From assembly GCF_002900095.1 (NCBI RefSeq), contig NZ_LLKN01000002.1, forward strand, positions 1,426,001 to 1,490,000: a DNA stretch of 64,000 bases, written 5' to 3'. The position numbers and the translations under genes were made by a program. Every line of letters begins with the position of its first letter. The stretch's first letter is position 1. Below the pieces are notes generated by a model, which did no database searches, was not told where the DNA came from, and saw only the letters and a program-made list of their open reading frames with translations. This DNA is from Salegentibacter mishustinae. GTDB taxonomy: Bacteria; Bacteroidota; Bacteroidia; Flavobacteriales; Flavobacteriaceae. Shown in pieces: positions 1 through 64,000 of this stretch.

Positions 1-765
1 GAATTGGAAGCCAATAGAATAAATTACCGAGGTGAAGATGGAGTTGCAATCACCTTAAATAATCAAACTTCTACAGGCGGGGCTAATTATTATAAATATG
101 AATATGTTGAAACTTTTAAATTCAATTCAAATTATGATAAGGTAAAGGATATAATTCTCGTTGATGGCGTCCCAGTGGAAGTACCGAAACAGAAAGAAGA
201 ATATACGTGTTATCAAACGAACAATTCGCAAAAAATTATACTAGCCAATACTAATTCCCTCTCTGATGATAGTGTAAACGACTTGTTGATTAACTTTATA
301 GACTCTAAAGATCCCAGTCTTTCCAATAGGTACAGCCTTTTAATAAAGCAATATGTAATAGGCAGGGATGCCTATAATTATTATAAAATTTTAGAAGAAC
401 TTACAGGATCTGAAAACATTTTTTCTCAAACTCAACCAGGATTTTTAGAAGGAAATATTACAAATATTACTAATCCTAATGAAAAAACAATCGGTTTTTT
501 TAATGTTTCATCAGTTACTAAAAAGAGAATTTATTTTAATTATGAAGATTTTTATGATCCTGAGGGCATTAGACCTCGATTTGTACCCTTCGCCCTTTGC
601 GAAGAAACTTTACCCGGTATCGATAATTTAATAGAACAAATAGAAAGAAATGCTGTAAGATGGGCGGGAGTACTTCCAGGAGGAGGTATCCTGGTGGTAC
701 CGGCGCGCTGTGTAGATTGTACATTTTTTGGAACTAATGAAAAACCTGATTTTTGGGAGGACTAA
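1..765 (+). CDS. DUF4249 domain protein, 3' part only
   Basis: The reading frame is open from the first base, so the true start and the expected lipoprotein signal peptide lie outside the window; at least 254 residues remain. The C-terminal motif CVDCTFFGTNEKPDFWED is the typical ending of DUF4249 proteins, which in Bacteroidota are usually surface or periplasmic lipoproteins encoded beside TonB-dependent receptors. The receptor partner would therefore be expected to the left. Function is unknown for the family. It converges on the small minus-strand gene at 791. Confidence 0.75.
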   Translation, partial: ELEANRINYRGEDGVAITLNNQTSTGGANYYKYEYVETFKFNSNYDKVKDIILVDGVPVEVPKQKEEYTCYQTNNSQKIILANTNSLSDDSVNDLLINFIDSKDPSLSNRYSLLIKQYVIGRDAYNYYKILEELTGSENIFSQTQPGFLEGNITNITNPNEKTIGFFNVSSVTKKRIYFNYEDFYDPEGIRPRFVPFALCEETLPGIDNLIEQIERNAVRWAGVLPGGGILVVPARCVDCTFFGTNEKPDFWED

Positions 766-790
766 TTAAAAACTTAAAGATTATAAAAAA

Positions 791-1018
791 TTAATTTTCC
801 TCGTTCTTATGAGAGCGATCTTCGTACCAATCATCAAAGGTTCTTTCTGTTTTGTAATTATCGGTAAGAATTCTATAAACGCTATAGATCAATAAGCATT
901 GCCCAAAGAAGGTTAGATAGAAAATCAATGGGAAATTGGTATTAAAATATACGAGTATAGTAATTATTACCAATAAAATACTGGTTAGAATTAAGTATGT
1001 AATACCATTATTTTTCAT
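791..1018 (-). CDS. small two-helix membrane protein, unknown function
   Basis: A 75-residue protein starting at ATG. It has two hydrophobic stretches (about residues 7-26 and 30-50) and a charged C-terminal tail rich in D, E, R and K, so it is probably a small inner-membrane protein with a cytosolic tail. No family is recognised. Its stop lies about 25 bp from the stop of the DUF4249 gene, and beyond its start lies about 1.1 kb of apparently decayed DNA. Composition resembles real Flavobacteriaceae membrane proteins rather than an antisense artefact. Confidence 0.55.
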   Translation of the reverse strand: MKNNGITYLILTSILLVIITILVYFNTNFPLIFYLTFFGQCLLIYSVYRILTDNYKTERTFDDWYEDRSHKNEEN

Positions 1019-1392
1019 AATACTTAAATTACGAAAGAGTACCTAAAACCTGTCTTAAAATACCTATAAAATTTCGCTGTCATTAACCATTATTGGTAGA
1101 CAAAAAGCTTTTTATTTAATTTTTGTATTAAAACTTCCTGGAACTAATTCCTGAATTTCCTTAGATATAATTATTCTCGTTATACCAGTAAATTCAGTAT
1201 TTTTTGTTTTTTCTTTCCTTAAGGTGACCGATTAGGTAACTCTTAGAATGATTTAATTAGCTTTTTAAAGGCGCTTGTTTGTTCGTAAGTATAAAAACTT
1301 GGAACTACACAGGTCTTGCAGGAATTGTTTTGAAGTGTCATATTGAGCTTTTAGAAAATTCATCAAAATAGCTTTGCATATATTATTATTCA

Positions 1393-1545
1393 TTAATTCT
1401 GTGATAGATACTTAAAAAGCTTCTTTGCATTGCTGATGGCTCTATTGGCCCTAAAGCAACGATTTGAACACTGGAACTGCCATTTAGCTTTTAACCAGTA
1501 ATGATCTCTACAAAAACATTTTATGGAGGTCAAACCTGCTTCCAA
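1393..1545 (-). pseudogene. possible IS1595-type transposase fragment
   Basis: On the minus strand a short open stretch reads DHYWLKAKWQFQC followed by a second Cys and an FR-x-N-R segment, then a lysine-rich helix, before a stop. This order (aromatic pair, KWQFQC..C.FR) resembles the N-terminal zinc ribbon of IS1595-family transposases. The first Cys pair is only partly kept, the usual GT-V/I segment is lost, and no DDE domain can be followed. Terminal inverted repeats were not found. It is best read as a badly degraded insertion sequence; a chance match is possible. Confidence 0.35.
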
Positions 1546-1838
1546 TCAAAAGTTAAAACCCTTTAATATCAGAAAGTCTTGCACTGCTGAAAAGGCGAGA
1601 AATCAAATTAAGGAATTATTTCGATAAAATAAACAATAGATTCGGACAAAAAAATCTGTATTTCGTCCTAAATATTTGAATGTTAGAATCGTAAGATATA
1701 TATTTATATCACTCCAAAGCCTGATCCTTTATCTTAAATGGTCGTAACACTCCACTACTTATTATATATTTTTTAGTACAATTTTTAAAAGAAGGTGTCA
1801 GGCATAGTGCAAGTCATCATTAACTGAAACCAAAAAAT

Positions 1839-2071
1839 ATGCTTAAAATAACAATCGCATCAGTCTTGATGCTAGTAATGGTGTTTGCATTTTCAATAGA
1901 TGCAAATGCCTAAGAAGGCTATAAAATAGGGAAGATATTATGGTTCCTCCAGATTTCAACAAATTTAAAACTGTAGAAACCATCAAGCTGAAGCATAACC
2001 AAACTTATAGAGACATTCCTGGCTAAGGGATCTGTTTTTACCATGTAACCAAAGCAATAAATTTTAAATAG
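1839..2071 (+). pseudogene. remnant of a small exported protein
   Basis: An ATG at 1839 opens a 24-residue frame that is a complete-looking signal peptide (Lys near the start, hydrophobic core, ending D-A-N-A) and then stops at 1911. In another frame, from about 1940, MVPPDFNKFKTVETIKLK continues for 28 codons to a stop at 2024, and after one more stretch to 2069. A signal peptide cut off at its cleavage site, with readable protein in a shifted frame, suggests a frameshifted and decayed secreted-protein gene. The parent family is not recognised. Confidence 0.35.
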
Positions 2072-2105
2072 ATAAAAAATATCCATTAACTAAAACAAAC
2101 AAATT

Positions 2106-2534
2106 ATGTACTTAAGAAACATTCAGATTTTCGCCTTTTTGAGCTCCCTACTTTTCTTTTCAAGTCAAAATAACAGCTATTTTTCAGTAGAGGAGCTGCT
2201 TGATCCTGAACCACAACCAGTGGAATATCGGCTAGTTGTAAAAATTATCGACGATGAATGGAGGGTAGTTTTCGAAGATGATGAAACTAAAAGTGATGTC
2301 ACTTTAAGAAGAGGCGACCGGATTCGATGGGTGGTTGAGGGGTCTGATGCCTCTTTTTCGTTTCCTGAGATTCAGATTTTTGGACTTGAAACAAGAGATG
2401 TAAAAGATGGAAACCCTTTGGTGATGGCAATTTCAAGAAATGCTCCTGATGGAACATATGCCTATTCTGTATTTGTACACGAGGACATGACCTATGCTCG
2501 TGGTCAATCCCCGCCAAGAATTATCATTAGATAA
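2106..2534 (+). CDS. small exported beta-sandwich-like protein, cupredoxin-like without copper site
   Basis: A 142-residue protein with an N-terminal hydrophobic signal segment (about residues 8-20). The rest alternates short beta-type strands, with a GDRIRWVVEG turn in the middle and APDGTYAYSVFVHEDM near the end. This layout recalls the last strands of cupredoxins. However, there is no cysteine anywhere, so a type 1 copper site is impossible and the fold assignment is only an inference. It lies about 100 bp before the propeller sensor kinase and may supply a periplasmic input or partner for it. Confidence 0.6.
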   Translation: MYLRNIQIFAFLSSLLFFSSQNNSYFSVEELLDPEPQPVEYRLVVKIIDDEWRVVFEDDETKSDVTLRRGDRIRWVVEGSDASFSFPEIQIFGLETRDVKDGNPLVMAISRNAPDGTYAYSVFVHEDMTYARGQSPPRIIIR

Positions 2535-2640
2535 TAGATTCAAAAAGACTGTCTAATGCAGTAATGGATCATTGAAATATTCTCAGAAAATAGGACAATT
2601 ATTCAAAGTATCGAATTTTGATTACCTGACTCTTTTCAAT

Positions 2641-5600
2641 ATGCTAATAATAACTAAGAAATTTAATTCGATAAAGCCTGACTCTAATCGGTGTGGTATT
2701 AAGAGGAAGGCCTTTGATCTTTTCTTTCTAGTTGGCTGCAGAAAATTTGTAGGATCAATAGTAAGCTTAATCTGCCTTCTAGCGCAATTTAGCTGTCAAA
2801 ATATTGATAATAAGAGTTTCGATCAAGGTCTAAAGGATACAGCGAATATTTCAATCCCAAAAATTATTTATTTAGACAGTCTTTCTGACACCCTTCAGCC
2901 AAAAAAGATCTGGATCAAAGACAATTCTCCTCGAAAAGTCTTACCAATCCCAGGAACACAGACGGAGGCCTATACTATCCAAGATGGGCACAATGAATCT
3001 CTAACTATCTTGCCTCCACAAATTATTCAAAGGTCTTACCTAAAAAATGAAAAGGGAGAGGCTATTTTAGATGAGGAAGGCAATCATTACTACCTGGGGG
3101 ATGGTGGGATTTCCCATTTCAAAACCTTCACTACAGATGATGGCTTAAGCCTTGACAATATCACCTCCTCCTTATTAGACCAATCAGGAAATTTATGGCT
3201 TGGTACCTGGGGAGGAGGAATTTCGAAATTTGACGGTATTTCTTTTACCAATTTTACTACAGCACATGGTCTTTCCAATAATTTGATTCACTGCCTGGCA
3301 GAAGATCAGGAAGGCAACATTTGGATCGGTACAGAAGGAGGAGGGATTTCTATCTATGATGGATATACTTTCACAATTAAAAACACCTCTGATGGACTGG
3401 CAAATGACGTTATCTACGGAATCACCCAGGTCGGCAATGGAAATATCTGGATAGCTGCAGGAGAAGGAGGTGCTTCCAAATACGATGGTGAGAACTTTAC
3501 CACTTATAATCAGAATAATGGTCTCCAGGGAAATTCAATTATTAAAATCGCTGAGGATAATAATGGCTTCATCTGGTTTGCGACCGGAAGCAACGGGATT
3601 TCAAGATTTGATGGAGAATCTTTCCTTGATTTTTCCGAAAAAGATGGATTGGCAGAAAATGCCATCAATTGTATCAAGATAGATAGCTCAGGTAACATTT
3701 GGATAGGTACCAAAGGCGGTGGTATTTCAAAATATCAAGAAAGCCCTGATTTGGAGGAAAAAGGAACCTTTACGAATTTTACTACTTCTAAGGGACTTGG
3801 GCATAATGATGTGTGGGATATTGAAGAAGACCTGGAAGGTAATTTGTGGTTTGCTACAGATGGAGGTGGGGTTTCAAAATTTGATGGAGAAAAATTCACA
3901 ACCTATACTACTGCCCAAGGATTACCTGAAAATGTTGTCTATAGCATTTCGATTGATGGAAAAGGAAGTCTCTGGTTTGGAACCGCGGGTGGAGGCCTTT
4001 CACTTTACACAGGTTCTGCTTTTAACAATTTCACATCAGATTTTGGCCTGGCCAACAACAGTGTTTATGGCATCCTTGAGGATGATAGTGGCAATCTATG
4101 GTTCGGCACAGACGGGGGAGGCATTTCAAAATACAACGGCAAATCCTTTACTAATTTTACAAGTGATCAGGGACTGCCAAACCCACTGGTGATCAGTGCA
4201 CTCAAAGACAAAAAAGGCCAGCTTTGGTTTGGAACCGGTGGTGGAGGTATTGCGCTTTACAAAAAGGAATCTATTCAGAGTAAAAAACCGAGTTTTACCG
4301 TTTTTGACACTTCTAATGGTTTACCAAATGATATCATTTATGCACTCAAAGAGGATAGTCAGGGAAATATTTGGATAGGTACTATCGGGGCAGGTTTGGT
4401 AAAATTCGATTGGAATACCGAACCATCTGGCCAGTCGGGTTTTATTACATTCAATGCAGATCATGGATTGGGCAGCAATTACATTTATAGCATTCTTGAA
4501 GACCGCAAAGGAAACCTTTGGGTAGGTACTGCCGGTGGGGGTGTTTCCAAGTTTGATGGTAAATCCTTTATCAATTTCACCACTGCCCAAGGATTATCTA
4601 ATAATATTGTTTGGAGCATATTAGAAGACAAAGCAGGAAACCTGTGGTTTGCGACTCAGGGGGGAGGAGTTTCAAGGTTTGATGGACAATCTTTCAGTAG
4701 CTTCACCATAAAAGAGGGGCTGAGCGATGACACTGTATACGATCTTTTAGAAGATAAGGAAGGGAACATTTTTATCGGCTCCAATCACGGTTTTACCGTA
4801 ATTCCAGCAAAGGTAGCCACACTTCCTTTTCCTGAAATTAGTGGAAGCTTAGAATACTACAACACAGCTAATGGCTATCCGGTCAAAGATGTAAACAAAG
4901 GCATGTACCTGGACAGGTCCGGAAATATATGGGCCGGTAATGGAAGTGATAAAACGGGTTTGGTGAAATTTAATTACCAGGCTTTGAGAAAAAATCAAAA
5001 AAGACCATCTTTAAAAATCAAAAACATTGGAATAAATGAACAGCCAATTAGTTGGATTTCCCTGCAAAAGTTCAATGATGAAAATGGGGTTTCTGACTCT
5101 TTAAAATCTCTGGCTTATATCACAGATGAAGTCAGGGTATTTGGTAGAACCCTTACCGATGAGGAAAGAAAAGCCCAACAAGAAGAATTCTCTAAAGTCC
5201 AATTTTCCGAAATAACGAGGTTTGAGAATTTTCCTGAAAACCTAACACTTCCCTACTCTCAAAATCAAATTACCATAGATTTTGGGACAGATGAATTGAT
5301 AAGGCCCAATTTGATTGAATACCAATATATTCTTGAAGGTTATAGTAAAAGTTGGAGTCCTGTCATAAAAAATAGCCTCGCTACTTTTGGTAATATCGGT
5401 GAAGGTGATTACGTGTTCAAGGTAAAAGCAAGATTTAAAGGGCCTGCCAAAGGGGAGGGAAAAGAATGGTCTGAAGAAATTTTTTATAGATTTTCTGTTC
5501 TTCCCCCTTGGTACAGAACCTGGTGGGCCTATTTGATCTACTTGATACTTTTTATGGTGGTTATTAGAAGGATTCATGTATTTCAAAAAAACAGAACCAT

Positions 5601-6474
5601 CCGCAAAGAAAGGGATCGAATGCAGCAAAGAGAGCTGGAGCATGCAAAGGAAATAGAAAAGGCTTATTTAGATTTAAAAACCACTCAAGCCCAACTCATC
5701 CAACAGGAGAAACTCGCCAGCCTTGGGCAACTCACCGCAGGCATCGCCCACGAGATCAAGAATCCGCTGAATTTCGTGAACAACTTTTCGGAAGTATCTC
5801 GTGAAATGATGCAAGAAGTACGCGAAGAGATAGAAACAGTAAAAGCCTACCGCGACAGGCCTCTTCCCACGGGTTCACTAGATGAAATTTCAGCCATCCT
5901 TGACGATATCGAATCCAATCTTGAAAAAATACACCATCACGGCACCCGCGCTGATGGTATTGTGACCTCCATGTTACAGCACAGTCGTGGTGGCAGTGAT
6001 AAAATGGAACCCACAGATCTAAATGCCCTCATCAAAGAATATGTGAACCTGGCCTTTCACGGTATGCGCGCCAAGAAAAACCCAATCAATGTAGACATTG
6101 ATTTGCAACTCGACCCAAAAATCAAAACATTAGACTTAATTGAAGAAGATTTCAGCCGGGTTATTCTCAACCTAACTAACAACGCATTTGATGCCATGTG
6201 GGAAACAGCAGATCAACGACCACTAAAACTAACGGTGCGCACCAAACAAAAACTAAATGCCATTCAAATTGAAGTAGAAGATAACGGTACCGGAATTCCG
6301 GATGCAATTAAAGACAAAATTCTTCAGCCTTTTTTCACTACCAAAAAAGGAACGGAAGGCACTGGTCTGGGACTGAGTATCACCAACGATATCATTAAGG
6401 CGCATGGTGGTAAATTGGAAGTCACATCACGTGTAGGAGAGGGAACCAAATTTATGATTATCTTAGAAAGGTAA
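2641..6474 (+). CDS. two-component propeller sensor histidine kinase
   Basis: About 1277 residues from ATG 2641; the frame is open back to TTG 2572. After a hydrophobic export segment come about 14 repeats of the GNLWxGTxGGGxSKFDG type (about residues 159-780), enough for two seven-bladed propellers. A Y_Y_Y domain (about 870-955), one membrane helix rich in W, Y and L (about 960-976) and a coiled coil follow. The kinase core has the H-box AHEIKNPLNFVNN (His1037), DNGTGIP and GTGLGLSI. Unlike classic hybrid systems there is no receiver and no AraC-type output domain, so phosphate must pass to separate receivers, most simply those encoded at 7820 and 8216. The ligand is unknown. Confidence 0.9.
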   Translation: MLIITKKFNSIKPDSNRCGIKRKAFDLFFLVGCRKFVGSIVSLICLLAQFSCQNIDNKSFDQGLKDTANISIPKIIYLDSLSDTLQPKKIWIKDNSPRKVLPIPGTQTEAYTIQDGHNESLTILPPQIIQRSYLKNEKGEAILDEEGNHYYLGDGGISHFKTFTTDDGLSLDNITSSLLDQSGNLWLGTWGGGISKFDGISFTNFTTAHGLSNNLIHCLAEDQEGNIWIGTEGGGISIYDGYTFTIKNTSDGLANDVIYGITQVGNGNIWIAAGEGGASKYDGENFTTYNQNNGLQGNSIIKIAEDNNGFIWFATGSNGISRFDGESFLDFSEKDGLAENAINCIKIDSSGNIWIGTKGGGISKYQESPDLEEKGTFTNFTTSKGLGHNDVWDIEEDLEGNLWFATDGGGVSKFDGEKFTTYTTAQGLPENVVYSISIDGKGSLWFGTAGGGLSLYTGSAFNNFTSDFGLANNSVYGILEDDSGNLWFGTDGGGISKYNGKSFTNFTSDQGLPNPLVISALKDKKGQLWFGTGGGGIALYKKESIQSKKPSFTVFDTSNGLPNDIIYALKEDSQGNIWIGTIGAGLVKFDWNTEPSGQSGFITFNADHGLGSNYIYSILEDRKGNLWVGTAGGGVSKFDGKSFINFTTAQGLSNNIVWSILEDKAGNLWFATQGGGVSRFDGQSFSSFTIKEGLSDDTVYDLLEDKEGNIFIGSNHGFTVIPAKVATLPFPEISGSLEYYNTANGYPVKDVNKGMYLDRSGNIWAGNGSDKTGLVKFNYQALRKNQKRPSLKIKNIGINEQPISWISLQKFNDENGVSDSLKSLAYITDEVRVFGRTLTDEERKAQQEEFSKVQFSEITRFENFPENLTLPYSQNQITIDFGTDELIRPNLIEYQYILEGYSKSWSPVIKNSLATFGNIGEGDYVFKVKARFKGPAKGEGKEWSEEIFYRFSVLPPWYRTWWAYLIYLILFMVVIRRIHVFQKNRTIRKERDRMQQRELEHAKEIEKAYLDLKTTQAQLIQQEKLASLGQLTAGIAHEIKNPLNFVNNFSEVSREMMQEVREEIETVKAYRDRPLPTGSLDEISAILDDIESNLEKIHHHGTRADGIVTSMLQHSRGGSDKMEPTDLNALIKEYVNLAFHGMRAKKNPINVDIDLQLDPKIKTLDLIEEDFSRVILNLTNNAFDAMWETADQRPLKLTVRTKQKLNAIQIEVEDNGTGIPDAIKDKILQPFFTTKKGTEGTGLGLSITNDIIKAHGGKLEVTSRVGEGTKFMIILER

Positions 6475-6484
6475 AAAATTGCGT

Positions 6485-7810
6485 ATGGATAAAGCAATCG
6501 AAATAGAACTAAAAAAAGTTTACGATACTTGGCTTAATGCATATCTCAATGGGGATGTAAAAACTTACGATGCTTACTTTGATACCGATTATCGTTTTAT
6601 TGGTTCTGCCAACAATGAGGAGTATTTAAATCGAAAAGACACCACAAAGTTCTTTGAAGCTACGGCTCACCAATTGGCCGGAAAAACAGAATTACGAAAA
6701 AACGAAATAACCATTTCACAATATACAAATGTGTTTTTTATCACCCATTTTTTTGAAGCCTATTTTTTACATAACAGTCATTGGGAATATTATGGTAGGT
6801 TTCGGTTTAGCTCGGTAATGATCAAAACTAAGAATGGTTGGAAATTTATTTACCAACATTTTTCGATGCCAGACAACAAAGTAAATACTGGAAAAACCAT
6901 CGGCTTTGAAGCAGTTACTTCGGAAAATATGCAACTTAAAGAAGCCATTAAACGCAGAACGGTTGAATTAGAACAAAAAAATGAGCAATTACAGATTGCC
7001 TTAGAAGATTTAAGAGCCACCCAAGCCCAACTCATTCAGTCGGAAAAACTGGCCTCGTTAGGACAATTGGCTGCCGGAATTGCCCATGAGATCAAAAATC
7101 CGATGAATTTTATCAATAATTTTTCGGAGTTGAGTTTAGAATATGTAGAAGAACTAAAAGAAGCCCTTGCAAAACTCGAAAAGAATGATACCACGGCAGA
7201 AATGGGTGAATTGCTAGATAATGTATCCGAGAACCTTAAAAAGGTTCACCACCACGGCACACGGGCCGATAACATAGTAAAATCGATGTTGATGCATTCG
7301 CGTGGCGGTTCCGGCAAGTTAGAACCTACAGATTTAAATGCATTAATTAAAGAATATGTGAATTTGGCATTTCACGGTATGCGTGCCGGTAAATATGCCA
7401 TTAACGTCACCATTGACTTGAATCTTGATGAAACTGTTGGAAACGTGTCTTTAAACACTGAAGATTTTAGTCGGGTTATTTTAAACCTATGTAAAAATGC
7501 TTTTGATGCCATGCGAGCTAAAAGGCAATTATCAGAAAACGAGACTTACCAACCGGTCCTTAATATTCAAACTTATAAAGATGAAGCTCAAGTAGTGCAT
7601 GTAGTAATTCAAGACAATGGCCCGGGTATTCCAGACAGTAATAAGGAAAAACTTTTTCAGCCGTTTTTCACCACCAAAAAAGGAACCGAAGGCACCGGAT
7701 TGGGTTTGAGTATTACTCACGATATCATTACGAAACACAAGGGACGTATTGAAGTGAGTTCAGAAGAAAACAACTTTACACGCTTTCATATTTATTTACC
7801 ACAGAAATAA
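6485..7810 (+). CDS. soluble histidine kinase with N-terminal SnoaL/NTF2-like domain
   Basis: About 441 residues from ATG 6485; a TTG six bases upstream is also in frame. Residues 1-130 look like a SnoaL/NTF2-like cone domain (conserved aromatic positions, and the ending NGWKFIYQHFSMP). A coiled coil (about 145-185) and a kinase core follow: H-box AHEIKNPMNFINN (His201), DNGPGIPD and GTGLGLSI. No membrane helix or signal peptide is present, so it should act in the cytosol and sense a small molecule in the cone pocket. Its core is nearly the same as that of the kinase upstream (shared segment PTDLNALIKEYVNLAFHGMR). It starts about 10 bp after that gene. Confidence 0.88.
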   Translation: MDKAIEIELKKVYDTWLNAYLNGDVKTYDAYFDTDYRFIGSANNEEYLNRKDTTKFFEATAHQLAGKTELRKNEITISQYTNVFFITHFFEAYFLHNSHWEYYGRFRFSSVMIKTKNGWKFIYQHFSMPDNKVNTGKTIGFEAVTSENMQLKEAIKRRTVELEQKNEQLQIALEDLRATQAQLIQSEKLASLGQLAAGIAHEIKNPMNFINNFSELSLEYVEELKEALAKLEKNDTTAEMGELLDNVSENLKKVHHHGTRADNIVKSMLMHSRGGSGKLEPTDLNALIKEYVNLAFHGMRAGKYAINVTIDLNLDETVGNVSLNTEDFSRVILNLCKNAFDAMRAKRQLSENETYQPVLNIQTYKDEAQVVHVVIQDNGPGIPDSNKEKLFQPFFTTKKGTEGTGLGLSITHDIITKHKGRIEVSSEENNFTRFHIYLPQK

Positions 7811-7819
7811 AATAAAGCT

Positions 7820-8194
7820 ATGAAAATATTAGTCGTTGATGATGAAAGAGATGTAGAAATATTATTTCGTCAGAAGTTTAGAAAAGAAATTAAAAACAAA
7901 AGCTTAGAATTGGTGTTTGCTTTTTCGGGCCAGGAAGCATTGGATTTATTAGAAAAAACAGATCCACCCGAAGTGATGTATATTTTTTCAGATATCAACA
8001 TGCCAGGTATGACCGGATTAGAATTGCTTGACATAGTAAAAGCACGTTTTCCAAACATAAAAATAAGTATGATTTCGGCGTATGGTGATGCAGAGAATTA
8101 TAACAAAGCCATAGATTCTGGTGCAAAACAATTTTTTACCAAACCCATTGATTTTGTATCCTTAAAAAAAGAAATCACCAGTTTATTAAACTAA
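7820..8194 (+). CDS. single-domain response regulator (receiver only)
   Basis: A 124-residue CheY-like receiver with the acidic pair D7-D8, phospho-acceptor D58 in FSDINMPGMTG, the conserved Ser/Thr region (MISAYGD) and the switch lysine in TKPIDF. It has no output domain, so it should work as a phosphorelay intermediate, a phosphate sink, or through protein contact. It begins 9 bp after the SnoaL kinase, and that kinase or the propeller kinase is its probable donor. Confidence 0.9.
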   Translation: MKILVVDDERDVEILFRQKFRKEIKNKSLELVFAFSGQEALDLLEKTDPPEVMYIFSDINMPGMTGLELLDIVKARFPNIKISMISAYGDAENYNKAIDSGAKQFFTKPIDFVSLKKEITSLLN

Positions 8195-8215
8195 CGAACA
8201 ACAATTCAATAAGCC

Positions 8216-9259
8216 ATGAGGAACAAGATAATGGTAGTAGATGACGAAGAGGATTTAAAAGTGCTAATAAAACAGCGCTTTAGACAAAAAATTCGTCAAA
8301 ATGAATATGAATTCATATTTGCTCAAAACGGAAAGCATGCTCTTGAACAATTGCTTGATCATCCAAATGTAGACCTTATTTTGAGTGATATAAACATGCC
8401 CGAAATGGATGGTCTCACTCTTCTTACCAAACTGGCAGAGCAAAACTCCCTTATTAAATCTGTTATCGTTTCAGCCTATGGAGATATGGAAAATATCCGT
8501 ACGGCAATGAATCGTGGTGCATTTGATTTTATTACTAAACCCATAGATTTTAAGGATCTTGAAATTACTATTGAAAAAACAATAAACCACGTTACGGGAA
8601 TAAAAAAAACTTTGCAGGCTTTAAAAGAAAACAACATCCTGAAGATGTATGTTGATGAAACAGTGCTCAATTTCATGGGAGGAAAGAAAATGGAAAGCGC
8701 GCTCTTTGATAATGAAACTGTAGAGGGATCGGTCGCATTTATAGATATCTGCGGCTTCACAGCAATTACCGAAAATGAACCCGCAGATAAAGTAGTAGCT
8801 ATGCTTAATGCCTATTTTGATATCATTGTTCATGAAATTATAAAAGAAGAAGGCATCGTAGATAAATTCCTGGGAGATGCTGTTATGGCCGCGTTTAAAG
8901 GAAAATTTCATCTGGATAGGGCAATGGATGCCTGCCTCTCGATTAGAAAAGCAATTCATAAATCAGATATTTCAATTGGATCGAAAACCTACAAACCAGA
9001 AGTTTCCATTGGCATAAACAGCGGTGAGATGGTATGGGGCAACATAGGATCTGCTACATTAAGAAGACTTGATTATACAGTTATTGGGGATGCAGTAAAC
9101 GTAGCAGCCAGGTTACAGGAGGCAGCTAAAAAAGGCCAGATTCTTATAAGTCAATCCAATTATGAAAAAGTAAAGGAATCTTTTTGCTGTAATCTGGTAG
9201 CTGAAATAAAAATGAAAAATAAGGAAAAACCCCTAACTGTTTATGAAGTCCTGAGTTAA
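8216..9259 (+). CDS. receiver-class III adenylate/guanylate cyclase
   Basis: 347 residues. Residues 1-120 form a receiver with D58 in LSDINMPEMDG and the lysine in TKPIDF. A helical linker follows, then a class III cyclase domain from about residue 165. Both metal-binding aspartates are visible (FIDICGFT and DKFLGDAVMA), as is the transition-state segment VIGDAVNVAARLQ with its Asn and Arg, so the enzyme should be active. The Lys in DKFLGD fits ATP use, but cAMP versus cGMP cannot be settled by reading. Phosphorylation of D58 probably controls output. It follows the lone receiver by 21 bp. Confidence 0.9.
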   Translation: MRNKIMVVDDEEDLKVLIKQRFRQKIRQNEYEFIFAQNGKHALEQLLDHPNVDLILSDINMPEMDGLTLLTKLAEQNSLIKSVIVSAYGDMENIRTAMNRGAFDFITKPIDFKDLEITIEKTINHVTGIKKTLQALKENNILKMYVDETVLNFMGGKKMESALFDNETVEGSVAFIDICGFTAITENEPADKVVAMLNAYFDIIVHEIIKEEGIVDKFLGDAVMAAFKGKFHLDRAMDACLSIRKAIHKSDISIGSKTYKPEVSIGINSGEMVWGNIGSATLRRLDYTVIGDAVNVAARLQEAAKKGQILISQSNYEKVKESFCCNLVAEIKMKNKEKPLTVYEVLS

Positions 9260-9324
9260 GAATAATCCTTTAAAAAATAAAAAACATGCATTTTATTCTA
9301 GAAATTGAGCGACCACATTTTTAA

Positions 9325-10215
9325 ATGAGTAGCTCTAAAAAAATAAATTGGCATTCTATATGTTCACTGCACTCCATTCTCTTCACAGTACTTGGAGTTC
9401 TCTTTGCGGTGGTGGGGCTGAAGGGATTTCTTGTTCCAAACAACTTCCTCGACGGCGGGGTGACCGGGATCTCTATTCTTTTGTTAGGAATAAGTCCACT
9501 TCATATTAGTTTGTTATTACTGATCTTCAATTTGCCTTTTGTGATTATAGGATTTAAGAAAATTGGCTACACATTTGGAATTCATGCAGGTATAGCGATT
9601 TTGCTACTTTCTGCCGGAATGTATCTATTAGAAATCGAAGTATTTACTGAAGATAAAGTGCTTATCGCAATTTTTGGAGGTTTTTTCATAGGGCTCGGGA
9701 TTGGTTTTGTTTTAAGGGGCGGAGGAGTTATAGATGGACTCGAGGTCATCGCCCTACACACCGAAAAAAAGTCGGCTTTCACTTCAGCAGAGATTATTTT
9801 GACCCTTAACATCCTAATTATTATGGGAGCCGCATACCGGTTTGGTATCGAAACGGGGATGTATTCTATTCTTGTTTATTACACAGCCATGCTAACCACC
9901 AATTACGTTGTTGAAGGGTTTGAGGAATTTACAGCTCTCAATATTATTTCCAAAGATGCAGCCGAAATCCAAAATATGATTGCAAACGAGTTTGGAAAAG
10001 GGATCACTATATTTAAAGGGGAACGTGGCTATCTCCCAAAACTTCATAAGAAAAAAACAGATTGTGATATTATAGTAACCGTGGTGACACGCCTGGAAAT
10101 CCACCGGATTAAAAATTCAGTGATGAAAATAGATCCCCAGGCATTTATCTTTGTAAACACGATAAAAGAAGTAAATGGCGGATATTTAAGTAATACAATA
10201 AAGGAAAAGTATTAA
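9325..10215 (+). CDS. YitT family membrane protein (first of a tandem pair)
   Basis: 296 residues: an N-terminal YitT/DUF161 membrane region with about five or six hydrophobic helices, including the family segment FGGFFIGLGIGFVLRGGGVI, then a C-terminal soluble DUF2179 domain (about residues 215-290, with KGERGYLP and D-C-D-I). YitT proteins are suspected transporters; the substrate is unknown. It lies 65 bp after the cyclase on the same strand and is followed 18 bp later by a paralogue, so it probably belongs to the same signalling cassette. Confidence 0.85.
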   Translation: MSSSKKINWHSICSLHSILFTVLGVLFAVVGLKGFLVPNNFLDGGVTGISILLLGISPLHISLLLLIFNLPFVIIGFKKIGYTFGIHAGIAILLLSAGMYLLEIEVFTEDKVLIAIFGGFFIGLGIGFVLRGGGVIDGLEVIALHTEKKSAFTSAEIILTLNILIIMGAAYRFGIETGMYSILVYYTAMLTTNYVVEGFEEFTALNIISKDAAEIQNMIANEFGKGITIFKGERGYLPKLHKKKTDCDIIVTVVTRLEIHRIKNSVMKIDPQAFIFVNTIKEVNGGYLSNTIKEKY

Positions 10216-10233
10216 CCAATTAAAATTAAATTT

Positions 10234-11121
10234 ATGAGTAGTACAGATCGTATCGATTGGAAATCCATTTTTTCCCTATCTTCAATGATGTATACCATAT
10301 TGGGGGTGTTTTCTGCCCTGATTGCGTTGCAGGGGTTTATGATTCCTAACCATTTTCTGGATGGCGGTATAACAGGGATTTCCATTTTAATTGAAGAAGT
10401 TTTCCACATTCCCTTCAGCCTACCTTTTATACTTTTAAACCTTCCGTTTATCTTTATGGGGTTTAGAAAAATCGGAAAAACTTTCAGTGTAAATGCTTTA
10501 ATAGCAGTTATACTTCTTGCAGTACTTATGACGTTCATCACCTTTCCCCAAATTACCAGCGACAAGGTGCTTATAGCGGTTTTCGGAGGGTTTTTTATTG
10601 GACTGGGAATAGGTTTAGTTATACGGGGCGGCGGGGTTATAGACGGGTTGGAAATCATTGCCCATTATACCAATAAAAGAATTGGTTTCTCAACCAGTGA
10701 AATTATTATGACCATTAATACCCTGCTTTTTATTGGAGCGGCTTTTGAATTTGGAATTGAAACAGCCATGTATTCTATTCTTGTTTATTTTACAGCCATG
10801 AAAACTTCAGATTATGTAGTTGATGGATTTGAAGAATTTACGGCTTTAACTATTATTTCAAAGGAATTTGAAACGGTAAAATCGGTGATCGTAAATGATT
10901 TTGGTAAAGCCGTAACCGTTTATAAAGGAGAAAGAGGTTATCTTCCCTCCAGTTATGATATAAAACAGGATTGTGATATTGTGATGACTATAGTAACGAG
11001 AATAGAAATACACAGGATCAAAGAGGTTATAAAGGAATTGGATCCCAACGCATTCTTTTATGTACAAAGGATAAAGGAAGTTAAAGGAGGATTAGGTAAA
11101 CATAATAGCATGCAGCATTGA
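10234..11121 (+). CDS. YitT family membrane protein (second of a tandem pair)
   Basis: 295 residues with the same plan as its upstream neighbour: a multi-helix YitT region containing FGGFFIGLGIGLVIRGGGVI and a C-terminal DUF2179 domain with KGERGYLP. The two copies align along their whole length with few gaps, which indicates local duplication followed by divergence. They could form a heteromeric membrane complex. The stop codon overlaps the TTG start of the HD-domain gene downstream, which suggests translational coupling. Confidence 0.85.
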   Translation: MSSTDRIDWKSIFSLSSMMYTILGVFSALIALQGFMIPNHFLDGGITGISILIEEVFHIPFSLPFILLNLPFIFMGFRKIGKTFSVNALIAVILLAVLMTFITFPQITSDKVLIAVFGGFFIGLGIGLVIRGGGVIDGLEIIAHYTNKRIGFSTSEIIMTINTLLFIGAAFEFGIETAMYSILVYFTAMKTSDYVVDGFEEFTALTIISKEFETVKSVIVNDFGKAVTVYKGERGYLPSSYDIKQDCDIVMTIVTRIEIHRIKEVIKELDPNAFFYVQRIKEVKGGLGKHNSMQH

Positions 11122-11699
11122 GCAAGATTCTATTTGAAAATATTTATAAGAAAATTATTTCCAGATTAGATCAGGAACTTCCCGGGTCGCTTGTCTACCA
11201 TAACGTAAATCACACAAAATATGTCTTGGAAAAGGCAGTGAAACTTGCTGCAAGTGAAAACATAACCGGGAGGGAACTCGAACTTATAAAAATTGCTGCT
11301 TTATATCATGACACGGGATTTTTGCTTAGTCATATAGAGCACGAGAATCTGGGATGCCTAATCGCCTCAAGAGACCTGCAGGAATTATTTTTAGACCCAG
11401 TAGAAATTGATATGATATGTGGCATGATAGCCGCAACAAAAATTCCGCAAAGACCAAAGAATATTTTTGAAAAGATAGTCGCAGATGCTGATTTGTTTTA
11501 TCTGGGAACTCCTAATTATAATCAGTTTAGCAAGAAACTTTACAAAGAATTAAAGCATTTTGATCCTTCCATCAATGATGAAAAGTGGTTAAAGATACAG
11601 GTCAATTTTCTTTCATCTCACAGCTATCATACAAAATATGGTAAGGAAATCTTGGAACCGGTTAAAAGAGACATTTTAAACTCTCTATGTTTAAGGTGA
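11118..11699 (+). CDS. HD-domain phosphohydrolase
   Basis: 193 residues, beginning at TTG inside the stop codon of the second YitT gene; no ATG is available near the N-terminus. HD-superfamily metal ligands are visible: His in YHNVNHT, the HD pair in ALYHDTGF, and a later Asp in ADADLFYLG. The family hydrolyses phosphoester or nucleotide substrates. Next to a nucleotide cyclase it could turn over the signal, but this is an inference from position only. It is the last gene of the cassette before decayed integrase sequence. Confidence 0.8.
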   Translation: MSKILFENIYKKIISRLDQELPGSLVYHNVNHTKYVLEKAVKLAASENITGRELELIKIAALYHDTGFLLSHIEHENLGCLIASRDLQELFLDPVEIDMICGMIAATKIPQRPKNIFEKIVADADLFYLGTPNYNQFSKKLYKELKHFDPSINDEKWLKIQVNFLSSHSYHTKYGKEILEPVKRDILNSLCLR

Positions 11700-11979
11700 A
11701 AACTAAGCTTTTTAGGAATTTTAAGCTGGTCTACAATTTCTTTTAAATAGCTATTTGTATTGCTATACGCCGGTAATAGAAATTCTGAAGTTGGGTTTTC
11801 ATATTTATCCATTTATTCACTGAAGTTTTCATTTTCAGGCTCATTTCAGCGCATTTTCCATTTACCGTCATACGGGCGTAAATGGATAATTCTTTTTTGT
11901 TTCGGTTGAGTTTTCTTGTAAAGAAAAGTACAGAGAATGTAGTAAAATCAGGCATTTCGAATGTCTTTAAATTAAACAA
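11700..11979 (-). pseudogene. truncated, frameshifted tyrosine-integrase remnant
   Basis: From ATG 11979 on the minus strand the frame reads an arm-type DNA-binding domain of Bacteroidota tyrosine recombinases: an F-S-V-L-F-F-x-R-K start, then SIYARMTVNGKCAEMSLK and a W at the end of the domain. Shortly after, the similarity moves to another frame, where NTNSYLKEIVDQL matches the usual start of the SAM-like core-binding domain. It then ends at the HD gene. The catalytic domain is absent, so the gene is dead. Its place beside two tRNA genes suggests a lost integrative element. Confidence 0.6.
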
Positions 11980-12077
11980 TACGTAATAAAGACGAAGGTC
12001 AAATCAATCTAATGATCATTCTAAGATAGTGAAATGCTGGAAAGAAAGTATTCACCGAATCATTCACTGGATAGGGT

Positions 12078-12103
12078 GATATCAAACCATATCAAATGAT
12101 ATC
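12078..12103. repeat. short 10-bp direct repeats near the integrase remnant
   Basis: ATATCAAACC is followed directly by ATATCAAATG and then ATATCG, a 10-bp period. The segment is also bounded by GATATC at both ends. Lying between an integrase remnant and tRNA-Pro, it could be a relic of integrase arm-binding sites. This is suggested by position and spacing only. Confidence 0.3.
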
Positions 12104-12112
12104 GTAAAAACA

Positions 12113-12148
12113 AAAAACACTGAAAATCAATAGATTAACAGTGTTTTT
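12113..12148 (-). terminator. rho-independent terminator after tRNA-Pro
   Basis: Ten-bp arms AAAAACACTG and CAGTGTTTTT are separated by a 16-nt loop. On the minus strand the hairpin is followed by a T-rich run. It sits about 20 bp downstream of the tRNA-Pro gene in that gene's direction. Confidence 0.6.
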
Positions 12149-12170
12149 ATATCCTTTTAAAGAAGGTTCG

Positions 12171-12245
12171 TCGGGGTGGCAGGATTCGAACCTGCGGCCT
12201 CCTGCTCCCAAAGCAGGCGCGATAACCGGGCTACGCTACACCCCG
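12171..12245 (-). tRNA. tRNA-Pro (anticodon TGG)
   Basis: On the minus strand a 75-nt cloverleaf is formed. The acceptor stem CGGGGTG pairs with CACCCCG, the T-loop GGTTCGAATCC is canonical, and the anticodon arm CCTGC-TTTGGGA-GCAGG carries TGG. No CCA is encoded. The gene lies between integrase debris and tRNA-Ser; tRNA 3' ends are common integration targets. Confidence 0.93.
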
Positions 12246-12436
12246 AGTAATTTCTTAATCGCGCTCGGCGCGATAATTGGGAAGATTTATTTTAGCTAAA
12301 CCCATAAATAAACCACAAAATTAATAGTCTAAACTATTAACGGAAATTTTAGCCTTTTCCGATCCAAAACACTCTTTAAAAAGCAGTCCGGGAGACGGAG
12401 GAAGATTATCCCTATCTTTTCCATAAGAAAAGGAGA

Positions 12437-12468
12437 ATAAAAATCCGCAGACTAAAAAATCTTGCGGA
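12437..12468 (-). terminator. terminator overlapping the 3' end of tRNA-Ser
   Basis: On the minus strand TCCGCA, which includes the last bases of the tRNA-Ser gene, can pair with TGCGGA 13 nt later, followed by TTTTTAT. The terminator would share its first arm with the tRNA acceptor end. Confidence 0.45.
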
Positions 12469-12547
12469 GAGACCGGGATTCGAACCCGGGCATCCAAAAA
12501 GGATGACAGCTTAGCAGGCTGCTGCATTACCACTCTGCCACCTCTCC
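12465..12547 (-). tRNA. tRNA-Ser (anticodon GCT)
   Basis: On the minus strand an 83-nt cloverleaf is formed. The acceptor GGAGAGG pairs with TCTCTCC, the T-arm is GGTTCGAATCC, and a variable arm CATCC-TTTTT-GGATG is present as expected for class II tRNAs. The anticodon arm GCAGC-CTGCTAA-GCTGT carries GCT, so it reads AGC and AGT serine codons. No CCA is encoded. Confidence 0.92.
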
Positions 12548-12693
12548 AATTTTAAAGAACGCGCAAACAATTTTGCGGTTGCAAATGTAACTTTTACTTA
12601 CTTACCTTCCAAACTTTTTTGGGCTAAAGAACAGAATAAAATTCGCCGTTTTTTTTAATCGCTTTGACATCAGAAATTTAAGCTTAGAAATTT

Positions 12694-13932
12694 CTAAATA
12701 TTTATTTCTTCCCGATCTATCATACGGGCTATATTTCCAATAATTCGTTGATGATTCTTCACAAAAGGATTATTTTTATCCCAAACATATCCCGCCAGAA
12801 CCGCACAAATTTGCTCTCTAATATCGGTTCTGGGATTCTCGTGAAAAAATAATTTCTGTAGATTCCCGGTGTACCATTCTTTTACGTAACTACTGAATAC
12901 AGAGATACCGGCTTGCATATATTCCGCATAATCTTTCTCCCAATCAACTTTTTTACCTTCTACTTCAAGTTTAGTCAATTTAGCGGCTCGCAAACCAGAT
13001 TCGGTGGCAAAGGCAACTCCAGAAGAGAAAATAGGATCAAGAAATTCTGCACTGTTCCCGGTTAATGCAAATCCTTTGCCATAGATCTTTGTTACGTTTC
13101 GGGAGATATTCGGCAACTTAACCGGTTCAAATAAAAAAGGATAGGAGTTAAACCTGTTGTTATAATATTTCAGATTTTTCAACATCTCTTTAAAGGCAAC
13201 CGAATTATTTTCACTGAAACCTTCAAACCATTCATTTTCACTTACAAAACCAAGGCTTGAATTTCCGTTAGAAAAAGGAATATACCAGAACCAGGTTTTA
13301 GTATCTAAAACTTCAAAGGTAATAAGTTCACCTTCTTTGCCTTTTGGTCGATTGGTTTCTTTAATATGGGTGAATATGGAAGAATTACCGGAGATTTTTG
13401 GGGAAGCATTTAAATTTAATTGTTCTGCCAATACGCGACCGTTTCCACTCGCATCAATTATAAATTCAGCTTGTATTTCAATTTTTTCTTCAGAATTTAT
13501 CACAACTTCGGTCAAAGATTGTTTTTCTTCAAAATTCACGTTTTTGACTTCCGCATTAAAATAGATCTTTACGCCTTTTCGTTGAATTTCATTCGCTAAA
13601 ACCAGGTCGAAATCAGCTCTCGGAACCTGCCACGTCCAATCCCAGCCTTTTCCAAATTTTTCAGAAAAATCAAATTCGCCAAGTTTATCTTCTTTTATAA
13701 ACCTGGCACCGAATTTCTTTTGAAATCCTTCGGCTTTTATAGCCTCTAATAATCCTGCTTCCTTAAAGTTTTCCATGCTTTTAGGTAACAGGCTCTCACC
13801 AATACTAAAGCGCGGAAATGAACTTTTTTCCACAACCAAACATTCTACACCTTGTTTTTGCAAATACCCGGCTGCGACCATCCCAGAAGGGCCGGCGCCA
13901 ATAATTAAGATCTGTGTGTTGAGCTGTTTCAT
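12694..13932 (-). CDS. FAD-dependent oxidoreductase, halogenase/monooxygenase-like
   Basis: 412 residues with an N-terminal FAD-binding motif IIGAGPSGMVAAG (GxGxxG at residues 12-17), a second dinucleotide-type segment near FIDASGNGR, and WFWYIPF in the middle, which matches the WxWxIP motif of flavin-dependent halogenases. The family includes tryptophan halogenase-like and geranylgeranyl-reductase-like enzymes. It stands divergent from the pigment operon. I infer that it halogenates or hydroxylates the aromatic head of the polyene, as in known chlorinated flexirubins. The key halogenase lysine was not placed with certainty. Confidence 0.75.
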   Translation of the reverse strand: MKQLNTQILIIGAGPSGMVAAGYLQKQGVECLVVEKSSFPRFSIGESLLPKSMENFKEAGLLEAIKAEGFQKKFGARFIKEDKLGEFDFSEKFGKGWDWTWQVPRADFDLVLANEIQRKGVKIYFNAEVKNVNFEEKQSLTEVVINSEEKIEIQAEFIIDASGNGRVLAEQLNLNASPKISGNSSIFTHIKETNRPKGKEGELITFEVLDTKTWFWYIPFSNGNSSLGFVSENEWFEGFSENNSVAFKEMLKNLKYYNNRFNSYPFLFEPVKLPNISRNVTKIYGKGFALTGNSAEFLDPIFSSGVAFATESGLRAAKLTKLEVEGKKVDWEKDYAEYMQAGISVFSSYVKEWYTGNLQKLFFHENPRTDIREQICAVLAGYVWDKNNPFVKNHQRIIGNIARMIDREEINI

Positions 13933-14016
13933 TTTTTGGACTTAGCCAACTTACGCTTGCTATGAATATTCGTTCTAAATCTAAAATAGGCAATTTAAAA
14001 TACGGGCTAAATATAG

Positions 14017-14040
14017 TACATTTGTTAAGATTCTTAACAA
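14017..14040 (+). promoter_or_regulatory. promoter and 19-bp palindromic operator of the pigment operon
   Basis: TACATTTG (14017-14024) fits the Bacteroidota -7 element TAnnTTTG. Overlapping its end is TTGTTAAGATTCTTAACAA (14022-14040), a perfect inverted repeat with 9-bp arms and a one-base centre, at the expected transcription start. No clear -33 TTG was seen at normal spacing. A dimeric regulator bound here would block the operon. The position also supports ATG 14052 as the start of the first gene. Confidence 0.5.
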
Positions 14041-14051
14041 TTACGCGGTCT

Positions 14052-15587
14052 ATGCTCCAAATCAATAACACCCTTAGCCTCGATGATTTTCATAAGGTTT
14101 TATTTGAAAATACTGAAATTAAGCCTACTTCAAAAACCCTTAAAAGAATTGATGCTAGTTTTAAGTTTTTAAAGGAGTTTTCTAAGAATAAGGTTATTTA
14201 TGGCGTTAATACCGGTTTTGGGCCAATGGCCCAGTATAAGATCAAAGATAAAGATCGCATTCAGCTTCAGTATAACTTAATTAGAAGTCACGCTTCAGGC
14301 TCAGGAAAGGCAATGGAGCCGCTTTATGTAAAAGCTTTAATGTTGGCCCGTTTAAATACACTTTCCCTTGGAAAATCTGGTGTACATAGATCAGTGGCCG
14401 AGGTAATGCAGCAACTTATCAATAAAGATATTACCCCACTAATTTTTGAACACGGTGGAGTAGGAGCTTCAGGAGATTTGGTGCAGCTAGCGCATTTAGC
14501 ATTAGTGTTAATTGGTGAAGGAGAGGTTTTTTATAAAGATAAACGTAGAGATACCAGCGAAGTTTTTTCCGAAGAAAATATTAGTCCGATAAAAATTGAA
14601 ATTAGAGAAGGACTGGCTTTAATGAATGGTACTTCGGCAATGACCGGCATTGGAATTGTCAATATTATTTATGCCAAGCGATTGTTGAACTGGTCAGTTT
14701 TTTGTTCTGCAGCGATTAATGAAATTGTGCAGGCTTATGATGATCATTTATCTGAAGAACTCAATGCAGCAAAGAAACACCAGGGGCAGCAAAAGATTGC
14801 AGAAAAAATGCGAGATCATTTAAAAGACAGTAAACTCACTCGCGATCGTAACGAACATTTGTATAATGATGCGGCTGATAAAAACACTTATTTTAAAGAA
14901 AAAGTTCAGGAATATTATAGTTTGCGCTGTGTGCCGCAAATTTTAGGACCGGTTTACGACACCATAGAACATACCGCCAAAATCCTTATCGAAGAAGTGA
15001 ATTCTGCCAACGATAACCCTATTATAGATGTGGAAAACAAGCACGTGTATCACGGGGGAAATTTCCATGGCGATTATGTAGCCCTGGAGATGGATAAATT
15101 AAAACTCGTGGTTACTAAACTATCTATGCTTGCTGAACGCCAACTCAACTATTTGCTCAATAATAAACTCAACGATATTTTACCACCTTTTGTGAATTTG
15201 GGAAAACTAGGGCTTAATTTTGGGATGCAGGGAGCCCAATTTACCGCGGTTTCTACCACGGCAGAAAACCAAACCTTGTCTAACCCTATGTATATTCATA
15301 GTATTCCCAATAATAACGATAATCAGGATATTGTGAGTATGGGCACCAATGCGGCAAATATTACAAAGACTGTTATTGATAATGCTTTTGAAGTGATTTC
15401 AATAGAACTCATTACTATTGTCCAGGCTCTACGTTATTTGAATTTCGACGATAAATTATCGAATAAAACCAGGCAGGTTTTAGAAGAAATGAACAAGATA
15501 ATTCCTGAAATAAAAGAGGATTCTCCACTTTATAAAACTAATGCTGAAGTAAAAGAATACCTTAAAAATAACGAAGTTTATAAATAA
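14052..15587 (+). CDS. aromatic amino acid ammonia-lyase (HAL/PAL/TAL family), probably tyrosine-specific
   Basis: 511 residues from ATG 14052; the frame extends to 13962 but the promoter lies inside that extension. The Ala-Ser-Gly triad that forms the MIO cofactor is in GGVGASGDLVQ (residues 139-141), and the active-site Tyr is in YGVNTGFG (about residue 50). The enzyme eliminates ammonia from an aromatic amino acid. In flexirubin loci the related enzyme makes 4-coumarate, the aryl starter. The selectivity loop reads RSHASG; an SH pair is also seen in histidine lyases, so tyrosine use rests mainly on the gene context. Confidence 0.85.
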   Translation: MLQINNTLSLDDFHKVLFENTEIKPTSKTLKRIDASFKFLKEFSKNKVIYGVNTGFGPMAQYKIKDKDRIQLQYNLIRSHASGSGKAMEPLYVKALMLARLNTLSLGKSGVHRSVAEVMQQLINKDITPLIFEHGGVGASGDLVQLAHLALVLIGEGEVFYKDKRRDTSEVFSEENISPIKIEIREGLALMNGTSAMTGIGIVNIIYAKRLLNWSVFCSAAINEIVQAYDDHLSEELNAAKKHQGQQKIAEKMRDHLKDSKLTRDRNEHLYNDAADKNTYFKEKVQEYYSLRCVPQILGPVYDTIEHTAKILIEEVNSANDNPIIDVENKHVYHGGNFHGDYVALEMDKLKLVVTKLSMLAERQLNYLLNNKLNDILPPFVNLGKLGLNFGMQGAQFTAVSTTAENQTLSNPMYIHSIPNNNDNQDIVSMGTNAANITKTVIDNAFEVISIELITIVQALRYLNFDDKLSNKTRQVLEEMNKIIPEIKEDSPLYKTNAEVKEYLKNNEVYK

Positions 15588-15640
15588 AAAATGATTGCTT
15601 TTGCGAGCTTTTTTAATCTTAACCAGAAAATAAGAACTCA

Positions 15641-16372
15641 ATGAAATACGCACTCATTACAGGTGCTTCCCGCGGAATTGGAAAAGCCATTGCTGTTAAA
15701 CTTGCCAAAGAATTGCAATATAATATTTTGTTGAATTTCCATTCTAACATCGATGCCGCTAATGCCACAAAAGAACTGGTTGAGGCTGAAAATGTACACT
15801 GTGAATTGCTTCAGTTTGATGTTTCTGATACCAAAATGAGCGAAAATGTATTACAAGATTTCCGCAAAAATAATCCTGATGCAGAAATTGAAATCATTGT
15901 AAATAATGCAGGAATAACCAGAGACGGCCTTTTTATGTGGATGAAGCCTGAAGACTGGCATTCGGTAATCAACACCAGTTTAAATGGTTTTTATAATGTT
16001 ACACAGCCTCTATTAAAAGATATGCTGAAAAGGCGCTATGGTAGAATCATTAATATTGTCTCACTTTCGGGCTTAAAAGGAAATGCCGGGCAGGTAAATT
16101 ATTCGGCTGCAAAAGGGGCATTAATTTCTGCAACCAAAGCACTGGCAAAGGAAATTGGTAAAAGAAAAGTTACTGTAAATGCTGTAGCACCCGGTTTTAT
16201 AACTTCAGATATGACAGCCGATTTTGATGAAAAAGAACTCAAGAAAATGATCCCATTAAATCGTTTTGGCGAAGCAGAAGAAGTAGCCGATTTAGTGAGT
16301 TTTTTGGCTTCTAAAAAAGCTTCCTATATTACCGGAGAAGTTATAAATATTAACGGCGGACTCTATTCTTAA
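15641..16372 (+). CDS. 3-oxoacyl-ACP reductase, FabG-like SDR
   Basis: 243 residues of a short-chain dehydrogenase. It has the NADPH-binding motif TGASRGIG (residues 7-14), NNAG near residue 89, the catalytic Ser in VSLSG, and the YSAAK Tyr/Lys pair. It reduces the 3-keto group after each chain extension. It sits within the pigment operon, 53 bp after the lyase; its stop abuts the start of the acyltransferase, so it is clearly co-transcribed. Confidence 0.88.
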   Translation: MKYALITGASRGIGKAIAVKLAKELQYNILLNFHSNIDAANATKELVEAENVHCELLQFDVSDTKMSENVLQDFRKNNPDAEIEIIVNNAGITRDGLFMWMKPEDWHSVINTSLNGFYNVTQPLLKDMLKRRYGRIINIVSLSGLKGNAGQVNYSAAKGALISATKALAKEIGKRKVTVNAVAPGFITSDMTADFDEKELKKMIPLNRFGEAEEVADLVSFLASKKASYITGEVININGGLYS

Positions 16373-17251
16373 ATGGCAAAGTGGAAAGGAAAATCCAGGG
16401 GCAGCGTTTTAGGAATGAGGATTTATATTTTTATCCTAAAAAATTTCGGCCTTTATGCGTCCTATTTTGTTCTGCTTTTTGTGGCGCTTTACTTTGTTTT
16501 TTTTGCTTTTAATTCAACTGAAAGTGTCTACTTCTTATTTAAAAAGCATCTTGGTTACTCTAGAACCAAAGCTGTCTTGAACGTTTATAAAAGCTATTTT
16601 ACCTTCGGAAAGATTCAATTAGATAGGGTGGCCATAGCTTCGGGTTTAAAACATAAATATACTTTCGAATTTGACGGAATTCAGCACATTCAAAATTTAT
16701 TGAAACAAAATAAAGGCGGGATTTTGCTTACCGCACACATCGGAAATTTCAACCTTGCTAAACATTTCTTTGACAAAAAACATGATCATACTATTGTAAA
16801 TCTGGTAGTTACCGATCTGGAACACGAAGAGATCAAAAATTACCTGGAATCGGTTACCGGAAAATCGGCTATAAAACTCATTGTTTTAAAAGAAGATCTC
16901 TCCCATATTTTTGAAATGAACAATGCGCTTCAAAATAACGAACTCCTTGTCTTTGCTGCCGATCGTTATACCGAACATGCTAAAACTTATACTCAAGATT
17001 TTATGGGGAAACCGGTGAAATTTCCCCAGGGTCCCTTTAAACTGGCTGCACGTAATAAAATCCCAGTGTTGTTTGTTCACATTATGAGAGAGCAGAATTT
17101 TCATTATCATTTTTATGCAAGGCCTTATAATCCTGAGAAAAATGAGGCGAAAAATTTATTAAAAGCTTATCTTGAAAACCTTGAAATGATGCTAAAGAAA
17201 TACCCTCATCAGTGGTATAATTATTACGATTATTGGAACGATTTCAGCTAA
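16373..17251 (+). CDS. LpxL/HtrB-like acyltransferase of the pigment locus
   Basis: 292 residues with one N-terminal membrane segment (about 20-43) and an LpxL-type acyltransferase fold. The block TAHIGNFNLAKHF corresponds to the family's H-x4-D/E motif, but here the acidic residue is replaced by Asn. The order of blocks (FAADRYTEHAKT, then FPQGPFKLAARNKIPVLFV) fits the family. Such enzymes in aryl-polyene loci are thought to attach the polyene to a lipid anchor. Loss of the acid may mean altered chemistry or a different catalytic pair. Confidence 0.75.
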   Translation: MAKWKGKSRGSVLGMRIYIFILKNFGLYASYFVLLFVALYFVFFAFNSTESVYFLFKKHLGYSRTKAVLNVYKSYFTFGKIQLDRVAIASGLKHKYTFEFDGIQHIQNLLKQNKGGILLTAHIGNFNLAKHFFDKKHDHTIVNLVVTDLEHEEIKNYLESVTGKSAIKLIVLKEDLSHIFEMNNALQNNELLVFAADRYTEHAKTYTQDFMGKPVKFPQGPFKLAARNKIPVLFVHIMREQNFHYHFYARPYNPEKNEAKNLLKAYLENLEMMLKKYPHQWYNYYDYWNDFS

Positions 17252-17260
17252 AATCAGTTT

Positions 17261-17710
17261 ATGGAAGAAAATTTATTGAAAGAACCAATTTTAGAATTAG
17301 ATAGAATACTTCAGTTAATTCCTCAAAAGCCACCATTTGTAATGGTAGACAGTTTGTTGGAGTATAATGAAAAGGAAGGTACCACGGGATTTACTATTCC
17401 CGCAGATAATATTTTAGTTGAAAACAATATCTTTTCTGAACCCGGCGTAATAGAGCATATGGCGCAAAGTATGTCGCTTTGGCGTGGTTACCAGGGATTT
17501 TTAAGCGGACTTGACAAACCAAAAACAGGGTTTATTGGTGCAATTAAGGCTGTAGAAATTATGAGACTACCAAAGTCCGGAAGTAAACTGACTACTTATG
17601 TGGAGATTCTCCAGGAGTTTTTGAACGTAACTTCTGTTGGCGCACGTACTTTTGATGAAGAAGGAAATCTTTTAGCCACTTCTGAAATGAAAACGGTAAC
17701 TGTAGATTAA
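17261..17710 (+). CDS. 3-hydroxyacyl-ACP dehydratase-like hotdog protein (ApeP type)
   Basis: 149 residues of hotdog fold with the early PQKPPFVMVD segment and the central-helix motif FSEPGVIEHMAQSMSLW. The order of these blocks matches the dehydratases of aryl-polyene clusters rather than FabZ proper. It should remove water from 3-hydroxyacyl-ACP so that the growing chain keeps its double bonds. It begins 9 bp after the acyltransferase and ends 2 bp before the thioesterase gene. Confidence 0.75.
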   Translation: MEENLLKEPILELDRILQLIPQKPPFVMVDSLLEYNEKEGTTGFTIPADNILVENNIFSEPGVIEHMAQSMSLWRGYQGFLSGLDKPKTGFIGAIKAVEIMRLPKSGSKLTTYVEILQEFLNVTSVGARTFDEEGNLLATSEMKTVTVD

Positions 17711-17712
17711 TT

Positions 17713-18132
17713 ATGCTGGAGAAATCCCTAACTACCATTACAAAACTTAAGGTTCGTTTTCACGAATGTGACCCGTTGCAAATCGTTTGGCACGGGAATT
17801 ACCTGAAATATTTCGAGGAAGGCAGAGAAGATTTTGGAAGGGAACACGGTATTTCTTACCTCGATGCAAAAGCTGAAGGATTTTCCACGCCCATTGTAAA
17901 ATCTGTTTGTGAACATAAATTACCTTTAAAATACAGTGATTCATTTACGGTAGAAACTACTTTTAAAAATTCAGATGCGGCAAAAATCAATTTTTCTTAT
18001 AAAATTTATAAGGGTGACAATTTGATCTGCACCGGGAAAACAACGCAGGTTTTCCTGGATAAAAACCGTGAATTAGTCTTAAATAATCCGCCGTTTTTCT
18101 TAGATTGGAAAAAGAAAATGAAGTTGCTTTAA
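17713..18132 (+). CDS. acyl-CoA/ACP thioesterase, 4HBT family
   Basis: 139 residues of YbgC/4-hydroxybenzoyl-CoA-thioesterase type, with the signature ECDPLQIVWHGNYLKYFEEG including the catalytic Asp. It may release the finished polyene or clear misprimed carriers. Its TAA overlaps the ATG of the next gene (TAATG), a sign of translational coupling. Confidence 0.8.
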   Translation: MLEKSLTTITKLKVRFHECDPLQIVWHGNYLKYFEEGREDFGREHGISYLDAKAEGFSTPIVKSVCEHKLPLKYSDSFTVETTFKNSDAAKINFSYKIYKGDNLICTGKTTQVFLDKNRELVLNNPPFFLDWKKKMKLL

Positions 18133-19271
18133 TGAAGAAGCTCTACCTGTTAGACGATGCTATTATTTCTCCGCTTGGATTTTCTATTGAAGAAAATATC
18201 AGTGCCATTCGAGAAGGGAAATCGGGTTTACAACTTCAGCAAAAACCTGAGATCACCGAAAATTCTTTTTACGCGGGAATTATTGATGAATCCCCTTTAA
18301 ATGATGCTTTTAAAGCCATTCGAAACCCTAAAAAATATACCAAGCTTGAGAAAATGATGCTGCTGGCGGTACAGCAGATTTTAAATAAAAACCCAAACTT
18401 AAATTTAGCTGAAACCGCCCTGGTGATTACTACCACGAAGGGCAATATTAACCTCCTAAAAGATCCCGGTAATTTTCTTGAAATCCGTTTAAAACTAAGC
18501 GAACTCGGAAAAGTGATTGCTAATTTTTTCGGCTTTATTCTAAAACCCATTATTGTTTCTAATGCCTGTATTTCTGGTGGTCTGGGACTTGCTGTGACGA
18601 GAAGATTAGGAAGTATAGGAAAACTTAAAAATGCACTAGTGGTGGGAGGCGACCTGGTTAGCGATTTTGTAGTTTCAGGTTTCAACTCGTTCCAGGCTTT
18701 AAGCCAGGAAGCTTGCAAACCATTTTCTAGAGACCGCAACGGAATTAGTTTAGGCGAAGCCGCAGCGGCTATGCTTGTGAGTATTGATAAACCTGAAAGT
18801 TCAGGAAATATAGCATTGATTGGAGATTCTACAGTAAATGATGCAAACCATATTTCGGGACCGTCCAGAACCGGAGAAGGACTATATCAAAGCATTCAAA
18901 AAGCGCTAAAAGAAGCTTCTATTTCTACAACAGAAATAAATTTTTTATCGGCTCACGGCACGGCAACTATATATAATGATGAAATGGAAAGTATGGCTTT
19001 TCATCGGTCTGGATTACAAAATACGCCGCTTCACAGTTTAAAAGGCTATTTTGGGCACACTTTGGGCGCTTCAGCTTTAATAGAAAGTATTGTTACCAAA
19101 CATTCGATGCTGAAAAATCACTTGTACAGTTCCAAAAATTTCGGAGAATTAGGGGTTTCTAAATCACTGAATATAATCCAGCAAAATGGGGAAAAGCAAA
19201 TTAATTATGCGCTAAAAACCGCTTCTGGTTTTGGAGGATGTAACCTCGCTTTGGTTTTTAAAAAGGAATAA
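18132..19271 (+). CDS. beta-ketoacyl-ACP synthase (first ketosynthase)
   Basis: 379 residues from ATG 18132; an upstream in-frame TTG at 18105 would overlap the thioesterase. All catalytic residues are kept: Cys146 in SNACISGG, His in SAHGTATIYND, and Lys/His in LKGYFGHTLGAS. It performs decarboxylative condensation on ACP-bound chains. Its sequence differs clearly from the second synthase at 20128, so the two probably have different steps, such as priming with the aryl starter versus elongation. Confidence 0.85.
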   Translation: MKKLYLLDDAIISPLGFSIEENISAIREGKSGLQLQQKPEITENSFYAGIIDESPLNDAFKAIRNPKKYTKLEKMMLLAVQQILNKNPNLNLAETALVITTTKGNINLLKDPGNFLEIRLKLSELGKVIANFFGFILKPIIVSNACISGGLGLAVTRRLGSIGKLKNALVVGGDLVSDFVVSGFNSFQALSQEACKPFSRDRNGISLGEAAAAMLVSIDKPESSGNIALIGDSTVNDANHISGPSRTGEGLYQSIQKALKEASISTTEINFLSAHGTATIYNDEMESMAFHRSGLQNTPLHSLKGYFGHTLGASALIESIVTKHSMLKNHLYSSKNFGELGVSKSLNIIQQNGEKQINYALKTASGFGGCNLALVFKKE

Positions 19272-19874
19272 ATGCAACAGGATTTCTACATAAAAGATTG
19301 GGTTAAGATAAAGGATGGAAAGATCTCAAATTCAAAAAGTGAGATTTTTAATTCTTCGGAAAAGAACCTCGATTTTTTCCTTAAATCGGTTTATGATTTT
19401 TTAGAACTGAAGTACCCGAAATTTCATAAAATGGACGGCTTATCTAAATTAGGGATTTTAGGGACCGAAATTCTTTTTAGAAAGAATAGTATTTCTACCG
19501 ATACCGCGTTAATCCTATCTAATAATGCCTCAAGCCTGGAAACCGACAGGCAATTTCAAGAGAGTACAAAAACCTTTGCTTCCCCTGCGTTATTTGTTTA
19601 TACACTACCTAATATTGTTTTAGGCGAGGTCAGTATAAAATTTAAACTACAAAGCGAAAATGCTTTTTTTATAGCGGAAAGTTTTAATGCTGAATTACTT
19701 AAGAATTATACTGAAAGTTTATTGACTTCGGGAAAGTCTTCAGAAGTGCTTTGTGGCTGGTTAAACTTGCAAAATGGCGAATATGATGTATTTTTGTGCC
19801 TGATTTCCCCGGAAATAAATATCTCTTTTTCCGAAGAAAGCCTTAAAAATTTATATTTTGCTGAAAATGATTAA
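19272..19874 (+). CDS. ketosynthase-like short protein without active-site cysteine
   Basis: 200 residues. The segment SPALFVYTLPNIVLGEVSI resembles part of a ketosynthase N-terminal domain, as in the short KS-like proteins of aryl-polyene loci. No catalytic Cys in a suitable context and neither of the KS histidine blocks is present, so it is unlikely to condense by itself. It may be a structural partner of one of the synthases. It starts directly after the KS stop and overlaps the ACP gene by 8 bp. Confidence 0.6.
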   Translation: MQQDFYIKDWVKIKDGKISNSKSEIFNSSEKNLDFFLKSVYDFLELKYPKFHKMDGLSKLGILGTEILFRKNSISTDTALILSNNASSLETDRQFQESTKTFASPALFVYTLPNIVLGEVSIKFKLQSENAFFIAESFNAELLKNYTESLLTSGKSSEVLCGWLNLQNGEYDVFLCLISPEINISFSEESLKNLYFAEND

Positions 19875-20124
19875 CCTACAAACCGAACTTAAAGAAAGTA
19901 TCATCGAGCAACTCAACCTGGAGGATGTGGAGCCGGCTGATATAGGAAACGACGAACCGCTTTTTGGTGACGGTTTAGGGCTGGATTCTATAGATGCGCT
20001 GGAACTTATTGTACTTTTAGAAAAAGATTACGGTATAAAACTTACTGATCCTGCCCAGAGCAGGGAAATTTTTGTTTCCATAAATAAAATGGCAGAATTT
20101 ATAGAAGCGAACCGTACCAAATAA
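19867..20124 (+). CDS. acyl carrier protein
   Basis: 85 residues from ATG 19867, overlapping the end of the previous gene. It is an acidic four-helix protein with the phosphopantetheine site GLGLDSIDALEL (Ser41). It carries the growing polyene. It is the only ACP recognised in this locus, whereas aryl-polyene loci often encode two, so a second ACP or a shared AcpP may be needed. Confidence 0.92.
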   Translation: MINLQTELKESIIEQLNLEDVEPADIGNDEPLFGDGLGLDSIDALELIVLLEKDYGIKLTDPAQSREIFVSINKMAEFIEANRTK

Positions 20125-20127
20125 ACT

Positions 20128-21318
20128 ATGAATAGAGGTGTTGCCGTAACCGGAATGGGAATTATTTCTGCTATTGGCAAAAATACCGAGGCCAATTATA
20201 GATCGCTCTTGTCTAAGGAAAGCGGAATTAGTTTTCCTGAAATTCTTAAAACCACCCATAAAAATATCCCGGTTGGGGAAATTAAAATTTCGAACAAATC
20301 ACTTGCCGAAGCCTTAAAGCTACCTCAAGATCATAGTTTTACCCGTACTGCTTTACTTGGCAGTATAGCAGTAAAGGAAGCCCTGGAGCAGTCAAAGATT
20401 AAAATTGATACTGAAACCGGTTTTATCTCGGGAACCAGTGTGGGAGGCATTGATGCGACTGAAAATCATTTTAAAGAATTTACAGAAGGTAAAACTAAGA
20501 ACAATCGTTTTATTCGTTCTCAGCATCCCGGATTTACTACGGAAAAAATAGCCGAACATTTCGGTATTACGGGATTTGTTAGCACAATTAGTACCGCCTG
20601 TTCCTCTGGAGCAAACGCAATTATGATGGGTGCCAGAATGATTAAAGCGGGAAAGCTAAAACGCGTTATTGTTGGCGGAACAGACTGTCTTACCAAGTTC
20701 ACGCTGAACGGATTTAATTCATTAATGATCCTGTCAGATCAACATTGCCGGTCTTTTGATGAAAACCGCAGTGGACTAAATTTAGGAGAAGGAGCCGCTT
20801 ATCTGGTTTTAGAAGCCGAAGAAGAATTAAAAGGAAAAACTGTTTTAGGAAGAATTATGGGATATGGAAATGCGAATGATGCGTTTCACCAAACTGCTTC
20901 TTCAGAAAATGGGGAAGGCGCCTTTTTAGCGATGCAGGAAGCGCTAAAAATTGCAGAAATTAATTCAGGAAAAATTGATTATATCAACGCCCACGGTACT
21001 GCTACTAAAAATAATGACCTTTCGGAAAGCAGAGCAATACGAAGACTTTTTGGTGAGAATGTTCCCCATTTTAGTTCTACGAAGGCTTTTACCGGACATA
21101 GCCTGGCGGCTGCAGGTGCTTTAGAAGCGGTTTATAGCTTGATAAGCTTAAACAAGCAGCAAATGTTTCCAAATCTCAATTTCTCCCGGGAAATGAGTGA
21201 AACAGGATTGGAGCCGGTTACCGAATTAAAAGAAAAGAAATTGAATTTTATTTTATCAAATTCCTTCGGATTCGGCGGTAATTGCACCTCCTTAATTTTC
21301 GCTAGAGATGAAGCCTAA
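20128..21318 (+). CDS. beta-ketoacyl-ACP synthase (second ketosynthase, FabF-like)
   Basis: 396 residues, with Cys158 in STISTACSSGANA, His in NAHGTATKNND and Lys/His in STKAFTGHSLAAAGA, so the Cys-His-His set is complete. It is immediately followed, with an 11-bp overlap, by a KS-like protein that lacks the Cys. This arrangement matches the KS/chain-length-factor pairs of type II polyketide and aryl-polyene systems, and the two probably form a heterodimer that sets polyene length. Confidence 0.9.
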   Translation: MNRGVAVTGMGIISAIGKNTEANYRSLLSKESGISFPEILKTTHKNIPVGEIKISNKSLAEALKLPQDHSFTRTALLGSIAVKEALEQSKIKIDTETGFISGTSVGGIDATENHFKEFTEGKTKNNRFIRSQHPGFTTEKIAEHFGITGFVSTISTACSSGANAIMMGARMIKAGKLKRVIVGGTDCLTKFTLNGFNSLMILSDQHCRSFDENRSGLNLGEGAAYLVLEAEEELKGKTVLGRIMGYGNANDAFHQTASSENGEGAFLAMQEALKIAEINSGKIDYINAHGTATKNNDLSESRAIRRLFGENVPHFSSTKAFTGHSLAAAGALEAVYSLISLNKQQMFPNLNFSREMSETGLEPVTELKEKKLNFILSNSFGFGGNCTSLIFARDEA

Positions 21319-22366
21319 AATTTACATTAACGGGATTAGTAGTATTTCTGCGCAAAATTTAGATTTTGAGGAGAATCCGGTTTCCTATCACAAAACCATT
21401 TTCCCGGCAATTTCACCAAATTATAAGGAGTTTATAAAACCAATGGCTTTAAGGCGAATGTCTAAAGCTATAAAAATGGGAATTACTTCGGCAAAAGTAG
21501 CTTTAAATGAAGTGAAAATTGAAAATCCAGATGCCATTATCACCGGCACCGGCGAAGGTTGCAAACAGGATACCGAGAGATTTCTGGAAAATTTAATAGA
21601 CCAGGACGAAGAATTGTTATCGCCAACTTCATTTATACAATCTACGCATAACACTATTGGAGGGCAAATTGCTTTAAATTTAGGCTGTAAAAATTACAAT
21701 GTCACTTATACACAAAATTCAGCTTCTTTAGAAAGTACTTTGTTAGATGCCGAAATGCAACTTTTAGAAACTTCAAAAAAGAAATCTGTTTTGGTTGGAG
21801 GCGTAGATGAGCTTTCAGAAAAAATAACTCAGTTTAGAGCGCTGGATGGGCAATTAAAATCTATTGATATTCATAACCTGGATTTATTGAAGGAAGATTC
21901 CCCTGGTACAATCACTTCTGAAGGCTCACATTTTTTCACACTTTCAACAGAAAAAAACAATAATTCATATGCTGAATTTAGAGACGTTTCTATACAAAAT
22001 TCCATTCAGCCGGAGAAAATTAATGATGAAGTTGAAATTTTCCTGAATAGGAACACTATAAATGCTGCTGCAATAGATGTAGTGATTTTAGGGAATAACG
22101 GCGATAATAGGTATGACCATTATTATAAGAATCTGCAGCAAAATCTTTTTAAAAATACCGCCCAATTAGCTTATAAACATTTGGTAGGAGATTATGATAC
22201 GGTTTCGGGCTTTGCACTTTACTCAGCGTGTAAAATTTTAAAAAACCGCAGAATTCCTTCTATAATGAACCTAAATACTTCAACCCCAAAAGAATTGAAG
22301 AACATTTTAATTTACAATCAGTATCTTGGAAGGGATCACAGTTTAATTTTACTAAGTGCAGTTTAG
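21308..22366 (+). CDS. chain-length-factor-like ketosynthase partner (Cys to Gln)
   Basis: 352 residues of ketosynthase fold. Where an active KS has T-A-C-S-S, this protein reads NVTYTQNSASLES, with Gln136 in place of Cys. This is the same replacement seen in classical type II PKS chain-length factors. The later KS histidine motifs are also not conserved. It overlaps the preceding synthase gene. The expected role is to shape the tunnel and limit chain length, with possible decarboxylation of malonyl-ACP. Confidence 0.8.
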   Translation: MKPKIYINGISSISAQNLDFEENPVSYHKTIFPAISPNYKEFIKPMALRRMSKAIKMGITSAKVALNEVKIENPDAIITGTGEGCKQDTERFLENLIDQDEELLSPTSFIQSTHNTIGGQIALNLGCKNYNVTYTQNSASLESTLLDAEMQLLETSKKKSVLVGGVDELSEKITQFRALDGQLKSIDIHNLDLLKEDSPGTITSEGSHFFTLSTEKNNNSYAEFRDVSIQNSIQPEKINDEVEIFLNRNTINAAAIDVVILGNNGDNRYDHYYKNLQQNLFKNTAQLAYKHLVGDYDTVSGFALYSACKILKNRRIPSIMNLNTSTPKELKNILIYNQYLGRDHSLILLSAV

Positions 22367-23126
22367 AATTATAAACACGATTATCATTCTCTTGCTGGCT
22401 GCAGGATTGGTATTAGCCTTTTTTGAGCTCGCCTCGTTTATTTATGTGCTGGCTTTTATAGTTTTTTACATTTTTTTTCTACTAATAGTTGCTACCAATG
22501 TGCGTTTTAATTTTTTCGTAAAATCTTTTAGCGAAAATCGAAAGATCAAGGAAAACCATATCGCCATAACTTTTGACGATGGCCCGGTGGAAAACACATT
22601 GGAAGTACTTAAAGTTTTGGATAAGTATAATGCAAAGGCCGGCTTTTTTTGCATTGGAGAAAGGATTGAAAAATATCCAGAGATCTTTAAAGAAATTATT
22701 CAAAAAGATCATCTTGTAGGTAATCACACTTACACTCATACCAGAAAAATGGGCGCTCTAAGTGTTTCCAGGATTATTTGGGAAATTGAAGAATGTAATA
22801 GAATTGCCGAAGAAACCGCAGGAATAAAGCTAAAGCTATTTAGACCACCTTTCGGAATAGTAAGTCCAAAAACACAAAAGGCACTTGAAAGGACCGGCTT
22901 AAAATCTGTAGGCTGGAGCATCCGTTCTTTTGATGCCGTAGTTTCTTCAGAAGAAATTATTTTAAATAGAATTAAGAAAAGAATAAAACCAGGTGCGGTA
23001 ATTCTTTTGCACGATAATAATGCTAAAACCGTCAACATACTGGAACAGTTGTTGTTATTTTTGAAAAATAATCATTACGAGGTCGTAAGACCCGATAAAT
23101 TACTGGAAATCAATGCGTATTCTTAG
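22356..23126 (+). CDS. polysaccharide-deacetylase-like protein with two membrane helices
   Basis: 256 residues starting at GTG 22356, overlapping the CLF-like gene by 11 bp. Two hydrophobic segments (about 6-27 and 29-47) precede a NodB domain with ITFDDGP (Asp74/Asp75), the metal-binding NHTYTH, FRPPFG and ILLHD, all catalytic motifs being present. Related proteins occur in flexirubin loci. The substrate here is unknown; it may remove an acyl or acetyl group from the pigment conjugate or cell wall. It overlaps the LolA-like gene by 14 bp. Confidence 0.8.
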   Translation: MQFRIINTIIILLLAAGLVLAFFELASFIYVLAFIVFYIFFLLIVATNVRFNFFVKSFSENRKIKENHIAITFDDGPVENTLEVLKVLDKYNAKAGFFCIGERIEKYPEIFKEIIQKDHLVGNHTYTHTRKMGALSVSRIIWEIEECNRIAEETAGIKLKLFRPPFGIVSPKTQKALERTGLKSVGWSIRSFDAVVSSEEIILNRIKKRIKPGAVILLHDNNAKTVNILEQLLLFLKNNHYEVVRPDKLLEINAYS

Positions 23127-23733
23127 TCTCTTACTTTTCTTTTTTAGCCTTAACCTGGCTGCCCAGCAAGAACTTTCTAAAAAAGAAGTTGCACAATTCC
23201 AGGAAAAAATGACGGCTAAAGCAAACGAGCTTGAAACTTTACAAGCCAATTTTATGCAGACCAAGAGTATGGAGATGATTGCAAACGAAACTGTGAGCCG
23301 CGGGAAAATATACTATCAAAATCCTGGAAAGCTAAAATGGAAATATACCGAACCACAAGATTATATAATACTTTTTATAGAAGGTAAATTACACATTAAT
23401 GACGCCGGGGATAAAAGTGTTAGGAATACTGCTTCCAGTAAACTTTTTGGCAAAATCGCTAACTTAATAATCGGAAGCGTGAATGGTAAACTACTTCAGG
23501 ATAATGAGAACTTTGATATTTCATATTTTAAAGAGAATGATAATATAATAGCGGTTATTATTCCTAAGGATGAGCATTTAAGTCAAATGTTTTCAGAAAT
23601 TCAAATGCAATTTAATACTGAAAATTTAGTGGAAAAAGTAAGTTTGATCGAAGAGTCAGGCGATGCTACAGTTATTGAGTTTAGCGAAATCCAGTGGAAT
23701 AAAGATATTCCGTCTTCTGTATTTCAGCCTTAA
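23113..23733 (+). CDS. LolA-like outer-membrane lipoprotein carrier
   Basis: 206 residues with a signal peptide ending near LNLAAQQ and a LolA-type beta half-barrel. The segments LQANFMQTKSM, GKIYYQNPGKLKWKYTEPQDY and IQMQFN fit the family. A LolA homologue inside a pigment locus is typical of aryl-polyene clusters, where it is thought to shuttle the lipid-linked polyene through the periplasm. It is the last gene before a 175-bp gap. Confidence 0.82.
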   Translation: MRILSLLLFFFSLNLAAQQELSKKEVAQFQEKMTAKANELETLQANFMQTKSMEMIANETVSRGKIYYQNPGKLKWKYTEPQDYIILFIEGKLHINDAGDKSVRNTASSKLFGKIANLIIGSVNGKLLQDNENFDISYFKENDNIIAVIIPKDEHLSQMFSEIQMQFNTENLVEKVSLIEESGDATVIEFSEIQWNKDIPSSVFQP

Positions 23734-23873
23734 AACTTACTTTAAAGGCTAAAAATCCTGAATTTTCTGTTTAAATTAGTAAAAAACTTCGGAGCAAGCT
23801 AGGGGAGCATTGTTATTGGAAAAGATAGTTTAATTTCGATGCACCCCGATACTTCCTCACGAATCATTTAATC

Positions 23874-23886
23874 TCGATTATCGAGT
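23874..23886. repeat. short palindrome in the 175-bp gap, possible REP-like element
   Basis: CTCGATTATCGAG is an inverted repeat with 6-bp arms and one central base. It lies in an intergenic gap (23734-23908) that also holds a G-rich stretch near 23800 unlike the neighbouring sequence. Short palindromic intergenic repeats of this kind occur in many copies in some flavobacterial genomes, but only one clear copy was seen in this window. Confidence 0.25.
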
Positions 23887-23908
23887 AAGACATCAACAAC
23901 CAACCAAT

Positions 23909-24280
23909 ATGTTATTAAAGGATTTTTATTCGGTATTGAATTCTTCCAGGGAAGAGGGGAAATATTTTACAAAACTTCAAATTAATAAAGATCACGCTAT
24001 TTACGAAGGGCATTTTCCCGGCAGGCCGGTAACTCCTGGTGTAATTTTAATGCACTTATTTAAAGAAGAGGCGGAGCGTAGGTGTGATTGTAAACTTCAG
24101 TTCAAAAAAGGTTCTAATGTAAAATTTATGGCAGTAGTAGACCCTAATAAAAATGCTGTATTAAATCTGGAATCTGAAATTGAAGAATTAAACGGAGAAA
24201 TAAAACTTAAAGGAATTGCACGAAATTCGGAAGGTATATCGTTGAAAATCAATTCTTTTTATAAAAAATTAGAATCTTAG
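23909..24280 (+). CDS. FabZ-like 3-hydroxyacyl-ACP dehydratase (second dehydratase)
   Basis: 123 residues of hotdog fold with the FabZ-type motif GHFPGRPVTPGVILMHLFKEE (His about residue 36). It lies after a 175-bp gap from the LolA-like gene, on the same strand. Together with the ApeP-type protein at 17261 it makes two dehydratases for one pathway, as is common in aryl-polyene loci. It might instead act on a second chain type. Confidence 0.8.
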   Translation: MLLKDFYSVLNSSREEGKYFTKLQINKDHAIYEGHFPGRPVTPGVILMHLFKEEAERRCDCKLQFKKGSNVKFMAVVDPNKNAVLNLESEIEELNGEIKLKGIARNSEGISLKINSFYKKLES

Positions 24281-24292
24281 TCGTTTAACATA

Positions 24293-24321
24293 TTGTGCTC
24301 TGCTTTTTAATTATACTTTTG
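24293..24321 (+). promoter_or_regulatory. promoter before the glycosyltransferase gene
   Basis: TTG (24293-24295) and TACTTTTG (24314-24321) are spaced by 18 bp, which fits the Bacteroidota -33/-7 promoter consensus TTG...TAnnTTTG. It would start transcription about 15 bp before the TTG start codon at 24341 and give the export half of the locus its own promoter. Confidence 0.5.
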
Positions 24322-24340
24322 CAGTTAAAGCCATTTTAAT

Positions 24341-25540
24341 TTGAACCAAAAACCAATATATCAATCCAGATTTGAAGCTTTAAATTGTTGTATTCTCATT
24401 CCTACCTACAACAACGAAAAGACTCTGGGCAGTGTTTTGCAGGATTTACTGTTATACACGTCTAATCTTTTGGTAATTAATGATGGTTCTACAGACGCTA
24501 CCGAAACAATTCTCAAAGATTTTCACGAAATAGACATTCATCACTTCGAAGAAAATAAAGGTAAGGGTGAGGCTTTAAAACATGGATTTAAGCTAGCTGA
24601 AGACCTGGGATATGAATATGCTATTACTATAGATTCAGATGGCCAACACTATCCCGATGATCTGGATATTTTTCTTACGCATTTAGAAGAAAAAAGTGAC
24701 GATTCTGAGATTTTACTCGTAGGAGACCGTAATATGGGCCAGGATGGGATTCCGGGAAAAAGTACCACTGGAAATAAATTTTCTAATTTTTGGTTTTTAG
24801 TGGTTACCGGCACCCAACTTACTGATACGCAAAGTGGCTACAGGCTTTATCCCTTAAAAGTGGTGAATCAAATAAGACTTTATACCAATAAATTTGAGTT
24901 GGAAATTGAAATTATTGTAAAGTCTGCCTGGAGAAAAGTAAAGGTTAGAAACGTACCTATTAAGGTTTTTTATGAAGAAAACCGGGTGACGCATTTTAGA
25001 CCTTTTTGGGACATTACCAGGATAACCATACTTTATATTTGGTTTGTTTTGGTAAGTTTTTTCTATATCCATCCTCGCGATACTTATCAGGATTTTAGGA
25101 AGAAGGGTTACAAACGTTTTTGGAAAGAAAATATAATTAAAAGTCAGGAGCCTGCGCATAAAAAGGCGGCGGCAATCGCACTTGGAGTGTTTGTAGGTAT
25201 TTTACCGTTTTGGGGGCTGCATACTCTTTTGGTGTTTAGTCTTGCAGCTTTATTTAAACTCAACAAAGTAGTAGCATTTCTCTTTAGTAATATTAGTATT
25301 CCGCCACTTATTCCATTTATAATTTATGCGAGTTACCAGGCGGGTTCTTTGCTTACCGGTCGCGGTTTAGCCTGGGAATTAAGACCGGAAGATTTTGATT
25401 CTACTGCCGATATTTTCCTTGGGCTTTGGCAATATATAATTGGAAGTTTTGCCCTCGCAGGAATTGCAGCCCTACTGCTGTGGATTGTCTTTTATTTCTT
25501 ATTTTCGGTGACAAACCAAAAACAGGTGGTAAAACCTTAA
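24341..25540 (+). CDS. family 2 glycosyltransferase fused to DUF2062
   Basis: 399 residues starting at TTG 24341. Residues 15-240 form a GT2 domain (IPTYNNEKTLGSVL, then the metal-binding block ITIDSDGQHYPDDL and a QSGYR acceptor block). Residues about 270-390 form DUF2062, with at least three hydrophobic helices and an AHKKAAAIALGVFVGILPFWG start. The protein is thus membrane bound and may transfer a sugar to a lipid or to the pigment conjugate. It directly abuts the MMPL gene. Confidence 0.83.
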   Translation: MNQKPIYQSRFEALNCCILIPTYNNEKTLGSVLQDLLLYTSNLLVINDGSTDATETILKDFHEIDIHHFEENKGKGEALKHGFKLAEDLGYEYAITIDSDGQHYPDDLDIFLTHLEEKSDDSEILLVGDRNMGQDGIPGKSTTGNKFSNFWFLVVTGTQLTDTQSGYRLYPLKVVNQIRLYTNKFELEIEIIVKSAWRKVKVRNVPIKVFYEENRVTHFRPFWDITRITILYIWFVLVSFFYIHPRDTYQDFRKKGYKRFWKENIIKSQEPAHKKAAAIALGVFVGILPFWGLHTLLVFSLAALFKLNKVVAFLFSNISIPPLIPFIIYASYQAGSLLTGRGLAWELRPEDFDSTADIFLGLWQYIIGSFALAGIAALLLWIVFYFLFSVTNQKQVVKP

Positions 25541-28516
25541 ATGCACACTCTTTTTCTCAGGCTTTATTATTTTTTCCGAAAACAGAAAGCAGTTGGTTTT
25601 TTGTTGCTTGCACTGTTTGTAGTTACCGGTGGATATTTTGCTACTAAAATTCAGTTAGAAGAAGATGTCACCAAACTGATTCCAACTGGAGAGAAACAGG
25701 ATGTTTTGAGGAAAGTTCTGGATCATACCGAGTTTTCAGATAAACTCATTATCGCTATTTCTTCAGAAGAAAAAGATCCCGAAGCACTTACCCAATATGC
25801 AAATCAATTAACCGATTCCCTTCATAGCAAAATACCGGAATATTTTACTAAAATTCAGGGGAAAGTACCTGAAGAAGGAATTCTGGAAGTTTACGATTTT
25901 GTGTACCAAAACTTACCTTTATTTCTAAATGAAAGAGATTACACTGAAATAGAGCAGCGGCTTACAGTTGATAGCATCCAAAATCGCCTGGAGAAATCGT
26001 ATAAAAACCTGGTTTCTCCCACCGGCTTTGTTACAAAGCAATTCATTTTTAAAGATCCTCTTTCTATAACCAATCTGGGCTTACAGAAGCTTCGGGAATT
26101 ACAGGTTGATGATAACTTTCAGATCTATAACAACTATTTAATCTCTAAAGATGAACAACATTTACTATTGTTCATCACGCCTAAGTATTCCTCTTCAGAA
26201 ACTAAAAACAATGAGATTTTTATCAATGAATTGGAGCAAATTGTTTCGGGTTTAAATCAAAATTCAAAGGTTACTGCACAGTATTTTGGCGGGGTTTTAT
26301 ATGCAATTGCAAATGCAAATCAGATTAAAAAGGATATTCAAATAACCTTAAGTATTGCTTTTAGTATTCTGTTTATTTTACTAATCTTCTTTTACCGAAA
26401 GTTCTACGTTCCTCTATTGCTTTTTATTCCAAGTGTTTTCGGCGCTTTAATGGCAATTAGCATTTTATATATTACAAAATCTTCGGTTTCAGCTATTTCT
26501 TTGGGAATTGGTGCTATTCTCTTAGGCATTAGTCTGGATTACGCTCTGCATATTCTTACTCATTTCAGGAATAATGCTAATGTAGAATCGCTGTATAAGG
26601 ATGTGGTCAAACCTATTTTAATGAGCAGTTTTACCACGGCCATCGCTTTTTTATGCCTTTTATTTCTCAAAAGTGAAGCTCTAAACGATTTGGGAATTTT
26701 TGCTGCTGTTAGTGTTACGACTGCTTCAGTTTTTGCACTAATTTTAATTCCGCAGTTTTATAGAGCACCAAAAGATTCCAAAACAATAAAATCTAATTGG
26801 TTAGATAAAATTGCTGCAAAACGGTTTTATCAGAATAAGATTCTTGTTGGTGGAGTGATCTTACTATTTATAGGCGGGATTTTCTTTTTCAATTCAGTTA
26901 AATTCAATGAAGATCTTTCTCAGCTTAATTATGAACCTGAACATATAAAACAAGCTGAGGAAAATATTAAGAATATCTCCGGAAAAGCCGCCAACACTAC
27001 TTACGTGGTTTCCTACGGAAAAGATATTGAAGAAGCCCTCGAGCAAAACAACGAGTTATACCAGGAATTACGGCTATTGAAGAATGAAAATAAGGTTAAA
27101 AGCTTTAGTAGCATTGGTGGAGTAGTGCTTTCTACCCAAACCCAGAATAAAAAAATCGAAAATTGGGAAGATTTCTGGACCCAATCTAAAAAGGAAATTC
27201 TAAAAGAAAATCTGCTAGAGGAATCGGCTAAGCTTGGTTTTAAGGAAAAAAGTTTTACCCGATTTTATGAGCAATTAAACAAAGATTTCAGCGGAATTTT
27301 CCTTGACGATTATCGCAATGTTAATACCCTTTATTTAGATGATTTTATAAATAGAAGTCCGGGGTTTGCTACCGTAACCAGTACCGTTAATTTTGACGAA
27401 GTGCAACCTGATGTATTAAAGAAGCTGGAAAAAGATAAAAACATTATTGCAATAGATAGAAAACAAATGAACCAGGACTTTCTTGGGAATTTAAAAAACG
27501 AATTTAACCGACTTATCTTATTTTCAGTCCTTGCGGTTTTCTTTGTTTTATTGTTGTTCTACCGTAGGTTATTGCTAAGTCTACTTACGCTTTTACCTAT
27601 TGCTATCACCTGGATTATTGCGCTGGGGATTATGGCAATTTTCAGCATCCAATTTAATGTTCTTAATATTATTATTTCCACCTTTATTTTTGGCCTGGGC
27701 TTAGATTACAGCATTTTTATTACCAATGCCTGCCTTAAGGAATACGAGATCGGTAAACCGGCTTTAAAAACCTATCAAGCCTCTATTTTATTATCGGTTT
27801 TAACTACTTTACTGGGAATTGGTGCGCTTGTTTTCGCCAAACATCCCGCGTTACAATCGGTTTCCATAGTTTCAGTTATTGGGGTGCTAACAGCGATGAT
27901 CGTAGCATTCGTACTACAAACAAAAATCTTCCAGATCTTGTTCTTTAATAGCAAAAGAAATGGAAAGCCAGCTTTCAGTTTCATTTCTTTTTTTAAAAGA
28001 AAAGGGGTAAAAGAAAAACTATATTTCCAGCAGAAAGTTTTATCAAATTATCGATATAAATCTGTTTATAAAAAAGCAAAAAAGGAATTTTCCAGTGACA
28101 GGGAACGGTTTCTAGTAATTTCTAGATTTATAGAACCAAATGAAAAAGTGTTTTTACAGAACACCTATTTAGGACTTTTACCGGTGTTCTTATTTCTGAA
28201 AAATCAAAATGCTCATTTTACGGTTTTTGATCCCAATGAAGAAAATTTAGAGATTTCAAAAAATACTTTCAGCGCCAATTCTGAAAATTTGCAATTTCAG
28301 AAAGAATTTCCATTAGAATTTAATGATATTTCCGTACTTATAATTGCTAAAAAGCCGGAAGCAACAATTGCTGAAAGCCTAAAAGATGCCATAAAGAAAA
28401 ATGCTGATAAAGTAATTATTTTAACTTCGGAGTACGAGAGCAGGTGGTTAATAGACGATAACTTTGAAATCGCTTATCGTCAAAATGATATCCTGGTTTT
28501 AAAAAGAATGGATTAA
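25541..28516 (+). CDS. MMPL/RND-family exporter with extra C-terminal cytosolic domain
   Basis: 991 residues: one N-terminal helix, a periplasmic domain, five helices (about 268-410), a second helix (about 435-452), a second periplasmic domain and a second helix bundle (about 655-805). This is the duplicated MMPL/RND plan used for lipid export, and such exporters accompany aryl-polyene loci. After the last helix about 175 residues remain, with alternating strands and helices (HFTVFDPNEENLEIS, DISVLIIAKKP, KVIILTSEYE) that recall a Rossmann/methyltransferase-like fold without a clear SAM-binding glycine motif. That tail is unusual for MMPL proteins. Confidence 0.82.
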   Translation: MHTLFLRLYYFFRKQKAVGFLLLALFVVTGGYFATKIQLEEDVTKLIPTGEKQDVLRKVLDHTEFSDKLIIAISSEEKDPEALTQYANQLTDSLHSKIPEYFTKIQGKVPEEGILEVYDFVYQNLPLFLNERDYTEIEQRLTVDSIQNRLEKSYKNLVSPTGFVTKQFIFKDPLSITNLGLQKLRELQVDDNFQIYNNYLISKDEQHLLLFITPKYSSSETKNNEIFINELEQIVSGLNQNSKVTAQYFGGVLYAIANANQIKKDIQITLSIAFSILFILLIFFYRKFYVPLLLFIPSVFGALMAISILYITKSSVSAISLGIGAILLGISLDYALHILTHFRNNANVESLYKDVVKPILMSSFTTAIAFLCLLFLKSEALNDLGIFAAVSVTTASVFALILIPQFYRAPKDSKTIKSNWLDKIAAKRFYQNKILVGGVILLFIGGIFFFNSVKFNEDLSQLNYEPEHIKQAEENIKNISGKAANTTYVVSYGKDIEEALEQNNELYQELRLLKNENKVKSFSSIGGVVLSTQTQNKKIENWEDFWTQSKKEILKENLLEESAKLGFKEKSFTRFYEQLNKDFSGIFLDDYRNVNTLYLDDFINRSPGFATVTSTVNFDEVQPDVLKKLEKDKNIIAIDRKQMNQDFLGNLKNEFNRLILFSVLAVFFVLLLFYRRLLLSLLTLLPIAITWIIALGIMAIFSIQFNVLNIIISTFIFGLGLDYSIFITNACLKEYEIGKPALKTYQASILLSVLTTLLGIGALVFAKHPALQSVSIVSVIGVLTAMIVAFVLQTKIFQILFFNSKRNGKPAFSFISFFKRKGVKEKLYFQQKVLSNYRYKSVYKKAKKEFSSDRERFLVISRFIEPNEKVFLQNTYLGLLPVFLFLKNQNAHFTVFDPNEENLEISKNTFSANSENLQFQKEFPLEFNDISVLIIAKKPEATIAESLKDAIKKNADKVIILTSEYESRWLIDDNFEIAYRQNDILVLKRMD

Positions 28517-30187
28517 GTGAAATTATTTTTTATAAAAATATCAGTTTTTATTGGAGTCCTATTTCTCCTAAATTCCTGTGGAATAAAGCGCTCTATGCAG
28601 GATCGTCCCGATATTTCCGGAATAGAAGATATAGATACTACTAGAACTAAGCTCAGTGATACTCATTTTAAGATTGGCAAAAATTCATTGTATAAAAATA
28701 AATATGGCATTTGGGAATTATATATTGAAGGAGATGCCTTGGAGCGCGGTGTAATAAGCGGAAGCTTAACCCGGGAGTTGATGCACAAGCAGGAAACTGC
28801 TTTTATGGATAAGATCTATGAACTCGTTCCCGGCACCGGATACCGTAACTTTCTTAAAAAAACCGTGGCCTGGTTTAACCGTAAAATGTATTTGCACGTA
28901 CCGGAAGAGTATAAGCAGGAAATTTACGGCACTTCACTATTTGGATTAGAAAAGTATAATGAATTCGCTCCGGCATACGTTAGAATGCTTTATTTTCATG
29001 GAGCACACGATATTGGTCACGCCTTGCAGGATCTAATGCTGGTGGGTTGTACTTCTTTTGCTGCCTGGGATGATAAAACAGAAGATGGGCAATTACTATT
29101 GGGCAGGAACTTCGATTTTTATGCGGGCGATGAGTTTGCTGAAGAAAAAATTGCAGCCTTCGTAAATCCCGATAAAGGGCATAAGTTTATGATGTACACC
29201 TGGGCCGGGATGATTGGTTCGGTGAGCGGTTTAAATGAAAAGGGCATCAGCGTAACCATAAATGCCGGAAAAAGTAAAATCCCAATACAGGCGAAAACTC
29301 CAATTAGTTTGGTTGCACGTGAGATCTTGCAATATGCCTCTTCAACTGCAGAAGCTATAGAGATCGCTAAGAAGCGTGAAGTTTTTGTTTCGGAATCTAT
29401 TATGGTCGGTAGCGCTTCAGAGAGCAAAGCGATCTTAATTGAAGTGGCGCCCGGGAATTTTGGAGTTTTTGAAGTTGAAAATTCTAATAAATTAATTTGC
29501 AGCAACCATTTTCAAAGTGAAGCTTATGCGGAAGATCACCGAAACTTAAAGGCCATTGAGGAAAGTCATACCCAATATAGATTTGATAAAATGCAGGAAT
29601 TGCTTTCTGAGAAAGAGAAATTAAATCCGAAAAAAGCTGCTGAAATATTAAGGAACAAAGCGGGATTAAAAGGTGCTAAGCTGGGGATGGGAAATGAAAT
29701 GGCGATAAATCAACTGCTTGCTCACCACGGCATTATTTTTAAACCTGAAGAAAGAAAAGTTTGGGTGTCAGCAAATCCTTATCAACTTGGTGCTTTTGTA
29801 GCTTACGACCTGGATACTGCATTTAAAAAGTTTGAAGCCGGAAATGTTTCGGGGAGTGTTTTGCAAGCTCAGGAAACCATTGCTGAAGATCCTTTTGTAA
29901 ATACTGAAGCTCATAAAGATTACGAGAATTACCGAAAATTAAGTGCTGAGATTACTGAAGCACTTTCTAAAGAAAAGAAGGTTTCAGAAGAAAAAATTAA
30001 GCGATTAAAGTATTTAAATCCTTATTTCTGGGAAGTTTATAAAATTGCCGGCGATTACTATTTTCAGCAAAAAGAGTTTAAAAAAGCGGTGATCAATTAT
30101 AAGCAGGCAAAAAGGAGGGAAGTGACCACTTTACCAGACGAGCAATACTTAGAAAAAATGATTAAAAAATCTTACCGCAAAATCTAA
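28517..30187 (+). CDS. C45-type autoproteolytic acyltransferase/hydrolase lipoprotein
   Basis: 556 residues starting at GTG. A lipobox LLNSC (Cys21) predicts a lipoprotein. The central domain has LVGCTSFAAW with Cys178 as the likely N-terminal nucleophile after self-cleavage, then LLGRNFDFY and a GLNEKGISVTINAG block, as in peptidase C45/penicillin acyltransferase-like Ntn hydrolases. A helical, TPR-like tail follows (about 480-556). In this locus it could form or cleave an amide or ester bond on the pigment in the periplasm; the substrate is unknown. Confidence 0.75.
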   Translation: MKLFFIKISVFIGVLFLLNSCGIKRSMQDRPDISGIEDIDTTRTKLSDTHFKIGKNSLYKNKYGIWELYIEGDALERGVISGSLTRELMHKQETAFMDKIYELVPGTGYRNFLKKTVAWFNRKMYLHVPEEYKQEIYGTSLFGLEKYNEFAPAYVRMLYFHGAHDIGHALQDLMLVGCTSFAAWDDKTEDGQLLLGRNFDFYAGDEFAEEKIAAFVNPDKGHKFMMYTWAGMIGSVSGLNEKGISVTINAGKSKIPIQAKTPISLVAREILQYASSTAEAIEIAKKREVFVSESIMVGSASESKAILIEVAPGNFGVFEVENSNKLICSNHFQSEAYAEDHRNLKAIEESHTQYRFDKMQELLSEKEKLNPKKAAEILRNKAGLKGAKLGMGNEMAINQLLAHHGIIFKPEERKVWVSANPYQLGAFVAYDLDTAFKKFEAGNVSGSVLQAQETIAEDPFVNTEAHKDYENYRKLSAEITEALSKEKKVSEEKIKRLKYLNPYFWEVYKIAGDYYFQQKEFKKAVINYKQAKRREVTTLPDEQYLEKMIKKSYRKI

Positions 30188-30188
30188 A

Positions 30189-31445
30189 ATGACAAATTAC
30201 CTTGATATAAATAAGAATGAGGAATTGCTGAAAAAACAGCTAAATTATGCTTTGGCGAATTCACCATTTTATAAAAAGCGTTTTGCAGATTGTAAAATTG
30301 ATATTGACGCAATTCAGTCTCATGAAGAATTCAGAAAGATCCCGATTACTACTAAAGAGGATTTGCAGAATTATAACGAGGAATTTATTGCGGTTAGAAA
30401 GGATGAAATTATAGATTATGTAACTACTTCAGGGACGTTAGGGAATCCGGTTAGTTTTGCCTTAAATGACACCGACTTGGATCGGCTGGCAGAAAATGAA
30501 CGACTGTCTTTTGAAATGGTAGGAGTCAGGAAGTCTAGCGTGGTGCAACTTACTACGACTTTGGATCGCAGGTTTATGGCCGGGATGGCTTACTTCCTGG
30601 GATTACGAAAACTGGGCGCTGGGATTGTAAGAACCGGAAGCGGCTTACCCGGTTTACAGTGGGAATCTATACAGCGATTTCAACCTGATTTTTTGGTTGC
30701 AGTTCCTTCATTTCTGCTGAAAATGATCGATTTTGCTATTGAAAACGGAATCGATTATAAAAACTCTTCCATTAAAACTGCCGTTTGTATTGGGGAACCT
30801 TTGCGAAATCCAGATTTCAGTCTGAATTCTTTAGGACAAAAAATCAAGAATTTATGGGATATAGAATTATTTTCTACCTACGCCAGTACCGAAATGGGAA
30901 CCGCTTTTACCGAGTGTGAATATCATAAGGGCAATCATAGCTTACCCGATTTGATCTTTTCGGAAGTTTTAGATGAAAATCAAAACCCGGTAGAATCCGG
31001 TAAAATTGGGGAATTAGTGGTGACGCCTTTACAAACCCAAACAATGCCGTTAGTGAGATTTGCAACCGGGGATATGGTAAAATTTTACGGCCAAAATTGC
31101 GATTGTGATAGAAAGTCAATGAGAATTAGCACACCTGTTGGGCGTAAAAAGCAAATGATAAAATTGAAAGGAACTACCCTTTATCCGCAGCAAATCATCA
31201 ATTTACTTACGGCTTTTCAATCCCTGAAAATATTTGTTATTGAAGCAAGTTTAAATGAAAATCAAACCGATGAAATCCTGATAAGGATTCCTAATGATTT
31301 TGCTGAAATTAATAAGCTTCAGGAGCATTTGCAAGCGGGACTAAAAGTGAAAGTTAGCTTAAAAAAAACCTCAGTAGAAAAAATTGAACAGCTAAAATTT
31401 CCCAGAGAAAGCAGGAAACCAAAGCTTTTTCACGATTTCAGATAG
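30189..31445 (+). CDS. phenylacetate-CoA-ligase-like adenylate-forming enzyme
   Basis: 418 residues of the PaaK-like AMP-binding family. The phosphate-binding loop TTSGTLGNPVSF, the STYASTEMGTAF block and the TGDMV motif are present, as is a small C-terminal lid domain with GRKKQMIKLKG. It should activate an aromatic acid as adenylate and pass it to CoA or ACP. With the ammonia-lyase at 14052 this gives a two-step route to an aryl starter. It follows the C45 gene by 1 bp and ends the operon. Confidence 0.82.
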   Translation: MTNYLDINKNEELLKKQLNYALANSPFYKKRFADCKIDIDAIQSHEEFRKIPITTKEDLQNYNEEFIAVRKDEIIDYVTTSGTLGNPVSFALNDTDLDRLAENERLSFEMVGVRKSSVVQLTTTLDRRFMAGMAYFLGLRKLGAGIVRTGSGLPGLQWESIQRFQPDFLVAVPSFLLKMIDFAIENGIDYKNSSIKTAVCIGEPLRNPDFSLNSLGQKIKNLWDIELFSTYASTEMGTAFTECEYHKGNHSLPDLIFSEVLDENQNPVESGKIGELVVTPLQTQTMPLVRFATGDMVKFYGQNCDCDRKSMRISTPVGRKKQMIKLKGTTLYPQQIINLLTAFQSLKIFVIEASLNENQTDEILIRIPNDFAEINKLQEHLQAGLKVKVSLKKTSVEKIEQLKFPRESRKPKLFHDFR

Positions 31446-31552
31446 ATGTGAAAACTAATTTTTTAAATGAATGACAGAGTATATTTTGACAATTATTGCT
31501 TATTTATACGCAACCTTTTTGGGTTTAGTACATCTACTTAGAAACAACTATT

Positions 31553-32077
31553 ATGAAAAAATATACTTTAATCCTGCTTAGTTTAATATCAGTTGTAGCA
31601 TGTTCTAAAAATGATGATTCAATTCAACAAGAAATTTTACAAGCCGATAAAGTAATTTTTGGTGGCGTTTATGGTATGTGCGGTGGAGACTGCAGAGATT
31701 TGTATCTAATTAATAGCAAAGGATTATATAAAGATGCTGACAATACTTCGGATGAGTATGGGGATTGGTCAAATACTACTTTTGAAGAGAAAATGAATGA
31801 GGGAAAATTTAATGCAGCTAAGAGGCTTTTTGAGGTACCATCAAGTTTACTGAACCAGGGACAGGATGAATCAGAAGAGCTTATCGTTCAATCCTGGGCT
31901 GATGTAGATTATTACTTATATATTGAAAAGGATGGTAAATCAAAGGAATTAATTCTGGACCATATACATAAAGATGCAAGTCCCGAGATTAAATCTTATT
32001 TTAAGACTTTTCTGGAAAGTTATAAGGAATTAGGAGGATATATGATTGACACTACTAATATTGAACGATACTATTAA
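31553..32077 (+). CDS. small lipoprotein of unknown function
   Basis: 174 residues with a type II signal peptide ending in the lipobox VVAC (Cys17) followed by SKNDD. The mature part is acidic and has a CGGDC cluster near residue 50 and no recognised domain. It stands alone between the pigment operon and the convergent NlpC/P60 gene. Confidence 0.65.
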   Translation: MKKYTLILLSLISVVACSKNDDSIQQEILQADKVIFGGVYGMCGGDCRDLYLINSKGLYKDADNTSDEYGDWSNTTFEEKMNEGKFNAAKRLFEVPSSLLNQGQDESEELIVQSWADVDYYLYIEKDGKSKELILDHIHKDASPEIKSYFKTFLESYKELGGYMIDTTNIERYY

Positions 32078-32099
32078 CCAATATTTCTAAGTAGTAAGC

Positions 32100-32849
32100 T
32101 TAAATAATCTTCTTTATAACCCTTAATTGATGAGTATGTCTTTTTAGTTCAGCATTAAAAATTCCTGAATGATCAATACGATCAATACGAACTTTTCCAT
32201 CTACATGAATAATATAATTATCGTTCATCATAATACCCACGTGATCTATTATTCCTTCTTTATCATCAAAAAAGGCCAGATCTCCAGCTTCACTTTCTTC
32301 AATAAAACTAAGCGGTTCGCCTTGTTTAGCCTGATCAGCTGAATTTCTATTTAATTGGTAGCCGTTTAACTTGTAGACCATTTGTGTAAGTCCGCTGCAA
32401 TCAATTCCCAGCGGCGATTTCCCGCCCCAGGCATACGGACTGTTTAAATAGAGCAGTGCAGTTTTTACAATTTCCATTTTAGGTTTCTCCCCTGTAACTG
32501 AATGTCCTTCAAAATGATGGTTTAATAAACCAGTAGCATTAAGGGACGCGCCAATAGGGATAGTAATAAGATGCCCGTTATGATCGGTCACGAAATCAAA
32601 AAGATCTGCAGAATATTTTGGAGTAGTCTGGTCTAACTGGAAATAAGTTTCTTCCGGTATTTTAAGTAATTGTTTATTTGAGATCCAGGCCTCAAAATTA
32701 TCGAATGCAACACGAATCCTGCTCCATTGAGCACGTTCTTCAAGTATTTTAAAATGTTCTCCATAAAGAACCTGAGAGACCATTTCGCTATTATTAGATG
32801 TGGTTTCACGAAGTGGCACAATGCTTAAGGGGCAAATTCCGTATTGCAT
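32100..32849 (-). CDS. C40 peptidase: SH3-like plus NlpC/P60 domain
   Basis: 249 residues. The first half (about 1-120) holds two SH3b-like modules; the second half is an NlpC/P60 catalytic domain with Cys151 in LGIDCSGLTQM, His in DHVGIMM and a third polar residue near IIHVDGKV. It should cleave cell-wall peptides. No signal peptide is evident, as in the cytosolic or non-classically placed members of this family. It lies 18 bp downstream of the thiolase gene and is probably transcribed with it. Confidence 0.85.
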   Translation of the reverse strand: MQYGICPLSIVPLRETTSNNSEMVSQVLYGEHFKILEERAQWSRIRVAFDNFEAWISNKQLLKIPEETYFQLDQTTPKYSADLFDFVTDHNGHLITIPIGASLNATGLLNHHFEGHSVTGEKPKMEIVKTALLYLNSPYAWGGKSPLGIDCSGLTQMVYKLNGYQLNRNSADQAKQGEPLSFIEESEAGDLAFFDDKEGIIDHVGIMMNDNYIIHVDGKVRIDRIDHSGIFNAELKRHTHQLRVIKKII

Positions 32850-32867
32850 TCAATAAAAAATATAAAA

Positions 32868-34052
32868 TTAAGAGTTTCGCTCTATTACCATTGCAGATGC
32901 ACCGCCACCGCCATTACAAATTGCGGCCGCACCTAATTTAGCATTATTTTGCTGCAATACATTTAGTAAAGTAATTAGAATTCTTACTCCGCTACAACCC
33001 AGTGGGTGACCAAGAGAAACAGCACCACCATGAACATTGGTAATCTCGTCGCTAATTCCCAAAATCTTCATATTAGCCAGTCCAACTACAGAAAAAGCTT
33101 CGTTGAATTCAAAGAAATCTATTTCATCTTGAGCAACACCTGCATTTTTAAGCGCTAAAGGTAAAGCTTTGGCTGGAGCAGTAGTAAACCATTTTGGTTC
33201 TTGTGCGGCATCAGCAAAACCTTTAATGCTGGCCAGGATTTCTACACCTAATTCTTCAGCTTTGGCACGGCTCATTAAAACCACGGCACCAGCGCCATCG
33301 TTAATTGTAGAAGCATTTGCAGCAGTTACCGTTCCGTCTTTACTAAACGCGGGACGAAGTGAGGTTATTTTATCCATTCTCACATTCTTGAATTCCTCGT
33401 CTTCTTTTACCACTAAAGGATCTCCTTTTCGCTGTGGCACTTCAACCGGTACCACTTCATTATCAAATTTTCCATCGGCCCAGGCTTGAGCAGAACGTTC
33501 GTAAGATTTAATGGCAAATGCATCCTGATCTTCCCTGGAGAATTGATGTTCGGTAGCACAAAGATCGGCGCAAACACCCATTGCATTATGGTCGTAAGCA
33601 TCTACCAAACCATCCTTTTGCATTCCATCTTCCATTTTTGCAGGTCCAAATTTTTGACCTTTTCTATGGTATAAATAATGCGGAATTAAACTCATATTTT
33701 CCATTCCGCCGGCCACAACAATAGAAGTTTGTCCCAGCATAATAGATTGAGCGCCCTGCATTACGGCTTTCATCCCGCTGGCGCATACTTTATTTACAGT
33801 TGTACATGGAACGGTATCTGGAATCCCGGCTTTTAAAGCGGCTTGTCTTGCAGGTGCCTGGCCAACACCGGCCTGCACTACATTTCCCATTAAGACTTCC
33901 TGTACAAGTTCAGGTTTTAAATTAATTTTATTTAGAGCTCCTTTGATGGCAACAGCACCAAGATCGGTAGCTTCTACGGTAGATAAGCTACCCAAGAAAC
34001 TTCCAATTGGAGTCCTTGCGGCGCTTACAATTACAACTTCGTTATTCATCAT
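32868..34052 (-). CDS. acetyl-CoA C-acetyltransferase (thiolase)
   Basis: 394 residues with all thiolase landmarks: nucleophile Cys90 in NKVCASGMKAV, NEAFSVV, GHPLGCSG and the C-terminal CNGGGG with the second catalytic Cys. It interconverts two acetyl-CoA and acetoacetyl-CoA, or acts in fatty-acid breakdown. It is divergent from the PgpH-type gene. Confidence 0.92.
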   Translation of the reverse strand: MMNNEVVIVSAARTPIGSFLGSLSTVEATDLGAVAIKGALNKINLKPELVQEVLMGNVVQAGVGQAPARQAALKAGIPDTVPCTTVNKVCASGMKAVMQGAQSIMLGQTSIVVAGGMENMSLIPHYLYHRKGQKFGPAKMEDGMQKDGLVDAYDHNAMGVCADLCATEHQFSREDQDAFAIKSYERSAQAWADGKFDNEVVPVEVPQRKGDPLVVKEDEEFKNVRMDKITSLRPAFSKDGTVTAANASTINDGAGAVVLMSRAKAEELGVEILASIKGFADAAQEPKWFTTAPAKALPLALKNAGVAQDEIDFFEFNEAFSVVGLANMKILGISDEITNVHGGAVSLGHPLGCSGVRILITLLNVLQQNNAKLGAAAICNGGGGASAMVIERNS

Positions 34053-34138
34053 TTATGTTTTAGTTATTTCTTCTTTTGCGAATTTAGTGATTTTATAAGG
34101 AACTTAACAAGAGTGCTCCTTTGGCCGCTATTTTTTAG

Positions 34139-34146
34139 TACATTTG
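34139..34146 (+). promoter_or_regulatory. -7 element for the PgpH-type gene
   Basis: TACATTTG matches TAnnTTTG. It overlaps the in-frame TTG at 34144, so that codon would precede the transcription start. This favours ATG 34165 as the true start. A weak TTTG lies about 15 bp upstream. Confidence 0.4.
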
Positions 34147-34164
34147 AGCAATAGCACGATTTAT

Positions 34165-36210
34165 ATGAAGAAATTCGTAAATAACCTGTATAAGAATCAG
34201 GCGTTATTTTACAAGGTATTTTTATTTGCGCTTACGGCAGTGCTAATTGTTTACCTGCTTCCCAGAGGTGGAAATTTTAAATATGAAATTCCTAAAGGAA
34301 AGCCGTGGCAGTATGAAAATCTTTATGCGCCGTTTGATTTCGCTATATTAAAATCTGAAGAAGAAATTCAGCAGGAACGGCAGCAAATTCGAAATAATCA
34401 CACTCCTTATTTCCAGTATAACCAGGAAATCCCAAAACAGGTTAAAGCTGAAGTACCCGATGTGGTATATGAAGTATTCCCTGATAGTCTTTTAAGCAAT
34501 AGGGAAATACAAATTATTGGTTTTGTAAATGAGACTCTTGAAGAAGTTTATGAATTTGGTTTATTGCAGGCCAATAATCGCGTAGAAGATAACCAGCTTG
34601 TTTATTTACGAAAGGGAAATGAAGCTTTTGAAATCTCATATAAAAATATTCTTAAACAGGATGAAGTAAGAAGCTTTTTGAATACCGAAATTGAGCAATC
34701 TAATCTTTCATATATAGAAAACGAATTATTAGAAGTGTTCTTCAACCTAATAGAACCTAACGTAAGTTTTGATAGCGAATTTACCCAAAAAGAACTTGAA
34801 AGTAAATTAGACAACATTTCTTATACCCGCGGTAATATTGAGCAGGGAAGTAGGGTAATAGCCCGGGGAGAAGTGGTAGAAGGCAATAAATATAATATTC
34901 TTAGATCGCTTAAAAACGAATATGAATCGCAGGTTTGGAGTGAAAGTAACTATAAATGGATTATAGTTGGATATAGTGTATTAGTGGCCCTGGCGCTTTT
35001 AATGTTACTCTTATTTATTAGAAAATACCGGCAGGAAATTTTTGAGAATAATGTGAAGGTGACATTTATCTTCTTCAACATTCTCTTTATGGTTTTACTC
35101 ACCACACTGGTAGTTAATTTCAATATAGATTACGTTTATGTAGTGCCTTTGTGTATTTTACCACTTACTTTAAAAGCCTTTTTTGATGCTCGTTTAGGAA
35201 TGTTCACTCACGTAATTACGGTACTATTATTAGGCTTTATTGTGCCTAACAGTTACGAGTATATGTTTCTGCAAATTATCGCAGGAATTGTCACTATTCT
35301 AACTGTTTCTGAACTTTATAAAAGAGCAAACCTTTTTATTTCTGTAGGGCAAATTACCCTGGTTTATATAATTTCATACTTTGCTTTTACCGTTATTCAG
35401 GAAGGAAATATCGCCGATGTTGAAGGTGAAGTTTTACTAACCTTCCTACTTGGAGGATTGGCTACGCTATTTGTTCAGCCTTTGATCTATATTTATGAAA
35501 AGATCTTCGGAATGGTGTCAGATATGTCTTTATTGGAACTCTCCGATACCAATTCAAAATTACTGAAAGAGCTTTCAGAAAAAGCACCGGGAACATTTCA
35601 CCACTCTTTAAATGTAGCTAACCTGGCTGAAGCTGCTGCCAATGAAATTAATGCGAATGCGATGTTGACTAGAGTAGGAGCACTATATCACGATATTGGA
35701 AAAATGAAAAACCCGACATATTTTTCTGAAAATCAAACTTCGGCGGTGAATTCACATGATGAGCTGGCGCCAAGAGAAAGTGCGCAAATTATTACCGATC
35801 ACGTTATTAACGGTATTGAAATCGCTAAAAAAAATAATCTTCCAGATAGGGTTATAGATTTTATTAGAACGCATCACGGCACTACCACGGTTTACTTCTT
35901 TTATATGAAAGAGAAAGAGCAAAATGATAACGCGGTAGCCGATGATTTCAGGTACCCAGGGCCTATTCCTTTTAGCAAAGAAACGGCAATATTAATGATG
36001 TGTGATAGTGTGGAAGCCGCCAGTAAAAGTTTAAAGGAACCAACTGCAGGAGTGATAGATAGTTTTGTAGAAAAGATTATCGATAAGCAAATGAAGGAAG
36101 AGCAATTCTTAAATGCTAATATTACTTTTAAAGAAATACAAGTGGTGAAAAAGATCCTTAAACGTAAGCTTAAGAATATTTTTCACCTAAGAGTAGAATA
36201 TCCGGAATAA
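34165..36210 (+). CDS. PgpH-type membrane HD phosphohydrolase, probable c-di-AMP phosphodiesterase
   Basis: 681 residues: one N-terminal helix (about 13-33), a 7TMR-HDED extracytosolic domain, about seven membrane helices (about 265-455), then a cytosolic HD domain with FHHSLNVANLA, ALYHDIGKM (His509/Asp510) and THHGTTTVYFFY. This domain order is that of PgpH, known in other bacteria to hydrolyse c-di-AMP. The upstream in-frame TTG at 34144 is less likely as start because a promoter element overlaps it. Confidence 0.88.
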   Translation: MKKFVNNLYKNQALFYKVFLFALTAVLIVYLLPRGGNFKYEIPKGKPWQYENLYAPFDFAILKSEEEIQQERQQIRNNHTPYFQYNQEIPKQVKAEVPDVVYEVFPDSLLSNREIQIIGFVNETLEEVYEFGLLQANNRVEDNQLVYLRKGNEAFEISYKNILKQDEVRSFLNTEIEQSNLSYIENELLEVFFNLIEPNVSFDSEFTQKELESKLDNISYTRGNIEQGSRVIARGEVVEGNKYNILRSLKNEYESQVWSESNYKWIIVGYSVLVALALLMLLLFIRKYRQEIFENNVKVTFIFFNILFMVLLTTLVVNFNIDYVYVVPLCILPLTLKAFFDARLGMFTHVITVLLLGFIVPNSYEYMFLQIIAGIVTILTVSELYKRANLFISVGQITLVYIISYFAFTVIQEGNIADVEGEVLLTFLLGGLATLFVQPLIYIYEKIFGMVSDMSLLELSDTNSKLLKELSEKAPGTFHHSLNVANLAEAAANEINANAMLTRVGALYHDIGKMKNPTYFSENQTSAVNSHDELAPRESAQIITDHVINGIEIAKKNNLPDRVIDFIRTHHGTTTVYFFYMKEKEQNDNAVADDFRYPGPIPFSKETAILMMCDSVEAASKSLKEPTAGVIDSFVEKIIDKQMKEEQFLNANITFKEIQVVKKILKRKLKNIFHLRVEYPE

Positions 36211-36214
36211 GTTC

Positions 36215-36664
36215 TTAACCTACTGCGGTGATTTTCACTTCCTCATCATTAAAACTAAAGGTATCACCTTCTTTTTTTCCTTCCATTTCTTTGTAAATTG
36301 GAGCTTCAGTAGAAATTGCATAAACGCTGCTTCCATCTTCCATAGAAATTTCACCAATAGGGACTGAAATAAAATAATAATTCCCACTGGTTTCCACCAC
36401 GCTACCAAAACTAATTTTCTCGCTATAATGATCTGGATCTATGCGGCTTAAACTTTCTTTCATCTCACGGGCATCACTCAAACGACTGGCATTTTTTTCG
36501 AAATCGCTTAATAATTCCCCTTTATTATCCTCGTCATAATCTGTTTTCACATCGTTGGCCTCCATAGATTCCTTTATAAGGTCCATTTCCTTTTGATAAC
36601 GTTCAATTTGCTCATTTACAGCGTCTAAACAGTTTAAATAGAGTTCTTTTTTATTACTTACCAT
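36215..36664 (-). CDS. GreA/GreB-like protein
   Basis: 149 residues: an N-terminal coiled coil (about 10-75, rich in E, K and Q) and a C-terminal GreA/GreB-like domain with ISTEAPIYKEMEGKKEGD. The coiled coil could reach into the RNA polymerase secondary channel, but the usual acidic tip of Gre factors is not clearly identifiable. It could be a Gre factor or a Gre-like anti-factor. It converges on the PgpH-type gene, 4 bp apart. Confidence 0.7.
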   Translation of the reverse strand: MVSNKKELYLNCLDAVNEQIERYQKEMDLIKESMEANDVKTDYDEDNKGELLSDFEKNASRLSDAREMKESLSRIDPDHYSEKISFGSVVETSGNYYFISVPIGEISMEDGSSVYAISTEAPIYKEMEGKKEGDTFSFNDEEVKITAVG

Positions 36665-36756
36665 ATTATTTTTTTTGTTGATTTTTTTAAAATTAATTAA
36701 CCTAAACAGGCTACAAGAACATTTAGCAAAAGTTTAATAAGACCGGTTAATTTACA

Positions 36757-36849
36757 TATAAGTCTAGAAGCTTATAATCATTTGATATAAGCCTATGAGC
36801 TTATAATTGGTTAATATAAGTTTACAGACTAATATTTTTATTATATTTG
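36757..36849 (+). promoter_or_regulatory. three 29-bp-spaced palindromes and promoter of the SatD-like gene
   Basis: Two 20-bp palindromes with TATAAG/CTTATA ends lie at 36757-36776 and 36786-36805; a third, with a degenerate right half (CTAATA), lies at 36815-36834. Each starts exactly 29 bp after the last. Just downstream, TATATTTG (36842-36849) matches the TAnnTTTG -7 element, only 4 bp before ATG 36854. The set looks like an operator array controlling the SatD-like gene, probably through that protein's own helix-turn-helix. Confidence 0.6.
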
Positions 36850-36853
36850 AAAT

Positions 36854-37507
36854 ATGATAGCCGTAATCACAGCCGATTTAATTAATTCTTCCAATTATTC
36901 AGAATCGTTTTTAGATGAAATTTTAAAGAATCTAAATTCAGAATTTGAAAAATTGCAGCAGGATTATGCCAAAAATGAAATTGATTTTGAAATTTATCGC
37001 GGCGATAGTTTTCAGGGTGTAATTTCAAAATATCAGGATTCATTAAAAATAGCTTTGCGAATTAAGAGCCTTATTAATAAGGTAAAATCGAAAGATCAAA
37101 AAACTTCAAGTACTTTGGCCGATGTGAAAATTGCTATTGGAATTGGAGCTTTCGATTATAAAGGAGATTCTATAGCCGAATCTAACGGGCAGGCTTTTCA
37201 GTTATCGGGAAGAACTTTAGACGAGATGAAAAACGATTCCCGGAAAATTCGTTTAAAAACACCGCTGGAAAGCTTAAACTCTGAATTTGAAGCAAGCTTA
37301 TTTTTATTAGATGCGGTAATGGAAAAATGGAGCCAGGCTTCAGCAGAAGTGGTTTACTTTCTTTTAAAAGGAATGAAAGAAACAGAGATAGCCAAAATAT
37401 TGAATATAAGTCAGTCGGCGGTAAATCAGCGAAAAAAGGCTTGTGGTTGGGAAGCAATTTCGGTCTTACTGAAACGTTTTGAAAATGTAACAACCCAGAG
37501 CTTTTAA
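36854..37507 (+). CDS. SatD-like protein with C-terminal helix-turn-helix
   Basis: 217 residues. The N-terminal part (MIAVITADLINSS, then IYRGDSFQG and VKIAIGIGAFDY) resembles SatD-family proteins, which have a nucleotide-cyclase-like fold but no known enzyme role. The C-terminal segment KETEIAKILNISQSAVNQ is a clear helix-turn-helix. The start is fixed by the promoter a few bases upstream, so the mRNA is almost leaderless. It is followed 2 bp later by a DUF3307 membrane protein. Confidence 0.72.
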   Translation: MIAVITADLINSSNYSESFLDEILKNLNSEFEKLQQDYAKNEIDFEIYRGDSFQGVISKYQDSLKIALRIKSLINKVKSKDQKTSSTLADVKIAIGIGAFDYKGDSIAESNGQAFQLSGRTLDEMKNDSRKIRLKTPLESLNSEFEASLFLLDAVMEKWSQASAEVVYFLLKGMKETEIAKILNISQSAVNQRKKACGWEAISVLLKRFENVTTQSF

Positions 37508-37509
37508 TT

Positions 37510-38241
37510 ATGGAAGAAACTACATTAATCTTGCTTCAACTTCTCCTGGCACATATTTTAACCGATTTTGTGCTGCAACCCACTAAAATGGTAAAACAAA
37601 AAAGAGAGAAAAAAGCAAGCTCCTGGTTTTTATACTTTCACTCATTTTTAGCAGGTTTTTTAACTTATCTCTTTCTACAGGAATGGGATTTATGGTATAT
37701 ACCCATTGTAATTAGTTTAAGCCATTTTTTTATCGATCTATGGAAGCTTCAGCATAAAGACGATACCTTAAAACTGTTTTTATTAGATCAATTATGGCAC
37801 ATCCTCATCATAATTTTGGTTTGGCTTTATCTTATTGAAGGTTTTTCAGAATTGATTCCTTTTATCACTGAAATATTTTCTTCACCACAAATCCTCGCAA
37901 TTTTAATGGGATATTTACTGGTTATTTTTCCCACGGGTTTTCTAATTGGGAAAGCTACCAGCCGTTGGCATAATGAACTTGAACCTAATGGTGAAAGCCA
38001 CAGCCTGGAAGCTGCAGGAAGGTATATAGGTATTTTTGAAAGAATTCTGGTTTTAACCTTTATTCTTACCAATAACTTTTCGGCAATAGGTTTTCTTATA
38101 GCCGCGAAATCTATTTTACGTTTTAGTGATAAAACCGATGCAAGTGCCAGAAAACAAACCGAATACGTACTTATAGGTACATTAATGAGTTTTGCGATCA
38201 CTATTTTAATCGGACTTCTAGTACGCTACTTCCTCCTCTAA
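37510..38241 (+). CDS. DUF3307 membrane protein
   Basis: 243 residues with about six hydrophobic helices. It has the DUF3307 opening LLLAHILTDFVLQP and the polar SHFFIDLWKL block. The function is unknown. It forms a two-gene unit with the SatD-like regulator. Its 3' end overlaps the convergent gene at 38218 by 24 bp. Confidence 0.8.
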   Translation: MEETTLILLQLLLAHILTDFVLQPTKMVKQKREKKASSWFLYFHSFLAGFLTYLFLQEWDLWYIPIVISLSHFFIDLWKLQHKDDTLKLFLLDQLWHILIIILVWLYLIEGFSELIPFITEIFSSPQILAILMGYLLVIFPTGFLIGKATSRWHNELEPNGESHSLEAAGRYIGIFERILVLTFILTNNFSAIGFLIAAKSILRFSDKTDASARKQTEYVLIGTLMSFAITILIGLLVRYFLL

Positions 38242-38625
38242 AAGCTGAATATTGCTTTGTAAACGCTCTTTTACAATATTCATCATACGTTTATTTAAGG
38301 CCGAAGAATTCTCAATATAAGTGGCATATTCCTCTAAAGTGAATTGTCCTATTATAATACCCTTTAAACTATTTCTGAATTTTATATCCTTTTGGATTGC
38401 GTTTTCAATGTAAATAAAGCGTTTTTCAAGCTTAAGTTCATAGAATTTGTTCTTGTGTTTTTTGGTGTAATTTCTAAAGACTTCCAATAACAATTCATCC
38501 TGAAGTTTGGCGATTGGCCGTAAAGTTCTGTTCTGAAATTGTTCGTCTAAACTCATGTTTTCTGAAACTCTGGCAGAAGGAATTTCTGGCCTAAGTGCTA
38601 CTAATTGAAGGTCACGTGGTATCAT
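38218..38625 (-). CDS. conserved helical protein, unknown function
   Basis: 135 residues, mostly charged and helical, with no signal peptide or membrane segment. No domain is recognised. The codon pattern looks genuine, and the gene ends in a 24-bp tail-to-tail overlap with the DUF3307 gene. An upstream 189-bp gap separates it from the aldehyde dehydrogenase. Confidence 0.6.
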   Translation of the reverse strand: MIPRDLQLVALRPEIPSARVSENMSLDEQFQNRTLRPIAKLQDELLLEVFRNYTKKHKNKFYELKLEKRFIYIENAIQKDIKFRNSLKGIIIGQFTLEEYATYIENSSALNKRMMNIVKERLQSNIQLLEEEVAY

Positions 38626-38814
38626 AAGAACTGTGTTTTCTTAAATTTAATAAACTTAATACCTCAAAAGTCGAGCCCCTTTAAAGACTTGTAAACTAGT
38701 TATAAACATTTCTACAAGTTAAAATCGTCTTAATCGGCCTGCCTAAGCCTATTCTTCTTTTTATCTTTAAATGAAAGCCTAGATCAACCAAATTCTTAAA
38801 ACATTAAATCGCCA

Positions 38815-40173
38815 ATGATAATTTCAAGGAATCCATATACAGGAGAGGAAATTTCTAACCATCACGAATTAAGTGATACCGAAGTTGAAAAATGCATACA
38901 AAAAGCTCATTCCAGGTTTAAATCCTGGAAGGAAACTTCATTTGCCGAGCGCAGTAATTTAATGATGAAAGCTGCGAAAGAACTTAAGGACAATTCCCGG
39001 GAATATGCAGAAGCTATTACAAAAGAAATGGGGAAGCCTATTACCCAGGCTACTGCAGAAATAGAGAAGTGCGCCTGGGTTTGTGAATATTACGCCGAGA
39101 ATGCAGAATCTCAATTAGAAAATGAAAAGATAAAAACCGATGCTAAAAACTCTTATGTAGCTTATGAGCCTATAGGAGTTGTTTTGGCAGTAATGCCGTG
39201 GAATTATCCATTCTGGCAGGTATTTAGGTTTGCGGCACCGGCACTTATGGCCGGGAATATCGGAATTCTAAAACACGCAAGTAACGTGATGCTTTCTGCC
39301 AATAATATTCAAAAAGTATTTGAAAGGGCAGGTTTTCCAAAAGATTGTTTCCAAAACCTGGTAATTGGCAGTAAAAAAGTTGAAAATATAATACGACATA
39401 CGAATGTAAAAGCCGTAACCTTAACCGGTAGCGGCCGGGCGGGAAGCAGTGTAGCTTCTATTGCCGGTGAAGAAATAAAGAAATCGGTTTTAGAGCTTGG
39501 CGGAAGTAATGCTCTGGTAATATTTAAAGACGCTAATATTGCTGAAAGCGTTAAAACCTGTGTTCAAGCGCGATTTCAAAATACAGGACAAAGCTGTATT
39601 GCCGGGAAACGTTTACTAATATATAAAGATATCGCTGAAGAATTCCTGGATGAATTCACCAGGCAGGTTCGCGAATTAAAAAGTGGCGATCCTATGGATA
39701 AAGAAACTTTTATCGGGGTAATGGCTAAAGAAAGCCTTGCTGAAGACCTGGAAGACCAGATCAAAGATTCCGTAAAAAAAGGGGCAAAAATTATTTTAGG
39801 CGGAAAACGCGATGGGACTTATTTTGAACCAACTATTATAACAGGAGCCAAAGAAGGAATGCCAATTTTTGATGAAGAGACTTTTGGACCTGCGATCTCT
39901 GTAACCGAATTTAAAGATGACCAGGAAGCGGTAGATCTCGTTAATTCTTCCAATTTTGGCCTTGGTGTTTCCATTTTTACAGAAGATGAAAAATTTGCAC
40001 TTAAAATGGTTCCCAAATTTGAAGATGGAGCCGTTTTCGTGAACGAGCTTGTTAAGAGTGACCCAAGACTACCATTTGGCGGCACTAAGATTTCTGGCTA
40101 TGGTAGAGAATTATCGCATCACGGAATCAAAGAATTCACCAATAGAAAAACGGTTTACTTTAACAAATATTAG
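38815..40173 (+). CDS. NAD(P)-dependent aldehyde dehydrogenase, succinate-semialdehyde type
   Basis: 452 residues with the cofactor-binding and catalytic blocks of the ALDH superfamily: MPWNYPFWQVFR, LTGSGRAGSSVA, LELGGSNALVIF (general base Glu) and NTGQSCIAGKR (catalytic Cys261). The short length and KPITQATAEIEKCAW segment are typical of succinate-semialdehyde dehydrogenase-like enzymes, but the true substrate is not fixed. It is followed 6 bp later by the DUF72 gene. Confidence 0.85.
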   Translation: MIISRNPYTGEEISNHHELSDTEVEKCIQKAHSRFKSWKETSFAERSNLMMKAAKELKDNSREYAEAITKEMGKPITQATAEIEKCAWVCEYYAENAESQLENEKIKTDAKNSYVAYEPIGVVLAVMPWNYPFWQVFRFAAPALMAGNIGILKHASNVMLSANNIQKVFERAGFPKDCFQNLVIGSKKVENIIRHTNVKAVTLTGSGRAGSSVASIAGEEIKKSVLELGGSNALVIFKDANIAESVKTCVQARFQNTGQSCIAGKRLLIYKDIAEEFLDEFTRQVRELKSGDPMDKETFIGVMAKESLAEDLEDQIKDSVKKGAKIILGGKRDGTYFEPTIITGAKEGMPIFDEETFGPAISVTEFKDDQEAVDLVNSSNFGLGVSIFTEDEKFALKMVPKFEDGAVFVNELVKSDPRLPFGGTKISGYGRELSHHGIKEFTNRKTVYFNKY

Positions 40174-40179
40174 TTTAGA

Positions 40180-41055
40180 ATGAAGTTTGGAAAAGTAGAA
40201 CATCCCGAAAATATAGACTTTAACCTGCCTAAAACGCATCCCGACACCATTAAAGTTCTTAATGATAAAGGTAATAATGGAGGATTTAAGGATGTTAGAA
40301 TAGGTTGTGCGAAATGGAATAGAAAAGATCTTAAGAACTTCTATCCAAGAGGTACAAAAGACGAGTTGAAATATTACTCTTCGCAGTTTAATAGCATAGA
40401 ATTCAATGGGTCCTTCTATAGGATGTACGAGGAAGAGCAGTTTAAAAAATGGTATGAAAAAGCAGACGATGATTTTAAGTTCTTCCCAAAAGTGCCAAGG
40501 CTCATTAGTCATTTAAAACGCTTAAATGAAACCGAGGAATTAACAGACGATTTCATTAAAAACCTGCTTCAGCTAAAAGAAAAATTGGGAACGGTTTTCC
40601 TGCAAATGCCTGAAAATTTTGCTCCTAAATTTTTAGAAAGACTGGATAGTTTTTTCGAGCATTGGCCAAAAGAAATTCCGCTTTCTGCAGAAGTACGACA
40701 CGAAGATTGGTATGCTGATGAAACAGTGGCCAATGAATTCTATGATGTATTAAAAAAACGAGATGTAGCGCATATAATTACCGATACCGCCGGAAGACGT
40801 GATCTTATTCATATGAGATTGAGTAATCCAACAGCTTTTATAAGGTATAACGGCGCCAATCACAGCTCAGATTACACGAGGCTGGACGATTGGTTGGATA
40901 GATTGGAAGAATGGCATAAGGAAGGCCTGGAGAATGTTTACTTCTTTATTCATCAAAATGTTGAAGAAGCGTCTCCGTTACTTTCAGCATATTTTATAGA
41001 AAAATTCAATAAAAGATTTAAAACAGATATACAAATACCTAAAACTTTAAAATAA
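40180..41055 (+). CDS. DUF72 domain protein
   Basis: 291 residues with the DUF72 blocks RIGCAKWNRKDLKNFYP, YYSSQFNSIEFNGSFYR, FKFFPKVPRLISH and the later RYNGANHSS. The family has a TIM-barrel fold and unknown function. It lies between the aldehyde dehydrogenase and the Nudix gene (1-bp gap), so the three are probably co-transcribed. Confidence 0.85.
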   Translation: MKFGKVEHPENIDFNLPKTHPDTIKVLNDKGNNGGFKDVRIGCAKWNRKDLKNFYPRGTKDELKYYSSQFNSIEFNGSFYRMYEEEQFKKWYEKADDDFKFFPKVPRLISHLKRLNETEELTDDFIKNLLQLKEKLGTVFLQMPENFAPKFLERLDSFFEHWPKEIPLSAEVRHEDWYADETVANEFYDVLKKRDVAHIITDTAGRRDLIHMRLSNPTAFIRYNGANHSSDYTRLDDWLDRLEEWHKEGLENVYFFIHQNVEEASPLLSAYFIEKFNKRFKTDIQIPKTLK

Positions 41056-41056
41056 A

Positions 41057-41470
41057 ATGAAACAGCAAGAAGTAGCAGTAACCGTAGATAGTGTAGTTTT
41101 TTGTAATGCTAATAATGAATTTAAGGTTTTGCTTATCAAAAGAAAAAATGATCCCTTTGAAGGTCAATGGGCCTTACCGGGAGGTTTTATAAACGAATCT
41201 GAAGATTTGATAACAGCGGCCAAGCGAGAACTTAAGGAAGAAACCGGAGTAGCTGTAGAAACAATGGAGCAAGTGAGAGCTTTTGGTGCGCCGGGTCGGG
41301 ACCCCAGAGGAAGAACCATTTCTATAGCTTTTGTAAGTAGAATCTTTTGTGAAGAAGATCTTAGTGCCGGTGATGATGCTGCAGAAGCATCCTGGGTAAG
41401 TATAGATGACTTGCCTCAACTTGCTTTTGATCACGCTGAAATCATTGAAGCCGCTAAAAACTATTTATAA
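41057..41470 (+). CDS. Nudix hydrolase
   Basis: 137 residues with a complete Nudix box at residues 43-65 (G-x5-E-x7-RELKEE-x-G-V). The surrounding blocks (LLIKRKNDPFEGQWALPGG and GAPGRDPRGR) resemble ADP-ribose pyrophosphatase/NrtR-type Nudix domains. No DNA-binding domain follows, so it is an enzyme and not an NrtR regulator. Confidence 0.88.
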   Translation: MKQQEVAVTVDSVVFCNANNEFKVLLIKRKNDPFEGQWALPGGFINESEDLITAAKRELKEETGVAVETMEQVRAFGAPGRDPRGRTISIAFVSRIFCEEDLSAGDDAAEASWVSIDDLPQLAFDHAEIIEAAKNYL

Positions 41471-41597
41471 GTTTTTGCAATTCTAAGGCCCTATTTTTAG
41501 GGGAAATAAAAATAACTTATCTAAATTTTATGGGTTTGGTAAATCTTTAAAAAGCTTTTACCAGCCCATTTTTAATGATTAATTTTAAAAGAAAAAG

Positions 41598-41993
41598 ATG
41601 AGATTTCATACCAGAAAATGGATCAAACCTGAAGATCTAAACCCAAATGGCACCTTATTTGGCGGTAAATTATTGGCCTGGATAGACGAAGAATGCGCCT
41701 TGTATAGCATTATTCAGCTGGAAAATTCGAAATGTGTCACCAAATATATGAGTGAGATTAATTTTCAATATTCAGCTAAACAGGGTGATATTGTAGAGAT
41801 AGGAATTGAAGTATTAAAATTTGGAACTACTTCATTAACGCTAAAATGTGAGGTTAGAAACAAAATGACCCGTTCTACGATAATTACTATAGACAAGGTA
41901 ATTATGGTGACTTTAGACGAAGAAGGGAAACCAACACCTCACGGTAAAACTAAGGTAGAATTCGTAAAAGACAGGCTTCAGGATAGAGCCTAA
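41598..41993 (+). CDS. acyl-CoA thioesterase, YciA-like hotdog protein
   Basis: 131 residues of hotdog fold with NPNGTLFGGKLLAWIDEECA, including the conserved Asn and the catalytic Asp, as in YciA/BACH thioesterases. It hydrolyses acyl-CoA. Its end overlaps the convergent methyltransferase gene by 4 bp. Confidence 0.85.
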   Translation: MRFHTRKWIKPEDLNPNGTLFGGKLLAWIDEECALYSIIQLENSKCVTKYMSEINFQYSAKQGDIVEIGIEVLKFGTTSLTLKCEVRNKMTRSTIITIDKVIMVTLDEEGKPTPHGKTKVEFVKDRLQDRA

Positions 41994-43168
41994 ATCTTCT
42001 CGCAAAAAAGTACAATCTTTTCGTTATTTATATTGGTGGTAAAAAATAAGTAATTTTTACCGCCATCTTTTATTTTAAATTTTTTCCTTAGCACGGCTAC
42101 ACTTTCAGGAAAATTTCTAACGCTAATATTCGCTTTGTAATTCTTAAACTTTTTCTTTAACACTCCTGGTTTATATTCTTGTATTTCAGTAATCTTAAAT
42201 TTCCTGCCAGGGAAAACAACTTCTTTATCTGAAGTGTACAAATGTGAGTTAGGATGCAGTTTTGAAGTTTGAATTTGGCCAGCAACTGCTTCAAACAATC
42301 CGCTCTTCATAATTGCTGAGTTGGGTTCATAAAGGAAACTTTTTGGAAGCGAATAATTTACATCAGTTGGACTATTATTAAAATTCCCATCAAATTTTTC
42401 AACCTTATTTTTAGTAAAATTTAGGGTTTTAATTTTTGGGGAAACACATTCTTCTTTCTTCAAAAACCACAATAATTCCTTTACTTCATTATTAACTGCA
42501 ACAATATGCATTTCGGTTACAAATTTTAACTCTGAAATTCCAGCTTGCAAATCGAGTAGTGGCGAGGTTTTAATAAGAATTGTATCAGATTTACTAAAAA
42601 GTAATTCCAGGTTTTCTGGAATATTCGGTAAACAGTCTGCGAGTCTAAAGACTTTTCCACCAGAGCCATCACGTCTGGAGGGATCAGCGTAAATGCAATC
42701 GTATTGTATATTGGAATCTTTAAGGAAATCAATACTGTTTTGATTCTTGAAGCTAATATTTTTACAGCCTAAATGCTTTAGATTATGTGCAGAAATTTTA
42801 GATAATTCAGTATTTAACTCGCAATGAACTACTTCTTTAAAGTTTTTGGCAAAATAGAAATCATCTATTCCCAGACCGCCGGTTAAATCTATTAATTTAT
42901 CTCCCTTTACAAGTGAAGCTTTATATTTTGCCGTGGTTTCAGAGGAAGTTTGTTCTAAGTTAACTTTTGGAGGATAATATATTTCCGTCTGCTCGAACCA
43001 GCCAGGCAGCTTCTTTTCGGCTTTTTGTAATCCCGTTAACTGCTGTGCCAGTTCTGAAGAAGAAATACCGGGAAAAGGGCTTCCGCGAAGCGCTATTTCA
43101 GCAGGAGACATTTTCAGGTTCTTCCTTAAAAACTCCTGAACTTCGGGATCTAATAAGGCTTTATTCAA
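41990..43168 (-). CDS. class I SAM-dependent methyltransferase with THUMP-like C-terminal domain
   Basis: 392 residues. The SAM-binding motif DLTGGLGIDDFYFAKNF lies near residue 95, and YADPSRRDGSGGKVF near 160 is the catalytic-loop region. A C-terminal THUMP-like domain (VAVLRKKFKIKDGG) suggests an RNA substrate. It is the last gene of the minus-strand operon beginning with tsaD. Confidence 0.8.
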   Translation of the reverse strand: MNKALLDPEVQEFLRKNLKMSPAEIALRGSPFPGISSSELAQQLTGLQKAEKKLPGWFEQTEIYYPPKVNLEQTSSETTAKYKASLVKGDKLIDLTGGLGIDDFYFAKNFKEVVHCELNTELSKISAHNLKHLGCKNISFKNQNSIDFLKDSNIQYDCIYADPSRRDGSGGKVFRLADCLPNIPENLELLFSKSDTILIKTSPLLDLQAGISELKFVTEMHIVAVNNEVKELLWFLKKEECVSPKIKTLNFTKNKVEKFDGNFNNSPTDVNYSLPKSFLYEPNSAIMKSGLFEAVAGQIQTSKLHPNSHLYTSDKEVVFPGRKFKITEIQEYKPGVLKKKFKNYKANISVRNFPESVAVLRKKFKIKDGGKNYLFFTTNINNEKIVLFCEKI

Positions 43169-43177
43169 AATAATAAT

Positions 43178-44266
43178 TTAAAGGTCTCGTGTGAGTCGTT
43201 TTACGATCTTGTATTCGCTTAAAGATTCTTTGGCTATTACTTTTAGGGCGGTGTAAAAAGGTACTGCTACAACCATTCCGGTAATCCCAAAAATAATTCC
43301 TGCGATTAGAATAATAAGAAAAATCTCCAGAGGATGCGATTTTACACTGGCACCAAAGATCATTGGTTGTGAGATCATATTATCTATAAGCTGGCAAATA
43401 GCATAACCCAGCATTATATAGCCTAGTTTCGGTAAAATAATCAATTGAAAATCTGCGCCCAGATTGCTCGAAATCACAAAAAGCGCCATTAAAACTCCGG
43501 CGAAAAGTGGGCCTAAATAAGGAACCAGGTTTAAAAATGCACAAATAAATGCGATCGCTATGGGATTGTTAATTTCAAAAACACTCAATAGAATAGCATA
43601 AAGCACAAATAAAACCGTGATTTGTAATGTTAGCCCAACGAAATATCTGGATAATAGAATTTTTATTTTATTAAAAACACGCTGAAATTTCTGCTCATCT
43701 CCACGGTTGGCAAAAACCAAAATGCTATTTAGCATTAGCTTACTGTCTTTTAAGAGAAAAAAGGATATAAAAAGTATAGAAAAAATTGCTATCAATGTAG
43801 CTCCTAAAATGCTGAAAACATTGTTAAGCAGTGTGGGAACTGCGCTAATATCAAAGTTTCTAATGAACTCACTTTGCTTTAAGCCTTCAATTAAATTGAT
43901 TTCTTCTACTCCCAGGTAATTGTTTACCTGGTTGTTAAGCTCATTAAGATCGCTTCTAAAAGCATCCATATCTATTCGACTTAAATACTGACTTTGCTCA
44001 ATAACGATTGGAACGAATACCAGGATAATGCCCGCGAAAATGGAAAGAACCAGAATAAGTACTAATACTACCGAGAGTTGATTGGGAATTTTTAATCGTT
44101 GCCTTAAAAAGATAACTACCGGGCGTCCCACAAGTGAAATTACCGCGGCAATAGCGATATAAACCAATACCGATTGGATTTCATATAAAAAATAGAGTAA
44201 AAGAATAATGCCAATCATTATTCCTGTTGCTCTTAAGATTCCTAAAGTAATTGATTTTGAATTCAC
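43178..44266 (-). CDS. AI-2E family transporter
   Basis: 362 residues with about seven hydrophobic helices, paired near both ends, and a central soluble region (about 95-150). It contains LGPLFAGVLMALFV and a late IIFGITGMVVAVP block typical of AI-2E/PerM transporters. The substrate is unknown and the family name does not prove autoinducer export. It lies 12 bp after the TrmH-like gene. Confidence 0.88.
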   Translation of the reverse strand: MNSKSITLGILRATGIMIGIILLLYFLYEIQSVLVYIAIAAVISLVGRPVVIFLRQRLKIPNQLSVVLVLILVLSIFAGIILVFVPIVIEQSQYLSRIDMDAFRSDLNELNNQVNNYLGVEEINLIEGLKQSEFIRNFDISAVPTLLNNVFSILGATLIAIFSILFISFFLLKDSKLMLNSILVFANRGDEQKFQRVFNKIKILLSRYFVGLTLQITVLFVLYAILLSVFEINNPIAIAFICAFLNLVPYLGPLFAGVLMALFVISSNLGADFQLIILPKLGYIMLGYAICQLIDNMISQPMIFGASVKSHPLEIFLIILIAGIIFGITGMVVAVPFYTALKVIAKESLSEYKIVKRLTRDL

Positions 44267-44278
44267 GAGGTAAATATA

Positions 44279-44800
44279 TTATTTCTTATCGAATGCCGAT
44301 ATTGTTTTTGATATTTCATATAACGCTATTCCTGTGGCTTGAGCAACATTCATGCTGCTATTTTGCCCAAACATATTGATATGCAAATGTTTATCAGAAA
44401 TATCCAGGAAATCATTATTTATTCCTGAAGCCTCATTGCCCAGAATTAGAATAATTTTCTTTTTCTCCCCGGAATAGTGAAAATTTTCAACTGGAATGCT
44501 TGCTGAAGTTATTTCCAGTGAAAAAATTTCAGAATTTGTTTTTGCGGTTTTGAGGAAATGAATCGCATCTTCGGTTAATTCGTATTTTACGGTCCTATGT
44601 GTATTTCTGGAAGTTTTTTGAAGTCTTCGGCTTTTAAGATTAGGTTCAATTCCAGAAAAAATAATCTTTTCAATGTTAAAAGCATCTGCTAGCCTAAAGA
44701 TGCTACCAATATTTGCTTCCCCGATAATATTATCTAACACCAGAGTGATGGGAAATTTTTTCTTGCTGAATTTTTCATCAAAATGAGAGAGCTGTTCCAT
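44279..44800 (-). CDS. SpoU/TrmH-family RNA 2'-O-methyltransferase
   Basis: 173 residues of the SPOUT knot fold. It has motif 1 NIGSIFRLADAFN, motif 2 LGNEASGI and motif 3 NSSMNVAQATGIALYE. It methylates a ribose in tRNA or rRNA; which site cannot be read here. It overlaps the DUF4159 gene by one base. Confidence 0.88.
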   Translation of the reverse strand: MEQLSHFDEKFSKKKFPITLVLDNIIGEANIGSIFRLADAFNIEKIIFSGIEPNLKSRRLQKTSRNTHRTVKYELTEDAIHFLKTAKTNSEIFSLEITSASIPVENFHYSGEKKKIILILGNEASGINNDFLDISDKHLHINMFGQNSSMNVAQATGIALYEISKTISAFDKK

Positions 44801-45453
44801 TAATTTTCAAACACGTATTTTAAAATATTTGCTCCCATTTTTAATGCCTTTAATCGCACTTCTTCGGGATCGTTATGCACTTCGGGGCTTTCCCAGCCAT
44901 CACCAAGATCACTTTCTACAGTAAATAATAGAACCAACCTATTTTCATCGAAAATACCAAAAGCTTGTGGTGGTCTATTATCGTGTTCGTGAATTTTAGG
45001 TAAACCGGCAGGAAAATTAAAAGCAGTAGAAAATATAGGATGATTTGCAGGTAATTCTTCCAGTTTTTTCTCCGGAAATACTTTCTCTAACTCCTTTTCT
45101 AAATACTGCTGCATGCCGTAATTATCATCTATATGCAGAAAACCTCCGCTTAATAAATAGCTTCTAAGGTTTTCAGCTTCTTCCTGGTTAAAGATTACAT
45201 TTCCGTGCCCCGTCATATGTACAAAAGGATATTGAAAAATGTCTGAACTCCCGGGTGAAACGGTAACAGGTTTACTTTTAACACTGGTACCGATGTTGTT
45301 ATTTGAAAAAGTGATCAAATTGGGTAGGGAAGTAGGGTTGGCATACCAATCGCCACCGCCATTATATTTTAATAGCGCGATCTCCTGGGCTTCCAGGAAT
45401 TGAAAAAAACCAAGAAAAAGAAATAGCAGGATATATTTTTTAAAACTCAACAT
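44800..45453 (-). CDS. DUF4159 domain protein, exported
   Basis: 217 residues with a signal peptide (ending near FLEAQEIA) and a DUF4159 domain with GHGNVIFNQEEAENLRSYL, GGFLHIDDNYGM and NHPIF blocks. Such proteins have a glutamine-amidotransferase-like fold and often go with MoxR/von Willebrand-type genes, but here it sits among RNA-modification genes. The function is unknown. Confidence 0.85.
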   Translation of the reverse strand: MLSFKKYILLFLFLGFFQFLEAQEIALLKYNGGGDWYANPTSLPNLITFSNNNIGTSVKSKPVTVSPGSSDIFQYPFVHMTGHGNVIFNQEEAENLRSYLLSGGFLHIDDNYGMQQYLEKELEKVFPEKKLEELPANHPIFSTAFNFPAGLPKIHEHDNRPPQAFGIFDENRLVLLFTVESDLGDGWESPEVHNDPEEVRLKALKMGANILKYVFEN

Positions 45454-45489
45454 AAACGTAAAAATATCAATAAAATATCGTCGCGCAAC

Positions 45490-46200
45490 CTAATCCTGAT
45501 TAATTAGCGCAATAGTATGGCAGGCAACAATGGCAGCGGTCTCAGTTCTTAAGCGGCTGTCTCCTAAGCTTACCGCTCGCCATTCGCTTTCTAAAGCAAG
45601 TTTTATTTCTTCAGGCGAAAAATCACCTTCGGGGCCAATAAGAATAGTGACTGTTTCTTTTTCTTTAGCTTCATTCTTTAACGAAATGCGTGAAATATCT
45701 TCTTCACAATGCGCGATGAATTTTTGACCTTTAACTTCAGTAGTTATAAATTCTGAAAAAGCAATCGCTTCATTAAGAACAGGTAATCTATAATGCAATG
45801 ATTGTTTCATTGCACTTTGTAAAACCCTTTCGTAACGATTTAGTTTTATGATTTTTCTTTCACTGTGATCACAAATTATAGGAGTGATCTCATCAATCCC
45901 GATTTCGGTAGCTTTTTCTAAAAACCACTCGTACCTGTCATTCATTTTGGTTGGCGCCACTACAAGGTGTAAACGATAAGGTTTAGAAACTTCTTCTTCA
46001 AAATTAATGACTTTAGCTAAACACTGTTTTGGATTCGCTTCAATTATTTCGGCCGTAAATAAGAAACCTTTTCCATTGGTAACTTTTAAAATATCACCCT
46101 GGTTTTTTCGCAAAACCTTTGCTATATGCCGACTTTCATCTTTGGGAAAAATGATTTGCTTGTCGGTTTTTTCAATATTTGGGGTGTAGAAAAGTTGCAT
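45490..46200 (-). CDS. rsmE: 16S rRNA (uracil-1498-N3)-methyltransferase
   Basis: 236 residues, close to the usual RsmE length. The N-terminal part has the PUA-like SRHIAKVLRKNQGD block and the C-terminal SPOUT knot has LLIGPEGDFSPEEI-type sequence (ILIGPEGDFSPEEIKLA) and LGDSRLRTETAAI, both diagnostic. It methylates 16S rRNA U1498. It lies 3 bp after tsaD. Confidence 0.93.
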   Translation of the reverse strand: MQLFYTPNIEKTDKQIIFPKDESRHIAKVLRKNQGDILKVTNGKGFLFTAEIIEANPKQCLAKVINFEEEVSKPYRLHLVVAPTKMNDRYEWFLEKATEIGIDEITPIICDHSERKIIKLNRYERVLQSAMKQSLHYRLPVLNEAIAFSEFITTEVKGQKFIAHCEEDISRISLKNEAKEKETVTILIGPEGDFSPEEIKLALESEWRAVSLGDSRLRTETAAIVACHTIALINQD

Positions 46201-46203
46201 CGA

Positions 46204-47226
46204 TTAAAATTTATAGCGTGCCTGGGCAGTAATAGAATAGTCTGAAAAGTCTTCTTCCAAATATTTGTAATGCCCTGCGATAGCAATCATCGCAGCATTA
46301 TCTGTAGTATATTCAAATTTAGGAATAAAGCAATTCCAGCCATATCTCTTTTCGGCATCTATTAATGCATTTCTAATGCCACTATTTGCTGAAACACCAC
46401 CGGCGATGGCTATTTGATTAATTCCGGTTTGCTTTACTGCTTTCTTTAGTTTATCCATTAAGATCCTAACAATAGAAAATTGAATAGAAGCGCAAATATC
46501 TTTTAAGTTTTCCGCAATAAAATCGGGATTTTCTTTGGTTTGTTTCTGCACAAAATAAAGCACCGAAGTTTTAAATCCGCTAAAACTAAAATTTAATCCG
46601 CTTACTTTAGGGTTGGGAAATGGAAATGCTTTAGGATTTCCTTCCTTTGCATATTTATCTATTAAAGGTCCGCCGGGATAGGGTAGACCAATAATTTTAG
46701 CACTTTTATCAAAAGCTTCGCCTACGGCATCATCTGTAGTTTCCCCAATAACCTCCATATCAAAATAATTAGAAACTTTCACAATTTGAGTGTGCCCACC
46801 ACTTATCGTTAAGGCCAGGAAGGGGAAACTTGGTTTTTTAAAATTTTCCTCTTCAATAAAATGCGCTAAAATATGCGCTTGCATATGGTTAACTTCAATA
46901 AGCGGAATTCCTAATCCCAGCGATAAAGATTTAGCAAAAGAGGTGCCTACCAATAATGATCCCATAAGACCGGGACCGCGTGTAAATGCAATTGCAGATA
47001 CATCTTTTTTATCGATATTTGCCCTGGCTATGGCCTGGTGGATCACTGGAACTATATTTTGCTGGTGTGCTCTGGAAGCAAGTTCTGGAACTACACCACC
47101 GTATTGTTGATGTACTTCCTGTGTAGCAACAATGTTAGATAGTATTTTGCCGTTATGTAATACAGCTGCGGCTGTATCGTCGCAGGAAGATTCGATCCCT
47201 AATATGTAAATATTTTGTGAAGCCAT
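46204..47226 (-). CDS. tsaD: tRNA threonylcarbamoyladenosine transferase TsaD
   Basis: 340 residues, full length. It has ILGIESSCDDTAAAV at the N-terminus, the metal-binding VNHMQAHILAH, LTISGGHTQIV, and the late GGVSANSGIR. It joins the threonylcarbamoyl group to A37 of ANN-decoding tRNAs together with TsaB and TsaE, which are encoded elsewhere. It is the first gene of a six-gene minus-strand operon of RNA-modification and membrane genes. Confidence 0.95.
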   Translation of the reverse strand: MASQNIYILGIESSCDDTAAAVLHNGKILSNIVATQEVHQQYGGVVPELASRAHQQNIVPVIHQAIARANIDKKDVSAIAFTRGPGLMGSLLVGTSFAKSLSLGLGIPLIEVNHMQAHILAHFIEEENFKKPSFPFLALTISGGHTQIVKVSNYFDMEVIGETTDDAVGEAFDKSAKIIGLPYPGGPLIDKYAKEGNPKAFPFPNPKVSGLNFSFSGFKTSVLYFVQKQTKENPDFIAENLKDICASIQFSIVRILMDKLKKAVKQTGINQIAIAGGVSANSGIRNALIDAEKRYGWNCFIPKFEYTTDNAAMIAIAGHYKYLEEDFSDYSITAQARYKF

Positions 47227-47264
47227 TAAGAAATAAGGGGCATAGAAATTGTTAATATTGTGTA

Positions 47265-47292
47265 CAAAGTTAAAATATAAAAGCGTATCAAA
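47265..47292 (-). promoter_or_regulatory. possible promoter of the tsaD operon
   Basis: On the minus strand TAACTTTG (47272-47265) matches TAnnTTTG, with TTTTG about 16 bp upstream. The spacing is somewhat short. It lies about 40 bp before the tsaD start and overlaps the presumed 5' end of tamB. Confidence 0.35.
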
Positions 47293-47319
47293 AAATTCTG
47301 GAAAATATTAACTAGAACA

Positions 47320-50300
47320 GTGGTTGCGCTGCTTTTGATTTTTGTCATTGTTTTGATAATTTTCTCTATTCCTGCCGTACAAACCGAAGTTGCAAATCGT
47401 ATTACCACTTCGCTCAAGGAAAAAAACAACGTTAATATTTCTATAGACCGGGTAAGTTTAACTTACTTCGGAAGGGTGAAAATTAACGGAATTTATATTG
47501 AAGATCATCATAAAGATACCTTAATTTTTTCTGAAGAATTACGCACTTCGCTGCCCGGGATTTCTAACCTGCTCAGCAATAATCCTAATTTGGGTAATAC
47601 CTATTTAGAAGGATTAGAGGTAAATATGAGGAAATACGAGGGAGAAGATAGAGATAACCTGGGGCAGTTTATTCAAAAATTAAGCAGTCAGCCTACCGGC
47701 GATTCAACGCAATTTGAGCTCCTGGTTGACCGGGTGGAGATTTCTGACGGAAATTATAGTTTCATCAATGAAGACAGCGAAAACCCTGAATTTTTAGTGC
47801 TGGATAGCCTAAATATTTATGCTAGAAATTTAAAAATAAAAGGTCCGGAGGTGAGTGTAATTATCGAAGGACTAAAAGGAAAAGAAAAACGTGGGCTAAA
47901 TATAGATAATTTAAGCACCAGATTCCTTTATACTCCCGAGCAAATGGTTTTTGACGATCTTATGCTTCAAACACCGCAATCTTTAGTGAATGCTAACCTC
48001 GAGTTTAACTATCAAACTGAAGATTTTTCCGATTTTGTTAATAAAGTAGAAATTACGGGAAATTTCACCGAAAGTATTGTTTCAAGTACAGATCTTCAGG
48101 CTTTTTATGCTGAATTTGGCGACGATCAAATTCTGCAATTAAATACCGATTTTGAAGGTACGCTTAATAGTTTCGATCTTCCTAACCTCCAATTAACCGG
48201 GATGGATCGAAGCAGGGTAGAAGGTGATGTAAATATTGAAGGTGCTTTTTCCCGGGGAGGAGAAGATTTTAAACTAACCGGAGATTTTTCTGAATTCACT
48301 ACCAATTATTACGATCTAGTTAATCTACTACCCGGCGATCTAAGGGGCAAACTTCCCGAAACTTTACGTGAATTTGGTAATTTGAGAATGCGGGGAGCTG
48401 CAATTGTGACCGGTTCTAACCTGGATGCCGATGTGATAATAAATACCCAATTGGGATCTGCAGAAGCAGATGTAATTTTACGTGGGTTTGATAATTCACA
48501 AAATGTAACCTATACAGGAAAACTGATTTTTGAAGATGTAAATATTGGAAAACTTGCAAATAATGAAAGCCTGGGAAAAACAAGTTTTAACCTCGATATA
48601 GATGGAACCGGATTTGACGCTGAAACCCTGGATGCCGAGTTAAAAGGGCAGATTTCAAAATTGCAATTTAATAACTATACCTATCAGGGAATTAGGGTGA
48701 TAGGAAATCTTAGGAATCCTGTTTTTAATGGATTATTGATGGCCAACGATCCTAATTTAAAAATGGAATTCAACGGTTTGGCCGACCTCTCTGAAGATAT
48801 TAATAATTACGATTTTGAAGCATCAGTAGGTTATGCCGATCTAAATGCGCTTAACTTCGTGTCTCGCGATAGCCTTTCTATTTTTAAGGGAGATGTGATT
48901 ATGAATATGAAAGGCACAAGTATAGATGATGCTTTTGGTGAAATTTTATTGCTGAATACCTCTTACCAAAACCAGAACGATCTTTATTATTTCGATGATT
49001 TCAGTATTACCTCCAGTTTTGAAGGTCCTGTAAGAACCCTAAGCATAAACTCTCCTGATGTGATTAGTGGTGAAATTAAAGGAGATTTTATTCTTTCAGA
49101 AATAAGACCTTTAATAGAAAATTCTTTGGGAAGTATTTATACTAATTATCAGCCTAGAACCATTACAAATAACCAATACCTAGAATTCGATTTTGACATT
49201 TATAACAAAATTGTAGAAGTTTTTTATCCCGAAATTAACCTTGCTCCAAATACATTTGTTCGTGGCCAAATAGCTTCAGACGAATCTGAATTTAAAGTGA
49301 ATTTCCGATCGCCAAGGATAGATCTTTTCGGGAATATGATGGAGACTGTAAACCTAAACGTAGACAACACTAACCCTATCTATAATACTTATTTTGAAGC
49401 CGATAGTGTTGCTACAGACTTTTATAACTTTTCTGAATTCAGTTTTATTAATGTTACCCAAAGAGATACGCTTTTTATAAGATCTGAATTTCAGGGTGGA
49501 AGAAACAATGAGGATTTTTTCAATGTCAACCTCTTTCACACGATCAATGAAGAAAATAAATCGGTAGTGGGAATTCAGCGATCTGATCTTACTTTTAAAA
49601 ATAATACCTGGTATTTAAATGAGGAAGGAAATAAAAATAACAAGATAGTTTTTGATCTTGATTTTAAGGACATCATCATAGATTCGCTGGTAATGAGCCA
49701 TAAAAATGAAGAAATTAGGCTTAGTGGGGAAATGCGCGATAGTACTTATAAAGATTTTAAAATGGAATTTGATGAAGTAGATATCGGTAAAATAACACCG
49801 CACGTAGATAGTCTTCGTCTCGCCGGAATGCTAAATGGTAAACTTGATCTACTGCAGGAAAACGGAGCCTATTATCCAAATACAGACTTACGGATAGATT
49901 CATTAAATATCAATGATAATTTGTTGGGTAACCTTGTTCTTAATGTTGAAGGAAATGAAACCCTAACCAATTATGCCATAAATGCCAACTTGCGGAAAAA
50001 TGGTCACGAATCTTTAAATGCCATTGGAAATATAGATGTGAGTGGGAGCGAACCCACCATTGATATGGATGTAGACCTGGAAGATTTAAACCTCGCGGCA
50101 TTTAGTCCGCTGGGTGGAGAAGTGATCAGCAATATTCGAGGAGCTGCTTCTGGAAATGCTAAAGTTGCCGGGAATTATAAAAATCCGGATTTTTCGGGAA
50201 ATATAAGTTTGGAAAATGCAGGTTTAAAAATCCCATACCTAAATGTTGACCTTGCTTTTAATGATGCTGCCGTAGTTAATTTAAACCAGCAGGAATTTAT

Positions 50301-51726
50301 TTTTGATGATGTTGAAATAGTAGATACCAAATACCAAACTACCGGAACCCTTAATGGAAGTATTGGCCATGAAAATTTCAAGGAATGGAACCTGGATCTT
50401 AATATAGATACTAATAGGCTTCTTGTTTTGGATACGGAAGGCGATGAAGACGCGCTTTATTATGGAACTGCTTTTATAAGCGGGGATGCAAGTATTGCCG
50501 GCCCTACAGATCAATTGGTGATAGATGTTACCGCCACTACAGAGCGCGGGACGGTTTTTAAAATCCCATTAAGTGACACCGAATCGGTTGGAGATAATTC
50601 ATATATCCATTTCTTAAGTCCTGAGGAAAAAGCCGCCCGGGAAGCAGGACAAAATATAGAACTGCCTGAAGTTACCGGGGTTGAACTTATTTTTGATCTT
50701 GATATTACTAATGATGCTGAAGTTGAAGTAGTAGTAGACCAAACTAGTGGAAGTACTCTAAGAGGTCGCGGTTCAGGAAACTTGTTGCTGGAAATTAATA
50801 CCAATGGAAAATTTAATATGTGGGGCGACTTTGTGGTTTATGAAGGTGTTTATAATTTTAAATATGCCGGGCTTGTTCAAAAAGTTTTTAAAGTAGAGTC
50901 TGGAGGTAGCATCAATTGGAATGGAGATCCTACTGATGCCCAATTAGATGTAAGCGCGATCTATGCCTTAAACGCCAATCCAGCGGTTTTGCTAGAGAAT
51001 CCTTCTATAAATAGAAAAATTCCCGTGGAAGTCATTATCAATCTAATGGGTGAAATAGAACAACCAGATATCACTTTTGATATTGCATTTCCTAATGCTA
51101 GCTCTGTAGTTCGTTCAGAATTAGAATATAGAATGGACGACCGTGCAAGTAAAGAACTCCAGGCTTTATTTCTTGTGACACAGGGAGCTTTCTATAGTGA
51201 ATTTGGACTAAGACAAAATGCAATTACAGGTACACTAGCAGAAAGAGCCTCCAGTATTGTAAATGATATTTTTGCTGGGGATGATGGTAAATTCCAGGTG
51301 GGCGTAAATTACGTACAGGGAGATCGCACCCCAGATCAGCAAACTGTTGATAGGTTTGGATTAACTCTTTCCACTCAAATTAGCGATAGAGTTATTATTA
51401 ATGGCCAGGTTGGAGTTCCTATTGGCGGAGTAACCGAATCGATTATTGTGGGCGACCTGGAAATAGATTTTCTTCTAAATGAAGACGGAACCCTGAGAGC
51501 TAAGGTCTTTAACAGGGAAAACAATATCCAGTTTATAGGGGAAGAGATTGGTTTTACACAAGGTATTGGATTATCTTATTCGGTAGATTTTGATACTTTC
51601 AAAGAATTGATCAGGAAAATTGCCAGCACCGAAATTACAGCTTTAAATGAAGAAACTAAACAGAAAGCAAAAACTCGTCCTGTAGCACCTGATTATATAA
51701 GGTTTCCAGACGAAAATTCAAATTAA
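47320..51726 (+). CDS. tamB: translocation/assembly module protein TamB
   Basis: 1468 residues from the GTG at 47320. One N-terminal membrane anchor is followed by a very long beta-rich region of AsmA/TamB repeats and the C-terminal DUF490/TamB domain (about 1080-1440, with GNLLLEINTNGKFNMWGDF and a late FGLTLSTQISDRV barrel-like block). It spans the periplasm and moves lipids or helps outer-membrane protein assembly. Upstream in-frame codons (47287-47319) read IKKFWKILTRT, the usual basic start of TamB proteins, but without ATG, GTG or TTG. A rare ATC start at 47287 is therefore possible. Confidence 0.9.
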   Translation: MVALLLIFVIVLIIFSIPAVQTEVANRITTSLKEKNNVNISIDRVSLTYFGRVKINGIYIEDHHKDTLIFSEELRTSLPGISNLLSNNPNLGNTYLEGLEVNMRKYEGEDRDNLGQFIQKLSSQPTGDSTQFELLVDRVEISDGNYSFINEDSENPEFLVLDSLNIYARNLKIKGPEVSVIIEGLKGKEKRGLNIDNLSTRFLYTPEQMVFDDLMLQTPQSLVNANLEFNYQTEDFSDFVNKVEITGNFTESIVSSTDLQAFYAEFGDDQILQLNTDFEGTLNSFDLPNLQLTGMDRSRVEGDVNIEGAFSRGGEDFKLTGDFSEFTTNYYDLVNLLPGDLRGKLPETLREFGNLRMRGAAIVTGSNLDADVIINTQLGSAEADVILRGFDNSQNVTYTGKLIFEDVNIGKLANNESLGKTSFNLDIDGTGFDAETLDAELKGQISKLQFNNYTYQGIRVIGNLRNPVFNGLLMANDPNLKMEFNGLADLSEDINNYDFEASVGYADLNALNFVSRDSLSIFKGDVIMNMKGTSIDDAFGEILLLNTSYQNQNDLYYFDDFSITSSFEGPVRTLSINSPDVISGEIKGDFILSEIRPLIENSLGSIYTNYQPRTITNNQYLEFDFDIYNKIVEVFYPEINLAPNTFVRGQIASDESEFKVNFRSPRIDLFGNMMETVNLNVDNTNPIYNTYFEADSVATDFYNFSEFSFINVTQRDTLFIRSEFQGGRNNEDFFNVNLFHTINEENKSVVGIQRSDLTFKNNTWYLNEEGNKNNKIVFDLDFKDIIIDSLVMSHKNEEIRLSGEMRDSTYKDFKMEFDEVDIGKITPHVDSLRLAGMLNGKLDLLQENGAYYPNTDLRIDSLNINDNLLGNLVLNVEGNETLTNYAINANLRKNGHESLNAIGNIDVSGSEPTIDMDVDLEDLNLAAFSPLGGEVISNIRGAASGNAKVAGNYKNPDFSGNISLENAGLKIPYLNVDLAFNDAAVVNLNQQEFIFDDVEIVDTKYQTTGTLNGSIGHENFKEWNLDLNIDTNRLLVLDTEGDEDALYYGTAFISGDASIAGPTDQLVIDVTATTERGTVFKIPLSDTESVGDNSYIHFLSPEEKAAREAGQNIELPEVTGVELIFDLDITNDAEVEVVVDQTSGSTLRGRGSGNLLLEINTNGKFNMWGDFVVYEGVYNFKYAGLVQKVFKVESGGSINWNGDPTDAQLDVSAIYALNANPAVLLENPSINRKIPVEVIINLMGEIEQPDITFDIAFPNASSVVRSELEYRMDDRASKELQALFLVTQGAFYSEFGLRQNAITGTLAERASSIVNDIFAGDDGKFQVGVNYVQGDRTPDQQTVDRFGLTLSTQISDRVIINGQVGVPIGGVTESIIVGDLEIDFLLNEDGTLRAKVFNRENNIQFIGEEIGFTQGIGLSYSVDFDTFKELIRKIASTEITALNEETKQKAKTRPVAPDYIRFPDENSN

Positions 51727-51803
51727 ACTACAACCTCTAAAAATTTTCTTTTTTCTTTTAAGGTAGCGCCTGAGTTTGTAATTTTAGACAAGAAATTGAA
51801 AAT

Positions 51804-52790
51804 ATGACAAAAAGAATAAAACGAATTGGAGTGATGACTTCCGGTGGAGATTCTCCCGGAATGAATGCTGCAATTAGGGCTGTTGTTAGGGCTTGCGCTT
51901 ATTATCGTATAGAATGCGTAGGTTTTATGATGGGTTTCCAGGGAATGATAGATGGCGAATATATTGAGCTTAATGCCCGTAGTGTACGCAACATCATTAA
52001 TTTAGGAGGAACTATCCTGAAATCGGCCAGATCTAAAGAATTTAGAACTAAAGAAGGTAGGGCGAAAGCTGCTGCACATTTAAAAGAAGCCAATGTTGAT
52101 GCTATGATCCTTATTGGTGGCGATGGAACGTTTAAAGGGGGACAAATCTTTAGTGAAGAACACGACATTCCCGTTATAGGAGTTCCGGGAACAATAGATA
52201 ACGATATTTTCGGGACACATTATACCATAGGCTATGATACTGCCTTAAATACGGTGATTGATGCTGTAGATAAAATAAGAGATACCGCCAGCTCACATAA
52301 CAGGTTGTTCTTTGTGGAGGTGATGGGGCGCGATGCCGGTTTTATTGCTTTAAATAGCGGAATTGGAGCAGGGGCAGAAGAAATTTTGATTCCCGAGGAA
52401 GATCTTGGTTTAGATCGATTGCTAAACTCTTTGGAGCGTAGCCGTAGATCTGGAAAAACATCCAGTATTGTTATTGTTTCTGAAGGAGACAAAATTGGTA
52501 AAAACGTTTTTGAACTGGCCGCTTACGTTAAGGAGAATTTACCCTACTATGATGCGAAAGTAACTGTATTGGGCCATATTCAGCGCGGGGGAAGTCCTAC
52601 TTGTTTTGATCGTGTTTTGGCAAGCAGGTTATGCGTAAAAGCAGTTGAACTTGCTTTAGATGGCCAGCGCGATATTATGGTGGGAATGATGAATAATGAA
52701 ATACAGGCTATTGAACTAGAAAAAGCCTTAAAATCGAAACCAACTATTAACAAAGATCTGCTTCGCATTTCTGATATTTTATCTGTATAA
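51804..52790 (+). CDS. pfkA: 6-phosphofructokinase
   Basis: 328 residues, the usual bacterial length. GVMTSGGDSPGMNAAIRA and LIGGDGTFKG (ATP binding), GVPGTIDNDIFGTHYTIGYDTA (catalytic Asp in TIDND), EVMGRDAGFIA and LGHIQRGGSPT are all present. The Gly in GGDGT points to ATP rather than pyrophosphate as donor. It catalyses the committed step of glycolysis and is followed 2 bp later by methylglyoxal synthase. Confidence 0.95.
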   Translation: MTKRIKRIGVMTSGGDSPGMNAAIRAVVRACAYYRIECVGFMMGFQGMIDGEYIELNARSVRNIINLGGTILKSARSKEFRTKEGRAKAAAHLKEANVDAMILIGGDGTFKGGQIFSEEHDIPVIGVPGTIDNDIFGTHYTIGYDTALNTVIDAVDKIRDTASSHNRLFFVEVMGRDAGFIALNSGIGAGAEEILIPEEDLGLDRLLNSLERSRRSGKTSSIVIVSEGDKIGKNVFELAAYVKENLPYYDAKVTVLGHIQRGGSPTCFDRVLASRLCVKAVELALDGQRDIMVGMMNNEIQAIELEKALKSKPTINKDLLRISDILSV

Positions 52791-52792
52791 AA

Positions 52793-53158
52793 ATGAAAAC
52801 AGTCGCAATAATTGCACATAACGGTAAGAAGGCCGAGATGGTTCAATTTCTAAATAACCATAGAGAATCACTTCAAGCAAAAAATATAAAACTCATAGCT
52901 ACGGGAACTACAGGTGCAAAAACAGAATCTGCAGGTTTTGAAGTAGAGAAATTACTTTCGGGACCATTGGGAGGAGATGCGCAAATAGCTTCGCGTATAG
53001 CAGAAGGGAAAGTAGATATGGTAATTTTCTTTAGAGATCCTTTAGATAAACATCCGCACGAGCCCGATATTTTTATGTTGATGCGTTTATGTGATGTACA
53101 CGATATTCCACTTGCTACAAACCCTGCGAGTGCCAGGTTGCTCATGCAGGCTTTTTAA
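52793..53158 (+). CDS. mgsA: methylglyoxal synthase
   Basis: 121 residues. IAHNGKKAEM, ATGTTGAKTE, SGPLGGDAQIASRIAEGK (phosphate binding) and VIFFRDPLDKHPHEPDI with the catalytic Asp are all present. It converts dihydroxyacetone phosphate to methylglyoxal. Pairing with pfkA suggests that it relieves triose-phosphate build-up when glycolysis is overrun. Confidence 0.93.
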   Translation: MKTVAIIAHNGKKAEMVQFLNNHRESLQAKNIKLIATGTTGAKTESAGFEVEKLLSGPLGGDAQIASRIAEGKVDMVIFFRDPLDKHPHEPDIFMLMRLCDVHDIPLATNPASARLLMQAF

Positions 53159-53174
53159 AACTTAAGCTCTTTTC

Positions 53175-53958
53175 TTGAAAATAACGCCAGGTTTTATTCT
53201 ATTAGCTCTCTTTGTTTTTATAATGTCAGCGCAATCATTGCGCTCTCAGAATAATTATACAGGGGGCTGCTTTATTTAATATAGGAATTGGGTCGGTTTT
53301 TAGTGGAATTGGTGCTGTTATCAACAAAGAACCGCAGGAAAGGTTTGGCAAGGTTTTATTTAAAGGAATGGCACAGGGTGCTCTTGGAGGTTATTTAGTT
53401 TTTGAGAGTAAAGTGATTGCAGGAAGAATTGCTAAACAGGAAAATCTCACCTATGGCTGGCCGGCTAAATTTGTAAATTCAGCAGGAACTTCTATTATTG
53501 AAAATGCAGCTTCTAACCGAAATTTCTGGGAACAATGGAATTTAAATATAGGCTTTAACCGAATAGAGTTTCATACCAAAGAACGTTTGCAGGTAAAGTA
53601 TAGAGTTCAACCGGTAGCATTACTATTAACGGCCTATACAGCTTTTTATAATAAATTTGAACCAAAGAAAAGTTTAAAAACAGGTCAATTTGTTTTCTCC
53701 GGCGACAGCTATTTCACTAGTGATAGAAGTTTTCGGGGAGCTGCTATTGGTACTTCTATTTTATTGAATACTGAAGGGGAATTTTACTATAACACCATTG
53801 CCCACGAAGTTATTCATGTTTTTCAATATCATGATTTTAATGTATTCTTTTTCGCCGGACTTTATAAAATGGAGCACTGGGGCAAAGACCAACAAACATT
53901 TGAAGGTTATTATTCCAATTATTTCGAAAAAGAAGCCTATCTGTTTAGTAATTATTAG
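53175..53958 (+). pseudogene. exported protein with HEVIH motif, frameshifted near its start
   Basis: A frame from TTG 53175 encodes a signal-peptide-like start (MKITPGFILLALFVFIMSAQ) but stops soon after a run of five G (53262-53266). Removing one G joins it to the downstream frame, open to 53958, giving about 260 residues. The C-terminal part has YNTIAHEVIHVFQYHDF, an HExxH motif typical of zinc metallopeptidases, and a glycine-rich, barrel-like N-terminal half. It is either a sequencing error in the G run, a true broken gene, or phase variation. From the second frame alone the first usable start is about 53368. Confidence 0.6.
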
Positions 53959-54341
53959 CTCTTTACTGCGATAGCGCTAATCTCTACATTTACAAATTTT
54001 GGCAAATTAGCTACTTCTACGGTTTCTCTGGCAGGTGCGGTTTCCGCATTAAAATAAGAACCATAAACTTCATTTATTTTAGCGAAATTATTCATATCAC
54101 TAATAAAAATGGATGTTTTTATTACGTTTTCAAAATCCATTTCGGCTTCATTGAGAATGGCTTTTAGATTTTCCATTACTCTTTTGGTTTCTTTCTGAAG
54201 TTCTTCAGTTTCCAACTCGTTAGTTTCAGGATTAAGAGCAATTTGTCCTGAAATGTAAAGCATATTTCCGGTTAAAACAGCCTGGTTATAAGGTCCGATT
54301 GGAGCCGGAGCTTTGTCGGTTTTGATTATTTTTTTCATCAT
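53955..54341 (-). CDS. RidA family enamine/imine deaminase
   Basis: 128 residues with the RidA/YjgF landmarks: APAPIGPYNQAV at the start, MLYISGQIALNP and a C-terminal ARETVEVANLPK with the conserved Arg and following Glu region. It clears reactive enamine intermediates of PLP enzymes. It lies 15 bp after lptD on the same strand and overlaps the frameshifted gene tail to tail by 4 bp. Confidence 0.92.
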   Translation of the reverse strand: MMKKIIKTDKAPAPIGPYNQAVLTGNMLYISGQIALNPETNELETEELQKETKRVMENLKAILNEAEMDFENVIKTSIFISDMNNFAKINEVYGSYFNAETAPARETVEVANLPKFVNVEISAIAVKS

Positions 54342-54356
54342 TTTATTATTTAAAAT

Positions 54357-57086
54357 TTATAATCTACGGTCTGGTTCATTTCGCTTGTCGTATTTGATAT
54401 CACTTAAAATAGACGATTTAATTCCTATAAAGAAATACCAGGATCTACGCTCGCTAAAAGGCACCCAGTTAAAACTTAATCTCCAGGTATTTAGATCTCG
54501 CTGAAATCTTAATTGGGTATAGGTAAATCCTAAATCTTTTAGATCATAACCAGATGAAGCGCCAACCATCCATTTAGGTGAAAGTTCTACATCACCAGAA
54601 AACATAATGGAATGAGAAGTTATCTCATTTTGCCGCGCCGTGTTATTGTAGGTCATGGTATAAGACATTCTTAAATCCCAAGGAATTTTATAATTATACC
54701 AATTATCATTTCTTTCCTGGCGATCTTCATCGGCAAAAGGATCTTCTTCTTCATCATAAAACTTTCCTTCCAGGTCAGATCCTTTTCCAAAAAGATCATC
54801 ACGCCTTCCACCACCGCGATAGGTGTCATTATCTATATCATCTTCGTTTTCATCATCGCCTTCATCTTCAAAATCCTTACTGGAAAAAGAATAGCCAAAA
54901 CTTACGTTCGCGTTGGTAAACCTAAATAAACTCCCGCCGTTATTGATATTAAGCTCGTTTGTTCTTCGGTTATTATTATCCAGGGCATAGATATCCATAT
55001 TACCCGCAACGTTTATATCTACTTTATCTCTAATAATTGGTATACTACCTCTTAAAGCAATAGGAGAAAGCTTGGGTTCACCTGCCTCACCAGCAAGATT
55101 ATATGCGGTACTCATACTAAAGTTATTTAGTAAGGTGATCTTTTCAGGCTCAGTAGCTGTACTATCTTTAGACCGTACTTTGGCCTCAAGGGTATTACTA
55201 ATACTCAAGCCAAGCGAACTTGAAAACCGGTTGCCCGGTGCTCCATATAATGTCCCATCAAACCTGGAATAATCTACCATATTAGTTTCAATAGGATTTG
55301 CCGGGTTAATTCTCTCGTAAGTATCGTAATACTGGTTAAATGCAGGGTTTACGTTATAACTTATGGAAGGACGCATCACGTGCCTAATGGCTTGTATCTT
55401 CTTATCTTTTCCGAAGTTTTTTAAACCATAAAGTGTAGTCCCAATACTAGTCCCAAAATTATAGGTTCGGTAAGAATCAAAACCGTTTATAGTATCTATT
55501 ACAACTTCATCATTAAATTCATCATAAGATTGCTCAAAAGTCCTGAAAACCCAATTTTCCTCGTAGTTTGCGTTTGCACTAACACTTAAATAATTAAATA
55601 ATTTGAAATTGGTCGCGACCGGAATTGAGTGTTGTGCACCATAATTAGCATCTTCAAACATTTCTGGCTTAAAGAAAAGAGAATCTGTAGTTCTTATCTG
55701 ATTTTCGGCCCTTAGGTTATATTGGAAGTTGATATTTTCTATTAATCCCTTTTTTGAACCGGTTTTAGAAGCAAAAGGATAAATACGCGTCATACTCGCC
55801 TGTAAAGTGGGCAAACTCATATTTATAGTTTGTGTTCTTGTATTCTGGTTATGCCTGGCAGCGATACTTAAATTTACCTGCGGCTCGCCAGGAAAGGTCT
55901 TACTATAAGATACAGATGAACTTAAAGAATTGGTTAAGAAGTTACCGGTATTCATTTGATTTACAGAGTTTTGATAGTAAGTACTACTACCTAAGTTTAC
56001 AGAGGCATTAAACCGGGAATTGGGATTTGCCTTGGCATCTTGATTATGCGACCACTGTATATTATATTCTGTTCTTTCTGCATAGTCAGGAAAACCACGT
56101 TCACTTTGATATTGGTTTTCGTAACGAATTCTAACATTTCCTCGGTAGCGATAACGCTTTGCGTAATTACTTTCTAATCTCACGGCATAACTGCCATTGG
56201 TATAGTAATCTCCCAGGGTAAGTAGATCTACGTAATCGCTAATTGCAAAATAATAACCTCCATTTTGCAGAAAATAGCCACGTTGACTATCTCCAAAACT
56301 GGGGATAATAAAACCAGAAGTTTCTTCTTCGGTTAAAGGAAAATAACCAAATGGTAATCCTAAAGGAGTAGGAACATCGGCTATATACATATTTACTAGT
56401 CCGGCTACAATTTTCTTGTCTGGAACAAATTTTATTCGTCTGGCATAGAAATAATAGTCTGGATTTTCTAAATCTTCATCAGTAGTAAATCGCACATTTT
56501 GCATAAAATATACCGAATCGTTTTCCCGCTTGGTAACTTCGCCTTTAACATTAAAATTAGCCTGTTGTGTCCTCGAGTTATAAACCAGCGCTCTTTCAGT
56601 ATCGAAATTGAAGCGAATAGAATCTGGTTCTACGGTTTGATTTGCCTGAACAAATACAGGTTTCTGCGAATATGCCCCGGTAGAATCGGGAATTCCGTAG
56701 GCATAAACTTCATTTTTGTTATTGTCTATAATGATCAAGCCGGCATTAATTTGCATATCACCGTAGATAATTTGTGCTTCATTATAGAGAAACATGCGAT
56801 TTTCCTTTTGGCTAATCCGCATATAATCTTTAGCCTGATACTTCACCGCATCGGTAATAAGCTGATTTCCTTTTTGAGGAACCTGCAAAGAGTCTCCTAA
56901 AATACTATCGGTTGCCTTAATGGTTTGGGCGAGAGGTAAGGAATCACCAACAGTAACAAGGGAATCTCTCTCTTTGGCATCTATATTTATCTCTTTATTA
57001 TTTCCTATTTCCTGAGCGTTTAGACCAACGAGAGGAAGCAGTATAAAAATACAGCAAAAAAGTATATTGGGTATGTTTGTTTGCAA
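54357..57086 (-). CDS. lptD: LPS-assembly protein LptD
   Basis: 909 residues with a signal peptide ending near GLNAQE, an N-terminal OstA-like beta-jellyroll (about 85-260, with NEAQIIYGDMQINAG and VFVQANQTV) and a long C-terminal barrel domain with alternating strands. The IADVPTPLGLPFGYFPL block is characteristic of Bacteroidota LptD. It inserts LPS into the outer leaflet together with LptE. A very acidic, Gly/Arg-spotted loop lies at about residues 735-795, where D and E dominate; this loop is probably extracellular or disordered. Confidence 0.88.
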   Translation of the reverse strand: MQTNIPNILFCCIFILLPLVGLNAQEIGNNKEINIDAKERDSLVTVGDSLPLAQTIKATDSILGDSLQVPQKGNQLITDAVKYQAKDYMRISQKENRMFLYNEAQIIYGDMQINAGLIIIDNNKNEVYAYGIPDSTGAYSQKPVFVQANQTVEPDSIRFNFDTERALVYNSRTQQANFNVKGEVTKRENDSVYFMQNVRFTTDEDLENPDYYFYARRIKFVPDKKIVAGLVNMYIADVPTPLGLPFGYFPLTEEETSGFIIPSFGDSQRGYFLQNGGYYFAISDYVDLLTLGDYYTNGSYAVRLESNYAKRYRYRGNVRIRYENQYQSERGFPDYAERTEYNIQWSHNQDAKANPNSRFNASVNLGSSTYYQNSVNQMNTGNFLTNSLSSSVSYSKTFPGEPQVNLSIAARHNQNTRTQTINMSLPTLQASMTRIYPFASKTGSKKGLIENINFQYNLRAENQIRTTDSLFFKPEMFEDANYGAQHSIPVATNFKLFNYLSVSANANYEENWVFRTFEQSYDEFNDEVVIDTINGFDSYRTYNFGTSIGTTLYGLKNFGKDKKIQAIRHVMRPSISYNVNPAFNQYYDTYERINPANPIETNMVDYSRFDGTLYGAPGNRFSSSLGLSISNTLEAKVRSKDSTATEPEKITLLNNFSMSTAYNLAGEAGEPKLSPIALRGSIPIIRDKVDINVAGNMDIYALDNNNRRTNELNINNGGSLFRFTNANVSFGYSFSSKDFEDEGDDENEDDIDNDTYRGGGRRDDLFGKGSDLEGKFYDEEEDPFADEDRQERNDNWYNYKIPWDLRMSYTMTYNNTARQNEITSHSIMFSGDVELSPKWMVGASSGYDLKDLGFTYTQLRFQRDLNTWRLSFNWVPFSERRSWYFFIGIKSSILSDIKYDKRNEPDRRL

Positions 57087-57133
57087 TGCTCTAAGTGCTA
57101 TTTTTGTAAAGAATGGCTTGCTTTTTGCAATTT

Positions 57134-57141
57134 CAAAATTA
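57134..57141 (-). promoter_or_regulatory. -7 element for lptD
   Basis: On the minus strand TAATTTTG matches TAnnTTTG about 48 bp before the lptD ATG. No clear -33 TTG was found at the usual spacing. Confidence 0.3.
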
Positions 57142-57158
57142 CATATATTTTTTCAGCT

Positions 57159-57166
57159 TAGATTTG
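57159..57166 (+). promoter_or_regulatory. -7 element for the amidase gene
   Basis: TAGATTTG matches TAnnTTTG about 58 bp before ATG 57224. The upstream -33 element is not clear. Confidence 0.3.
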
Positions 57167-57223
57167 AGATTCACTGAAAAAAAGTAATTAAAATAATCAG
57201 CATAAACTTAGCGTTACCTTTTT

Positions 57224-58327
57224 ATGAGAACGAACCTACTTAAACTTTTCGTATTTTTCTTCATTTTTCTTACAAGCTTTCAAAGTTTGCTGGCATTTAA
57301 CGATAAGCCCCGAGATCGTTTTGTAGTTGTGCTTGATGCCGGTCATGGTGGAAAAGATCCCGGTAATATGGGAAACGGTTTTAAGGAAAAGGATATTGCG
57401 CTCAATATTATTTTAAAGATTGGGAAAGCCCTGGAAAGAAAAGGTGGAGTAGAGGTTATTTATACTCGGGATTCCGATGTTTTTATTCCTTTAGACCAGA
57501 GAGCTAAAATTGCTAATGAGGCCAATGCAGATCTTTTTGTATCGGTACATTGTAATTCTCATAATTCCCAGGCTTATGGTACAGAGACTTTTGTATTGGG
57601 ATTGCATAAAACCCAGGAAAACTTTGAAGTAGCCAAAAAAGAAAACTCGGTGATATTTTTAGAGGAAGATTACGAGGTAACCTACGATGGGTTCAACCCC
57701 AATTCTCCTGAATCTTATATAGGAATGGCGTTAATGCAGGAAGAATATTTAAACCAAAGTATTCTTCTGGCAGATTTTGTACAGAAAAACTTTACGAACG
57801 ATCTAAAAAGAAAAAACCGCGGTGTAAAACAAGCCGGATTCGTTGTATTAAAAATGGCGGTAATGCCAAGTGTTCTTATAGAAACAGGATTTTTAACCAA
57901 TAATCACGAAGGGCCTTATTTAAATAGTACCAGCGGACAAAACAAAATGGCTGCAGCAATTGTAGAGGCTATAGATAAATATGCAAATAGTATCAATCTT
58001 TCCAGCCTGGAGGATATTGGAGGAGAAGTTTCTGTTAACAGTACTAATAATCAAAGCCAGGTTTATAAAGATATTACTTTTAAAATTCAACTTGCAGCGG
58101 GTTCTAAACGCCTGGAAACTAAATCATATAATTTCAAAGGATTGCAAAATGTAGAACGATCTAGAGAGGATGGTTTGTACAAATATTATTATGGAGCTAC
58201 TTCAGATTATGCTAAAATTACTGAGTTACACAGGGAAGCTAAGCGAAACGGATATCCATCAAGTTACATCGTTGCATTTAAGGATGGCAGCAAGATTACA
58301 GTTAATGAGGCGTTAAAAACAGAGTGA
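57224..58327 (+). CDS. N-acetylmuramoyl-L-alanine amidase with SPOR-like tail
   Basis: 367 residues: a signal peptide (about 1-24), an Amidase_3 catalytic domain with LDAGHGGKDPGNMG, a second His in SVHCNSHN and the catalytic Glu in IETGFLTNNHEG, then a C-terminal SPOR-like domain (about 285-367, with KIQLAAGSKRLE and YKYYYGATSDY). It cleaves the amide bond between MurNAc and the peptide during cell separation; the SPOR tail would target it to denuded septal glycan. It is divergent from lptD. Confidence 0.9.
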   Translation: MRTNLLKLFVFFFIFLTSFQSLLAFNDKPRDRFVVVLDAGHGGKDPGNMGNGFKEKDIALNIILKIGKALERKGGVEVIYTRDSDVFIPLDQRAKIANEANADLFVSVHCNSHNSQAYGTETFVLGLHKTQENFEVAKKENSVIFLEEDYEVTYDGFNPNSPESYIGMALMQEEYLNQSILLADFVQKNFTNDLKRKNRGVKQAGFVVLKMAVMPSVLIETGFLTNNHEGPYLNSTSGQNKMAAAIVEAIDKYANSINLSSLEDIGGEVSVNSTNNQSQVYKDITFKIQLAAGSKRLETKSYNFKGLQNVERSREDGLYKYYYGATSDYAKITELHREAKRNGYPSSYIVAFKDGSKITVNEALKTE

Positions 58328-58386
58328 ATTAACGCTTCTTTTCTATTTTTATTTCTAAATTTGTCCTTATCTTAAAAAAATAGCTT

Positions 58387-59343
58387 TTGAAATTTACACG
58401 TGAAGTAAAAACTGCCTTGCTAGCAATAATTGCTATCCTCTTACTTATTTTTGGTTATAGTTTCTTAAAAGGTAAAAATCTACTGGACTCCAGTAGAACT
58501 TTTCATGCGGTTTATAATGATGTAGAAGGTCTTTCACCTTCTTCAGCGGTCACTATAAACGGTCTTAAGGTGGGCCAGGTTACAAAAATTAACTTTCTAG
58601 ATCGCAAAGGAACTCTTGTAGTAAGTTTTACCGTAGAAAATGATTTTCAGTTCTCAAAAAATAGTACTGCCCAAATTTATGGCGGAAATATTATAGGTGG
58701 CAAATCTTTAGCTATTATTCCAGATTACAAGATGAAAGAAATGGCTAAAACTGGAGATACCCTTAACAGTGAAATTGAAGAAGGTATCATGGAGTTGGTT
58801 AATGATAGGTTGACACCACTTCAGGAAAAGGTTGAAAACACCATAGTTAGCGCCGATTCATTGGTAACAGCCGTGAATAAAATCTTAAATGACAGTACTA
58901 GATATAATATTAGAAACACCTTTAAAGATCTTAACGCAACTGTAGCTTCATTTAAAGTCACCGCAAATACTTTAGAAGGCATTGTTGGTAGAAATTCAGG
59001 GAAATTAGATAGAACATTCACCAACCTGGACGAAATGACTACTAATTTTAATTCTTTTTCAGATACCTTAACTCAAATGGACATTGGTAAGATCACCAAA
59101 GATCTTGAGAAGGTAGTGGCCGATTTTGAAAGTATTTCAGATAAATTAAATAATAAAGAAGGTACCGCAGGGAAGTTAATTAATGATGATGCCGTATATA
59201 ACAACCTGGACAATGCTACCAAACAGTTGGAGCAATTACTACAAGACGTAAAACTGAATCCTAAGCGATACGTGCATTTTTCTGTTTTCGGAAAGAACCC
59301 GGAACCTTATCAGGAACCCAAAGAAAAGGATTCAACTAAATAA
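58387..59343 (+). CDS. MlaD-family MCE protein
   Basis: 318 residues starting at TTG. One N-terminal helix (about 8-27) is followed by a single MCE domain (about 37-120, with VEGLSPSSAVTINGLKVG and YGGNIIGGKSLAI) and a long helical tail (about 140-300) that can form a periplasmic tube or needle. It is the substrate-binding part of a lipid-transfer ABC system. The MlaE and MlaF partners are not in this window. Confidence 0.87.
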   Translation: MKFTREVKTALLAIIAILLLIFGYSFLKGKNLLDSSRTFHAVYNDVEGLSPSSAVTINGLKVGQVTKINFLDRKGTLVVSFTVENDFQFSKNSTAQIYGGNIIGGKSLAIIPDYKMKEMAKTGDTLNSEIEEGIMELVNDRLTPLQEKVENTIVSADSLVTAVNKILNDSTRYNIRNTFKDLNATVASFKVTANTLEGIVGRNSGKLDRTFTNLDEMTTNFNSFSDTLTQMDIGKITKDLEKVVADFESISDKLNNKEGTAGKLINDDAVYNNLDNATKQLEQLLQDVKLNPKRYVHFSVFGKNPEPYQEPKEKDSTK

Positions 59344-59349
59344 CCAACT

Positions 59350-60690
59350 ATGCAAATTATTGCCCAAGTCTTATTTTTAGTTGCCTTAGTGGCGGGAATC
59401 GGATTTTTTATTAGAAATATTCGAAGGTTAGTAAGAAACATTAAATTAGGAAGAGAAGTAGATCGCACTGACAATAATGGAGAGCGGTTTGCTAAAATGG
59501 CAAGGATCGCGTTTGGCCAGAGCAAAATGGTTAAAAAGCCAGTTTCTGGATTTCTTCACGTAATAGTTTATGTTGGTTTCGTAATAATTAATATTGAAGT
59601 TCTAGAAATCATTATAGACGGATTATTTGGTACACACCGTATTCTTTCGTTTATGGGTGGTTTTTACGATGTACTAATCGCTTCTTTTGAGGTTCTTGCT
59701 TTATTGGTTTTAATAGGCGTAATCGTTTTTTGGATAAGAAGAAATGTTCTTAATATTTATCGGTTTTTAAGCAGGGAATTAAAAGGATGGCCTAAGAACG
59801 ATGCCAATTATATTCTTTATTTCGAAATGGTACTTATGATACTTTTCCTAGTAATGAATGCTACAGATTACCAACTTCAATTAAATGGCGCGCCACATTA
59901 TGCAAGTGAAGCTGGCATTACCGGAGCTTTCCCTATCAGCCAGTTTCTACTACCTATTTTTGATGGAATGAGCAATGCCACGCTTATCATAATTGAAAGA
60001 GCAGCCTGGTGGTTGCATATTTTAGGTATTCTTTTCTTCTTAAATTACCTGTATTATTCAAAACATTTACATATTCTTCTTGCTTTCCCGAACGTTTATT
60101 TCTCAAAACTTCGTCCGCAGGGTGAGATGAATAATCTACAATCGGTAACCGATGAAGTTAAATTAATGATGGATCCTGATGCCGATCCCTTCGCTGCTCC
60201 TCCTGAAGAAGAGGAAGGTGCAGAACCTGAAAAGTTTGGAGCTTCAGATGTTTTTGATCTTAACCAGGTACAATTATTAAATTCTTACACCTGTACCGAG
60301 TGCGGAAGATGTACCGCAGAATGCCCTGCAAACCAAACCGGCAAAAAACTCTCTCCAAGAAAAATTATGATGGATACCCGAGATAGGGTAGAAGAAGTAG
60401 GAGAGATTATTAATAAAAAAGGGAAATACGAAGATAACGGCAAGCAGTTGCTAGACGATTTTATATTGAGAGAAGAACTTTGGGCTTGTACTACCTGTAA
60501 TGCTTGTGTAGAAGCATGCCCGGTAGGAATAGACCCTTTATCTATTATTCTAGATATGAGACGTTACCTGGTGATGGAAGAAAGTGCTGCTCCAAATGAA
60601 CTTGCAATTGCAATGACAAATATTGAAAACAACGGTGCGCCCTGGCCATATAATCAACAGGACAGATTAAATTGGGCAAAAGAAAATTAA
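59350..60690 (+). CDS. membrane-bound (Fe-S) electron-transfer protein
   Basis: 446 residues with about five hydrophobic helices in the first 250 residues, an acidic linker, and two 4Fe-4S motifs: CTECGRCTAECP and CTTCNACVEACP. This is the HdrC/GlpC-like plan, with a NarI-like membrane part. It probably passes electrons between the membrane quinone pool and the CCG-domain protein encoded next. It starts 6 bp after the MCE gene. Confidence 0.85.
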   Translation: MQIIAQVLFLVALVAGIGFFIRNIRRLVRNIKLGREVDRTDNNGERFAKMARIAFGQSKMVKKPVSGFLHVIVYVGFVIINIEVLEIIIDGLFGTHRILSFMGGFYDVLIASFEVLALLVLIGVIVFWIRRNVLNIYRFLSRELKGWPKNDANYILYFEMVLMILFLVMNATDYQLQLNGAPHYASEAGITGAFPISQFLLPIFDGMSNATLIIIERAAWWLHILGILFFLNYLYYSKHLHILLAFPNVYFSKLRPQGEMNNLQSVTDEVKLMMDPDADPFAAPPEEEEGAEPEKFGASDVFDLNQVQLLNSYTCTECGRCTAECPANQTGKKLSPRKIMMDTRDRVEEVGEIINKKGKYEDNGKQLLDDFILREELWACTTCNACVEACPVGIDPLSIILDMRRYLVMEESAAPNELAIAMTNIENNGAPWPYNQQDRLNWAKEN

Positions 60691-60782
60691 TTTTTCTGAA
60701 AGCGCTACCGCATAAGATTTAAGAAAAAATTTTACACTTCAGGACTGCAGAAGTCTTTTGAAAAAATTAAAAGGAATTAGAT

Positions 60783-61574
60783 ATGGCAGAAGCATTAAAA
60801 GTACCCACAATGGCCGAATATATGGCAGAAGGTAAAAAACCCGAAGTTTTATTTTGGGTTGGTTGCGCTGGTAGTTTTGATGATAGAGCAAAAAAGATCA
60901 CTAAAGCTTTTGTAAAACTTTTACACGAAGCCGGAGTGGATTTTGCTGTTTTAGGAACCGAAGAAAGTTGTACTGGAGATCCTGCAAAGCGTTCTGGAAA
61001 CGAATTCCTTTTTCAAATGCAGGCTGCTACAAACATTGAGGTTCTTAATGGTTACGAAATAGAAAAAGTAGTAACCGCCTGTCCACACTGCTTTAATACC
61101 ATTAAGAATGAATATCCTGCCTTAGGTGGGAATTACGAAGTAATGCATCATACACAATTTTTAAAATCTCTTTTAAATGAAGGAAAATTAAAAGTTGAAG
61201 GCGGAAAATTTAAAGGTAAGCGTATCACATTTCACGATCCTTGTTATTTAGGTCGTGCTAATGGCGAATATGAAGCTCCGCGTGATCTACTTAGAAAGCT
61301 GGAAGTAGAGCTGGTAGAGATGCGTAAATGTAAATCTAACGGACTTTGCTGCGGTGCCGGAGGCGGGCAGATGTTCAAAGAACCGGAGCCTGGAAATAAA
61401 GATGTGAATATAGAAAGAACCGAGCAGGCTATGGAAGTAAAACCTGAAGTTATTGCCGCCGGTTGTCCATTTTGCAACACTATGATGACAGATGGTGTGA
61501 AAGATAAAAATAAAGAGGATAGTGTAGAAGTGATGGACGTTGCAGAACTTATTGCAAACGCTCACGATCTTTAA
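60783..61574 (+). CDS. (Fe-S)-binding CCG-domain protein, HdrB/GlpC-like
   Basis: 263 residues. Cys-rich CCG-type blocks are seen: WVGCAGSFDDRA, ACPHCFNTIKNEYP, FHDPCYLGR, LCCGAGGGQMF and AAGCPFCNTMM. Such proteins act with membrane Fe-S partners as oxidoreductase subunits, for example in lactate or glycolate oxidation or heterodisulfide-like electron transfer. No flavin subunit is encoded nearby, so the donor is unknown. A terminator follows at 61599. Confidence 0.88.
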   Translation: MAEALKVPTMAEYMAEGKKPEVLFWVGCAGSFDDRAKKITKAFVKLLHEAGVDFAVLGTEESCTGDPAKRSGNEFLFQMQAATNIEVLNGYEIEKVVTACPHCFNTIKNEYPALGGNYEVMHHTQFLKSLLNEGKLKVEGGKFKGKRITFHDPCYLGRANGEYEAPRDLLRKLEVELVEMRKCKSNGLCCGAGGGQMFKEPEPGNKDVNIERTEQAMEVKPEVIAAGCPFCNTMMTDGVKDKNKEDSVEVMDVAELIANAHDL

Positions 61575-61598
61575 TAAATTACCCAAATTTAAATAAAT

Positions 61599-61627
61599 AA
61601 AGCCTGGGATTTCTTTTCAGGCTTTTT
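61599..61627 (+). terminator. rho-independent terminator after the Fe-S pair
   Basis: Arms AAAGCCTG (61599-61606) and CAGGCTTT (61618-61625) form an 8-bp stem with an 11-nt loop, followed by further T. It closes the operon that ends with the CCG-domain gene. Confidence 0.65.
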
Positions 61628-61736
61628 GGCTTTTTAATCCAAATTTTTAGTGAAATAGCAAACGTTAAAAGCAAGAACTATATTTGAGACATAAGCTAAA
61701 TCCACTAGTTTTGTGTAAATATAACTTTAGCAATTC

Positions 61737-62222
61737 ATGTTAGTACCATTCGAAAATCTACCCGATTCTTCAAGGGTTTGGATATATCAGGCAAACCGAT
61801 CTTTTACCAACGAAGAGTTGGAAGAAATACAATCCCGTTTAGACCAGTTCGTAACTCAATGGACGGCTCATGGGGCCGACTTACAGGCCGGTTACCTCAT
61901 TAAATACAAGCGATTTATTATTCTTGCTCTAGACCAGCAGATTAATGCTGCTACTGGCTGCTCTATAGATGCCTCGGTGCATTTTATTCAGCAATTAGAG
62001 AAAGAATTTAATGTAGATCTTTTAGACAAAATGAATGTCTCTTATAAACAGGGAGAATTCATAGCCTACAAGAGTTTGACAGATTTTAGGAAAATGGCCA
62101 AGCAAAAAGCGGTTTCCCCTAAAACTATTGTTTTTAATAACCTGGTAAACAATAAAGCTGAATTTCTTTCAGATTGGGAAGTTCCTGCTTCTGAAAGTTG
62201 GCACAAGCGTTTCCTTAATTGA
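61737..62222 (+). CDS. conserved 161-residue protein, unknown function
   Basis: 161 residues without signal peptide or membrane segment. The opening NLPDSSRVWIYQANRSFT and the central GCSIDASVHFIQQLE are conserved in Bacteroidota proteins often mislabelled as ABC transporter ATPases. No Walker A or B motif is present, so that name is not supported. Its stop overlaps the ATG of the GH3 gene (TGATG), implying coupled translation. Confidence 0.75.
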   Translation: MLVPFENLPDSSRVWIYQANRSFTNEELEEIQSRLDQFVTQWTAHGADLQAGYLIKYKRFIILALDQQINAATGCSIDASVHFIQQLEKEFNVDLLDKMNVSYKQGEFIAYKSLTDFRKMAKQKAVSPKTIVFNNLVNNKAEFLSDWEVPASESWHKRFLN

Positions 62223-64000
62223 TGAAACTTATTCTTAATCCGAAAATCTTACTTTTAACCTGCTTTCTTTTCGTCTTTCCTAATCTTGCTGCGCAAAATA
62301 ATCCTTTACTCACAATTGATGTGGAAGAACAAAATAGATGGGTAGATAGCGTATACAATTCAATGAGCCTAAAAGAAAAAGTTGGGCAGTTGTTTATGAT
62401 TAGCGTTTCTTCTGAAAGCGGAAAAACCTATATCGAGCAGGCTAAAAAGCAAATTGCTGAAGAATATATTGGTGGGATTATTTTTTCTAAAGGTGGGCCT
62501 TTAAGACAGGCCAAGTTAACAAACGAGTTCCAGGAAATTTCAAAAACACCACTTCTCATAGGAATGGATGCTGAATGGGGACTGGCTATGCGCCTGGATT
62601 CTACTTTTGCGCTTCCCTGGAATATGAGCCTTGGTGCCATTCAGGATAATAAATTAATAGCAGATGCCGGCGCCGCGATTTCACGGAATACTAAACGATT
62701 GGGTGTTCATATTAATTTTGCACCGGTGGTAGATATTAACACCAATCCCGATAACCCGATTATTGGAAATAGAAGTTTTGGAGAAAATAAAATAAATGTA
62801 GCTGAAAAGTCCGTCGCTTTTATGCGTGGTATGCATAGGGAAGGAGTTTTATCTAGCGCTAAACATTTTCCCGGTCACGGAGATACAGATGCAGATTCGC
62901 ACAAAACCTTACCTACTATTCCTTTTTCAAAAGAAAGACTGGAAGATTTAGAATTGTACCCTTATTATCCATTAATTACCCACGGACTCTCCAGTGTGAT
63001 GGTGGCGCATTTAAATGTACCGGCACTTCAGGAAAATCGTAATACACCAACTTCGCTTTCAAAAGCGGTGATAACAGATCTTTTAAAGGATAAAATGAAT
63101 TTTGAAGGTCTCGTTTTTACTGACGCACTTAATATGAAGGACCTTACAAACAACACCGAACCCGGTGATGCTGAATTAAGAGCTTTTTTGGCGGGAAATG
63201 ATATGCTTTTAATGCCGGAAGAGGTTGAAGTAGCTTCGGAAGTTTTGGTCAATGCCTTTAAAAACGAAATTATAAGTCCGGCGCGATTAGCGCATTCAGT
63301 TAAAAAAATTCTTCAGGCTAAATATAAAGCCGGATTGCATCGACAGAAAGCAGTTCAGGAAAATTTTCTTTCCGAAGAACTCAATACGGTACGCGACCAG
63401 GTTTTATTAGAAGAGCTTTTTGAAAACGCATTGACCCTCATTAAAAATAATAAAGGTGTTTTACCTATTAAAGATCTCGATGATAAAAGGATCGCGTATG
63501 TAAATTTTGGAGACGCAGATGGAGGTCCGTTTTTAAGAGAGTTAAGAAAATATGCAGCAGTAGATTGGATTACTGCAGCCCGTTTAACCGATCTACAAGA
63601 TAAACTTTCTGATTACGATTTAGTGATTCTAGGATATCATAAATCTAACAATAGCCCCTGGGCTTCCTATAAATTTTCCCCGGCAGAACTACATTGGATT
63701 CATCAAATTGCACAGGAAAATAAATCAACCTTAAGCTTGTTCTCAAGTCCGTATGCTTTAAATGACTTGCGAGGCCTCAATGAACTGGATGGAATTTTAG
63801 TTAACTATCAGAATCATGAAGTAGCCCAGGAAAAAGCTGCTCAATTAATTTTTGGTGCAATCGAAGCTAAAGGAAAACTTCCGGTAAGTATTGGCACTAA
63901 TTTTCCTGAAGGTACCGGTTATCAAACAAACAATTTAGAAAGATTGTCTTATGGACTACCTGAAAGTGTTGGGTTAAATTCCTATAAATTAAATAGAATA
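62222..64000 (+). CDS. GH3 beta-N-acetylhexosaminidase-like protein, 5' part, probably fused to a serine hydrolase
   Basis: The frame runs off the right edge after 593 residues. A signal peptide (ending near NLAAQ) is followed by a GH3 N-terminal domain (KVGQLFMISV, MDAEWGLAMRLD, GVHINFAPVVDIN, AKHFPGHGDT, LVFTDALNMKDL with the nucleophile Asp in FTDA) and the GH3 C-terminal domain to about residue 570. The last residues, RLSYGLPESVGLNSYK, look like the entry to the serine beta-lactamase-like domain that follows GH3 in many Bacteroidota proteins. It would act on cell-wall or chitin fragments outside the inner membrane. Confidence 0.88.
   Translation, partial: MKLILNPKILLLTCFLFVFPNLAAQNNPLLTIDVEEQNRWVDSVYNSMSLKEKVGQLFMISVSSESGKTYIEQAKKQIAEEYIGGIIFSKGGPLRQAKLTNEFQEISKTPLLIGMDAEWGLAMRLDSTFALPWNMSLGAIQDNKLIADAGAAISRNTKRLGVHINFAPVVDINTNPDNPIIGNRSFGENKINVAEKSVAFMRGMHREGVLSSAKHFPGHGDTDADSHKTLPTIPFSKERLEDLELYPYYPLITHGLSSVMVAHLNVPALQENRNTPTSLSKAVITDLLKDKMNFEGLVFTDALNMKDLTNNTEPGDAELRAFLAGNDMLLMPEEVEVASEVLVNAFKNEIISPARLAHSVKKILQAKYKAGLHRQKAVQENFLSEELNTVRDQVLLEELFENALTLIKNNKGVLPIKDLDDKRIAYVNFGDADGGPFLRELRKYAAVDWITAARLTDLQDKLSDYDLVILGYHKSNNSPWASYKFSPAELHWIHQIAQENKSTLSLFSSPYALNDLRGLNELDGILVNYQNHEVAQEKAAQLIFGAIEAKGKLPVSIGTNFPEGTGYQTNNLERLSYGLPESVGLNSYKLNRI

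Follow-up and report, generated by a model that had tools for sequence, protein, structure and literature searches.

A two-component cyclase locus of Salegentibacter mishustinae with a predicted YitT membrane output and HD-domain off-switch

Background

Several described systems resemble parts of the locus considered here. Cyanobacterial CyaC is a class IIIb adenylate cyclase that contains a REC domain, and Pycsar, a phage-defence system, pairs the gene of a class III cyclase (PycC) with that of an effector, PycTM or PycTIR. YitT membrane proteins are widespread, and we know of no established function for the family. One of them, BB0017 of Borrelia, consists of a YitT membrane part and a PII-like DUF2179 tail, whose ligand is left open in the available part of PMC6516651. 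A PII-like protein, SbtB, also accompanies the bicarbonate transporter SbtA and responds to adenine nucleotides including cAMP, according to the accessible text of PMC10117731. A system joining YitT, HD protein and cyclase was not described in the titles and abstract openings listed from the open-access literature in PMC, where subscription papers are mostly absent, and none of the papers there that mention YitT together with adenylate cyclase is, by title, about such a system.

The gene run

The window analysed is a stretch of 64,000 nucleotides from S. mishustinae (contig NZ_LLKN01000002.1, positions 1,426,001 to 1,490,000). An earlier note on this DNA had claimed a run of eight closely spaced or overlapping ORFs on one strand; by their coordinates all are present on the plus strand, and Pfam agrees with the domains that had been assigned to the kinases, receiver, REC-cyclase, YitT pair, and HD protein.

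2106-2534, plus strand: uncharacterised ORF of 142 aa (ORF list), without a Pfam or NCBIfam match
2572..6474, plus strand: sensor kinase with two-component-regulator propeller, Y_Y_Y, HisKA, and HATPase (ORF list, Pfam)
6479..7810, plus strand: sensor kinase with N-terminal SnoaL_3, HisKA, and HATPase (ORF list, Pfam)
7820..8194, plus strand: lone receiver (REC), phospho-acceptor motif SDIN (ORF list, Pfam, motif)
8216..9259, plus strand: REC joined to a class III nucleotidyl cyclase (Guanylate_cyc), predicted class IIIb adenylate cyclase (Pfam, alignment)
9325..10215, plus strand: YitT membrane protein 1, C-terminal DUF2179, of the cyclase-associated clade, motif KGERGYL (Pfam, tree, motif)
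10234..11121, plus strand: YitT membrane protein 2, C-terminal DUF2179 predicted to be PII-like (Pfam, tree, fold prediction)
11118..11699, plus strand: HD-domain phosphohydrolase, predicted phosphodiesterase, with YHNxxH, HD, and DAD motifs (Pfam, alignment, fold)

The successive intergenic distances are 37, 4, 9, 21, 65, and 18 bp, followed by a 4-bp overlap. Because the ORF list contains TTG starts, the start positions of three genes are uncertain; the propeller kinase, for example, begins at TTG 2572 or ATG 2641. Promoter-like and terminator-like sites between 1700 and 12700 occur at chance level (34 against 33.5 expected and 9 against 9.1 expected, respectively) and so speak neither for nor against a single transcript. 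The cores of the two kinases are 58% identical. A protein search of the collected cyclase loci with the 142-aa ORF matched the window alone, and since it has no relative among the loci searched, this first gene was dropped as a member of the pathway.

The REC-cyclase and its upstream partners

The earlier note had credited the cyclase with its metal and transition-state residues. These are indeed present (metal Asp 177 and 221, Lys 217, Thr 288, Asn 295, Arg 299), and the metal, substrate, and transition-state positions do not vary among the 22 rows of alignment A2, which holds the window protein and 21 relatives. A simple pattern finds both Lys and Thr in 75 of 81 cyclases; in each of the other 6, it either failed at one of these two sites or hit a different stretch there. 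The protein thus has the make-up of a class IIIb REC-adenylate cyclase, in which a REC is fused to a class III catalytic domain that carries two metal Asp, Lys, Thr, Asn, and Arg, and the Lys/Thr substrate pair fits class IIIb adenylate cyclases. From these active-site residues, cAMP is predicted as the most likely product. The window cyclase is the genome's only match to PF00211 (8.7e-21), and it also matches the PADLOC model for PycC (6e-23) through its catalytic domain.

Among relatives with sufficient upstream sequence, 73 of 76 have a lone REC ahead of the cyclase, and the number of sensor kinases per locus ranges from 0 to 7 (61 loci with 5 kb upstream). The conserved unit is one or more kinases, a lone REC, and a REC-cyclase, to which a large share of the loci, though not every one, adds a membrane effector and/or an HD protein. 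The cyclase resembles CyaC-type enzymes in joining REC to a class III catalytic domain that has the Lys/Thr pair; unlike them, it is of simple REC-cyclase build, its kinases are separate, a lone REC accompanies it, and effector and hydrolase genes lie alongside.

Association of cyclase, YitT, and HD genes

The earlier note had proposed a neighbourhood search for the cyclase next to YitT and HD genes. Eighty REC-cyclase loci were collected, and downstream scoring was restricted to the 74 with at least 1.5 kb of downstream DNA. An HD protein and/or a YitT protein is encoded within 1.2 kb downstream of the cyclase in 27 of these, 14 of them as a single HD-YitT fusion; 19 distinct fusion proteins were found altogether. 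Across 395 genomes, the HD subfamily is present in 17 of 26 with the REC-cyclase and in 3 of 369 without it, and HD fusions with other class III cyclases occur twice.

The YitT tree provides a control. In the cyclase-associated clade, which carries the loop signature KGERG[FYL][LM], 16 of 20 loci have a class III cyclase no more than 10 kb away, and the cyclases so adjoined are of several types; this group was assigned by profile and includes L153 and L156, beside another cyclase, and L160 and L161, far from one. In contrast, none of the 25 examined neighbourhoods outside the clade has such a cyclase within 10 kb. The 26th protein outside the clade (L197), from this genome, is far from the only PF00211 match. 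YitT proteins occur in 5 of 14 control genomes.

It might be argued that a sensor-cyclase operon is simply followed by unrelated genes, and 34 of 81 cyclases do have none of these partners within the scored range. This explanation is, however, highly improbable, as it is contradicted by the HD-YitT and HD-cyclase fusions and runs against the neighbour counts, and the fusions, the counts over 395 genomes, and the control of other YitT loci rule out chance adjacency. The earlier note had said that rarity of the three genes together would refute it; such rarity was not found in the neighbour counts, the genome counts, the YitT-clade control, or either kind of fusion. Taken together, the neighbour counts and both kinds of fusion indicate that cyclase, YitT, and HD are functionally linked. 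Of the proposed eight-gene system, that link is supported, whereas the pairing of YitT and the 142-aa gene are not conserved.

The YitT and HD proteins

Both YitT proteins of the window exceed the cut-offs for PF02588 and PF10035. The DUF2179 tail is predicted to adopt a PII-like (ferredoxin-like) fold, the fold matches covering residues 197-290. This architecture is shared with YitT proteins such as BB0017 (PMC6516651, as far as its accessible part describes it), from which the window clade differs in its loop signature and in its genetic ties to cyclases and HD proteins. The second copy is 56% identical to the first, and the two sit in different sub-branches of the YitT tree, so a recent duplication was rejected. 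Two adjacent whole copies were seen only in this window among the loci examined (in L023, a single copy is in two pieces), and the pairing that had been taken as part of the system is consequently not a general feature.

In fold, the HD protein matches cyclic-nucleotide phosphodiesterases and, equally well, the bacterial HD hydrolase 2pq7. The large number of PDB entries for PDE10A partly explains why phosphodiesterases dominate the fold list; for this reason, together with the tie, a substrate was not assigned from fold alone. Within the subfamily, H25, H29, D62, and D120 are invariant and H61 is found in at least 90% of sequences (alignment A1 numbering; add 3 for the window ORF). The general-acid His and the four metal ligands, roles that we presume for these residues, thus occur in the order found in class I phosphodiesterases, and the YHN...HD stretch aligns with the phosphodiesterase 6fg5. 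A Pfam PDEase_I match over the curated cut-off was not obtained: with E-values of up to 1 allowed, 5 of 34 HD relatives match this model (best 0.0025), and the window protein does not match it. Compared with PDE4, PDE9, and PDE10, the fold over the whole HD domain and the order of the YHNxxH, HD, and Asp metal site are the same; however, the protein is bacterial, has only 190 residues, and falls outside PDEase_I, and its phosphodiesterase role is a prediction.

A proposed pathway and its alternatives

These findings have led to a model, which we regard as rather probable, in which two-component signalling drives a cyclic-nucleotide pathway that has its own YitT membrane output and HD as its off-switch. 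In this model, the sensor kinases, which according to the earlier note may merge an outside and an inside signal, would transfer phosphate to both receivers, the free-standing one and the one in the cyclase, and the phosphorylated cyclase would make a cyclic mononucleotide, most likely cAMP given its active-site residues. YitT would be the receptor: its PII-like tail may bind the messenger and alter the multi-pass membrane part, a putative transporter or channel, by analogy with the action of free, cAMP-binding SbtB on SbtA. The HD protein would then hydrolyse the messenger at the receptor and end the signal; the HD-YitT fusions indicate that it can be physically tethered there. The earlier proposal of a cyclic nucleotide made by the cyclase, read at YitT, and cleared by HD is supported at the level of prediction. 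Like SbtA-SbtB, the set would combine a membrane protein with a nucleotide-responsive PII-like domain (PMC10117731, as accessible; the response is proposed here by analogy), but the PII-like and membrane parts share one polypeptide, the membrane part is YitT rather than SbtA, ligand binding is predicted, and kinases, cyclase, and hydrolase lie in the same gene run.

A different effector is found in some relatives. In 16 of 74 loci, a PycTM homologue, the membrane effector type of Pycsar, lies directly behind the orthologous cyclase; the single homologue scanned matched PF18967 (2.3e-13) and the PADLOC PycTM model (1.6e-28). In these loci, PycTM fills the slot that YitT takes in the window. A single change on the cyclase tree suffices, and we do not claim that PycTM and YitT/HD replaced each other several times independently. 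In this genome and in genome G610, a related HD forms a fusion protein with PycTM, and ORFs of about 400 aa suggest, by length only, many further such fusions. It could therefore be postulated that the locus is a Pycsar-like anti-phage system, in which the cyclase makes cUMP or cCMP, YitT damages the membrane as PycTM does, and HD blocks accidental firing. We consider this doubtful. The REC domains and neighbouring sensor kinases suggest that kinases, not phage, govern the cyclase, and the Lys/Thr pair fits class IIIb adenylate cyclases. A clade D uridylate cyclase also uses Lys, though, according to the available part of PMC11224242. By spacing, the base pocket of the window cyclase is predicted to be F175, K217, and L219, which differs at two of three positions from F100, R142, and Q144 of the cytidylate cyclase EaPycC (PMC11224242, same part). 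Neither PycTM nor PycTIR was found beside the window cyclase by Pfam or PADLOC, YitT and HD being there instead; PADLOC matches among the window genes are to the cyclase domain, with none for YitT or HD, and the genome's only PF18967 match lies outside the gene run. Thus, as in Pycsar, the gene of a class III cyclase is accompanied by that of a membrane effector, but the set has a REC-cyclase beside sensor kinases, cAMP-type active-site residues, a YitT effector with a predicted PII-like tail, and an additional HD enzyme, often fused to the effector in relatives.

HD hydrolases act on many substrates, and YitT and HD may instead work together in metabolising or transporting nucleotides, for example by exporting or importing a nucleotide that HD cleaves; they would then be merely co-regulated with the cyclase while another protein reads the messenger. 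The genome has nine PF00027 domains as possible alternative receptors, and the HD-YitT pairs of G364 and G469 have no cyclase nearby. Both of these genomes do have the REC-cyclase elsewhere, however, and HD is fused to cyclases, clade YitT lies beside several cyclase types, and the occupation of the same slot by PycTM points to a receptor role. This reading is unlikely, if somewhat less so than the anti-phage one.

Implications

Under the two-component pathway proposed here, one YitT clade would be a new kind of cyclic-mononucleotide-gated membrane protein, whose fused PII-like domain senses the product of a class III cyclase and whose own phosphodiesterase is carried or adjacent; we give this an even chance. 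The fusions and the PycTM variant make YitT function directly testable, since cyclase, hydrolase, and receptor domain are all soluble, purifiable pieces, and the proposal offers a testable idea of the role of one branch of a widespread family. If it is true, cAMP in those Bacteroidota with the pathway acts at the membrane and not via a CRP-type transcription factor. This would tell the role of cyclic mononucleotides in part of the Bacteroidota, and would add a two-component input and a built-in off-switch to a Pycsar-like pair of cyclase and membrane effector.

The cassette in the window

All eight plus-strand ORFs described in the earlier note are present in the window (positions 1426001-1490000 of contig C2 in a genome of 3.82 Mb), spaced by 4-65 bp with one 4-bp overlap. 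Pfam assigns a propeller kinase, a SnoaL kinase, a lone receiver (REC), a REC-cyclase, two YitT-DUF2179 proteins, and an HD protein; the 142-aa first ORF has no domain match, and no relative of it was found among the compared loci. The REC-cyclase is the sole match to PF00211, the class III cyclase domain, in the whole genome. The cores of the two kinases share 58% identity across 272 residues, and the lone REC and the REC of the cyclase share 46% across 123; judging from these likenesses, each kinase may act on each receiver. The lone REC could be a phosphate sink or an intermediate.

Upstream of the cassette, at 1839-2026, lie two short ORFs, one of them resembling a lone signal peptide; together they perhaps represent a decayed gene. 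On its 3' side the cassette is bounded by tRNA genes:

12170-12547, minus strand, tRNA-Pro and tRNA-Ser

An FAD-dependent oxidoreductase with a tryptophan-halogenase match (Pfam) stands in an extended series of genes at 12694-34052, most of them sharing a strand, in which ORFs resembling an aromatic amino acid ammonia-lyase and a ketoreductase by eye come next; the series may bring to mind clusters of the flexirubin or aryl polyene kind.

Genes beside the REC-cyclase

Neighbourhoods were compared for the best 80 relatives from a REC-cyclase scan, a top slice rather than a random sample, all from Bacteroidota according to their record titles. Where more than 600 bp of upstream sequence was present, 73 of 76 loci had a lone REC ahead of the cyclase, and 71 of 76 had a kinase gene upstream. 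Same-strand upstream kinase genes were counted in the 61 loci for which 5 kb or more of upstream sequence was available: none in 3, one in 18, two in 18, three in 13, four in 3, five in 5, and seven in 1.

Downstream genes (same strand, within 1.2 kb) were scored in the 74 loci whose downstream sequence reached 1.5 kb or more. The HD family was found behind the cyclase in 26/74, YitT in 17/74, and either in 27/74, a figure that rises to 35/74 when the whole compared stretch is considered. In 14/74, the two form a single protein of ~486 residues, HD part first; all searches together yielded 19 distinct fusions of this kind. The cyclase-HD-YitT association that the earlier note had drawn from one locus is real and wide, but not universal.

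In 16/74 loci, the place directly behind the cyclase (gap 15-225 bp) is taken instead by a protein of 184-217 aa; the one scanned is PycTM, a membrane effector type of Pycsar, by both Pfam (2.3e-13) and PADLOC (1.6e-28). At one locus (L034), the order is cyclase, PycTM, HD. In a tree of 81 cyclases, those with PycTM and those with HD/YitT are separated by one change; 34 of the 81 have no HD, YitT, or PycTM partner within 3.6 kb downstream.

Some related arrangements were also seen. The cyclase closest to that of the window among the matches listed (77% identity), from Lutimonas halocynthiae, is followed by a kinase ORF of more than 3000 codons (L013:11477-21436) in place of YitT or HD. Outside the window, S. 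mishustinae encodes a 394-aa protein joining HD to PycTM, the Pycsar effector domain (C2:1853904-1855088; L200:4905-6089). ORFs of ~400 aa with HD of this kind occur in many Flavobacteriaceae genomes without the REC-cyclase, the PycTM part being Pfam-confirmed only in S. mishustinae and one other genome (G610).

Co-occurrence in whole genomes

Each of 395 Bacteroidota genomes was searched with cyclase, HD, and YitT profiles. The cyclase scores showed a gap (316 versus 168 bits) with 26 genomes above it; cut-offs of 220 bits for HD and 410 bits for YitT left 20 and 15 genomes, respectively. Cyclase and HD occurred together in 17 genomes, cyclase without HD in 9, and HD without cyclase in 3; cyclase and YitT occurred together in 13, YitT without cyclase in 2, and all three in 12. 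Fisher values, which ignore the kinship of the genomes, were 1.2e-20 (cyclase-HD), 1.4e-15 (cyclase-YitT), and 1.0e-17 (HD-YitT); because the profiles were built from cyclase neighbours and the cut-offs were chosen after the lists had been seen, these statistics are descriptive.

In 13 of the 17 genomes that carry both, HD and the REC-cyclase share a contig and lie no more than ~11 kb apart (exceptions G353, G364, G465, and G469). The HD-YitT fusion of G353 is distant from the REC-cyclase and has a different class III cyclase ~2 kb away. In G425 and G461, a TPR protein ends in HD. Proteins of this build, with TPR by Pfam, a TIR-like start by eye, and a C-terminal HD of this subfamily, possibly represent a further effector type:

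L162:1887-4466, TPR-HD protein, 859 aa, ~10 kb upstream of the REC-cyclase (as in G461)
L163:9599-12241, TPR-HD protein, 880 aa, adjoining the REC-cyclase (as in G425)

Three genomes have HD but not this cyclase. In G311, HD and YitT come immediately after two other class III cyclases, one carrying 7TMR-DISM and the other TPR; G332 carries a class III cyclase and HD as one 528-aa chain (L154:8189-9775); and in G559 no cyclase was found in the stretch around HD. Slightly under the HD cut-off (203 bits), G429 combines GAF, cyclase, and HD in a single chain (L113:1486-3567). Nine genomes have the cyclase but lack this HD: in G087, G241, and G436, PycTM directly follows the cyclase; G485 has a YitT ~2 kb off, beyond a kinase gene and facing away; at another site in G095, an HD of lower score (192 bits) is grouped with a TPR-cyclase and a homologue of PycTM; and in G325, G414, G515, and G619 no such partner was seen near the cyclase. 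A YitT of the cyclase-associated clade in G417 (L207:9145), with a KGERGYL motif, is the odd one out, no cyclase having been found in the surrounding stretch.

Predicted product of the cyclase and its possible receptor

The Lys/Thr pair of the window cyclase, together with its two metal Asp, Asn, and Arg, is in keeping with a class IIIb adenylate cyclase. When residues are matched by their distance from the metal Asp, F175, K217, and L219 are the counterparts of F100, R142, and Q144, which are reported for the cytidylate cyclase EaPycC (PMC11224242); two of the three differ. According to the same paper, a clade D uridylate cyclase likewise employs a Lys, and consequently the product stays a prediction. 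The S. mishustinae genome has nine PF00027 matches, and in none of the eight inspected by eye was the Gly-Glu...Arg phosphate cassette seen, a result that allows for a receptor of non-CRP type.

Proposed function of the cassette

The best fit, favoured over other readings, is a pathway in which the kinases would control the predicted cyclase, whose nucleotide would be read out by YitT and cleared by HD; the YitT neighbourhood control agrees with it. The cassette resembles Pycsar in gene layout and SbtA-SbtB in receptor logic; no description of the whole system was found among the titles and abstract openings that the literature searches listed. The single-chain proteins of G429 and G332 are natural cyclase-hydrolase fusions and would provide simple test enzymes.
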